DNA of 43,436 nucleotides from K189A clade bacterium (GTDB lineage Bacteria; Pseudomonadota; Gammaproteobacteria; Pseudomonadales; Azotimanducaceae): contig JABBAY010000083.1 of the NCBI GenBank assembly GCA_018607725.1, forward strand, positions 1 through 43,436, in the 5' to 3' direction. Position numbers and translations under genes: made by a program. The first letter of the stretch is position 1. Each line of letters opens with the position of its first letter. Positions 1 to 43,436 of the stretch are shown one piece after another. The notes beneath the pieces are model-generated. The model was given only the letters and a program-made list of their open reading frames with translations. It was not told where the DNA came from and did no database searches.

Positions 1-12
1 AGTCAAACGAGA

Positions 13-1167
13 CTATAACCAGACTTCCTGATTCTTCGCCCGACCTATTTCGCGAGTCAGCGTCGCAGATAACAAAGGCGCCAGATGACATTTTTCAGCC
101 ATAGCCATCACACTTGCCTGATTAGCAACATCTAATGCCTCATAGTCGGCCTGCACCCTTGCTAATAAAAAGAACCGATAGGGTTGAGCCAAGGCTTTAA
201 TGGCAACCTGGTCGATCTCAAACTGACAAAATCCCACGCCACGTTCAATGGGCGTCAACGATTCCGGTTGCTGCTCATCAAGCCAACGGTTAATTAATGT
301 CGCGGCAGCGACCGTTTCCGGCACCAGATCACGAGCGATATGCTGGAGTAACGGGATCAGGCTATCTGGGATATGATCATCATCCGCCGCTTGAGCTCGA
401 ACCAGATTCGCCGCTGCATCGGCAATAGCGTATTCGCCGATATCAGGCTCTGGCCGATTCATCCGCTCTACCCACCGAAAGACATGTATCGCCTGGGCCT
501 GCATCAGCGCCAACGGCTTTGGGTCACGACCTAAATGCGCATACATCGGCGCCATCATGCCGTAATCAGCGATCGTCGGCGTCGAGCCCAACAGGTAAGG
601 TATGTCGCGCAAATGGGTGTTGAGCAAGTCCAGGAACTCTGCGTAGAGACTTTCAACCAACGTAAAGGTTGAACTGACGGCACCAAACGCCTCGCCCGCA
701 TTACGCATCCGCAACATGGTTTTCTCTGCCAGCGCTACCCGGTCTCGATCCCGAGGAATCATCGATTGGAAATGGAAGGCGAGGAAAGTTAAATTCTCTG
801 CCGGGTAATTCCAACGATAGTGCATGGCTGGGCGCAGCAGTCCATCGGACCCAATCACATCAAACAGGCGCGCCAGAAAACGCTGACGTGGACCCTTCGG
901 CAGCGCCTGCCCCCCATCAAGGGTTTCAAAATGATCAATAATCGCTGTACTGTCACGAATGACCTCACCATCGGCAGTTTCTATGATGGGAATGGATTGG
1001 CCTCCCGCGTTCGGCCGCACCTGGTCTCGAAAGTGGGCCGTGGTCGGCGTGATTTCTCGATAGGGTATTCGTTGTTTGATCAGATAAGCGCGGGCCTTGC
1101 CCGTATACAATGACAAGGGCGTGCCATACAGCGTATGGATACCAGCATTTGAATCTTGTTGAATCAT
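13..1167 (-). CDS. Glutathione S-transferase family protein with C-terminal extension
   Basis: This 384-residue protein has an N-terminal thioredoxin-like GST domain (about residues 12-85). It contains the LYGTPLS opening, the QSIPIIE segment whose proline should be the cis-proline at the glutathione site, and a DSTAIIDHF glutathione-contact segment. A helical GST C-terminal domain follows, with a LLGSTPTIADYG motif near residue 195. The last 120 or so residues extend beyond an ordinary GST of 200-230 residues, and I do not recognise them. GSTs of this kind conjugate or reduce electrophiles in the cytoplasm; the substrate here cannot be told. The gene is transcribed away from the DUF2855 gene, with a 168-base gap between their starts. 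The family call is secure and the exact role is unknown. Confidence 0.85.
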   Translation of the reverse strand: MIQQDSNAGIHTLYGTPLSLYTGKARAYLIKQRIPYREITPTTAHFRDQVRPNAGGQSIPIIETADGEVIRDSTAIIDHFETLDGGQALPKGPRQRFLARLFDVIGSDGLLRPAMHYRWNYPAENLTFLAFHFQSMIPRDRDRVALAEKTMLRMRNAGEAFGAVSSTFTLVESLYAEFLDLLNTHLRDIPYLLGSTPTIADYGMMAPMYAHLGRDPKPLALMQAQAIHVFRWVERMNRPEPDIGEYAIADAAANLVRAQAADDDHIPDSLIPLLQHIARDLVPETVAAATLINRWLDEQQPESLTPIERGVGFCQFEIDQVAIKALAQPYRFFLLARVQADYEALDVANQASVMAMAEKCHLAPLLSATLTREIGRAKNQEVWL

Positions 1168-1335
1168 CGTCTCTTCCCTTCACTAGAGGATCCCGAGGCG
1201 CCTATGACCTGCGCCGTTCAACACTAACACAACATTAGTCTAGTCGCCGACTCATTGAGAGCCTTCTGAGATCATCTTGATTTGCCAGGCCAGGCTCGCT
1301 AACCTGCGCCACTCATACTGATCAAGATACTGCTT

Positions 1336-2421
1336 ATGCCTGCCTACAGCGTTGAAATACTCAAAAAAAATCTCGCCAACACCCGCGTGGTTACGCTGAT
1401 CGATGCCGAACAAGTAGAACTGGATGACCAGTCAGTGCTGTTACAGATTGACCAGTTTGCGTTGACTGCAAATAACATCACCTACGGTGTCGCCGGGGAT
1501 ATGATTGGCTATTGGCAATTTTTCCCCGCTGAAGACGGCTGGGGTCGAATTCCAGTTTGGGGTATGGCCACCGTCGTCCGCAGCGAGGTTGATGGCATCG
1601 ATGTGGGCCAGCGTTATTATGGTTACTTCCCCATGTCGAGCTATTTAGTCGTGCAGCCCGCTCGCGTCAGCGAACGCGGTTTTGTTGACGGTGTCAGCCA
1701 CCGCGCCGCGCTGCCGCCAACCTATAATCAATATTCTCGAGTCAGCCCTGAGAATGGCTACCTCCCCGAATTTGATCGCCACCAGATGATTTACCGGCCG
1801 CTGTTTACTACCTCTTTTGTGTTGGATGATTTTATTGCCGACAATCAGTCTTTTGGCGCAACCAACATCATACTCTCCAGCGCTTCCAGCAAGACATCCC
1901 TGGGCCTTGCTTATCTGTTGAAGAACAATCGGAACCTATCCGTCACTGGTTTGACCTCCGCCGGGAACCTGGATTTCGTTAAGGGCCTTGGCGTTTACGA
2001 TACGGTCGTCACCTATGACGCCATTGAATCTCTGGATAACAGCCTAGCCAGCGTGTTTGTCGATATGGCCGGCAACAGTCAGGTGCTGACAAACATTCAT
2101 GAACATTTTCAGGATAACCTGAAGTACAGTTGTGGGGTCGGTATCACCCATTGGGAATCTCGAGATGGCGCTGCCCTCGGCACCCTGCCAGGACCTAAGC
2201 CGGCCATGTTCTTTGCCCCCAGCCAGATTCAAAAGCGCTACAAAGAGTGGGGCCCAGAAAAGTTTCAAGCGGAACTTGGCACAGCCTGGGACAGTTTTCT
2301 GACCGTCGTTGATCACTGGATCACGATTGAAGCGCGCAGCGGTGAATCCGGGTTACTAGCCACCTACGCAGAAGTTCTCAACGGCGCTGCACCGGACAAG
2401 GCTTTCGTCATTTCAGTGTAA
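1336..2421 (+). CDS. DUF2855 family protein
   Basis: This 361-residue protein matches what I know of the DUF2855 family, which is distantly related to the quinone-oxidoreductase branch of the MDR superfamily. Visible landmarks are the N-terminal SVEILKKNLANTRV segment, a GDMIGYWQFFP segment near residue 55 and a central ILSSASSKTSLGLAYLL stretch near residue 180 that resembles a degenerate nucleotide-binding turn. No characterised reaction is known to me for this family. The ATG lies close after the divergent GST gene. It could be an oxidoreductase acting on a small carbonyl compound, but that is inference only. Confidence 0.8.
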   Translation: MPAYSVEILKKNLANTRVVTLIDAEQVELDDQSVLLQIDQFALTANNITYGVAGDMIGYWQFFPAEDGWGRIPVWGMATVVRSEVDGIDVGQRYYGYFPMSSYLVVQPARVSERGFVDGVSHRAALPPTYNQYSRVSPENGYLPEFDRHQMIYRPLFTTSFVLDDFIADNQSFGATNIILSSASSKTSLGLAYLLKNNRNLSVTGLTSAGNLDFVKGLGVYDTVVTYDAIESLDNSLASVFVDMAGNSQVLTNIHEHFQDNLKYSCGVGITHWESRDGAALGTLPGPKPAMFFAPSQIQKRYKEWGPEKFQAELGTAWDSFLTVVDHWITIEARSGESGLLATYAEVLNGAAPDKAFVISV

Positions 2422-2644
2422 TTCGTCAGACTATCGATAGCGTCATTTCTATCCAGTGATCCAAGTATTCAGATCACTGATCAGCGATTGCCTGCGCATG
2501 GAGAAATTATTGAATAGTCTTGTTTTCGGCGCACTTTGACTTGCCTGCCTTTGCCTAGACGCTTTCCGCATGCGCCAAGCCCGCACCGAAATCCTGGTAG
2601 ATTCGGTAGATTGAAGTTCAGACGCGATCTTATCGAGCTTACCC

Positions 2645-3340
2645 TTAGTAAATTTCCGCCGTGTTTTCAAATGCAAAGCCAGTTTCGGCCAACACCAACC
2701 GATGACGCTCACCCTCGACATCAGCATCGGACGACTCGTACCCCGCGTCGCCCTGCCAGAGCGCCACTCTCACACCTTGCGCATTTTTGACGACTCGAGT
2801 CTGGTAGACCTTATGCGGCTGTGATTCAAAATGCGTGATAATCTCATGACCAGCACCATGCAGCGCAAGCTGGTACAGCGTGATCCAAGTCGGTGGCGCA
2901 AGATCGATCTCGCCAGCCTTGTGTTTCGCCAATGCATCAGCAGGGTTGATCCACAGATGGTCGAGTATCTCTCCGCCATCAATCTGTATGGGTTCATCAA
3001 TCAGGGTACGGGTTGCGAAGAACCAGGTCGCGAAGCGTTTCGGCGTGGTCGCCGGCGGCGTCCAGTGGGCAAACAACACAAAGTCGTCGATAGCCGCGGT
3101 CAGCCCCGCTTCTTCCATGGTCTCCCTGGCAGCAGCATTTCGAGCGGCAACATCAACATCGCCATCGGCCGGATAGTCCTCCGGGTCAATACGCCCGCCA
3201 GGGAAAACCCACATGCCACCAAAGGCGATCTTGGAGTTTTTCCGCAACATCAGCACCTCGACCCCGGCGGCTTCCCCAAAGTCTTTGAGAATGACCACGG
3301 TTGCTGCGGGAATCGGTGGTGCCAAGCTGGCTTCACTCAC
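2645..3340 (-). CDS. NUDIX hydrolase
   Basis: This 231-residue protein carries a NUDIX box with an insertion: GGRIDPED, about 15 extra residues, then ARETMEEAGL near residues 88-100. The spacing resembles the NUDT7/NUDT19-like branch, whose members hydrolyse CoA or nucleoside-diphosphate derivatives. The REtxEE glutamates that bind the metal are present. The apparent start is GTG with no clear ribosome binding site. An in-frame ATT at 3397, seven bases after a GGAG (complement of 3405-3408), could begin translation 19 codons earlier. It lies 86 bases downstream of the AhpD-like gene on the same strand, so the two may be co-transcribed. The substrate is unknown. Confidence 0.85.
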   Translation of the reverse strand: MSEASLAPPIPAATVVILKDFGEAAGVEVLMLRKNSKIAFGGMWVFPGGRIDPEDYPADGDVDVAARNAAARETMEEAGLTAAIDDFVLFAHWTPPATTPKRFATWFFATRTLIDEPIQIDGGEILDHLWINPADALAKHKAGEIDLAPPTWITLYQLALHGAGHEIITHFESQPHKVYQTRVVKNAQGVRVALWQGDAGYESSDADVEGERHRLVLAETGFAFENTAEIY

Positions 3341-3426
3341 GGGTTTTAGATCACCGTAAATATCGTTGCGATGGGTTTTATCCGTTGGCTCGTTAATAGT
3401 TATGCTCCTGCTTTGCAGTTGATGTG

Positions 3427-4041
3427 TTAGTTAGCTGGACCGGCAATGTCCCGTCCCAGGCCATAAAATTCGGCGTTAGGTTGCATGGAAGTGGCGTTTG
3501 CCATTCGGTTGCTCAGACCGAAAAAGGCAGTGATCGCACAGATATCCCAAATATCGTCGTCATCGAAACCATGGGCCTGCAATTGCTGAAAATCAGCCTC
3601 GGTCACGGCGGCGGCATCCTGGCTGACCTTCATCGCCAGGTCCAGCATGGCCATCTGTCGTGGCGCAATATCGGCCTTGCGATAGTTGACGGCGACCTGA
3701 TCGGCAAGCAATGCATCCTTGGCACGAATTCGCAGGATCGCGCCGTGAGCAACCACACAGTAAAGACATTGATTGGCACTTGAGGTCGCCACAACAATCA
3801 TCTCACGCTCGGCTTTGGTCAGGCCACCTTGCTTGTCCATCAGCGCATCATGGTAAGCAAAGAATGCCCTAAACTCGGCTGGCCGCCGGGCATAGGCTAG
3901 AAACACATTCGGTATAAATCCCGATTTCTCCTGCACCGAGAGAATCCGCAGTTTGATATCCTCGGGTAGGTCATTCAGATCTGGCAATGGGAATCGCGGA
4001 TTCACTGGCCCCGTGCCTATTTTAGAATTCGTCGATGCCAT
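3427..4041 (-). CDS. Carboxymuconolactone decarboxylase / AhpD-like peroxidase-related protein
   Basis: With the start at ATG 4041 the protein has 204 residues. It has the CMD/AhpD-like helical fold signature: an LTKAEREMIVVATSSANQC segment leading into CLYCVVAHG, giving the redox pair Cys92-Cys95 and nearby His99. In the family these cysteines support alkylhydroperoxidase activity, with the histidine relaying protons. It resembles the group annotated as uncharacterised peroxidase-related enzymes. The longer open frame to 4086 adds a hydrophobic leader that reads as non-coding, so I prefer the internal ATG. It is divergent from the amidohydrolase gene and upstream of the NUDIX gene. It is one of several thiol-redox proteins in the first 8 kb. 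Confidence 0.82.
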   Translation of the reverse strand: MASTNSKIGTGPVNPRFPLPDLNDLPEDIKLRILSVQEKSGFIPNVFLAYARRPAEFRAFFAYHDALMDKQGGLTKAEREMIVVATSSANQCLYCVVAHGAILRIRAKDALLADQVAVNYRKADIAPRQMAMLDLAMKVSQDAAAVTEADFQQLQAHGFDDDDIWDICAITAFFGLSNRMANATSMQPNAEFYGLGRDIAGPAN

Positions 4042-4191
4042 GGCGATAACCCGTAAGATGTGAGCCACCCAACATACCAAAAACACGGAACGAGTAACAA
4101 CTTGAACGCGCAGTTTAAATGCCTCGCTGGACAGGCTCGACCATTAAACGTTACATTTGCGCCTACTGCGAATTCAACCTGGAGACTCACC

Positions 4192-5373
4192 ATGACCTAC
4201 GCACCAGACCATCGGCCTTACTATGACGCCGACAGCCATATCATGGAACTTCCCAACTTCCTCAAAGACTACGCTGACCCCGCGATCCGCGACGAAATTC
4301 CCCAGGTCAGTTATAGCGCCTCATTGGTCTCTGACGAAGAAGTCGCTGTTATCATGGGCCAGGGCGGACAACACAGCACGGAACACAAGGCCAGCATGAT
4401 CGCTTTAGGCGACAAATTGATCGAAAGCTCCAAAGAGATTCAGGCGTTGGGTGCCTTCAACGGCGATGACCGCAAGGTCGCCATGGATATGTTAGGTTTT
4501 AAAAAGCAGCTGGTATTTGCTACCCACAGTGTTGCCTTTCCGTTTCACCCCAGCTCAAAAAAGCCACCACATCTGCGGTATGGCGCAACTCGCGCACATA
4601 ATCGCCATATGGTGGATTTTTGTCAGGCAGATGATCGACTATTGGGCGTGGGCATTGTCCCGCTGGACAGCCCGGAGCATGCCCTGACCGAATTGAAGTT
4701 CGCCATCGACTCAGGTCTGAAGGCGATCTGGGTACCCCATCGCGCGCCGATTGATATGTCGCCAGGCCACGTTGACCTTGAGCCTTTCTGGGCTCTGCTG
4801 GCAGAATCCGGCACACCTTTTGTGTTGCATGTCGGTGGCTCACCGCTGCAAGCCTTGAAATCCTGGAGCAACAACGGTCGCGCAGCCGTCAAGGACTGGA
4901 TGGGCGGCGGCGAGAATGTACGAACCAAGGACGCCGCTGTCATGCATCAACCGCCAGAAACTTTTATCAGCATGCTGTTACTAGACGGCGTCTTCGACCG
5001 CCATCCGAAGCTGCGCGGTGCTGCCGTGGAACTGGGCGCCGGTTGGGTGCCAGAGCTCGTTAAACGACTGGATTGGGTTGCGAAAATTTACGGCCGCGTC
5101 GACACTTCCGTGCAATTTGACCGGACGCCGTCTCAGCAACTCAGCGAGCAGATGGGCTTTACGCCGTTCCCCCATGAGGACGTCGCCAATCTTATTCAGC
5201 AGTCGAATCCGGATCTGTATCTCTTCTCAAGCGATTACCCTCACGTCGAGGGTGGGCGCAATCCCATCAAGAAATTCGAAGACTCCCTCGCTAGCGAGAC
5301 CGAAGCCGTTAAGGCAAAGTTCTTCAGTGAAAACTTCCTGCGCTTGTGGCCTGAGGCTCGAGTCAGCGGCTAA
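4192..5373 (+). CDS. Metal-dependent amidohydrolase (Amidohydrolase_2 family)
   Basis: This 393-residue TIM-barrel hydrolase has Asp14-Ser-His16 with Glu19 (DADSHIME) at the end of the first strand, a central FVLHVGGS with the metal-ligand histidine, and a late SSDYPHVEGG with the conserved aspartate. This is the pattern of the Amidohydrolase_2 family, which includes decarboxylases of the aminocarboxymuconate and resorcylate type as well as hydrolases. The ATG at 4192 follows a GGAG at a spacing of seven bases, so it is preferred over the longer frame from 4060, which overlaps the divergent gene. It ends 25 bases before the thioredoxin lipoprotein gene. The substrate is not evident; a cyclic or aromatic acid is a reasonable guess. 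Confidence 0.85.
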   Translation: MTYAPDHRPYYDADSHIMELPNFLKDYADPAIRDEIPQVSYSASLVSDEEVAVIMGQGGQHSTEHKASMIALGDKLIESSKEIQALGAFNGDDRKVAMDMLGFKKQLVFATHSVAFPFHPSSKKPPHLRYGATRAHNRHMVDFCQADDRLLGVGIVPLDSPEHALTELKFAIDSGLKAIWVPHRAPIDMSPGHVDLEPFWALLAESGTPFVLHVGGSPLQALKSWSNNGRAAVKDWMGGGENVRTKDAAVMHQPPETFISMLLLDGVFDRHPKLRGAAVELGAGWVPELVKRLDWVAKIYGRVDTSVQFDRTPSQQLSEQMGFTPFPHEDVANLIQQSNPDLYLFSSDYPHVEGGRNPIKKFEDSLASETEAVKAKFFSENFLRLWPEARVSG

Positions 5374-5398
5374 ATAAGGCACTTCACCAGGACCTGCC

Positions 5399-7015
5399 AT
5401 GCGGAAGTTGACTCTTGGAACGATCCTCAGTTTGATGCTGTTGTGCCTGGCCGCCTGCCAGCCGGCGACGGATGCAGATCTAAAAAAAGCAGACGACACC
5501 GCCCAGGCTGCGGGACACGGTAACGAGGGCCACGGAATTAAGTGGTTTGAAGGCTCTGTGACCGAGGCTTTTAGCCTGGCAGCCACCAGCAACAAACCCA
5601 TTTTCATGTACTGGGGTGCAGTGTGGTGTCCACCGTGCCAGGAAATCAAACATACGGTTTTCAAGAGTCCTGAATTTATCGCTCAATCAAAACTCTTCAT
5701 TCCGGTTTACCTCGATGGCGATACTGACCGCGCTCAATCTGTTGGCGAGGAATATGGCGTTAAAGGTTACCCCACCATGATTATTTTCAGCCCCCAGGGG
5801 AAGGAAGTGACGCGCATTCCTGGTGGAATAGACATTTCCCGCTATAACTCCATCCTGCTCGCAAGCCTCGACAGCCTGCGTCCCACCCGCATGCTCGTCC
5901 AACTCGCCTTGAATTCGCCCGACCAACTGCTCGCCGCCGACTATCGGCAACTTGCTTACTATTCATGGGGGCAAGACTTTGAAGCACTGCCCGCGGGCAC
6001 AGACCCCGAGATGTTCAAGCAACTTGCGCAACAAGCATCGAGCCAGGACCCAGAGGCCAGCGCACGACTTTATCTGCAATATCTGGTGATGCTGGCCGCC
6101 GAGCAAGATGACGCCAATGCCAGCCTAAAAGCCGATGCTACCCCGCTCATCCGCATTTTGGCAGCGCCGGAACTAATCATCGGTACGTGGGACTACCTCG
6201 CGTATTCCGCCAGCGAGATTAGCAGTGTGCTGGATCTCGATACCTTCGCACTGGCCAGCTTACAAAATCAGTGGCAACAAGCGATGCTCGATCTGCGCCA
6301 CAACACGCGCCTATCAACCGCCGAACAATTGGGCGGCTGGTTCCCCTACCTGACTTTTTATTTCGCCGGCGATGGAGTCCCCGCGACAGTCCCCGCTGCG
6401 CAAATCGCGGCCATACGGCTTGACGCCGAGACCGCCAGCCGAGTGACTCGCAACCCCTATGCCCGACAAAGCGTCGTCAATCAAATCAGCTATCTGCTCG
6501 AAACAGCCGGACTCAACGACGAAGCCAAACAGTTATTGCTGGTAGAGTTGGAAAAATCTGCAGCGCCCTATTACTTTATGAGCAATCTCGCCGCCCTGGC
6601 AGAAGCCGCCGGGAGCATTGATGAAGCCCTTGAATGGCGGCGCAGAGCCTATGAAGCGAGCACAGGCCAGGCTACTCGCTTGCAGTGGGGCGTCAGCTAT
6701 GTGCGCAGCCTGATCCGCCTCGCACCGCAACAGCAAGGGGACATCAACGCGACAGCGCTGGCCCTGCTGAACGAGTTGACCCGGCACCAGGATGGTAATC
6801 GTGCTCTTGAGGACGCCTTTGCGGGACGCAATTTCAGGGTCCTGCGACGTCTCAATACGGAACTCCATGACTGGCAAAGAACCGAAAATGTTGACCGACT
6901 TGGGGCTTTTGACGCTCGCTTGGGCGCACTCTGTGAACAACTCGACAAAGCCACCACGGCGATGGCTCACTGCCAATCTTTGCTCGCTATCCATGTCCTT
7001 GATATGCCACAGTAG
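5399..7015 (+). CDS. Thioredoxin-fold lipoprotein with long helical C-terminal region
   Basis: This 538-residue protein begins with a lipoprotein signal peptide ending in LAAC (Cys20), with Gln at +2, which predicts an outer-membrane anchor facing the periplasm. A thioredoxin domain follows (about residues 48-160) with WCPPC at 76-80 and the cis-proline segment GYPTMIIF. The remaining 370 residues are alanine- and leucine-rich and look helical, perhaps TPR-like near residues 390-440. The architecture recalls thiol-disulfide proteins of the DsbD C-terminal/thioredoxin_7 type. It sits 129 bases before an exported peroxiredoxin that lacks a standard cysteine codon at its active site. I infer that it may reduce that enzyme or another periplasmic thiol partner. 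Confidence 0.85.
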   Translation: MRKLTLGTILSLMLLCLAACQPATDADLKKADDTAQAAGHGNEGHGIKWFEGSVTEAFSLAATSNKPIFMYWGAVWCPPCQEIKHTVFKSPEFIAQSKLFIPVYLDGDTDRAQSVGEEYGVKGYPTMIIFSPQGKEVTRIPGGIDISRYNSILLASLDSLRPTRMLVQLALNSPDQLLAADYRQLAYYSWGQDFEALPAGTDPEMFKQLAQQASSQDPEASARLYLQYLVMLAAEQDDANASLKADATPLIRILAAPELIIGTWDYLAYSASEISSVLDLDTFALASLQNQWQQAMLDLRHNTRLSTAEQLGGWFPYLTFYFAGDGVPATVPAAQIAAIRLDAETASRVTRNPYARQSVVNQISYLLETAGLNDEAKQLLLVELEKSAAPYYFMSNLAALAEAAGSIDEALEWRRRAYEASTGQATRLQWGVSYVRSLIRLAPQQQGDINATALALLNELTRHQDGNRALEDAFAGRNFRVLRRLNTELHDWQRTENVDRLGAFDARLGALCEQLDKATTAMAHCQSLLAIHVLDMPQ

Positions 7016-7131
7016 TGCTAGGCACACCTAGCTAGATAACACTGTATTATCCTGTATGCGCCACGCAGATGGGCAAGCCGGACTGCGCAACAAGATCGAC
7101 GCCAGTCAGGCGTCCCTGAGCAATCAGCCAC

Positions 7132-7137
7132 AAGGAG
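7132..7137 (+). promoter_or_regulatory. Ribosome binding site of the peroxiredoxin
   Basis: AAGGAG ends seven bases before the ATG at 7145. This near-perfect site supports the view that the interrupted frame downstream is a translated gene and not a decayed one. Confidence 0.75.
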
Positions 7138-7144
7138 AACAACG

Positions 7145-7669
7145 ATGAAATTTTATCAACGGGTACTCGCCGTCTGGGTCATCGCGACAGCCTCAGCAAC
7201 TGCGGCAGAATTAAAGGTCGGCGACTCGGCACCCGACTTCCGTCTGCCAGGCAGCGACGGGCACACCTACTCCCTAAACGACTTCAGGGACAAGCAATTC
7301 GTCGTTATCGCGTTTTTTCCTAAGGCTTTTACCGGTGGCTGAACTCTCGAATGCAAGGCGCTGCGTGACAGCGACCAGGAAATTCGTCAGTTTGATGTCG
7401 CCTACTTTATGGCGAGTGTTGACAGCCTTGAGGACAATAAAGCCTTTGCTGAAAAGAATGGCGCCAGCTTCCCAATCTTGTCTGACGCTGACAAGCAGAT
7501 GAGCCAAGCCTTTGGGGCCCTGTCTCCCGGCGGCCTGGCCCGGCGCTGGACGTTCTATATTGATCGCCAAGGCATCGTTCGAAAAATTGATAAAGCGGTC
7601 AGCCCCCGCACGGCAGGCGCTGAGCTGGTCAAAAACCTACAGGCGCTGAAGGCCCCGAGACGGCCCTAA
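7145..7669 (+). CDS. Exported peroxiredoxin, probable selenoprotein (UGA = Sec66)
   Basis: One frame runs from ATG 7145 to TAA 7669 with a single in-frame TGA at 7340-7342, giving 174 residues if it is read through. Upstream it encodes a signal peptide (ending near SATAA) and the AhpC/TSA opening LKVGDSAPDFRLPGSDG. The peroxidatic motif reads FPKAFTGG-TGA-TLEC, where family members have GGCT. Downstream, the frame continues without a gap through FPILSDADKQM and the WTFYID strand. The TGA therefore replaces precisely the peroxidatic cysteine, as in known selenocysteine peroxiredoxins. Cys70 is placed to form a selenenylsulfide with residue 66. A SECIS-like hairpin follows. The alternatives are a sequencing error or a C-to-A type mutation of TGC; termination there would leave a useless 65-residue fragment. 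Confidence 0.82.
7348..7386 (+). promoter_or_regulatory. Candidate bacterial SECIS element
   Basis: Within the peroxiredoxin coding sequence, CGCTG (7359-7363) pairs with CAGCG (7369-7373) around the five-base loop CGTGA. GG (7357-7358) pairs with CC (7375-7376) past a bulged A, and CGAAT (7348-7352) pairs with ATTCG (7382-7386) below an internal loop. The loop begins 21 bases after the TGA and has G in its second position. Both fit the bacterial SECIS model as I know it: a short apical stem-loop roughly 16-37 bases from UGA, with a G early in the loop. SelB would bind this hairpin to deliver Sec-tRNA. The pairing was found by eye. Confidence 0.65.
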
Positions 7670-7786
7670 TACCCGGTTATTCTTGTCTTAGGCTGGTGAC
7701 CACGGCCGGGTTAGTGCGCCACACCTTGACTCGGGCGAGGGTTATCCCGTGCAATAGTCGTTCACTCCACAAGCGGGGGTAGCAAC

Positions 7787-9355
7787 GTGACACTAGCATT
7801 GACACAGGCACTGTTGGCGGGCCACGGCGTGCAACACGCTTGCACGAATCCGCGGTGTATTGAAACGCATATATCCTGGATCGTGTTGTTGGGAGAATAT
7901 GCCTACAAGATCAAGAAGCCCCTCAATTTGGGCTTCCTGAATTATAGTACGCTAGCCCTGCGCAAATTTTATTGTGCGGAGGAAATACGCCTGAATCGCC
8001 GTACTGCCAAGGATCTGTACCTGCAGGTAGTTGCTATCAGCGGCACAGCGGCGGCACCCGTGGTGACTGCCATTGACTCTGGCCAACAGAGCACCGCGGA
8101 GGTCTTTGAATATGCGGTAAAGATGCGCCGGTTTCCCCAATCCCAACTACTTACGGCGCTGGCACAACACGATCAACTCAATGAAACTGTCGTTGAATCC
8201 TTGGCGCGGACGATCGCCCGTTTTCATCTGAGTCTGGCAAAGACAGTACCTGAAGCATTCCAACCACGAGACCGTATTCAGGGGCCCGTACTAGACAATT
8301 TTAGACATCTGTTGGCGCTGGCCCTGCCAGAGCGACGGCAACTGTTAACCGATTTACAACGTTGGAGTGAAACAGAATACCAGCGACTCGAGGCCTGTCT
8401 GCAACGACGTTGCGAGCAAGGCAATATTCGCGAGTGCCATGGCGATCTGCATCTCGACAATATTCTATTTGATGGTCAACAGTGCATTGTGTTTGATTGC
8501 ATCGAATTTAATCCGGCGCTGTACTGGATTGATACGGCCAGCGATTTCGCGTTTACCGCCATGGACCTGCAAATTCGCACTCACGCAGATCACGCGCGCC
8601 AACTACTGAACGAGTATCTCGCCCTTACCGGCGACTATGACATGCTCCACGTCTTTCACTACTATTTGGTTTATCGTGCCCTCGTCAAAGCTAAGGTTCA
8701 TGCCATTCAGGCCGGACAGTCGAGGGGCCAGGCGATCCATGAACACCATGATCAATGTTGGCGCTACCTTCGCCGCGCCCAAGACTATTGTCAGCCTGAA
8801 CCACGGGGCATGGTCTTGATGTGTGGCTTTTCCGGCAGCGGCAAAACCACCATCGCCCGTCAACTTGCTCAATCCACGGGCTTTATCCACCTGCGTTCCG
8901 ATGTTGAGCGCAAACGGTTGTTCGGCCTAAGCCATGATGCTAATAGTCAACAACTAAACCTCAACATCTACACGGCTGAAGCCGATACACTCACCAAATC
9001 GCGCCTGTTAGACCTCAGCCAAGAGATCTACAACGCGGGCTACGGTGTGATTATTGACGCCACTTTCATCCGCGCGGACTGGCGTCATAGCTTTCTAAGC
9101 CTTGCCCGCCAGCGATCGACACCCATCAGGATCCTTCAGTGCCAAGTGTCCGCAGACGAGGCGCGAACTCGCCTGGCCAATCGACAGGGCGACGCCTCAG
9201 AGGCGACCTTCGAGCAGTTCCTGGCCCAGCAAACTGCCTTTGACCCATTTACCGACGCCGAGCAAAGCCTATTGGTCACCGTTAACACACAGGAGGCAAG
9301 TGAGATAACATCAACTCTGACCGCCCTGACCCACTGGTTCCAGACACCTGACTGA
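7787..9355 (+). CDS. Two-domain protein: aminoglycoside phosphotransferase-like kinase + P-loop (AAA_33) kinase
   Basis: This 522-residue protein fuses two phosphotransferase folds. The N-terminal part (about 1-330) is APH/choline-kinase-like, with the catalytic ECHGDLHLDN segment near residue 218 followed by FDCIEFN, which supplies the metal-binding aspartate. The C-terminal part (about 335-520) is a small P-loop kinase with GFSGSGKTT near residue 346 and the later HLRSDVERKR segment, like the gluconate- or zeta-toxin-type nucleoside and sugar kinases. The fusion is a recurrent but functionally uncharacterised family. The start is GTG, preceded by a GGGGGT ribosome binding site. It is probably cytoplasmic. 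It is not evidence of drug resistance: the APH fold is shared with many metabolic kinases. Confidence 0.88.
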   Translation: MTLALTQALLAGHGVQHACTNPRCIETHISWIVLLGEYAYKIKKPLNLGFLNYSTLALRKFYCAEEIRLNRRTAKDLYLQVVAISGTAAAPVVTAIDSGQQSTAEVFEYAVKMRRFPQSQLLTALAQHDQLNETVVESLARTIARFHLSLAKTVPEAFQPRDRIQGPVLDNFRHLLALALPERRQLLTDLQRWSETEYQRLEACLQRRCEQGNIRECHGDLHLDNILFDGQQCIVFDCIEFNPALYWIDTASDFAFTAMDLQIRTHADHARQLLNEYLALTGDYDMLHVFHYYLVYRALVKAKVHAIQAGQSRGQAIHEHHDQCWRYLRRAQDYCQPEPRGMVLMCGFSGSGKTTIARQLAQSTGFIHLRSDVERKRLFGLSHDANSQQLNLNIYTAEADTLTKSRLLDLSQEIYNAGYGVIIDATFIRADWRHSFLSLARQRSTPIRILQCQVSADEARTRLANRQGDASEATFEQFLAQQTAFDPFTDAEQSLLVTVNTQEASEITSTLTALTHWFQTPD

Positions 9356-9400
9356 GCAGCAGGCACATTTAACCCGCACTAAATGCTACAAGAGGCCCAC

Positions 9401-10408
9401 ATGCCACAAAACGCCAACCAAACCATGAAAATCGTCCAATGCGAACAGCTTGGCAGTCACCTTGATTTAAAAGTTAAGCGGGTCCCAGTACCGGGGCCCG
9501 TCGCCGCCGATGAGGTGAAGGTCAGCATTCAGGCAAGGGGTATTTCCTTCAGTGATCTGGTGCGCATCAAGGGCGATTATCAAGAATCTTCCGGCTTACC
9601 TTTTACGGTCGGCGGCGAAGGCGCCGGCACCATCATTGCGGTAGGCAGCAACGTTGGCCGGCTACGGGTTGGCGACCGAGTGCTGACCCCTGGCGGTTGT
9701 GTCGAACAGGTTAACGTGGCGGCAAAGCACGTGATGATGCTACCGGCGCAGGTCGACTTGGAAGCTGCCGCGGCGTTTAGAAACAACTACGCGACCGCTT
9801 ACTACGGCTTACAGCTCGCTAATCTGCAGGCCGGGGAAACTTTGCTGGTGCACGGCGCCGCTGGCGGCGTTGGTCTGGCAGCCGTGGATCTGGGCAAGCT
9901 ATTCGGCGCCCGAGTGATCGGCACAGCCGGTTCGGAGGAGAAACGTGGGGTGGTCACGGCCCTGGGTGCCGATCATGTAATCGATAGCAACGAGGACTTT
10001 CGAGAAGAGGTCCAACAGCTGACCGGCGGCCTGGGTGCTGATGTGATTTATGACCCGGTCGGCGGTGATGTCTTCGACCAATCCATGCGCTGCATCGCAC
10101 CCTTCGGCAGAATACTCATCGTCGGGTTTACTAGTGGCAGGCCGGCACTGGCAAAGACTAATCATCTACTGGTGAAAGACGCCAGCGTGATCGGTTATAC
10201 GATCGGCGGACTACAGCGCCATAAGCCGGCACTGGCCGAGAGAAATTCCACAACACTGATGGGTTGGCTGGCCAGCGGCCGCATTAAGCCCTTTATCTCC
10301 CACCGCTTACCCATGGAAGATATCGTCGAAGCTTATCAACTACTGGTGGACCGAAAGGTGGCGGGCAAGGTCATCCTGACATCCGATCAGGATGAGCCTG
10401 CCGACTGA
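9401..10408 (+). CDS. NADPH:quinone oxidoreductase-like MDR protein
   Basis: This 335-residue zinc-free medium-chain dehydrogenase/reductase has the GroES-like N-terminal half with VGGEGAGTIIAVG, and a nucleotide-binding half with VHGAAGGVGLAAVDLGKLFGA near residue 145. It lacks the zinc-ligand cysteines of alcohol dehydrogenases. The family transfers hydride from NADPH to quinones or enoyl compounds. I chose ATG 9401 because GAGG lies six bases upstream; an in-frame ATG at 9383 has no such site. It converges on the next gene, with four bases between the two stop codons. Confidence 0.9.
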   Translation: MPQNANQTMKIVQCEQLGSHLDLKVKRVPVPGPVAADEVKVSIQARGISFSDLVRIKGDYQESSGLPFTVGGEGAGTIIAVGSNVGRLRVGDRVLTPGGCVEQVNVAAKHVMMLPAQVDLEAAAAFRNNYATAYYGLQLANLQAGETLLVHGAAGGVGLAAVDLGKLFGARVIGTAGSEEKRGVVTALGADHVIDSNEDFREEVQQLTGGLGADVIYDPVGGDVFDQSMRCIAPFGRILIVGFTSGRPALAKTNHLLVKDASVIGYTIGGLQRHKPALAERNSTTLMGWLASGRIKPFISHRLPMEDIVEAYQLLVDRKVAGKVILTSDQDEPAD

Positions 10409-10412
10409 AGCG

Positions 10413-11552
10413 TTACAGGTTCGGATTAATCAGGTACTTTTCGCCCGTCGCCTGCAAACCGTACACCTTGATCGCATCGATACTCAAGGTCTCGCGCAGT
10501 GAGACCGTTTTCGTATACTTGCTGGCGAACGTGGTCTTGATCTCTGCGGCAACTTTCTGACGCAGCTTCTCGGCTGCCTCGGCACCGATCTTGATTAAAA
10601 ATGGCGTCAAAAGCCATCCGCCGAGGGCCCAGGACATACCAAAGTTACGACTCAGGGTTGTCGTGGAACGTTCCAAACCGCCATAGATATAGACCTGTTT
10701 AAAGACTGTCGACCCATACCGACTAAACTCCTTGGCTGTCTTGTTAGCTGCCACTTCCATGCAGGTCAGAATCTGGCTGGCAAGACTGCCACCGCCGGTT
10801 GCATCAAAGGCAATGGTCGCACCAGTGGCTACCAGTGCATCGGTCAAATCATCCATAAATGACGGCAAGCTTGAGTTACAGACATACTCGGCACCGATTT
10901 CCTTAAGGATATCCACCTGCGCCTGATTACGCACTATATTGACGAGTTTAACCCCTTCATTGATACAGATTTTTTGCAGCATCTGCCCCAAGTTGGACGC
11001 CGCTGCCGTATGCACCAGAGCCGTGTGACCTTCCAAACGCATGGTTTCAACCATCCCCAGCGCAGTGAGCGGGTTGACGAAGCATGAGGCACCTTCTGCC
11101 GGAGTCGTACCGTCTGGCAGAGCTAGACACTGGTTGACGTTCAAAGTGCGATACTGAGAATACATGGCGCCACCCAGGACACCTACTGTTTTGCCCAACA
11201 GGGCCTGCGCGGCTGCGGACGACCCGGCCTGCACAACAACCCCACCGCCTTCATTACCAACCGGCAAGGACTCATCCATTCTGCCACCCATAGCGCGGAG
11301 CATGACTTCAGGTATTTTCGCCGTAATAACAGGCAGATCGGCGGTGCCCCCGGCAACTGCCGTAGACATGTCAGCACCGCCAAATAACAGCCCAAGATCA
11401 GAAGGATTGATCGGTGAGGCTTCAACTCGGACCACAACTTCATTCTCGCCCGGCGCTGCCACGGGCACTGACTCAAGGGATAGCTGCAGCTCCCCGCTTG
11501 ATTTTACCAAAGAACGCAGTTGCAGGCCGGTAGCAGGTACTTGTACTGTCAT
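10413..11552 (-). CDS. Zinc-type alcohol dehydrogenase-like MDR protein
   Basis: This is a second MDR-superfamily protein, 379 residues from the ATG at 11552. That start is preferred because GGAG precedes it by nine bases; the frame is open to ATG 11588. Landmarks are EASPINPSDLG, VGNEGGGVVVQAGSS and the cofactor-domain VHTAAASNLGQMLQKI, where the usual GxGxxG is degenerate (AASNLG). A late FDATGGGSLASQIL segment follows. It is longer than typical quinone reductases and resembles the group that uses NADPH for enoyl or quinone reduction. Substrate and partner are unknown. It lies tail to tail with another MDR gene but is not similar enough to it to suggest recent duplication. Confidence 0.83.
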   Translation of the reverse strand: MTVQVPATGLQLRSLVKSSGELQLSLESVPVAAPGENEVVVRVEASPINPSDLGLLFGGADMSTAVAGGTADLPVITAKIPEVMLRAMGGRMDESLPVGNEGGGVVVQAGSSAAAQALLGKTVGVLGGAMYSQYRTLNVNQCLALPDGTTPAEGASCFVNPLTALGMVETMRLEGHTALVHTAAASNLGQMLQKICINEGVKLVNIVRNQAQVDILKEIGAEYVCNSSLPSFMDDLTDALVATGATIAFDATGGGSLASQILTCMEVAANKTAKEFSRYGSTVFKQVYIYGGLERSTTTLSRNFGMSWALGGWLLTPFLIKIGAEAAEKLRQKVAAEIKTTFASKYTKTVSLRETLSIDAIKVYGLQATGEKYLINPNL

Positions 11553-11612
11553 TAGATCAATCTCCATAAGTTGTTCGTTATCATTCATCAGGCAAAATAC
11601 ACTGCCTCGTCA

Positions 11613-12605
11613 TTATTTGATAGGCCTGTCTGAACGTGTCTCGCTCACAACCACCTGATTACGACCCTGACGTTTCGAGGCGAACAATGCCTCATCGGCC
11701 CGATTCAACCAACTCTCTTGGGGCTCGCCACGCGCATATTCGGCGACACCTAGCGAGATTGACAATTGCCAACCCGTGACACTTCGGTCAGCCTCGATCA
11801 AGGCGCGCAAGTCTTCCGCCAGTTGCGCTGCAGTGACTAGATCTGCAGGGTCCGCCAACACCACAAACTCATCCCCGCCGTAGCGAAATAGCTTATCCGT
11901 GATTCTAATGCGCGCCAGCACGATATCAGCCACCCGTTTCAAGAGCTGATCACCTAGGGCATGGCCCGCAGTATCGTTAATATGCTTAAATTCATCCAGA
12001 TCGAAAATAATCAGCGACATGGGTTGATCAGAGCGTTCGAAGCGCTGTATCGCCTCGATCAATTGCTTGTCCATGGCCCTGCGATTGCCGGCGCCCGTCA
12101 GGCTATCTTTGGTTGAGTACTGCAATAATTGGTCACGCTGCTGGTTGCGCTGGCTTACAAAGGCGTAGGTGAACAGTACGCAACCAAAGATGGACAGATA
12201 CACTTTGGCAAATGCCAAGCCGTCAAGCTGCACCCAGGTTACCGGCAACAGTACGGCGAGCGTCAGGAGACTCAGCGTGAGGGCATAACCTGGCTTGACA
12301 ATAAAATATGTCGCCACCATCAGGGGGTAGAGAAAATAGATCTCTGAGATCCCTTTGACATAGATATGGAGCACCATGCCGCTGATCGCCAGCAACGATA
12401 GTATGATGCCCGCCATCTCGACTTCTCGAACTCGATAGACATAAGATGCCAAGCAGACCGCCGCTAAAAAGCCGACACTGTCGATTAAACAGACCCAGTA
12501 GTCGCCCACCAAAAACCGCATAATCGCAAAGGGCAGCAGCGTCGCCGCTGAAACAGTGCAGATTATCAAGATCATTTTTTCTTCGGTACCACGACGGTCA
12601 AGCAT
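11613..12605 (-). CDS. Membrane-bound diguanylate cyclase (GGDEF)
   Basis: With the ATG at 12605 (a GGGGA lies five bases upstream) the protein has 330 residues. The N-terminal half holds about six hydrophobic segments, predicting an integral inner-membrane sensor region, followed by a short linker and a GGDEF domain. The active-site motif is YGGDEFVVL, and an RxxD inhibitory site (RITD) lies five residues before it, so the enzyme should make cyclic di-GMP and be product-inhibited. The NRRAMDKQL and FDLDEFKHIND segments are typical. The longer frame begins at TTG 12647 and is less likely. What signal the membrane part senses cannot be told. Confidence 0.92.
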   Translation of the reverse strand: MLDRRGTEEKMILIICTVSAATLLPFAIMRFLVGDYWVCLIDSVGFLAAVCLASYVYRVREVEMAGIILSLLAISGMVLHIYVKGISEIYFLYPLMVATYFIVKPGYALTLSLLTLAVLLPVTWVQLDGLAFAKVYLSIFGCVLFTYAFVSQRNQQRDQLLQYSTKDSLTGAGNRRAMDKQLIEAIQRFERSDQPMSLIIFDLDEFKHINDTAGHALGDQLLKRVADIVLARIRITDKLFRYGGDEFVVLADPADLVTAAQLAEDLRALIEADRSVTGWQLSISLGVAEYARGEPQESWLNRADEALFASKRQGRNQVVVSETRSDRPIK

Positions 12606-12693
12606 AGCCTTCCCCGACTCAACCGCGCTATCTTGAACCCTATTCAAAGATAATGACCCGCACGTGCATCAAAAAAACAGCATGCCAGCGCCG

Positions 12694-13542
12694 CTACAGG
12701 CCTTTTTGGGCGAGAAATGTCGTGCAGTGACCCACCAGGCGATGCCTGAACGCTTGCAGGATAGTCGCTGACGATTGCTGTTTGAGGGCAGCCAGATCGG
12801 CTTTTTCAAAAGGGTATTGGAGTAGACTGTCCGGTAACAGCTGATCGAGCAGCACCGCATTGGCCCGCGGATGGACAGCATCAGAACCCGGTACTATGAG
12901 CGTTGGGACTCCGATCGCCTGCAATTGTTCGGCGCTGAGGCCAATAACAGGCAGCTCAGCGCCCTGCAGAAAGTAGTCTCGCCACCGCGACATGACTGCA
13001 ATAAAGCGGTCCGTCGGCATAGACATCAAAATTTCTCGATTCGCCGGATTGTCAATAATCCGCTGGCTAAAAAAATCTGTCTCGCAGACTCCGGCTAGAC
13101 CCTGGCTGACCGCGATGTCGATAAATTGGCCATAGTACTCCTGACCCAGATGCTCCGCCGCGTGCTGCCCGCCAGTCACCCACCAAAGCAGGAGACCACG
13201 GACCGAGCCAGGATATTGATGGGCCAGCAGCAACGACAAACGACAGCCCGCAGAGCCACCGCCAGCAATCACCGGCAGCGCATCAAGATGCTGGAGTAAC
13301 CCGTGAACGTCATCGACCCAGACCTCTTGCTCACTCAACTCGCCATCGACAAAAACATCTGACTGGCCACAATTGCGCCGATCATGCAGCAGAACTCGAT
13401 AGCCCTTGCCTGCCAACTCATCAGCCAGATAGCGCAGATCTTCGAGGCCACCCCGACCGCCAGGCGTGAGCACAACCCAAGCACCCCGGTCGCCGACGAC
13501 TTCATAATAAATGCTGACCTGATCCCGCTTGAAGATGGACAT
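12694..13542 (-). CDS. Alpha/beta hydrolase
   Basis: This 282-residue alpha/beta-hydrolase-fold protein has the oxyanion-side segment LTPGGRGGLEDLRYL near residue 25, the DRRNCGQSD motif near residue 54 and the nucleophile elbow GGSAG with Ser97. The acid and base should lie in the LIVPGSDAVHP region and beyond. It resembles haloalkane-dehalogenase/epoxide-hydrolase-like esterases; the substrate is unknown. I start it at ATG 13542, because the longer frame overlaps the end of the decarboxylase gene upstream. That gene ends 20 bases away on the same strand, so the two may be co-transcribed. Confidence 0.86.
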   Translation of the reverse strand: MSIFKRDQVSIYYEVVGDRGAWVVLTPGGRGGLEDLRYLADELAGKGYRVLLHDRRNCGQSDVFVDGELSEQEVWVDDVHGLLQHLDALPVIAGGGSAGCRLSLLLAHQYPGSVRGLLLWWVTGGQHAAEHLGQEYYGQFIDIAVSQGLAGVCETDFFSQRIIDNPANREILMSMPTDRFIAVMSRWRDYFLQGAELPVIGLSAEQLQAIGVPTLIVPGSDAVHPRANAVLLDQLLPDSLLQYPFEKADLAALKQQSSATILQAFRHRLVGHCTTFLAQKGL

Positions 13543-13562
13543 ATTAGATTCGCGCCGGTTGT

Positions 13563-15821
13563 TTACTGATCCTGTTTGACACAATAAACATAATAATCCA
13601 TTCGACCGTCCACTTCGCGCTTCACCAATCCATGCACGTCCGTCTCAAAGCCGGGGAACTTCTCGTTGAAGTCCCTGGCAAATCGCAGGTATTCGACGAT
13701 CGTCTTGTTAAACCGCTCACCCGGTATCAACAAAGGAATACCGGGCGGGTAGGGGGTCAACAGGATGGAAGTAATTCGCCCTTCCAGCTCATCAAGCGGC
13801 ACATGTTCAATTTGTCGATGGGCCATCTTGGCGTAGGCATCCGACGGCTTCATCGCCGGCAACATATCGGACAGATACATCTCTGTGGTCAATCGCGCAA
13901 CATCGTAAGCCTTATAAAAATCATGGATCTGCTGGCATAGATCCCTCAGGCCAATGCCTTCGTACCGCGGATGGGCCTGAGCGAACTCAGGCATGATGCG
14001 CCACATGGGCTGGTTCTTGTCGTAGTCATCTTTGAACTGCTGCAAGGCAGTCAATAGCGTATTCCAGCGCCCCTTGGTGATACCAATGGTGAACATAATG
14101 AAAAACGAATAGAGCCCACATTTTTCAATGATAACGCCATTCTCAGCCAGGTATTTGGTCACAATTGACGCGGGAATGCCGGTGTCGCTGAATTCACCTT
14201 GCAAAGATAAACCGGGATTAACAATAGTGGCCTTGATCGGATCAAGCATATTAAAGCCCGACGCGACTTTGCCAAAACCATGCCATTCATCCTCGGCGCG
14301 CAGGATCCAGTCATCCCGGTCACCAATACCTTCCTCTGCGAAATGATCAGGACCCCAGACCTGAAACCACCAGTCTTGGCCGAACTCAGCATCGACTTTT
14401 TTCATCGCTCGGCGAAAATCCAGCGCTTCCAAAATCGACTCTTCTACCAGCGCCGTGCCCCCCGGCGCTTCCATCATGGCGGCCGCCACATCGATAGACG
14501 CGATGATGGAATATTGCGGCGAGGTGGAGGTGTGCATCAGATACGCCTCGTTGAAGGCATCCCTATCCAATTTGACGGTCTCTGACTCTCGCACCAGTAT
14601 CTGCGAGGCTTGGGACAAACCAGCGAGCAGTTTATGAGTCGACTGCGTCGAAAAAATAATAGACTCTTTGGCCCGCGGCTGATCCTTGTCGATGGCATGC
14701 ATATCTTTATAGAAACCATGGAAAGTGGCGTGGGGCAGCCAAGCTTCGTCAAAATGTAGCGTGTCGATTTTGCCGTCAAGGAGCTCCTTGATCGTCTCGA
14801 CATTATAAATAATGCCATCATAGGTCGATTGGGTAAGCGTCAAAATCCGCGGCTTCTTATTCGCCGCATCTCTGGCAAAGGGGTTCGCCTCAATTTTTCG
14901 AGCAATGCTCTCGGTAGTGAACTCCTCGAGAGGAATGGGGCCGATGATTCCAAGATGGTTACGGGTCGGCATCAGAAATACGGGAATCGCACCGCACATG
15001 ATAATCGAGTGCAATATGGACTTGTGGCAGTTCCGATCGACGACGACGATATCATCCTGGGCGACGATGGAGTGCCAGACCATTTTGTTCGAGGTGGAGG
15101 TACCATTAGTCACAAAGTAACAGTGATCCGCACTATAGATGCGTGCCGCATTACGCTCTGATGCCGCCACAGGGCCTGTGTGATCCAGCAGTTGACCCAG
15201 TTCTTCTACTGAATTGCAGACATCCGCGCGCAGCAGATTTTCACCAAAGAACTGGTGAAACATTTGCCCAATGGGAGACTTCAGAAAGGCCACACCGCCA
15301 GAGTGGCCGGGGCAGTGCCATGAATAGGAGCCGTCCTGGGCATAGTGGACTAATGCCCTGAAAAACGGCGGTGACAAGCCATCAAGATAGGCTTTAGCCT
15401 CGCGGATAATATGCCGGGCTACAAACTCTGGCGTGTCCTCGAACATATGAATAAATCCGTGTAACTCGCGCAGGATATCATTCGGGATATGCCGTGAAGT
15501 CCGGGTCTCGCCATAAAGGTAAATAGGGATGTTGGCGTTTTTATGCCTGATTTCCTTAACGAAGGCCCGTAACTGCAACAGTGCGCCATCGGTCTCCTCT
15601 GCAGAGCCGGTGCCAAACTCTTCGTCATCGATAGACAGAATAAAAGCCGATGCTCGGGATTGCTGTTGCGCAAATTGCGACAGATCACCGTAACTGGTGA
15701 CGCCCAAGACCTCCATCTGCTCTTTTTCGATGGCGTCGGCCAGGGCACGAATGCCTAGACCCGAGTTATTTTCAGATCGAAAGTCTTCATCAATGATGAC
15801 AATAGGAAAACGAAATTTCAT
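13563..15821 (-). CDS. ldcA: Orn/Lys/Arg decarboxylase, LdcA-like
   Basis: This 752-residue PLP-dependent fold-type I decarboxylase has an N-terminal receiver-like wing domain (about 1-145) and a catalytic domain with WHCPGHSGGVA (168-178). It also has DEAW (358-361) for the cofactor nitrogen and the Schiff-base lysine Lys397 in STHKLLAGLSQ. Length and sequence match, from memory, the Pseudomonas LdcA lysine decarboxylase more than enterobacterial CadA or AdiA, so cadaverine formation from lysine is likely. Arginine or ornithine specificity cannot be excluded. The start at 15821 has GGAGG seven bases upstream. A sigma-70-like promoter lies about 75 bases upstream. Confidence 0.9.
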   Translation of the reverse strand: MKFRFPIVIIDEDFRSENNSGLGIRALADAIEKEQMEVLGVTSYGDLSQFAQQQSRASAFILSIDDEEFGTGSAEETDGALLQLRAFVKEIRHKNANIPIYLYGETRTSRHIPNDILRELHGFIHMFEDTPEFVARHIIREAKAYLDGLSPPFFRALVHYAQDGSYSWHCPGHSGGVAFLKSPIGQMFHQFFGENLLRADVCNSVEELGQLLDHTGPVAASERNAARIYSADHCYFVTNGTSTSNKMVWHSIVAQDDIVVVDRNCHKSILHSIIMCGAIPVFLMPTRNHLGIIGPIPLEEFTTESIARKIEANPFARDAANKKPRILTLTQSTYDGIIYNVETIKELLDGKIDTLHFDEAWLPHATFHGFYKDMHAIDKDQPRAKESIIFSTQSTHKLLAGLSQASQILVRESETVKLDRDAFNEAYLMHTSTSPQYSIIASIDVAAAMMEAPGGTALVEESILEALDFRRAMKKVDAEFGQDWWFQVWGPDHFAEEGIGDRDDWILRAEDEWHGFGKVASGFNMLDPIKATIVNPGLSLQGEFSDTGIPASIVTKYLAENGVIIEKCGLYSFFIMFTIGITKGRWNTLLTALQQFKDDYDKNQPMWRIMPEFAQAHPRYEGIGLRDLCQQIHDFYKAYDVARLTTEMYLSDMLPAMKPSDAYAKMAHRQIEHVPLDELEGRITSILLTPYPPGIPLLIPGERFNKTIVEYLRFARDFNEKFPGFETDVHGLVKREVDGRMDYYVYCVKQDQ

Positions 15822-15894
15822 AGCTACCTCCCAACCGCCCAAAATTTGCCGAAGGAGACTTTTCGGGTGTCCTGCTGCACTGAAAAGCGCCTAC

Positions 15895-15921
15895 AGTATA
15901 GATGAAATAAATCTTAGTCAA
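15895..15921 (-). promoter_or_regulatory. Putative sigma-70 promoter of the decarboxylase gene
   Basis: On the minus strand TTGACT (complement of 15916-15921) and TATACT (complement of 15895-15900) are separated by 15 bases. Both hexamers are near consensus and the spacer is short. The predicted leader is about 65-70 bases. The rest of the 334-base gap between the two divergent genes (15822-16155) shows no gene. Confidence 0.5.
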
Positions 15922-16095
15922 AGCCCAAAATCAGCCATTTTTCGTCGCCTAATACCGAACACAGCCGGCGCCCATCGACGAGCTTAGAAAATCACCAAAC
16001 CCAGCATTTTCGCGCCACGCTGGCCAACTATTACCTCTAACTTGCACTTATCTGACGCACAACTAAAACAGCACTGGATATTGAAGCTGTGGCGC

Positions 16096-16101
16096 TATAA
16101 G
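16096..16101 (+). promoter_or_regulatory. Possible -10 element for the elongation factor gene
   Basis: TATAAG lies 55 bases before the ATG at 16156. The matching -35 region 16-17 bases upstream (around ACTGGAT) is a poor match, so this is a weak call. Confidence 0.3.
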
Positions 16102-16155
16102 ATGGCGCGCCTTTTCACAAGCACTTTTTGATCCTTTTACACAGAGCGTAGAGCC

Positions 16156-18246
16156 ATGACTGAACTGAGCCGTTATCGAAATATCGGCATTTTCGCCCAC
16201 GTAGATGCTGGTAAAACCACCACCACCGAACGTATTCTGAAACTGACCGGCAAGATTCACAAGATCGGCGAGGTCCATGATGGCGCAGCGACCACTGACT
16301 TTATGGAGCAGGAACAGGAGCGCGGCATTACCATCCAGTCAGCTGCGACCACGGCTTTTTGGAAAGACCATCGCCTGAACATCATCGATACACCTGGACA
16401 CGTGGACTTCACTATTGAAGTTTACCGCTCATTGAAGGTGCTGGATGGCGGCGTTGGCGTCTTCTGTGGGTCCGGTGGTGTTGAGCCCCAGTCCGAGACT
16501 AACTGGCGATATGCGAACGAATCAGAAGTCGCTCGGATCATCTTTATCAATAAGCTTGACCGACTGGGCGCAGACTTCTACCGGGTAATCAAGCAGGTCG
16601 AAGACGTTCTGGCTGCCAAGCCATTAGTCATGGTATTGCCAATCGGCGAGGAAGAAAACTTCGTCGGTGCGGTTGATCTTATCACCATGCAAGCCCACAT
16701 CTGGGATGATTCCGGCGATCCCACGAAATATGTCATCACCGACATTCCAGAAAACATGCTGGAACTCGCGGCTGAATATCGCGAAAAGCTGATCGAGACC
16801 GCCGTTGAGCAAGACGAAGACATCATGATGGCCTACCTTGAAGAAGCCCAAGAGCCCACTATCGACGAACTCAAGCGCTGCATCCGCAAGGGTACCATCG
16901 CGCTGGAGTTTTTCCCGACATTCTGTGGCTCAGCGTTCAAGAACAAGTGTATCCAGATGATGTTGGATGGCGTTATCGATTACCTGCCAAACCCAACAGA
17001 AGTAACCCCGCAGCCAGAGGTTGATTTGGATGGCGTGGAAACTGGGACATTCGCGATTGTTGATGCAGACAAGCCACTGCGCGCTCTGGCCTTCAAAATC
17101 ATGGACGACCGCTTTGGCGCTCTGACCTTTACTCGAATTTACTCTGGCAGGCTCAAAAAGGGTGATACCGTGCTGAACACCTTTACAGGTAAAAGCGAAC
17201 GTATTGGCCGGCTGGTCGAGATGCATGCCAACGAGCGCATCGAAATCGACTCGGCGACAGCGGGCGATATCGTCGCCTTGATCGGCATGAAGAATACTCA
17301 GACAGGGCACACTCTATGTGACCCTAAGTTTCCAGCAACACTGGAACCCATGGTATTTCCTGAGCCAGTAATCTATCTTGCGGTATCGCCAAAAGACAAG
17401 ACTGCAGCCGAAAAAATGGGCATGGCCCTGTCGAAGATGATTCAGGAAGATCCGTCTTTCCGAGTTGAAACCGATATCGAGTCTGGCGAAGTCATCCTCA
17501 AAGGTATGGGCGAGTTACACCTCGACATCAAGGTCGACATCTTGCGTCGTACCCACGGTGTTGACGTCGTCGTCGGCAAGCCTCTTGTGGCTTATCGCGA
17601 GTCCATCACCAAGCTTATCGAAGATTCCTACACTCACAAGAAACAAACCGGTGGTTCGGGTCAGTTCGCTAAGATTGACTACATCGTTGAACCCGCTGAA
17701 GTGGGCACTGGCTTCCAGTTTGAATCCAAGGTCACTGGCGGTAACGTTCCCCGTGAGTTCTGGCCAGCAGTTGAGAAAGGCTTCAAAGTCAGTCTGGAAG
17801 AAGGCCCACTGGCCGGCTTCCCGTGTCTCGACGTCAAGGTATCCTTAATAGACGGCGGCTTCCATGCCGTTGACTCCTCTGCGATCGCCTTTGAAATTGC
17901 GTCTCGAGCCGCGTACCGTCAAACCATGCCGAAAGCGGGCCCTCAGATCATGGAGCCCATCATGAAAATTGATGTCTTCACGCCTGACGCTCACGTTGGT
18001 GATGTTATTGGCGATCTGAACCGACGTCGCGGCATGATCCAGGGTCAGGAAGCGGGCGCCACAGGGACGCGAGTCAAGGCCCAGGCACCCCTGTCTGAAA
18101 TGTTCGGTTACATCGGTGATCTGCGAACCATGACCTCTGGCCGCGGCCAGTTTTCCATGGAATTCAGCCACTACAGCGCGGCGCCCAAAAATGTCGCTGA
18201 TGAAGTGGTTAAAGAAACACTGGAGCGTAAGGCAGCCAAGGCGTAA
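16156..18246 (+). CDS. fusB: Elongation factor G, second type (EF-G2)
   Basis: This 696-residue translational GTPase has the P-loop AHVDAGKT (14-21), DTPGHVDF and NKLD (in [12 protein letters not shown]) motifs, followed by domains II-V. It differs from the main EF-G in the switch II neighbourhood ([15 protein letters not shown] in place of the usual AVGGVQPQSETVW). It also stands alone, not in the rpsL-rpsG-fusA-tufA operon. This matches the EF-G2 paralogue found in Pseudomonas, Vibrio and Shewanella. Such paralogues may specialise in translocation or ribosome recycling; which applies here is unknown. It is followed by a strong terminator and so appears monocistronic. Confidence 0.9.
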
Positions 18247-18274
18247 TCAGCCCAGCTGCTCATATCCTGCAGTT

Positions 18275-18303
18275 AAAAAAGGCCGGTTATTCGGCCTTTT
18301 TTT
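18275..18303 (+). terminator. Rho-independent terminator after the EF-G gene
   Basis: AAAAAAGGCCG (18275-18285) pairs perfectly with CGGCCTTTTTT (18292-18302) around a six-base loop, ending in a run of T. It lies 28 bases after the stop codon. Confidence 0.9.
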
Positions 18304-18437
18304 CGCCTATCGTTTGCGCCTGTTGAGCGATCAAACAACACACGCCGACAAGCCACTCAATGGCCTTGGTTTTTCAGTGCTTTCACCCCACGGTCATAAT
18401 GCATACAATCGATCAACAACTTGATTGAGGCAATTCC

Positions 18438-19700
18438 ATGCGCGAAGCCCGAGCCAATACCCAGGCCACTATTCCCGATCCCTACTCAATCCCCCTGGCC
18501 GATCTCACGGTGGTTGATCCCGCCCTCTTCCAGCAAGATGCCCACTGGGACTACTTCGCTCGGTTACGCGCTGAGGATCCGGTGCACCTCAATGAAGATG
18601 AAGAATTTGGCCGAGTCTGGTCGGTAACACGGTTTGAAGACATCATGTATGTGGATAAGCACCATGAGCTGTTCTCTTCAGAGGCCGGTATTACGCTTGG
18701 ACTGCCCAACAGCCGCTCGAAAGAACGAGAAAACTTTCAGACCAGTAACTTCATCGCCATGGACCCGCCAAAGCACGACGTGCAACGGGCCACGGTGGCG
18801 CCAGTGGTGGCGCCATCAAATCTGGCCAATTTGGAATCAACTATTCGCGACCGGGCCGGGGCTATTCTGGACTCACTCCCCATCGACGAAGAGTTTGACT
18901 GGGTTGATGCGGTCTCAATCGAGCTCACTACTCAGATGTTAGCCACCTTGTTCGATTTCCCTTTTGAAGACCGACGTCTACTGACTCGCTGGTCAGATGT
19001 GGCGACAGCCGGGCCTGGCAACGGCATCTCTGCTGAACAGCGACGCACCGAGTTACTCGAGTGCCTGGCTTATTTTACCCGCCTGTGGAACGAACGAGTC
19101 AACGAGGCTCCCAAGGGCGACCTGATTTCCATGCTCGCCCATGGCAAAGACACCCGGGATATGGCGCCGATGGAGTTTCTCGGCAACCTGATACTCTTGA
19201 TCGTCGGTGGCAATGATACGACTCGCAATTCTATCAGCGGCGGCGTCTTGGCCCTGAACCAGCACCCTGATCAATATCAAAAATTACGGGACAATCCCGA
19301 CCTGATCCCGAAGATGATCCCGGAGATCATCCGCTGGCAAACGCCGCTGGCCTACATGCGCAGAACGGCACTGGTCGATACCCAATTAAACGGCAAAAAT
19401 ATCAAACCAGGCGACAAACTATTGATGTGGTATGTCTCTGGCAACCGTGACGGCAGCGTCATTGACCAACCTGACAACTTCATTATCGACCGACCCAATG
19501 CCCGCCATCATCTGTCATTTGGTTTTGGGATCCACCGTTGCATGGGCAATCGTCTGGCCGAGATGCAATTACGCATCGTCTGGGAGGAGATTCTCAAGCG
19601 GTTTCATACCGTCGAAGTGACGGGGACGCCCGAGAGAACCTATTCCACCTTCGTCAAGGGCTACACCAAGCTACCGGTTCGCCTGCATCCTCGCCACTAG
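18438..19700 (+). CDS. Cytochrome P450, CYP153-like alkane hydroxylase
   Basis: This 420-residue soluble bacterial P450 has the I-helix motif VGGNDTTRNS, the K-helix EIIR and the heme-binding loop FGFGIHRCMG, with Cys368 as the iron ligand. The N-terminal SIPLADLTVVDPALFQQD and the FIAMDPPKHD segments are typical, as I remember them, of the CYP153 family. CYP153 enzymes hydroxylate medium-chain alkanes and fatty acids at the terminal carbon. The ATG has GAGG about eight bases upstream. Many CYP153 genes are next to a ferredoxin and a ferredoxin reductase, but neither is adjacent here, so electrons must come from elsewhere in the genome. Subfamily and substrate are inferred. Confidence 0.88.
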   Translation: MREARANTQATIPDPYSIPLADLTVVDPALFQQDAHWDYFARLRAEDPVHLNEDEEFGRVWSVTRFEDIMYVDKHHELFSSEAGITLGLPNSRSKERENFQTSNFIAMDPPKHDVQRATVAPVVAPSNLANLESTIRDRAGAILDSLPIDEEFDWVDAVSIELTTQMLATLFDFPFEDRRLLTRWSDVATAGPGNGISAEQRRTELLECLAYFTRLWNERVNEAPKGDLISMLAHGKDTRDMAPMEFLGNLILLIVGGNDTTRNSISGGVLALNQHPDQYQKLRDNPDLIPKMIPEIIRWQTPLAYMRRTALVDTQLNGKNIKPGDKLLMWYVSGNRDGSVIDQPDNFIIDRPNARHHLSFGFGIHRCMGNRLAEMQLRIVWEEILKRFHTVEVTGTPERTYSTFVKGYTKLPVRLHPRH

Positions 19701-19860
19701 GCAGCCTGGACGTCAAAGCCTTCGAGCGAGTCGCGCTAACCGGCATAGGGTGCTGGCGTGCCAGACAAGCGGTAATTACCGCGAAAGAAGCTGGTTCAAA
19801 TACTCGCGACTTGGTATCGTCTCCGTCGCTAGCCCATCCATTTGACCTAAGCAGGCATCC

Positions 19861-21213
19861 GTGTCCTTACTGACTGATTTACCGCTCAATCCAAAGCTCT
19901 TCAAAGCTCTCGAAAAACTCGGCTTTACTGAGGCGACTGAGGTCCAGGCGCAGGCCATACCTGTGGCGTTAACAGGCAAAGACCTGATGGTTTCCGCCAA
20001 GACCGGCAGTGGCAAAACCGCGGCTTTCGTATTGCCCGTGCTGGATAAATTACTCGCGACGCAAGCGCCAAAATCAGGGACTCGAGCGCTGATCCTGCTG
20101 CCCACCCGTGAACTGGCGCTACAAACCCAAAAGATGTTTGAAAAACTCGCGGCTTTCACACCGATAAAATGTGGACTCATCATTGGCGGCGAAGCCTTCA
20201 AGCATCAGATCGCTTCGATTCGTAAGAACCCTGAGGTGATGATTGCCACCCCCGGCAGATTGGTGGAACACCTTGAGAAGGGTAGCCTGGACTTTAAGGA
20301 CCTCGAAGTGCTGATATTGGATGAGGCAGACCGAATGCTGGACATGGGCTTCACCGAAGACATGAACACGATCGCCGCGGCTTGTAATCCGAACCGCCAG
20401 AACCTGTTGTTTTCGGCGACCTTGAGCCATCAAGGCTTCAGCCATATCAAAGCCATTCTGACTCGACCCGAGTCGATCGTCACTGACACCCACCGTCAGG
20501 CGCATAGCCAGATCCAACAACAAATGGTGCTTGCCGACGACGCCAAGCACAAAGAGCGCCTAATCACCGCGTTGGTTAAGGAAGAAGGGGCGAGTCGAGT
20601 ATTCGTCTTCTGCAACACTCGGGAGCAGTGCCAACAACTGGGAAGTACACTACAAAACCAGGGTTTGAAAATCGGCTACATTCACGGTGAAATCGCCCAA
20701 AGTATTCGTAAGCAAGTCATGAGCCGATTCCGTGATGGCAAAATTACAATTCTGGTGGCCACAGATGTCGCTGCCCGCGGGCTGGATATTCAGGATGTCG
20801 AGTTGGTCATCAATTATACGGTCGCTCATTCCGGCGACGACCATGTCCATCGCGTCGGTCGAACCGGAAGGGCTGGCCAAGCCGGCAAAGCCATCACGCT
20901 GGTAAGCTCCATGGAGTTTAACCAGATGTCGAGTATCGAACGGTACCTTAAAATTCGTTTTGAGCCCCGACAAGTGAAAGGCTTGGAAGCAGCTTACCGA
21001 GGACCCAAGAAACTCAAAAAGTCTGGTAAGGCTACTGGGATCAAGAAAGCCACTAAAAAGAAAGTGGCCGCGAGCGCCAAAAAAGCCGCTGCTAAACCGG
21101 CTAAACAAAAGCACTTGAAACGCAAGGCCGCGCCCCCGCGGCCAACCACTAGCGATAGCGCACCCACCAAAGCACCCGAAGAGGGCTTTCGTCCTCTGAA
21201 GAAGCGTAACTGA
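19861..21213 (+). CDS. DEAD-box ATP-dependent RNA helicase (RhlE-like)
   Basis: This 450-residue helicase has all the expected motifs: AKTGSGKT (46-53), PTREL, TPGR, DEAD (155-158), SAT, ATDVAARGLDI and HRVGRTGRAG. A lysine- and alanine-rich tail of about 80 residues follows the helicase core and should bind RNA non-specifically. Such proteins remodel RNA in ribosome assembly, decay or cold adaptation. The start is GTG, with AGG five bases upstream. RhlE fits best from length and tail, but closely related subfamilies cannot be separated by eye. Confidence 0.9.
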   Translation: MSLLTDLPLNPKLFKALEKLGFTEATEVQAQAIPVALTGKDLMVSAKTGSGKTAAFVLPVLDKLLATQAPKSGTRALILLPTRELALQTQKMFEKLAAFTPIKCGLIIGGEAFKHQIASIRKNPEVMIATPGRLVEHLEKGSLDFKDLEVLILDEADRMLDMGFTEDMNTIAAACNPNRQNLLFSATLSHQGFSHIKAILTRPESIVTDTHRQAHSQIQQQMVLADDAKHKERLITALVKEEGASRVFVFCNTREQCQQLGSTLQNQGLKIGYIHGEIAQSIRKQVMSRFRDGKITILVATDVAARGLDIQDVELVINYTVAHSGDDHVHRVGRTGRAGQAGKAITLVSSMEFNQMSSIERYLKIRFEPRQVKGLEAAYRGPKKLKKSGKATGIKKATKKKVAASAKKAAAKPAKQKHLKRKAAPPRPTTSDSAPTKAPEEGFRPLKKRN

Positions 21214-21411
21214 CCTGACGCTTTCTTGATTTAGCGCAATCAGCGCCGCATCACCCCTTGAATATCAGCTGACACCCCTGATAATCCGGATATCTCGTCA
21301 TAGGCAAGGCTAGACCTTGCCTCGATCTCGAGCAGCTTTTCTACAAGATTTGATCTGTGGTCAAACTGCACTAAGAATCGTGACGCTCACTCAAAATAAG
21401 ACAGTACTATT

Positions 21412-22311
21412 GTGGAATTTACCGACTATTACGCAGTGCTCGGCATTGAGCCTACGGCGACTCAAGAAGAGATCAAGCGCGCCTTTAAGAAACTCGCGCG
21501 CAAATACCATCCCGATGTCAGCACGGAGGATGATGCCCAGGCGCGCTTCCAGGCTGTCAGTGAGGCGTATGAAATGCTCAAGGACTCAGCCAAGCGGGCT
21601 GAATACGACGAACTGAGGACCTATGTGAATAGCCAGGGACGACAGGGCGCCAATCAAGGTTTTCGATTTGATCAGCACGACTTTGGTGGTGATGCGCGGT
21701 TCGAAGATATTCTCAGCTCCATCTTTGGCAGTGAAGGCTTCAATAAAGGCGGATTTTCCGGCACCCGGGGCTTTCGTCAACCGGGCAGGGATTTGCACTA
21801 CTCCATCAAGATCAGTCTGGAGGAGGCCCACAATGGCGGCGAGAAACAGATTCGCCTGCAAACCCAACGGGGCGAAAAGACCATTAACGTTAAGATTCCA
21901 GCTGGCATCAGCAGCGGCAAGGAGCTTCGCCTGCGCGGTCAAGGCGAACCCGGCGCAGGCAAGGCTGATGCCGGCGATCTTTATTTGCAGATCGAGTATG
22001 CGCCGCACCCACAATTTGAAGTGGATGGCCGAGACATTGTGCTGGTCCTACCTGTGACACCCTGGGAAGCGGCGCTTGGTGACAACATTGAGGTGCCGAC
22101 TCTTGGTGGTCGCGTTAAATTGCGGATTCCCGCCAATAGTCAAAATGGCAGTCGCCTGCGTCTAAAAGGCAAAGGCCTGGCAAAGACTGGCGATCAAATT
22201 GTGGTCTTGAAACTGGTGAATCCCAAGGCAACGACTGATTCTGAGCGTGCTGCCTTTGAAACACTCGCCACCCGCTTCTCAGATTTTAACCCCAGGACTA
22301 GGGCAAAATAA
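21412..22311 (+). CDS. cbpA: Curved DNA-binding protein / DnaJ-class co-chaperone
   Basis: This 299-residue protein has an N-terminal J domain (2-68) with the HPD tripeptide at 33-35, a glycine/phenylalanine-rich linker and the two-part DnaJ C-terminal substrate-binding domain, without the zinc finger of DnaJ. That is the CbpA layout. It stimulates DnaK and can bind curved DNA. The start is GTG, giving MEFTDYYAVLG, which aligns with the E. coli CbpA beginning. Its stop overlaps the start of cbpM by one base, a translationally coupled pair that fixes the assignment. Confidence 0.93.
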   Translation: MEFTDYYAVLGIEPTATQEEIKRAFKKLARKYHPDVSTEDDAQARFQAVSEAYEMLKDSAKRAEYDELRTYVNSQGRQGANQGFRFDQHDFGGDARFEDILSSIFGSEGFNKGGFSGTRGFRQPGRDLHYSIKISLEEAHNGGEKQIRLQTQRGEKTINVKIPAGISSGKELRLRGQGEPGAGKADAGDLYLQIEYAPHPQFEVDGRDIVLVLPVTPWEAALGDNIEVPTLGGRVKLRIPANSQNGSRLRLKGKGLAKTGDQIVVLKLVNPKATTDSERAAFETLATRFSDFNPRTRAK

Positions 22312-22592
22312 TGAGTATCGACATATTAACCATGACGGAATTTTGTCAAGCCACCCGGCTGCCACGAGAAGATATTCACGAACTGGTCAATATTGGCATC
22401 ATTGAAACACTGGCCAGTGACCAGTTCGACAGCGACCAGGTCTTGCGCTGTATCAAGGCACGACGCTTGCAACAGGATCTCGACCTTAACCTTCAAGGTG
22501 TGGCCCTGGTGCTCGATCTGCTCGATCAAAACCGACATTTGCAGCGCCGTTTGCACCATTTCGAACAGCTGGTCCAACGGCTTCACAACTAG
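22311..22592 (+). CDS. cbpM: CbpA modulator CbpM
   Basis: This 93-residue protein has a MerR-like helix-turn-helix look (MTEFCQATRLPREDIHELVN, then DQVLRCIKARRL). Family members bind the J domain of CbpA and inhibit its co-chaperone and DNA-binding activities. The ATG shares its A with the TAA stop of cbpA, so expression is coupled. Length and gene order match the known pair. Confidence 0.88.
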   Translation: MSIDILTMTEFCQATRLPREDIHELVNIGIIETLASDQFDSDQVLRCIKARRLQQDLDLNLQGVALVLDLLDQNRHLQRRLHHFEQLVQRLHN

Positions 22593-22761
22593 CCTGTCGC
22601 CAGCTTAACCAGCCTGTTTGGCAGGGTGGCCGACGGAGATTAATTGATGAAATTTAGGAATGTATTAGTATCCAAATATTCCATTAACTTCTTTCTCTTG
22701 CACTGCTACATTGGCGCGCTCGTGACACACTCGTCTTTTATTTTTCCAACAAGGAACCCCC

Positions 22762-24363
22762 ATGTCTAATTATCTGCAGAACATCGAGGCATTTGCAAAA
22801 CTTCGCAACGCCCAGTCAACCTGGAACGGCATTAATCCAGAGTTTGCAACCCGCATGGACTTACAGAATCGCTTTAAGACCGGCCTGGATATTGCCCGCT
22901 ATACGGCAGACATCATGCGCAAGGATATGGCAGATTATGATTTGGATTCCGCACAATATACCCAGTCATTGGGCTGCTGGCATGGCTTCACAGCCCAGCA
23001 ATTGGCGATGTCAGTGAAGAAACACCGCGGCACCATGGACAAGAGCTACATTTATCTGAGTGGTTGGATGGTTGCAGCATTACGCTCACAGTTCGGGCCT
23101 TTGCCAGACCAAAGCATGCATGAAAAGACATCAGTACCTGCATTGATCGAAGAGATTTATACATTCCTCAAGCAGGCCGACGCCCGTGAGCTACGACACA
23201 TTTTTATTGCCTTGGACGAAGCTCGGGCCAATGGCGGTGATGTCGAAAGCATCATTCACCAGATCGATAATTTTCAAACTCATGTCGTGCCAATTATCGC
23301 CGACATCGATGCTGGTTTTGGTAATGAAGAAGCCACTTACCTGCTCGCCAAGAAGATGATCGAAGCGGGAGCTTGCGCCATTCAGGTAGAAAACCAAGTG
23401 TCTGACGCGAAGCAATGCGGACACCAAGCTGGCAAAGTCACCGTCCCGCACGAAGATTTCCTTTCCAAGATCAATGCGATTCGCTATGCGTTTCTTGAGC
23501 TTGGCGTTGAGAACGGCATTATCGTCGCTCGAACCGACTCACTCGGCGCCAGCTTGACGCAAAAAATCCCAGTCTCGAAGGAAGCTGGGGACCTGGCCAG
23601 CCAGTACAACTCATTCCTGGAAACCAATGCGATCAACGATCTCAGCGAGCTGAAGGAAAATGATATTGCGATCCACCAGAGTGGCCAGTTGGTGAAGCCT
23701 ATTCGCCTCGATAACGGGCTCTACTCTTTCCGTGAAGGCACCGGTTTTGATCGTGTTGTTCTTGATTGCGTTACTAGCCTCAACCACGGTGCCGATCTAC
23801 TTTGGATCGAAACCGAGAAGCCAAACGTCGCGCAGATTGCAGCGATGGTCAATGAAATTCGCAAGCATGTGCCGAACGCTAAGCTCGTCTACAACAACTC
23901 GCCTTCGTTTAACTGGACTCTGGCGTTTCGTGAGCAGGTTTATGGCGAATGGCAAGCAGCGGGCAAAGATCTGACGGCTTACCCAGATCCTGCGGTGACA
24001 CCACGGGGCCTGATGGCGGCTGAGCTTGATAGCACTGAGCTCGCAGCAACCGCTGACGCCCTCGTCCAAAACTTCCAACAAGACTCTGCACGGGAAGCTG
24101 GTATTTTCCACCACCTGATCACGTTGCCCACTTATCACGAAACGGCATTGGGCACAGACATTCTCAGTGAAGGTTACTTCGGTGATCTAGGGATGCTCGC
24201 CTATGTCAGGGACGTCCAACGTCAGGAAATTCGGCGAGATATGGCGTCAGTCAAGCACCAGGATCTGGCTGGTTCCAACATTGGTGACGACCATAAAGAA
24301 TACTTTTCAGGCGATAATGCATTGCTGGCCGGTGGTAAAGATAACACCATGAATCAGTTCTAA
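22762..24363 (+). CDS. aceA: Isocitrate lyase
   Basis: This 533-residue protein is the longer isocitrate lyase type found in Pseudomonas and Acinetobacter (E. coli AceA is about 434 residues). The catalytic segment KQCGH is at 217-221, with Cys219 as the general acid, and IIADIDAGFGNEEATY (178-193) holds metal-binding aspartates. The enzyme splits isocitrate to glyoxylate and succinate in the glyoxylate shunt, needed for growth on acetate, fatty acids or alkanes. AAGGA precedes the ATG. No malate synthase lies nearby. It fits with the CYP153 P450 and pckA in the same window. Confidence 0.95.
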   Translation: MSNYLQNIEAFAKLRNAQSTWNGINPEFATRMDLQNRFKTGLDIARYTADIMRKDMADYDLDSAQYTQSLGCWHGFTAQQLAMSVKKHRGTMDKSYIYLSGWMVAALRSQFGPLPDQSMHEKTSVPALIEEIYTFLKQADARELRHIFIALDEARANGGDVESIIHQIDNFQTHVVPIIADIDAGFGNEEATYLLAKKMIEAGACAIQVENQVSDAKQCGHQAGKVTVPHEDFLSKINAIRYAFLELGVENGIIVARTDSLGASLTQKIPVSKEAGDLASQYNSFLETNAINDLSELKENDIAIHQSGQLVKPIRLDNGLYSFREGTGFDRVVLDCVTSLNHGADLLWIETEKPNVAQIAAMVNEIRKHVPNAKLVYNNSPSFNWTLAFREQVYGEWQAAGKDLTAYPDPAVTPRGLMAAELDSTELAATADALVQNFQQDSAREAGIFHHLITLPTYHETALGTDILSEGYFGDLGMLAYVRDVQRQEIRRDMASVKHQDLAGSNIGDDHKEYFSGDNALLAGGKDNTMNQF

Positions 24364-24367
24364 GCAT

Positions 24368-24409
24368 TTGCCTACGGCGCCATTGGTCGACCTACGGCGC
24401 CGTAGGCAA
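24368..24409 (+). repeat. Large inverted repeat and palindrome after aceA
   Basis: TTGCCTACGGCGCC (24368-24381) is the exact reverse complement of 24396-24409, a 14-bp stem with a 14-base loop. Within it CCTACGGCGCCGTAGG (24391-24406) is itself a perfect palindrome, and its left 11 bases recur 20 bases upstream. No T run follows directly. Confidence 0.7.
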
Positions 24410-24420
24410 TCTTTCAAGCA

Positions 24421-24470
24421 AGTAGACAAAAAAAGTAGACAAAAAAAGGACAGCCTAGGCTGTCCTTTTT
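24421..24470. terminator. Palindromic terminator, with a preceding 13-base direct repeat
   Basis: AAAAAGGACAGCCT (24443-24456) and AGGCTGTCCTTTTT (24457-24470) form one perfect palindrome with A and T runs at the ends, able to terminate transcription from both sides (aceA and the small gene at 24526). Just before it AGTAGACAAAAAA is repeated directly (24421-24433 and 24434-24446). Confidence 0.85.
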
Positions 24471-24487
24471 TATTCACTGACCAAATC

Positions 24488-24525
24488 CAACACTGAGCCT
24501 CCCAACACTGAGACTCCTAACACTG
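24488..24525. repeat. Short 15-base tandem repeat
   Basis: CAACACTGAGCCTCC (24488-24502) is followed by CAACACTGAGACTCC (24503-24517) and a partial third copy beginning TAACACTG. It lies just past the stop of the small minus-strand gene. Confidence 0.6.
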
Positions 24526-24726
24526 CTATGTGGCTCGAGGTTTGTTACCGAGAGAAATATGTTTGGGTCCAGCAACGCTCTGCTGGCCACTGACACCCGA
24601 CTTGATTTCATTGATCGTACCGCCGGACTTAACGAAAGCCTCCGTTTGTTCAGCGATGGACAGAGATGTTTCTGATGCCGCTGGCTGCTTCTTCTTTGCC
24701 GGTGCGGTCTTAGGCTTGCCAGCCAT
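24526..24726 (-). CDS. Small basic protein of unknown function
   Basis: This 66-residue protein has a lysine/alanine-rich N-terminus (MAGKPKTAPAKKK), an amphipathic middle (SIAEQTEAFVKSGG) and a C-terminal GVSGQ...HISLGNKP stretch. AAAGG lies upstream of the ATG, and the codon use looks like that of its neighbours. I recall small proteins of this shape, with the GVSGQ element, in other gammaproteobacteria but cannot name a function. It is alone between two other transcription units. Nucleic-acid binding would suit the basic end but is a guess. Confidence 0.65.
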   Translation of the reverse strand: MAGKPKTAPAKKKQPAASETSLSIAEQTEAFVKSGGTINEIKSGVSGQQSVAGPKHISLGNKPRAT

Positions 24727-24881
24727 AGGAAACCTTTCGTGGTTAGGATTGACCGGCTATAATACACGAAATTGCTTCGGAATTCAGCCTGATTGGCCCG
24801 GCCACTCATCTGAACTTCTATTCTCAGCGTAGGACTCCGACGAAACCCTTATCCAGACCCAAGCAACCATGAGAGCAATGC

Positions 24882-25694
24882 ATGCTGGCAACCCAAATTG
24901 ACCCTCGCGATCCTATCATTGGTCCTTCGGTTCGAATCATCATTGCCTTGCTTGTCCTGTGCAGCGCCGGCACCAAAGCCGACGACTTATCAGTGGCACT
25001 GCAAGCTTTCGATAATGCTCAATACAGTGACTCACTGCGCCAACTTGAGATCTTCGCCAAAGCACAACCGAAGAATCCTGCCGCGCTCTACTACCTGGGG
25101 CGAAGTCAATACCATGCAGGCGACTTCAAGGCGGCCGAGAAGTCCCTTGAGGCACTTTTGAAAGACCACCCTGAGCACATAGAGGGCCATTACTTGATGG
25201 GCTCGATAAACGTCGCACGCGTCTCTGAGGTGAGCGTGTTTCAAAAGATCGGCACGGCTAAAGATGCATTAGCCTCCTGGCTAACCGTCGTACAACTTGA
25301 CCCAAAGCATGTTGAGGGACTCTACGCGGTCATCAGTTTTTATATCTCAGCACCGGCTTTCGCGGGCGGCGATCTGGACAAAGCCAAAACCGAGCTGCCT
25401 CGACTTGAAGCACTCAACCCCGATTGGGCCATGCTCGCCCGAGCCAGTTTATCGAACAAGGAAAACCAGATCGACCAGGCTCAAGCCCTGTATCAGACTG
25501 CCAGCCAGCGTATTCAGGAGCGTGCATTCCCATTATTTGCGCTAGCCAACTTTCAACTCACGCAACAAAATTATGCCGCAGCTTTGGCCACCTTGTCTGA
25601 ATATGAGCAGCGCCAACACGCCTGGAATGACCCGAATGCCGATGTATCCAACGCGCTGCGTGAAAAAATAGAGACCGCCATGAGATCCAAGTGA
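24882..25694 (+). CDS. Tetratricopeptide repeat protein, exported
   Basis: This 270-residue protein has a hydrophobic N-terminal segment (about residues 15-32, RIIIALLVLCSAGTKA) that looks like a signal peptide, though preceded by a rather long and acidic leader. TPR-like helical pairs follow, for example NPAALYYLGRSQYHAGDFKAAE and the HIEGHYLMG segment. TPR proteins act as scaffolds and have no catalytic role. No partner is evident from the context, as the gene stands alone with a bidirectional terminator after it. Confidence 0.8.
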   Translation: MLATQIDPRDPIIGPSVRIIIALLVLCSAGTKADDLSVALQAFDNAQYSDSLRQLEIFAKAQPKNPAALYYLGRSQYHAGDFKAAEKSLEALLKDHPEHIEGHYLMGSINVARVSEVSVFQKIGTAKDALASWLTVVQLDPKHVEGLYAVISFYISAPAFAGGDLDKAKTELPRLEALNPDWAMLARASLSNKENQIDQAQALYQTASQRIQERAFPLFALANFQLTQQNYAAALATLSEYEQRQHAWNDPNADVSNALREKIETAMRSK

Positions 25695-25704
25695 CCCTGC
25701 TCAC

Positions 25705-25743
25705 GCCATAAAAAAACGCACCAATCGGTGCGTTTTTTATGGC
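25705..25743. terminator. Bidirectional terminator between the TPR gene and rpoD
   Basis: GCCAT, an A run and ACGCACC pair with GGTGCG, a T run and ATGGC around a four-base loop (AATC), with one bulged A. It sits between convergent genes and has T runs on both strands. Confidence 0.92.
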
Positions 25744-25768
25744 TCACATACTACCAAGCGTAGCCCTT

Positions 25769-27697
25769 TTAGCTGGCATCAATAAAGCTGCGCAGCTGCT
25801 CTGATCGCGCAGGATGCCGTAGTTTGCGTAGAGCCTTAGCTTCGATTTGTCGAATTCGCTCCCGAGTCACTGAGAACTGACGACCGACCTCTTCGAGCGT
25901 GTGATCAGTATTCATATCAATACCAAACCTCATACGCAGCACTTTGGCTTCACGGTCAGTTAGTGCCGTCAGGACATTGGTCGTCGTCTCCTTCAACCCT
26001 TCATCTGTCGCGTGATCCAATGGTGACTCGGCAGAAGTATCGCTGACCAGATTCCACATGGTTGAATCGTCATCGTCACCCACTGGGGTTTCCAGGGAAA
26101 TCGGCTGTTTGGCAACATCCAGCGCCTTGAGTACTTTGTCTTCTGGCAGCTCCATCTTGATCGCAAGCTCTTCAATGGTCGGTGCCCTACCCAGCTCTTG
26201 AATAAGCTGGCGAGTCAGACGATTGAGCTTATTCACTGTTTCCATCATATGCACCGGCACTCGAATGGTGCGGGCTAAGTCGGAGATTGAGCGCGTGATC
26301 GCTTGTCGAATCCACCAAGTAGCATAGGTTGAAAACTTGAACCCCCGCCGATATTCAAACTTATCAACCGCCTTCATCAGGCCGATATTGCCTTCCTGAA
26401 TCAAATCGAGGAAATGTAAACCGCGATTGGTGTATTTCTTCGCAATGGAGATCACCAGTCGCAGGTTTGCCTCGATCATGTCTTTTTTAGCGGCTCGAGT
26501 TTTACCGACCGCCATGAACAGACGTCGGTTGATATCTTTGATCTCGGAGATTTCCAAACCTGTTCGATCGGAGATCCGTTTGACGGTTTTCAGCGCGTGA
26601 CGTACCGATACGCGATACCTCACCAGTGAATCGGACCAAGGCTCTCCAGCCTTTATTTGTTGGTCAAGCCAATCAATGTCATTTTCATGGTTCACATAAA
26701 GGCTAATAAACAATTCTCGCGGCATACCCGACTTGGCAACACACAATTCTCGAACCAGCTTTTCTTGGTCGCGAATTTTTTGCATTTCTGAGCGCACACC
26801 GTCCAACAGGGGGTCCATCAATGCAGGTACCAGCTTTAGTACACAGAAACATTCGGCAAGATCATCCATGGCCTTCTTCGTCTTGACGCCATGACCTTCT
26901 TTGGCGAGCACTTTCTCGTATTTTGTCAGCGCTTTACGAATGCCTGCGAAGCGTCGGTGAGTCAACTCTAGGTCAAGGCCCTTCTTCTCTTCGTGTTCAC
27001 TGGCTTCATAATTACCACTGGATTTAGCCTCGGCCACCAGGGACATGTCTGGAATAATATCTTCCGGGTCAAGAAAACCACTAAGAACAGTCGCCAAGTC
27101 AGCCTCATCGGCAATAACTTGATCGTAGACGGCCAGTATTCTGGCGACGTTGCCTGGGTAACGGGCCAATATCGCCATGGTCTCCCGCAGACCTTCTTCA
27201 ATTCGCTTGGCAATAACAATCTCGCCTTCACGGGTCAGTAAGGGCACCGTCCCCATTTCACGCATATACATACGGACCGGATCCATAGTCTTACCAACCA
27301 CAGATTCCATGGAACCGATAATATTGGAGTCAGTATTCACTTCCTCGCCAGTGCGGTCCGAGAGGCTGTCATTTTCTGGCGCCTGTTCGTAAACCGTAAT
27401 ATCCATCTCATCAAACATCTGTACGATGTTTTCAAATTCGTCGGACTCAATGATGCTGGCGGGCAGCACTTCGGTTAACTGATCATAGGTCAAATAGCCC
27501 TGATCCTTACCTTTAGTGATCAGCACTTTAATCTTTGACTGGTCAGTCGCTTCCTCATCGTCCTCTGATTCTGATTCTGAACCTTCGATCATTGACCGCG
27601 ACTGTGACAAAACATCGTCGAAGTTTTGAGTCGCATCTTCTAGTGTATCGTCTTCCAAAATAGAATCGAAATCGCCTTCGCGTGCATTGCTAGTCAT
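25769..27697 (-). CDS. rpoD: RNA polymerase primary sigma factor (sigma-70)
   Basis: This 642-residue protein has region 1.1 ([18 protein letters not shown]), a large non-conserved insert and regions 1.2-4.2. The latter include the region 2 core ([39 protein letters not shown] region, near residue 410) and the region 4 helix-turn-helix ([26 protein letters not shown]). It directs RNA polymerase to housekeeping promoters. I start it at ATG 27697, with GGAG upstream. About 45 very acidic residues precede region 1.1, so it is some 25 residues longer than Pseudomonas RpoD. The usual neighbours dnaG and rpsU are not upstream. Confidence 0.97.
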
Positions 27698-28378
27698 AGG
27701 GCTAGGACTCCGTGTAATGATGCGTATCACCGCATGAAAAGGCTGTATCAGAACCAAAATATCTGGTTTTCATATATCCAACTTATCTATTCAAGTTCTC
27801 GCCATCTGCAATCGCCGACCTATGGACGGTATTCGCGACCAGTGCCGCTCTGCCAGCCGGCTAATCGGGTTCGATTTTGTTAAGACCCATGATATGGTGA
27901 CAAACTTTTGAATTTAAAGGCTAATTTCATCCTTTCCCGGATAATTCTGGGTAGCATGATCAAAACTGGCACCAAAGCCTCAATAAAAACGAACCTCAGG
28001 TTTTGTGGCACGGTAAGTATCAGCAACGAGATTTCGGTATCGCAGAAATTTGCGTGTCCTATCAGCGCCAGTCGACACGGGCCAAAAACGTGGCCTAAAG
28101 CATTATCGGCACCTGTTTAACCGATGTCTATTACTATTTCACATAATGGAAAAAATGCTAGGCCTTTGAGCAGCAAAAAACCACCGCCGAGTAGATCTCG
28201 TGTTAAAACCGACCCGAATCAACACTTTAGATGGCGCTGAACCACGAGCAGTTTGATAATTTAAAGCGATTTCATAATCTTAGCGCGATGTTCTCGAAGA
28301 GCAGGCACCCTAATGGGAGAAACTTCCATTGTTCCTGACTTTTATTCCAAGCCAATTGCTGTATATTAGCCAGCCTCG
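27698..28378. other. Long intergenic region upstream of rpoD, first part
   Basis: This stretch is more AT-rich than its surroundings. It holds only a 70-codon open frame (27908-28120, plus strand) with no ribosome binding site and no recognisable sequence, which I do not call a gene. It presumably carries the rpoD promoter region, but I see no clear promoter. Confidence 0.5.
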
Positions 28379-28455
28379 CTAGCCAGACTGTACGCTTATA
28401 CAGTCTTTACGGTGCTGTTTTTCAGCGCTATGCAGATTTTGTACCGTCTGGCTAG
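28379..28455. repeat. Inverted repeat that may encode a structured RNA
   Basis: CTAGCCAGACTGTAC (28379-28393) matches the reverse complement of 28441-28455 at 14 of 15 positions. Inside, GTGCTG and CAGCGC pair around a loop of five T (about 28422-28438), and AGACTGTA/TACAGTCT offers a competing hairpin at the left end. It is not a tRNA: no T-loop or CCA end is present. It could be a small RNA, a processing site or a mobile-element remnant. Confidence 0.5.
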
Positions 28456-28543
28456 TTGAGACCAAGCCCCTTGCTTCCAGACCGTTCTTCTCACTATTCT
28501 GGTCGCAATTCTTCTCACAATTCTACATCCAATCACTGACTAC

Positions 28544-28585
28544 CGAGCACTCAGCACTCAGCACTTAGCACCCAACACCCAACAT
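28544..28585. repeat. Degenerate heptamer tandem repeat
   Basis: Six consecutive 7-base units (CGAGCAC, TCAGCAC, TCAGCAC, TTAGCAC, CCAACAC, CCAACAT) lie between the inverted repeat and the thiolase gene's end. They show no unit-plus-spacer form, so this is not a CRISPR. Confidence 0.6.
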
Positions 28586-28653
28586 GGTCGCTCGCAGCCA
28601 CTTATGCGGGCTGGCGCCTTTGCCGCGGTATTCATAGCCCAGGGTCAACGTCA

Positions 28654-29802
28654 CTAGACCGTCTCGTTACCCATGATAATCGTGCCACTGGCCGCAAACA
28701 TGCCACCCACGCCATGGCATACTGATACTTTGGCATCCTTCACTTGCGCCGGTGCAACTCCGCGTAACTGCCTGACGCTTTCCTGCAATGCGTACATACC
28801 GTACATGCCAGAGTGCATATAGCTCAAGCCTCCACCGTTGGTGTTCATGGGCAGAATGCCACCAATAGCGGTATTGCGCGCCTCAATAAACGGGCCCGCT
28901 TCTCCCGGCGCACAAAAACCCAAATCTTCGAGCCCGTAAAAAGGCAAATGCGCAAAGGCGTCATAGATCATCAAATGATCCACATCCGCGTGCTTGATAC
29001 CGGCCTCTGCAAACGCCTTTTTTCCCGCTGTCCGAAAAGCGCGGGAAGTCGTGAAATCGGCCATTTGGCTGATCATCGGCGTTTCAACACTTTCACCCGT
29101 ACCCAGAATATAGACTGGTTTGTGCGGAAAATCAGCCGCTCTGTCTGCGCGGGTCAAGATCAGCGCGCCGCCACCGTCAGTCACCAGGCAACACTCAAGT
29201 TTGGTAAACGGATAAGCAATCATACGATCATTCATGACCTGCGCAACGGTCAGGGGATCGCGATAGGAGGCCCGAGGATTCAGACCGGCCCACTCTCGTT
29301 GAACCACCGCGACCATGGCTAATTGCTCAAGAGTTGTGCCTGTTTCCTTCATATACCGCAGGAACGGGATCGTGAATAGGGACGGCGGTCCCATGAGCCC
29401 ATACGGGGCCTCGAATTGTCCCGCCAGGCTGGCCCCACCGCCGCCACCTCGAAAGCCGCCACGTCCCACATTTGATCGGCCGCTCTCGCCATGGGTAATG
29501 AGTACGGTATTACACAAACCCTCGTTAATTGCCGCCGCCGCATGGCGCACATGGAGCATGAAGGAGCAACCACCGACGGAAGTGCCATCAACCCAGGTCG
29601 GCACGATGCCCATATAATGCGCCAGATTAGTCGGCGACTCACCCGCAGTGGCGATCCCATCTATATCCGCAAGCTTAAGGCCAGCATCTTTAAGGGCATT
29701 CAAGGCCGCATCAGCATGCAACTGGATTTGGCTGACATGAGGTATTTTGCCCAGCTCAGTGGTTTCAGCTGCACCAACAATTGCTACAGATCCTGATTCC
29801 AT
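28654..29802 (-). CDS. Thiolase-like acyl-CoA acetyltransferase / lipid-transfer protein
   Basis: This 382-residue thiolase-fold protein resembles the SCP2-thiolase/lipid-transfer group. The nucleophile region is SVGGCS with Cys79, and the C-terminal half has a CHGVGGMFAASG segment, corresponding to the second catalytic loop. A glycine-rich loop (GRGGFRGGGGGAS) near residue 120 is unusual. Such proteins act in beta-oxidation-type cleavage or ketoacyl transfer, often with a DUF35 partner. The partner gene is directly upstream, its stop codon touching this ATG, so the two should be co-translated and form a complex. The substrate (fatty acyl, sterol side chain or other) is unknown. Confidence 0.88.
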   Translation of the reverse strand: MESGSVAIVGAAETTELGKIPHVSQIQLHADAALNALKDAGLKLADIDGIATAGESPTNLAHYMGIVPTWVDGTSVGGCSFMLHVRHAAAAINEGLCNTVLITHGESGRSNVGRGGFRGGGGGASLAGQFEAPYGLMGPPSLFTIPFLRYMKETGTTLEQLAMVAVVQREWAGLNPRASYRDPLTVAQVMNDRMIAYPFTKLECCLVTDGGGALILTRADRAADFPHKPVYILGTGESVETPMISQMADFTTSRAFRTAGKKAFAEAGIKHADVDHLMIYDAFAHLPFYGLEDLGFCAPGEAGPFIEARNTAIGGILPMNTNGGGLSYMHSGMYGMYALQESVRQLRGVAPAQVKDAKVSVCHGVGGMFAASGTIIMGNETV

Positions 29803-30231
29803 CTATTGATCCCCCATCGGTTGGAAGTAAGGCAGGGTGACTTCTTCGGTCAGCTTCTCAAAGGTCACCTGCAAAGGCATGTCGAGCAGCAATGCTTCAG
29901 GCGTTTGCGGCGTATTGAGAATATTAGCCATCATCCGCGGGCCTTCCGCAAGCGTCACGACCGCGATGGCATAAGGACCATTAAACCCAGGGTGCGGCCG
30001 GTGATTAATCACATAGCTGTAGAGACTTGCCGCGCCGCTGGCGGCGAACACCGATACCGACCGACAAGCACAGGCCGGGCAGAATGGTCGCGGCGGGAAA
30101 TACACATGCTGGCAATCGTCGCAGCGCTGCAGCCGCAGTTCGCCAGCCTGAGTACCCTGCCAAAAATGGGCAGTCTCCGGCGTCGGCACAGGTACCGGAA
30201 TCTTTGTCTTATCAGCAATCAGGTCGACCAT
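29803..30231 (-). CDS. Zn-ribbon and OB-fold (DUF35) acyl-CoA-binding partner protein
   Basis: This 142-residue protein has a rubredoxin-like zinc ribbon with CxxC at 37-40 and 51-54, followed by an OB-fold domain of the DUF35 family (SLYSYVINHRPHP, then GPYAIAVVTLAEG). In studied systems DUF35 proteins bind thiolase-fold partners, channel acyl-CoA or help catalysis. The gene abuts the thiolase gene with no intergenic base, which supports a two-subunit enzyme. Confidence 0.9.
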   Translation of the reverse strand: MVDLIADKTKIPVPVPTPETAHFWQGTQAGELRLQRCDDCQHVYFPPRPFCPACACRSVSVFAASGAASLYSYVINHRPHPGFNGPYAIAVVTLAEGPRMMANILNTPQTPEALLLDMPLQVTFEKLTEEVTLPYFQPMGDQ

Positions 30232-30297
30232 TGACTAAACTCCTACTATCGGGAAAAGGGCAACTAAGACCCTGGGGATCAAACAGCACAGCATCAC

Positions 30298-31134
30298 TCA
30301 GCTCAAACAGGCCTGCCAATCAAACGTCACATCACCAAGCACATAGAAATAGGGATTCAACAGCCCAGCTTTCGTGTTGTACCGCAGCGGCACAAACTGG
30401 TCGTCTACCACTTCTCCACCCGCGGCGCTAACCACCGCATGCGCTGCGGCCGTGTCCCATTCTGAGGTTGGCGCTAACCGCGGATACAAATCAGCTCGGC
30501 CTTCGGCAATCAGGCAAAGTTTCAGCGAACTGCCCATATTGAGCGTCTCAAGGGTGGGGAACCGAGACGACAGCGTCGTCATGCAATGTTCCATCGCAGG
30601 ACTGGAATGTCGACGGCTAGCGACTACGACCACCGATTCCGCTGCAGCAATGCGAGGCACCACTTTACGGACAGCAATATTTTGGCGCTGATCATCGCGT
30701 TCCACAAATGCCAGACTCTTGCCGTCGCTGGATGTTGTCCCCAATAAGCCCGCGTAAAGCACATCTAATACCGGCACAAAAACAACGCCAAGCACTGGCA
30801 CCCCTTGGTCAATTAAGGCGATATTGACCGTAAACTCGCCATTACGATTAATAAATTCCTTGGTGCCATCAAGCGGATCTACCAAAAAGTAGCGCTGCCA
30901 TTGCTGGCGTTCGCTGAAAGGCACCTCGTCCGACTCTTCGGACAGCACGGGAATATCCGGCGCCAGACGCTTGAGCCCAGCGAGAATAACCGCATTCGCC
31001 GCGAGATCAGCGGCAGTCAGGGGCGAATCATCCGCTTTGTTTTCGATGCCGAAGTCGTCTCGGCGATAGACACTCAGGATCGCGGCCCCCGCCTCTCGAG
31101 CAATGGTGATAATACCTTCTAGAACATCCTGCAT
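30298..31134 (-). CDS. cysQ: 3'(2'),5'-bisphosphate nucleotidase
   Basis: This 278-residue protein belongs to the inositol-monophosphatase superfamily. The signatures are SEESDEVPF, DPLDGTKEFI followed by GEFTVNIALI, and WDTAAAHAVVSAAGG, which hold the metal-binding acidic residues. CysQ removes the 3'-phosphate of PAP made during sulfate assimilation. I start at ATG 31134 because GGAAGG lies seven bases upstream; the longer frame would need TTG 31149. It is divergent from hslR. It ends about 66 bases from the DUF35 gene on the same strand, so read-through into that pair is possible. Confidence 0.9.
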   Translation of the reverse strand: MQDVLEGIITIAREAGAAILSVYRRDDFGIENKADDSPLTAADLAANAVILAGLKRLAPDIPVLSEESDEVPFSERQQWQRYFLVDPLDGTKEFINRNGEFTVNIALIDQGVPVLGVVFVPVLDVLYAGLLGTTSSDGKSLAFVERDDQRQNIAVRKVVPRIAAAESVVVVASRRHSSPAMEHCMTTLSSRFPTLETLNMGSSLKLCLIAEGRADLYPRLAPTSEWDTAAAHAVVSAAGGEVVDDQFVPLRYNTKAGLLNPYFYVLGDVTFDWQACLS

Positions 31135-31252
31135 CGCCACGCCTTCCAATGTTAGTATGAATACCGATTACGGGTCGATGGTAACGCGGACTCGGCATGC
31201 TAAGACAGCCATTTATGGGATGAATAAGTCTTAATAAAAACAGGATCAGAAG

Positions 31253-31636
31253 ATGGGCGGCGTCAGGGTTGATAAATGGTTATGGGCTGCACGGTTTTTC
31301 AAGACCCGCGCCAAAGCCAAAGATGCTATTGACGGCGGTAAAGTTCACGTGGACGGTCACCGAGTCAAGCCTAGCAAGGAGCTTCAACTGGGCCAGGTGC
31401 TGGTCATACGCCAAGGCTGGGATGAAAAAACCGTCCTGGTAATGGGTGTGACAGAGCAACGCCGGGATGCCAGCAGCGCTGCCAGCCTGTATGTGGAAAC
31501 CCCAGAGAGCATCGCCAAACGCGAACTCGCCCAGATCCAGCGGCAGGCCGCCGGTGCAATCACACCCTCGGCCGGCCGGCCGACCAAGAAGAATCGGCGT
31601 TTGATTCACCAGTTTCGTGAAAACAATACGGATTAA
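31253..31636 (+). CDS. hslR: Heat shock protein 15 (S4-domain RNA-binding protein)
   Basis: This 127-residue protein is made of an S4 RNA-binding domain (VRVDKWLWAARFFKTRAKA, then GGKVHVDGHRVKPSKEL) and a basic C-terminal tail. Hsp15 binds free 50S subunits carrying a nascent peptide and helps recycle stalled ribosomes. In E. coli and Pseudomonas it lies next to hslO and pckA. Here pckA follows within 135 bases and hslO is absent. Confidence 0.92.
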   Translation: MGGVRVDKWLWAARFFKTRAKAKDAIDGGKVHVDGHRVKPSKELQLGQVLVIRQGWDEKTVLVMGVTEQRRDASSAASLYVETPESIAKRELAQIQRQAAGAITPSAGRPTKKNRRLIHQFRENNTD

Positions 31637-31770
31637 AGTCCTTATATCGGTGCGCTTGAATTTGGCATACTCTGAGCGCTGACAGGGATCGACTTTTAGG
31701 ATGCATAACACATTGTTGATACGTTCAACTCATCAGAGTAATGCCAGGCGACCGGGGATCGAGACCATTC

Positions 31771-33351
31771 ATGCCTGCACCTACTGACATGCTTGCGAAC
31801 GAGCACGAGGACCTGCCGCCTGCCGCTCTGATCGAGCGTGCCCTGCTGGGCAAAGAAGGTCAAATGACGAGTTGTGGCGCTCTGGCAGTCGAAACCGGCA
31901 AGCGGACCGAGCGCTATCCGCTCGACCGTTTTATCGTCAATGAACCCAGTACCAGTGACACTATCGACTGGGGCTTATTCAACCAGCCATTTTCCAGCCG
32001 CCAATTTGACGACCTCTGGTCCAGGGTCAGCAACTACCTGGCAGAGCGCGATACCTACAGCAGCGAATTGCATGTCGGCCAGGATCTCGAGTATTACCTG
32101 CCGATTCATCTGAAGACTGAAACCGCCTGGCATACTCTGGTGGGACAGACGCTGTTTATTCGCCCCGAAGTCTTTAATCCAAAAAGTAAGGAGGTCTGGT
32201 CGATCCTTCACGCCGCCAACTTCGACTGTGACCCGCAACGGGATGGGACCCACAGCGAAGGGGTTGTCATTATCAACTTTGCCCGTCGCAAAGTTCTGCT
32301 GGCCGGTTTGCAATATGCGGGAGAAATCAAGAAAGCCATCTTCGTCGTCCAAAACTTCCTGCTCCCTGAGAAAGATGTCCTGCCCCTGCACTGCGCAGCG
32401 AACGCTGATGCAGAAGACGCTGTCTGCTTATTTGTCGGCGCCTCTGGCGCGGGCAAAACGACTCTTGCAGCAGATCCCGAGCGATTACTCATTGGCGATG
32501 ACGAACACGGCTGGGGCGCGGGCACGGTATTCAACCTGGAAGCTGGGTGCTATGCCAAGTGCCTTAACATCAGTCAATCCAGTAACCCGGTAATTTCTCA
32601 GGCTATTCGCTTCGGCGCCCTGATCGAGAACGTCGTGATTGACCCGGAGACTCGGGTTGCCGACTACAATGACAGCCGCCTCACCGATAACAGCCGGGCC
32701 TGCTACCCGCTCAGCCATATTGAGCAGGTTTTCAGCCCCATTACCGCGTCGGAACCCAAGACTATTATTTTTCTAAGCCGCGACTTGAATGGGGTGCTGC
32801 CCGCCGTCGCTCGACTCTCTCGAGAAGCCGCCGCCTATCATTTTTTGGCGGGCTATTCGACCCGCCGCAACCACCATGAAGGTAACGCTGACAGTACGAT
32901 AGAAACCGTGTTCTCCGCCTGTTTCAGCGCCCCTTTTTTGCCCCGACCAGCAACGCTGTATGCTGACCTGTTTATGCGGCGGCTTGACGAGCATGACACT
33001 CAGGTTTATCTGGTCAATACTGGTTGGTACGGTGGTTCCGCCGGCAATGGCGGTCAACCCATCAGCCTTGCGCTAACCCGCAGAATCATCGATGCAATAC
33101 ACAGTGGCGAAATTCTTGCCGCCGAGACGAACGCTCTGCAGCCACTGAATTTGACAATACCAACCCGACTTGAGGGTATCGACACAGCCCTACTAGATCC
33201 GCGCCTGGCCTGGCCTGACGCATCAATCTATGAACAAGCGGCAGCGGCACTTGCCGCGCAATTCGTGGCGAATTTTCAGCAATACTCAGTTGATAACAGA
33301 ATTATTAATGCTGGCCCACTCGGCCAGACTACACTTTTAAGAGCGCCCTAG
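31771..33351 (+). CDS. pckA: Phosphoenolpyruvate carboxykinase (ATP), divergent
   Basis: This 526-residue protein from ATG 31771 (an upstream ATG at 31741 has a poorly spaced ribosome site) aligns along its length with Pseudomonas-type PckA. Kept are Arg48 (in RTERYP), Tyr182, Lys187-188, His207 in LHCAAN, a P-loop (GASGAGKTT, 223-231), IGDDEHGW and Arg309. Changes are several: the P-loop is GASGAGKTT where GLSGTGKTT is usual, and the carboxykinase lid region near 370 is shortened (YSTRRNHHEG). The late NTGW segment also lacks the GKR basic pair (GNGGQP). The enzyme makes PEP from oxaloacetate in gluconeogenesis. Position after hslR supports orthology. Activity is likely but not certain. Confidence 0.87.
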   Translation: MPAPTDMLANEHEDLPPAALIERALLGKEGQMTSCGALAVETGKRTERYPLDRFIVNEPSTSDTIDWGLFNQPFSSRQFDDLWSRVSNYLAERDTYSSELHVGQDLEYYLPIHLKTETAWHTLVGQTLFIRPEVFNPKSKEVWSILHAANFDCDPQRDGTHSEGVVIINFARRKVLLAGLQYAGEIKKAIFVVQNFLLPEKDVLPLHCAANADAEDAVCLFVGASGAGKTTLAADPERLLIGDDEHGWGAGTVFNLEAGCYAKCLNISQSSNPVISQAIRFGALIENVVIDPETRVADYNDSRLTDNSRACYPLSHIEQVFSPITASEPKTIIFLSRDLNGVLPAVARLSREAAAYHFLAGYSTRRNHHEGNADSTIETVFSACFSAPFLPRPATLYADLFMRRLDEHDTQVYLVNTGWYGGSAGNGGQPISLALTRRIIDAIHSGEILAAETNALQPLNLTIPTRLEGIDTALLDPRLAWPDASIYEQAAAALAAQFVANFQQYSVDNRIINAGPLGQTTLLRAP

Positions 33352-33356
33352 AACTA

Positions 33357-34931
33357 ATGACCAATCTTTTGACAGACTCGTTGACCTTTCTCGACAAGGC
33401 TTATGCCGAAAGCCCACTGGAGTTCAATCGCGGTATTGAGCGCGAGGCACTCCGGGTCGATGCCGCGGGCAATCTTGCGCAGACTCCGCACCCCGAATTC
33501 CTTGGCTCGAAATTGACTCACCCGACAATCACCACAGACTTTTCAGAGTCTCAGGTAGAGCTCATCACGCCGGTCGCAAAAACCGCGGATGCCGCCCTGT
33601 CTCTGCTCAATGATGTGCATCGCTATGTCTATTCCGGTCTGGGCGAGGAATCACTCTGGTCTGCCAGCATGCCCTGCGCCCTTGGCGACGACCAGAGCAT
33701 TCCACTGGCCCAATATGGGCCGTCCAACCTCGGGCGCCTGAAAACCACCTACCGGCATGGGTTGAGCAATCGTTACGGCCGCGCAATGCAAACGATCTGT
33801 GCGATCCACTACAACTTCTCAGTAGACGCCTCACTGTGGCAGCATCTAGCCCATCTCGAAAAACAAACCAACGACAAACACTATCGGTCGAGACGATATT
33901 TTGACCTGATGCGAAATTTCCGGCGACTGTCTTGGCTGCCTGTTTATCTTTTCGGTGCGTCTCCGGCCGTATGCAAAAGCTTTGTAAAGGGGCGTAAACA
34001 CGCTCTCCATGATTTTGATGCTGACAGCCTGTTTTTGGAGAAGGCCACCTCCTTACGCAATGGTGACCTAGGCTACCAGAGCGAAACTCAAGCTGGCATG
34101 CTCGACGTTTGCTACAACTCACTGGACAATTATATCGGCACCCTGGCTAAAGCAATTTGTACACCACACGAAATTTATCAAAAGCTCGGCGTGAAACATG
34201 GTCAGGAGTATTTACAGGTCAGCGGTAATATTTTGCAATCAGAGGCGGAATTTTACACCACAATACGCGCCAAGTGTGTGCCTCCCAAGGGCGCCAATTT
34301 CCTCACGACCTTAAAGGCTGAGGGTGTTGAATATATTGAGGTTCGACTCTTGGACGTCAATCCCTATCTGCCGCTGGGTATCGACGAAACCCAGATCCAC
34401 TTTCTTGATGCCTTCTTATTGTACTGCTTGTTAACCGCCAGCCCCGAGCATGATCCCGCGCTATGCGCCAGTGTCAGCAGCAACCTACGCGCCGTCGTTC
34501 ACAATGGCCAAGACACCTCAACCAGCATCGAAAATTTAGGCCAGCAACAATCAATTAAAACCTGGGGCCAAGCTGTACTGCTAGATGTCATGCACGTCGC
34601 GCGGTGGCTCGACAAAACCAATGGAGTCGATGTCTACGCCGCTAGCGTCAGCGCTCAACAAGCTAAACTGATGGACAGTGGGAAAATTCCAAGCGCTCGC
34701 ATTATCGCAGACATGCGCGCCGAATCGAGTTCCTTCTTTCGCTTCGCCATGAACCAGTCGCAAGCGCACAAGGCGGAATTTGAGCGACAAGGCTTGAGCC
34801 AGACAGAGCTCACTTACTTCCAGGCGCTCTCTGAAAAGTCACTGCGCGAGCAAGCTCAAATTGAAGCAACTCCCGGCCCAAGTTTTGATGACTATCTCGC
34901 GGCTATGCTGAAGACTTACAAGAGCCTGTGA
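33357..34931 (+). CDS. gshA: Glutamate-cysteine ligase
   Basis: This 524-residue protein of the gammaproteobacterial GshA type has the EFNRGIEREALRV segment near residue 22, TTDFSESQVELITP near 59, and QTICAIHYNFSV and YIEVRLLDVNPY later on. The enzyme joins glutamate and cysteine in the first step of glutathione synthesis. The ATG is five bases after the pckA stop and its end overlaps the next gene's GTG, so these genes are co-transcribed. It supplies thiol for the glutathione S-transferase at the left of the window. Confidence 0.95.
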   Translation: MTNLLTDSLTFLDKAYAESPLEFNRGIEREALRVDAAGNLAQTPHPEFLGSKLTHPTITTDFSESQVELITPVAKTADAALSLLNDVHRYVYSGLGEESLWSASMPCALGDDQSIPLAQYGPSNLGRLKTTYRHGLSNRYGRAMQTICAIHYNFSVDASLWQHLAHLEKQTNDKHYRSRRYFDLMRNFRRLSWLPVYLFGASPAVCKSFVKGRKHALHDFDADSLFLEKATSLRNGDLGYQSETQAGMLDVCYNSLDNYIGTLAKAICTPHEIYQKLGVKHGQEYLQVSGNILQSEAEFYTTIRAKCVPPKGANFLTTLKAEGVEYIEVRLLDVNPYLPLGIDETQIHFLDAFLLYCLLTASPEHDPALCASVSSNLRAVVHNGQDTSTSIENLGQQQSIKTWGQAVLLDVMHVARWLDKTNGVDVYAASVSAQQAKLMDSGKIPSARIIADMRAESSSFFRFAMNQSQAHKAEFERQGLSQTELTYFQALSEKSLREQAQIEATPGPSFDDYLAAMLKTYKSL

Positions 34932-35530
34932 ACCATCTCGCCCATTTCCAACTAGCCGGGGTAGAACACGACCTCATCGTTGGTGGATTTCTTGGTGACT
35001 TTGTTAAAGGCCGATTACCTTCTGAGTACGACGCTAACATTGATCGCGGTATTCGTTTGCATCGGGCTATCGACGGATTCACTGATCAGCATCCAATTGT
35101 GAAACAGTCTCAGGCGCGGTTCAGCCCAAGACTGCGACGTTTTTCACCTGTCATCACCGATATCGTCTTTGATCATTTTCTCGCTTGCCACTGGCAGCGT
35201 TATTCCGCCCTGAGCCTGCAACAATTCAGCCAGCAGATATATCAGATCATTCTCTCTAACGAGTCCACTCTACCGGAAGGCGCAAGACGTTTGATCAACG
35301 ACATGCAACAGCACCGCCGCCTTGAAAAGTATTCACGCCGAGAATTTGTCGATTCCGCACTTTTCAGTCTGTCCAATCGCATCACGCGAGCCAACCCCAT
35401 GCACGAAGGATTCGAGGAGTTCTTGACGCATTACGTCGCGCTTGAGTCTGACTTTCTACAGTTCTTCCCCGAAGTGCTGGCATTCTCGACCCAATGGCAA
35501 CAATCAAATCCCTTGATTGAACAATCATGA
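34928..35530 (+). CDS. acpH: Acyl carrier protein phosphodiesterase
   Basis: This 200-residue protein (AcpH/DUF479 family) has MNHLAHFQLA at the start, the GGFLGDFVKGRL motif and RGIRLHRAIDGFTDQHP, which carry the metal-binding aspartates and histidines of its HD-like fold. It releases 4'-phosphopantetheine from holo-ACP. Translation starts at GTG, overlapping the gshA stop by four bases (GTGA), so the two are translationally coupled. Confidence 0.92.
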   Translation: MNHLAHFQLAGVEHDLIVGGFLGDFVKGRLPSEYDANIDRGIRLHRAIDGFTDQHPIVKQSQARFSPRLRRFSPVITDIVFDHFLACHWQRYSALSLQQFSQQIYQIILSNESTLPEGARRLINDMQQHRRLEKYSRREFVDSALFSLSNRITRANPMHEGFEEFLTHYVALESDFLQFFPEVLAFSTQWQQSNPLIEQS

Positions 35531-35675
35531 CCCCCACCTCGCTCACCTGAAAGTCTGTTATTGATCAAGACGGCCATCAGCGTTTTACCCAACATTGTCT
35601 GGCGCGCGCGTTGTCTGCAGAAGAATAACTTAAAGCGTTTCTGGCGGGTTTATTACATACTATTGATCTACAACC

Positions 35676-36200
35676 ATGAGCCCAGCTACTAATTCTATGA
35701 CCCTAATAAAGCTCCCATCGTCTCGTGTTATTTATCTGTGTCTGTTTTCCGCCTGCACATTGCTCATGGCAGTCGCATTGTACATGGAGCATGTAATGGC
35801 ACTCGAACCTTGCCCGCTGTGCATCATGCAGCGAGTTATGGTCATAGTGGTCGGCGCGATTGCGCTGCTCGCCGCATTGCACGGCCCAACAAAAACGGGC
35901 ATCCAGATTTATGCAGGGCTGGTGGTCGCAGCCGCCCTAGGCGGTGGCTTCCTGTCAGGCCGGCAGCTGTGGCTGCAAAGCCTGCCCGCTGATGAGGTGC
36001 CGGCCTGCGGCCCGAGTCTCGATTACTTGATGGACGTGTTTCCCTTAACCGACGTCCTGAGTATTGTGCTGAGCGGCGATGGAAGTTGCGCAGAAGTTGC
36101 CTGGTCCTTATTCGGGATCAGCATCCCGGGCTGGACACTACTCGGCTTTATGGCTTTGCTGGCGGTGGGTGTCTGGCAGATTTTTCAACCTAAAATATAG
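35676..36200 (+). CDS. dsbB: Disulfide bond formation protein B
   Basis: This 174-residue membrane protein has four hydrophobic helices. The first periplasmic redox pair is EPCPLCIMQR (CxxC) after helix 1, and the second pair is formed by VPACGPS and GDGSCAEV between helices 3 and 4. DsbB reoxidises DsbA and passes electrons to quinone. The start may be ATG 35676 or ATG 35697; neither has a strong ribosome site. The protein keeps the periplasm oxidising, relevant to the exported thiol enzymes encoded near 5.4-7.7 kb. Confidence 0.93.
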   Translation: MSPATNSMTLIKLPSSRVIYLCLFSACTLLMAVALYMEHVMALEPCPLCIMQRVMVIVVGAIALLAALHGPTKTGIQIYAGLVVAAALGGGFLSGRQLWLQSLPADEVPACGPSLDYLMDVFPLTDVLSIVLSGDGSCAEVAWSLFGISIPGWTLLGFMALLAVGVWQIFQPKI

Positions 36201-36282
36201 TCTCGATCATTACCTCGAGGCAGAGGACGGCAGTCGAACCCGTCAGTGCTATACTGGCCGGCCTGCACTGAGTAGACATTGA

Positions 36283-38154
36283 ATGTTATCGCTGAATAAT
36301 CTCGCTTTACGCCGGGGGACGGATCTTTTGTTTGCCGGCGCCTCGTTCACTATCCATCAAGGCCGCAAGGTCGGGTTTGTGGGTGCCAACGGTGCTGGCA
36401 AAACCAGCCTGTTCAAGTTGATTTTGGGTGAGCTGGAGATTGACGAAGGCAGCCTCGAATATCCGCCAGAGACACGCATCGCTCACCTGGAACAAGAAGC
36501 GCAGGCCAGCAGCGAAATCGCTCTGGAGTACGTGTTGGCGGGCGACAAGGAACTCAACCAAACCCTCACCGCAATCCAACAGGTAGAACTGACCGAAGAC
36601 TACGGTCAGATTGCGCGGCTACATGAGAAGCTCGATAGCCTTGATGGCTACACTGCTAAATCACGGGCCGAGCAGCTGATGCTCGGCCTTGGTTTCCTAG
36701 CAACGGACTTTGAACGTCCCTTGAGCGCTTTTTCTGGCGGTTGGAGGATACGCCTGAACCTGGCGCAAGCGCTGATGACGCCATCGGATTTGCTGCTTCT
36801 GGATGAACCCACAAACCACCTCGACCTGGATGCAATTGTCTGGCTGTCAAACTGGATAAAGGCCTACCGTGGCTCATTACTGTTGATCTCCCACGACCGG
36901 GAGTTTCTCGACGAGACTGTCGACAGCATCGCTTACCTGCACCACCAAACCATCGAATTGTTCAGCGGCAACTATTCGCAATTTGAAGTACTCAAAGCCG
37001 CGCGACTTGCCGAACAACAAAGCAACTATGAAAAACAGCAACGTGAAGTCAAACATATGCAGGACTTCGTCAGACGATTTCGAGCCCAAGCCACCAAGGC
37101 CAGGCAGGCCCAGAGCCGACTCAAGGCCTTGGGCCGCCTCGAACTCATCGCGCCCGCACACATCGATTCCCCATTTCACTTCGAGATTCCCATCGCCGAA
37201 AAGTTTTCAGACCCACTACTGTCGCTGGTGGATGCCGACATCGGCTATTCCACTGCCATCTTGACCAATATACGCCTGAGTTTGCACCCAGGCGATCGCC
37301 TGGGTCTGCTGGGCCACAATGGTGCTGGCAAAACCACACTGGTCAAGACCTTGCAGGGCGAATTACCCACACTTAGAGGCGAGCGTCAGGAAGGGATGAA
37401 CCTGAAAATCGGCTACTTCTCCCAGCACCAGGTTGATGACCTGATCTTAGACGAAACTGCCCTGCAGCATATTCGGCGCAGCGATAAGGCCTTGGGCGAG
37501 CAGCAAATTCGTAATTACCTGGGCGGCTTTGATTTCCACGGGGATAAGGTGCTGGAGCCCGTCAGAATTTTCTCTGGTGGCGAGAAGGCTCGACTGGCCC
37601 TGGCCTTAGTCGCCTTCAGTCGACCGAACCTGCTGCTCATGGACGAACCAACCAACCACCTGGACATCGATATGCGCCACGCCTTAACTGTGGCGCTGCA
37701 GTCGTTCGAAGGCGCGTTGTTGCTGATCTCCCACGACCGGCACCTACTCGCTAATACCGTTGATAACTTCCTGCTCGTCGAAGACGGCAAGATCACCATC
37801 TTCAAGGGTGATCTCGAAGACTATCGAAAGCGCGTACTGGCGCCAAAAGAGACTGGCAGGGCAGCTTCCAGCGAGCAACCTAACAAGCAATCGGCGCCGG
37901 CAAGCAATCAAAGTACGGGAAAACAACTCCGCCAGCTCAGAACGCGGATCAAAACTCTGGATGAACGCCTGGAACGTTTGCACACTAAGCTCAAAGAAAC
38001 AGACGACGCCCTGACGAGCACCGAACTCTACCAACAGGCAGACGACTCGAACTTACAAAACCTGCTTCGGGAAAAACTCGGACTGGAAGAAGAGATAGAA
38101 CGACTCGAAGAGCAATGGCTCGACCACCATGAGACATTGGAGAGCATGACCTAA
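36283..38154 (+). CDS. yheS: ABC-F family ATPase, YheS-like
   Basis: This 623-residue protein has two ABC ATPase domains and no membrane segment. Walker A motifs are GANGAGKTS and GHNGAGKTT, signature motifs SGGWR and SGGEK, and Walker B/D-loops LLLDEPTNHLDL and LLMDEPTNHLDI. A charged linker joins the halves and a coiled-coil tail follows residue 540. It aligns with E. coli YheS throughout (for example the LDLDAIVWLSNWIKAY region). ABC-F proteins act on the ribosome at the E site. It ends 18 bases before a convergent gene. Confidence 0.92.
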   Translation: MLSLNNLALRRGTDLLFAGASFTIHQGRKVGFVGANGAGKTSLFKLILGELEIDEGSLEYPPETRIAHLEQEAQASSEIALEYVLAGDKELNQTLTAIQQVELTEDYGQIARLHEKLDSLDGYTAKSRAEQLMLGLGFLATDFERPLSAFSGGWRIRLNLAQALMTPSDLLLLDEPTNHLDLDAIVWLSNWIKAYRGSLLLISHDREFLDETVDSIAYLHHQTIELFSGNYSQFEVLKAARLAEQQSNYEKQQREVKHMQDFVRRFRAQATKARQAQSRLKALGRLELIAPAHIDSPFHFEIPIAEKFSDPLLSLVDADIGYSTAILTNIRLSLHPGDRLGLLGHNGAGKTTLVKTLQGELPTLRGERQEGMNLKIGYFSQHQVDDLILDETALQHIRRSDKALGEQQIRNYLGGFDFHGDKVLEPVRIFSGGEKARLALALVAFSRPNLLLMDEPTNHLDIDMRHALTVALQSFEGALLLISHDRHLLANTVDNFLLVEDGKITIFKGDLEDYRKRVLAPKETGRAASSEQPNKQSAPASNQSTGKQLRQLRTRIKTLDERLERLHTKLKETDDALTSTELYQQADDSNLQNLLREKLGLEEEIERLEEQWLDHHETLESMT

Positions 38155-38161
38155 GCACCCC

Positions 38162-38171
38162 ACCCCTGATA

Positions 38172-38179
<8 letters not shown>
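38162..38179. repeat. Perfect palindrome at the convergent gene ends
   Basis: ACCCCTGATATCAGGGGT is an 18-base perfect palindrome between the ABC-F gene and the minus-strand gene, and contains that gene's TGA stop. No T run follows, so it is an unusual or Rho-assisted terminator at best. Confidence 0.6.
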
Positions 38180-40505
<2,326 letters not shown>

Positions 40506-40622
40506 TAAAACCTCAGCTCACTGCCTTAACGCTCTGCTGATGCACCTCAGCAGGGTGCTGATTGACTGTTCAATAATGGCGCCTCGAATCGAGCTTGGGC
40601 AGCATCAGAAGGCGGGTTTTGG

Positions 40623-40651
40623 TTGTGAAAATATCAGACTCAGATTAGGAT
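40623..40651 (+). promoter_or_regulatory. Putative sigma-70 promoter of trxA
   Basis: TTGTGA (40623-40628) and TAGGAT (40646-40651) are separated by 17 bases, giving a leader of about 43 bases. A small hairpin at 40534-40553 (CTGCTGA/TCAGCAG) lies between hemB and this promoter. Confidence 0.55.
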
Positions 40652-40705
40652 ACGCCTCTTTAAGCCTGTTACAACCTCACTCGTTTTTATTGGGAGCCCT
40701 ACAAA

Positions 40706-41029
40706 ATGTCCGAGATCAGTCATGTTACAGATGATACATTTGAAGCCGAAGTTCTAAAATCTGACGTGCCTGTGTTGGTCGATTACTGGGCTGAATGGTG
40801 TGGACCTTGCAAGGTGATTGCACCGGTTTTAGAAGAGATCGCCGCTGAATATGCCGGTAAAATACGGGTTTGCAAGCTGGATATTGATAGCAACGAAGAT
40901 ACGCCACCCAAATACGGTATTCGTGGCATTCCGACCTTGATGCTGTTTAAGAATGGCGCCGTGGAGGCGACTAAAGTTGGTGCGTTATCAAAGTCGCAGC
41001 TCACCGCATTTTTGGACAGCAACATCTAG
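40706..41029 (+). CDS. trxA: Thioredoxin
   Basis: This 107-residue cytoplasmic thioredoxin has the canonical WCGPC active site (Cys32 and Cys35) and the cis-proline GIPTLM. It reduces ribonucleotide reductase, peroxiredoxins and methionine sulfoxide reductases, using thioredoxin reductase and NADPH. GGGAG lies about eight bases before the ATG. The hemB-trxA-rho order matches Pseudomonas, except that the ppk and ppx genes usually between hemB and trxA are missing. Confidence 0.97.
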
Positions 41030-41073
41030 TCAGGGCCGCACTGGCATAATTGCCCTAGCAACGAGTGCCAGAC

Positions 41074-41100
41074 AACCGGCGCTCGACGCCGGTTCGGCTT
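41074..41100 (+). terminator. Weak terminator hairpin after trxA
   Basis: AACCGGCG (41074-41081) pairs with CGCCGGTT (41087-41094) around a five-base loop. The following CGGCTTTA holds few T, so the stop is probably partial. Confidence 0.55.
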
Positions 41101-41153
41101 TATACCGAATTATCGCTCGCTGCAACGCTGCTCAATAGTTTTAAAAAAAAGAG

Positions 41154-41182
41154 TTGACAACAGCCACTAAAAGCGACAATTT
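41154..41182 (+). promoter_or_regulatory. Putative rho promoter
   Basis: A consensus TTGACA (41154-41159) is followed 17 bases later by CAATTT (41177-41182). A GACAAT at 15-base spacing is an alternative -10. Transcription would begin near 41189, leaving a leader of about 220 bases before rho. Confidence 0.6.
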
Positions 41183-41196
41183 TAACACATCAATTT

Positions 41197-41306
41197 ATTT
41201 TGGATCACGCGTGGGGAACGCGATAGATCACCAGTATTCCGCTCTAAGCTCGCCCTCTTCTTAGTTAGACAATCCAAAATACGAGAACTCCCTGGCCCAA
41301 TTGGGC
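41197..41306 (+). ncRNA. Folded 5' leader of rho
   Basis: ATTTTGGAT (41197-41205) is the exact reverse complement of 41272-41280 and closes a domain that holds GATC (41203-41206) / GATC (41226-41229) pairing. Within it CGCGT (41208-41212) pairs with ACGCG (41218-41222) around a GGGGA loop. A further palindrome, GCCCAATTGGGC, is at 41295-41306. In E. coli the rho leader mediates autoregulation by premature termination; a similar role is inferred here. Found by eye. Confidence 0.45.
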
Positions 41307-41332
41307 GAAGCTTAGTTGCAATTTCAATAGTC

Positions 41333-41404
41333 ATGTCCTACTCCAAGACCTTAATTGCAGTCCTTTTTTGCACATCCAGACAATCAGACCAACCTAACAA
41401 GTGA
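41333..41404 (+). CDS. Possible rho leader peptide
   Basis: A 23-codon open frame starts at ATG 41333 and ends in TGA four bases before the rho ATG. E. coli also has a short leader frame (rhoL) ahead of rho. There is no clear ribosome binding site, and the sequence is not similar to RhoL as I remember it, so this is only a candidate. Confidence 0.25.
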
Positions 41405-41408
41405 ACCT

Positions 41409-42668
41409 ATGAACCTTACTGACCTCAAAGCCAAACCTATCCCAGAGTTGCTCGAAATCGCCCAGGAAATGGGCATGGAAAATCTCGGACGCTCACGCAA
41501 ACAAGAAATCATCGCTAATATTTTGAGAAAACACGCAAAGGGTGGTGAAGCCATTTATGGCGATGGGACACTGGAAATTTTACAGGATGGCTTCGGCTTT
41601 TTGCGCTCAGCAGACAGCTCCTACTTAGCGGGGCCTGACGATATTTATGTGTCGCCGAGTCAAATTAGGCGCTTTAATCTGCGTACCGGCGACAGCGTTT
41701 CAGGCAAGATCCGACCACCCAAAGATAGCGAGCGTTATTTCGCGCTGTTGAAGGTTGACCAAATCAACTTCACCGATCCTGCCCAATCAAAAAACAAAAT
41801 TCTGTTTGAAAATTTAACACCCCTCTTTCCTGACAAACCCCTCAGACTCGAGGCAGGTAACGGCAGTACTGAAGACCTGACGTCACGAATTATTGACCTG
41901 ACATCACCGATCGGCAAAGGCCAGCGAGGTTTGATTGTATCGCCACCGAAAGCCGGCAAGACGCTCATACTCCAAAACATCGCTCAAGCCATTGTCCGGA
42001 ATAATCCCGAGTGCCATCTGATCGTTCTGCTGATCGACGAGCGGCCAGAAGAGGTGACTGAGATGCAGCGCTCAGTTCGCGGTGAAGTCGTTGCCAGCAC
42101 ATTTGATGAGCCACCCTCGCGACATGTACAAGTCAGCGAAATGGTGATTGAAAAAGCTAAACGGCTGGTTGAACACAAGACCGACGTCGTGATTCTCCTG
42201 GACTCGATCACTCGCTTGGCTCGCGCCTACAATACGGTCATACCCGCATCGGGTAAGATTTTGACTGGTGGTATTGATGCTCACGCGTTGGAACGGCCAA
42301 AGCGCTTTTTTGGCGCCGCACGAAATATCGAAGAGGGCGGCTCCCTAACCATTATCGCAACGTGTCTGATTGATACGGGTTCGAAAATGGACGAAGTTAT
42401 CTATGAAGAGTTCAAAGGCACTGGCAACATGGAGCTTCATCTGGAACGGAAGATAGCGGAAAAGCGCGTCTATCCCGCTATTAATATTCGGCGTTCTGGA
42501 ACTCGAAGAGAAGACCTGCTGATGAGTGAAGAAGAGCTACAAAAAGCCTGGATCTTACGCAAGATTCTCCACGAAATGGATGATGTTGCCGCCATCGAAT
42601 TTATGTTGGAGCGCATGAAGAAATCCAAGAGCAATGAAGAATTCTTTGCATCAATGAAACGTAGTTAA
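41409..42668 (+). CDS. rho: Transcription termination factor Rho
   Basis: This 419-residue protein has the usual length. An N-terminal helical and cold-shock-like RNA-binding domain (DGFGFLR, the RNP1-like segment, near residue 60) is followed by the RecA-type ATPase domain with the Walker A motif PPKAGKT near residue 180 and the [16 protein letters not shown] segment. The C-terminal Q- and R-loop segments ([20 protein letters not shown]) are intact. Rho is a hexameric RNA translocase that ends transcription. I start at ATG 41409; the longer frame from 41355 has no family match. Confidence 0.97.
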
Positions 42669-42694
42669 GCGAACCCCTGGACACCCAACAACAA

Positions 42695-43417
42695 TTGAAA
42701 CGCCTGAGCTGTAAAATACGTAGTATCGACAGATATAATGCCAATACTCGACGCGTGATTCTGGAGGTTCCTGCTGGTGAAGCGATCAGTTTTAGCGCTG
42801 GCCAATATCTCGACATCCTCTTAGCAGGCAAGCATTGTCCATTTTCTATCGCCAGCTCACCTGATATTACAGACACGATCGAACTGCATATCAGGCCTAC
42901 GCCAGGTTCTGCTGACTCGGTGGAGATCGAAAAAATTCTTGATCTCGCCGTTTCTGTAGACATTGAAATTCCCAAGGGCGACTGCTTCCTTGAGGCGCCC
43001 ATCGACAAAAATCTGATCCTGATAGGTGCCAGCACCGGTATTACGCAGATGAAGAGTATGATCGAATTTTTGTTGCCTAGAAAACCTGAGCATTCCATAT
43101 GGCTTTATTGGGGCGTGCTTTCGGCGGCAGATTTATATCTGGCTGACTTGTGCTTGAGCTGGGAACAGCAGTTTAAGCATTTTAAGTTTATACCTGTGGT
43201 CAGCGAACCCGATCAATCACCCGAATGGACCGGTAGAACTGGACTTCTTCCGGATGCAGTCATCCAGGATTTCAACCGCCTAGAAGATACCGTCGTTTAT
43301 GTCTCCGGTAGTCCTGGCATGGTCTATGCGACCTTTGATCGTTTTATCCAACACGGCATGTCTGCGCGCGACATGTATTCCGATGTTTTCTCCTACGCAC
43401 CAAGAACCAAGAAGTAG
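42695..43417 (+). CDS. NAD(P)H-flavin reductase-like protein
   Basis: This 240-residue protein has the ferredoxin-NADP reductase fold. A flavin-binding barrel carries HCPFSIASSP (a relative of the RxYS motif, with Cys-Pro-Phe-Ser in place of Arg-x-Tyr-Ser), and a nucleotide domain has LIGASTGITQMKSMIEFLL and GSPGMVYA. It resembles Fre/LuxG proteins, which reduce free flavins or pass electrons from NAD(P)H. The start is TTG 42695, 26 bases after rho, with no ATG available. In Pseudomonas a similar reductase also follows rho, there with ubiD, which is not seen here. Confidence 0.83.
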   Translation: MKRLSCKIRSIDRYNANTRRVILEVPAGEAISFSAGQYLDILLAGKHCPFSIASSPDITDTIELHIRPTPGSADSVEIEKILDLAVSVDIEIPKGDCFLEAPIDKNLILIGASTGITQMKSMIEFLLPRKPEHSIWLYWGVLSAADLYLADLCLSWEQQFKHFKFIPVVSEPDQSPEWTGRTGLLPDAVIQDFNRLEDTVVYVSGSPGMVYATFDRFIQHGMSARDMYSDVFSYAPRTKK

Positions 43418-43436
43418 TTGGGAACGCCCAGTTGGG

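Follow-up and report, generated by a model that had tools for sequence, protein, structure and literature searches.

The gene at positions 7145–7669 of the window, meaning the whole 43,436-nucleotide stretch of DNA that was analysed, is almost certainly a real selenoprotein gene. Its product sits in the PrxQ/Bcp–AhpE neighbourhood of peroxiredoxins, and the peroxidatic residue is predicted to be selenocysteine (Sec). The frame is intact around a single TGA, the genome carries the Sec machinery, the TGA is conserved among relatives, the SECIS hairpin that follows it is under constraint, and the peroxiredoxin active site is conserved. The gene comprises the following features:

7132–7137, forward strand: ribosome binding site AAGGAG, 7 nt 5' of the ATG, recognized in the sequence
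7145–7669, forward strand: selenoprotein peroxiredoxin gene (almost certain), with ATG at 7145 and stop TAA at 7667–7669; 174 amino acids including U66
7145–7207, forward strand: predicted signal peptide MKFYQRVLAVWVIATASATAA, with the putative cut after residue 21, called from the sequence
7340–7342, forward strand: TGA codon, predicted to specify selenocysteine U66 at the peroxidatic position, from the translation and the homologue alignment
7352–7354, forward strand: TGC codon of Cys70, the candidate resolving cysteine of a UxxxC arrangement, from the alignment and the model
7357–7376, forward strand: bSECIS hairpin GGCGCUG-CGUGA-CAGCGACC, whose 5-nt loop lies 21 nt beyond the TGA

When TGA is translated as U, the frame is interrupted only at 7340–7342 and is open on both sides, as an earlier note on this DNA had described. 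The match to the AhpC-TSA domain spans the TGA (Pfam, E = 3.2e-32, 111.5 bits against a cut-off of 26). The TGA lies exactly where that note had placed it, at the peroxidatic cysteine: U66 is part of the active-site motif PxxxTxxU, here PKAFTGGU followed by T, and the corresponding residue of homologues that have no TGA is Cys. The ribosome binding site and the final stop are also intact, as claimed. A mechanical open-frame filter is passed by 35 TGA-split frames in the window, the peroxiredoxin being the one with a protein-family match. Since no NCBIfam model is matched above its own cut-off, annotation probably keeps splitting the gene in two; the split had been foreseen, with the refinement that the downstream piece, started at the internal ATG 7409, would be 86 residues long. 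A DNA search found no phage homologue of the gene.

That the TGA is no random stop mutation, as the note had argued, is borne out by the relatives. The comparison of codons that it had proposed gives TGA in close homologues with a minority of Cys: 13 of the 20 nearest homologues in relatives contain exactly one TGA, at the U66 codon, and the remaining 7 have Cys, while at the best 80 loci in named genomes this codon is TGA in 70 cases and TGC or TGT in 10. The TGA loci, with frames open on both sides, include the long single-contig chromosomes OX638346 and OX638323. An in-frame TGA that aligns with the Cys of homologues and is kept in relatives is one of the marks of a bacterial selenoprotein.

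The hairpin consists of seven pairs and one bulge, with a folding energy of -10.0 kcal/mol. The bSECIS model (PMC13188914) describes a loop of 3–9 nt, an upper stem of 4–16 bp, a G in the first two loop positions, a distance of 16–37 nt from the UGA and an MFE of -7.5 kcal/mol or lower; the window hairpin agrees with every one of these constraints, its G being at loop position 2 and followed by U. Taken alone, it has a modest z-score of -2.15. The loop CGUGA is present in all 61 distinct TGA genes versus 2 of 17 distinct Cys homologues, and the inner three stem pairs, likewise found in 61/61 TGA genes, occur in 3/17, 17/17 and 9/17 of the Cys homologues. One of the 61 (L116) carries a compensatory double change in the stem, from G-C to C-G.

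Across 38 non-redundant TGA genes, synonymous variation was compared at 31 degenerate columns where the amino acid is conserved. The codons over the hairpin, +6 to +9 (GCG CTG CGT GAC), have the lowest synonymous entropy and are the four least variable of the 31 columns, a result that a random choice of four columns equals once in 31,465 when relatedness is ignored. The Cys homologues are free of such constraint over these codons. The conserved, codon-constrained hairpin is the best single argument for a UGA that is translated as Sec and against a mere defect; it comes in addition to the observations from which the earlier note had drawn its selenoprotein reading, which is supported. No Rfam family matched the hairpin, either in the whole window at gathering level or in the SECIS region at a permissive level. 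RF00031 had no match in the window's own genome and equally none in control genomes, hence the search is uninformative. Bacterial SECIS elements are often unlike one another (review PMC13188914).

The genome from which the window comes (G000) is a draft of 3.4 Mb in 249 contigs with 93% completeness. It contains all four of selA, selB, selC and selD, the genes that the note had proposed to look for and a further mark of a bacterial selenoprotein, and the possible objection of a missing selB or selC falls away. The selA and selB genes overlap (SelA, 581.7 bits, cut-off 268; SelB, 439.6 bits, cut-off 242), the tRNA-Sec encoded by selC scores 65.9 bits (gathering score 47) and has the anticodon tca (UCA), and SelD scores 262.6 bits against a cut-off of 125. 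The SelD frame has no TGA and is long, at least 661 amino acids, a length that suggests the known fused form. Among 38 relatives, SelB is above its cut-off in 25. The genome G019 has a Sec peroxiredoxin gene (L040, G019:C5) directly 3' of selB on the same strand, with a gap of roughly 100 nt. SelD genes with one in-frame TGA are also seen in relatives (G024:C210, G017:C33 and G007:C37) and probably encode Sec-SelD.

Two other accounts of the TGA can be set against these data. If the base was misread or misassembled, or if a nonsense mutation arose recently, the true codon would be TGC or TGT or the gene would be dead, and this would suit a window taken from a draft of 249 contigs and a protein of which Cys forms exist. 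However, the same TGA, in frames open on both sides, recurs in 70 of 80 independent assemblies (the best 80 loci), and the hairpin codons are synonymously constrained in the TGA genes only; the conserved TGA refutes this account at the level of the family, and for the window itself it has hardly any probability left. A single in-frame TGA would likewise be seen if TGA were generally reassigned, as in genetic codes 4 or 25, or if a near-cognate tRNA inserted an ordinary amino acid. This too is extremely improbable, given that TGA terminates 9 of the 28 long ORFs in the window, that the closest homologues of the peroxiredoxin gene themselves end in TGA, that the aligned residue in non-TGA homologues is Cys, and that a full Sec pathway in the genome is accompanied by a SECIS hairpin in the gene.

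The AlphaFold model of the protein has a mean pLDDT of 91 and a peroxiredoxin fold, and its best PDB matches in Foldseek are Bcp1 (3drn, 9.9e-17) and AhpE (1xvw). P59, T63, position 66, C70 and R134 are invariant in 33 sequences, which comprises the PxxxTxxC(U) motif and the active-site Arg. All 80 homologues, whether of the Sec or the Cys form, have the Cys at +4 from position 66, and in the model it shares helix 64–75 with U66. Residues 1–20 have low pLDDT. All 91 homologues scored have a hydrophobic segment ahead of the mature domain, and an AxA-like site can be picked out by eye; because this leader is so constant, the protein is predicted to be exported and periplasmic.

It is unlikely, though less so than either of the accounts above, that the selenoprotein is no exported peroxidase, being held by an N-terminal membrane anchor or acting as a UxxxC thiol-disulfide oxidoreductase. 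The signal-peptide cleavage site is a call by eye, and the UxxxC spacing differs from that of E. coli Bcp, whose two Cys residues lie five residues apart. Against this stand the hydrophobic leader in 91/91 homologues, the invariance of PxxxTxxU and Arg134, both typical of peroxiredoxins, the match of the fold to peroxiredoxins and the lack of the thioredoxin UxxC motif.

In the preferred reading, that of an exported Sec peroxiredoxin, the UGA would be decoded by SelB with Sec-tRNA(Sec), guided by the hairpin 21 nt downstream, and the protein would leave the cytoplasm through the Sec export pathway. The selenolate of U66, at the start of the active-site helix, would reduce a peroxide and become a selenenic acid, which the invariant Cys70, one helical turn away, would resolve to a selenylsulfide. 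The latter may then be reduced by a thioredoxin-fold protein of the periplasm, for which the lipoprotein-like product of the neighbouring upstream gene is a possible candidate:

5399–7015, forward strand: lipoprotein-like thioredoxin-fold protein with a WCPPC motif, adjoining the peroxiredoxin gene on its upstream side; Thioredoxin_2 and Thioredoxin_7 matches

This gene adjoins the peroxiredoxin gene in four genomes of the genus (G000, G002, G003 and G004). In G001 and G013 the two are not linked, and many genomes with the peroxiredoxin yield no match to the thioredoxin-fold protein at E <= 1e-10, which excludes it as a general partner; it is possibly the reductant, a candidate suggested by its position and fold. 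A search for conserved neighbours found no partner common to the Sec peroxiredoxins. The downstream gene (window 7787–9355) encodes an aminoglycoside-phosphotransferase-like kinase domain and AAA_33, and no link to the peroxiredoxin is seen.

Marine Sec peroxiredoxins (TxxU, COG1225) have been known since 2005–2008. In the Sargasso Sea, 43 genes made them second in abundance among the known selenoprotein families (PMC1088965), and the GOS data contained 253 Sec peroxiredoxin genes (PMC2398784). The earlier note was right that such proteins are known from marine metagenomes, but it overstated the novelty of this one, as TxxU Sec peroxiredoxins are already among the commonest selenoproteins of both sets. 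The Sargasso Sea and GOS proteins (COG1225/pfam00578) share with the window protein the AhpC/TSA domain, the TxxU motif, a bacterial SECIS and a marine origin, and the window branch likely overlaps the GOS set. In the parts of the GOS paper reached by a term search (PMC2398784), nothing is said of signal peptides, periplasm or gammaproteobacterial hosts.

Among defined families, Bcp/PrxQ (PRK09437) and AhpE (3drn, 1xvw) are nearest to the window protein in fold and sequence, yet it differs from them in the predicted Sec for Cys, the predicted export and the UxxxC spacing, and it scores 84.5 bits where the PRK09437 equivalog has a cut-off of 140. PrxU (NF040737) is likewise a thioredoxin-dependent peroxiredoxin with Sec at the peroxidatic position, its Sec form being known from Peptoclostridium. 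Unlike PrxU, the window protein has a leader peptide and a Cys at +4, and its score of 53.8 bits is below the cut-off of 270 for that equivalog. The scores stay under the cut-off for every NCBIfam model matched. A literature search on Woeseiaceae, Pseudohongiella and periplasmic Sec-peroxiredoxin, in a collection with few subscription papers, found no description of an exported Sec peroxiredoxin in this group, and the predicted exported UxxxC branch across marine Pseudomonadales, probably in Ca. Azotimanducaceae, looks new.

Among 295 genomes of the order that were sampled, 43 have close homologues, in both Sec and Cys forms; genomes with the Sec form belong to two families or more. The Cys forms of the same predicted exported peroxiredoxin in other Pseudomonadales (for example L081 and L101 of the K189A clade, G027 and G034) share the leader and Cys70 with the window protein; their codon 66 is TGC or TGT and they lack a conserved hairpin, in contrast to the TGA and hairpin of the window gene. 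With the active-site residue masked, 88 sequences gave a tree, rooted at its midpoint, on which three changes of the Sec/Cys label are enough and the well-supported branches make all three necessary. Nested in the Sec group are two Cys clades, one of K189A and one of L088, L096 and L098, an arrangement that on its simplest reading suggests two Sec-to-Cys changes, the direction depending on the midpoint root. The Cys-form K189A genes L101 and L132 keep the loop letters CGTGA in a broken stem, likely relics of such a change. The gene with the compensatory stem change (L116:3151) lies on a contig labelled Acidobacteria and branches with Cys forms; this may reflect gene transfer, an old lineage or a binning error.

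The selenoprotein reading is also supported by other TGA-bearing peroxiredoxin-like genes in the same genome, of which there are two and which make at least two more candidate selenoproteins. One (L143:1624, TGA at about G000:C125:20577) encodes a 165-residue AhpC/TSA protein with RGHW-U-PYC and no leader seen. The other (L145, G000:C58:1598–1981, reverse strand) encodes a peroxiredoxin-like protein with a leader and SSDW-U-SYC, and the loop of its hairpin CCAGCU-CGUGC-AGCUGG closely resembles the CGUGA of the window gene. Three further TGAs were rejected as Sec codons: those of the paralogue on G000:C192 (L039) and of L041 lie upstream of the start, and that of L042 comes after the domain. 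Other genomes of the family also have TGA-bearing peroxiredoxin-like and ResA-like genes (L043–L049), which suggests a family selenoproteome rich in thioredoxin folds.

In a 2006 survey, FdhA was the only selenoprotein of the Pseudomonadales (PMC1794560). Here, no FdhA-type match with a TGA was found in the 24 genomes checked (G000–G032), many of them with SelB, so the Sec trait does not rest on formate dehydrogenase in these bacteria. A SelW-like Rdx had no match in G000. The balance leans slightly towards the view that in marine Pseudomonadales (Ca. Azotimanducaceae, Pseudohongiellaceae/OM182 and neighbours) the Sec trait persists without a Sec formate dehydrogenase, by means of thioredoxin-fold selenoproteins that include a widespread exported UxxxC peroxiredoxin.

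The gene is of interest for its branch of predicted exported proteins, for the hosts of that branch and for this FdhA-independent upkeep of the Sec trait. Through it, marine selenoproteins of a class described mainly from unassigned metagenome reads gain a host, a genome context and a predicted export signal, and the nested Sec and Cys clades, with likely SECIS relics in some of the Cys forms, offer a natural system for asking what makes an enzyme that meets peroxide retain or give up Sec. If the view of the Sec trait given above is true, it would mean a selenium-based defence against peroxide outside the cytoplasm, in bacteria that are probably aerobic.
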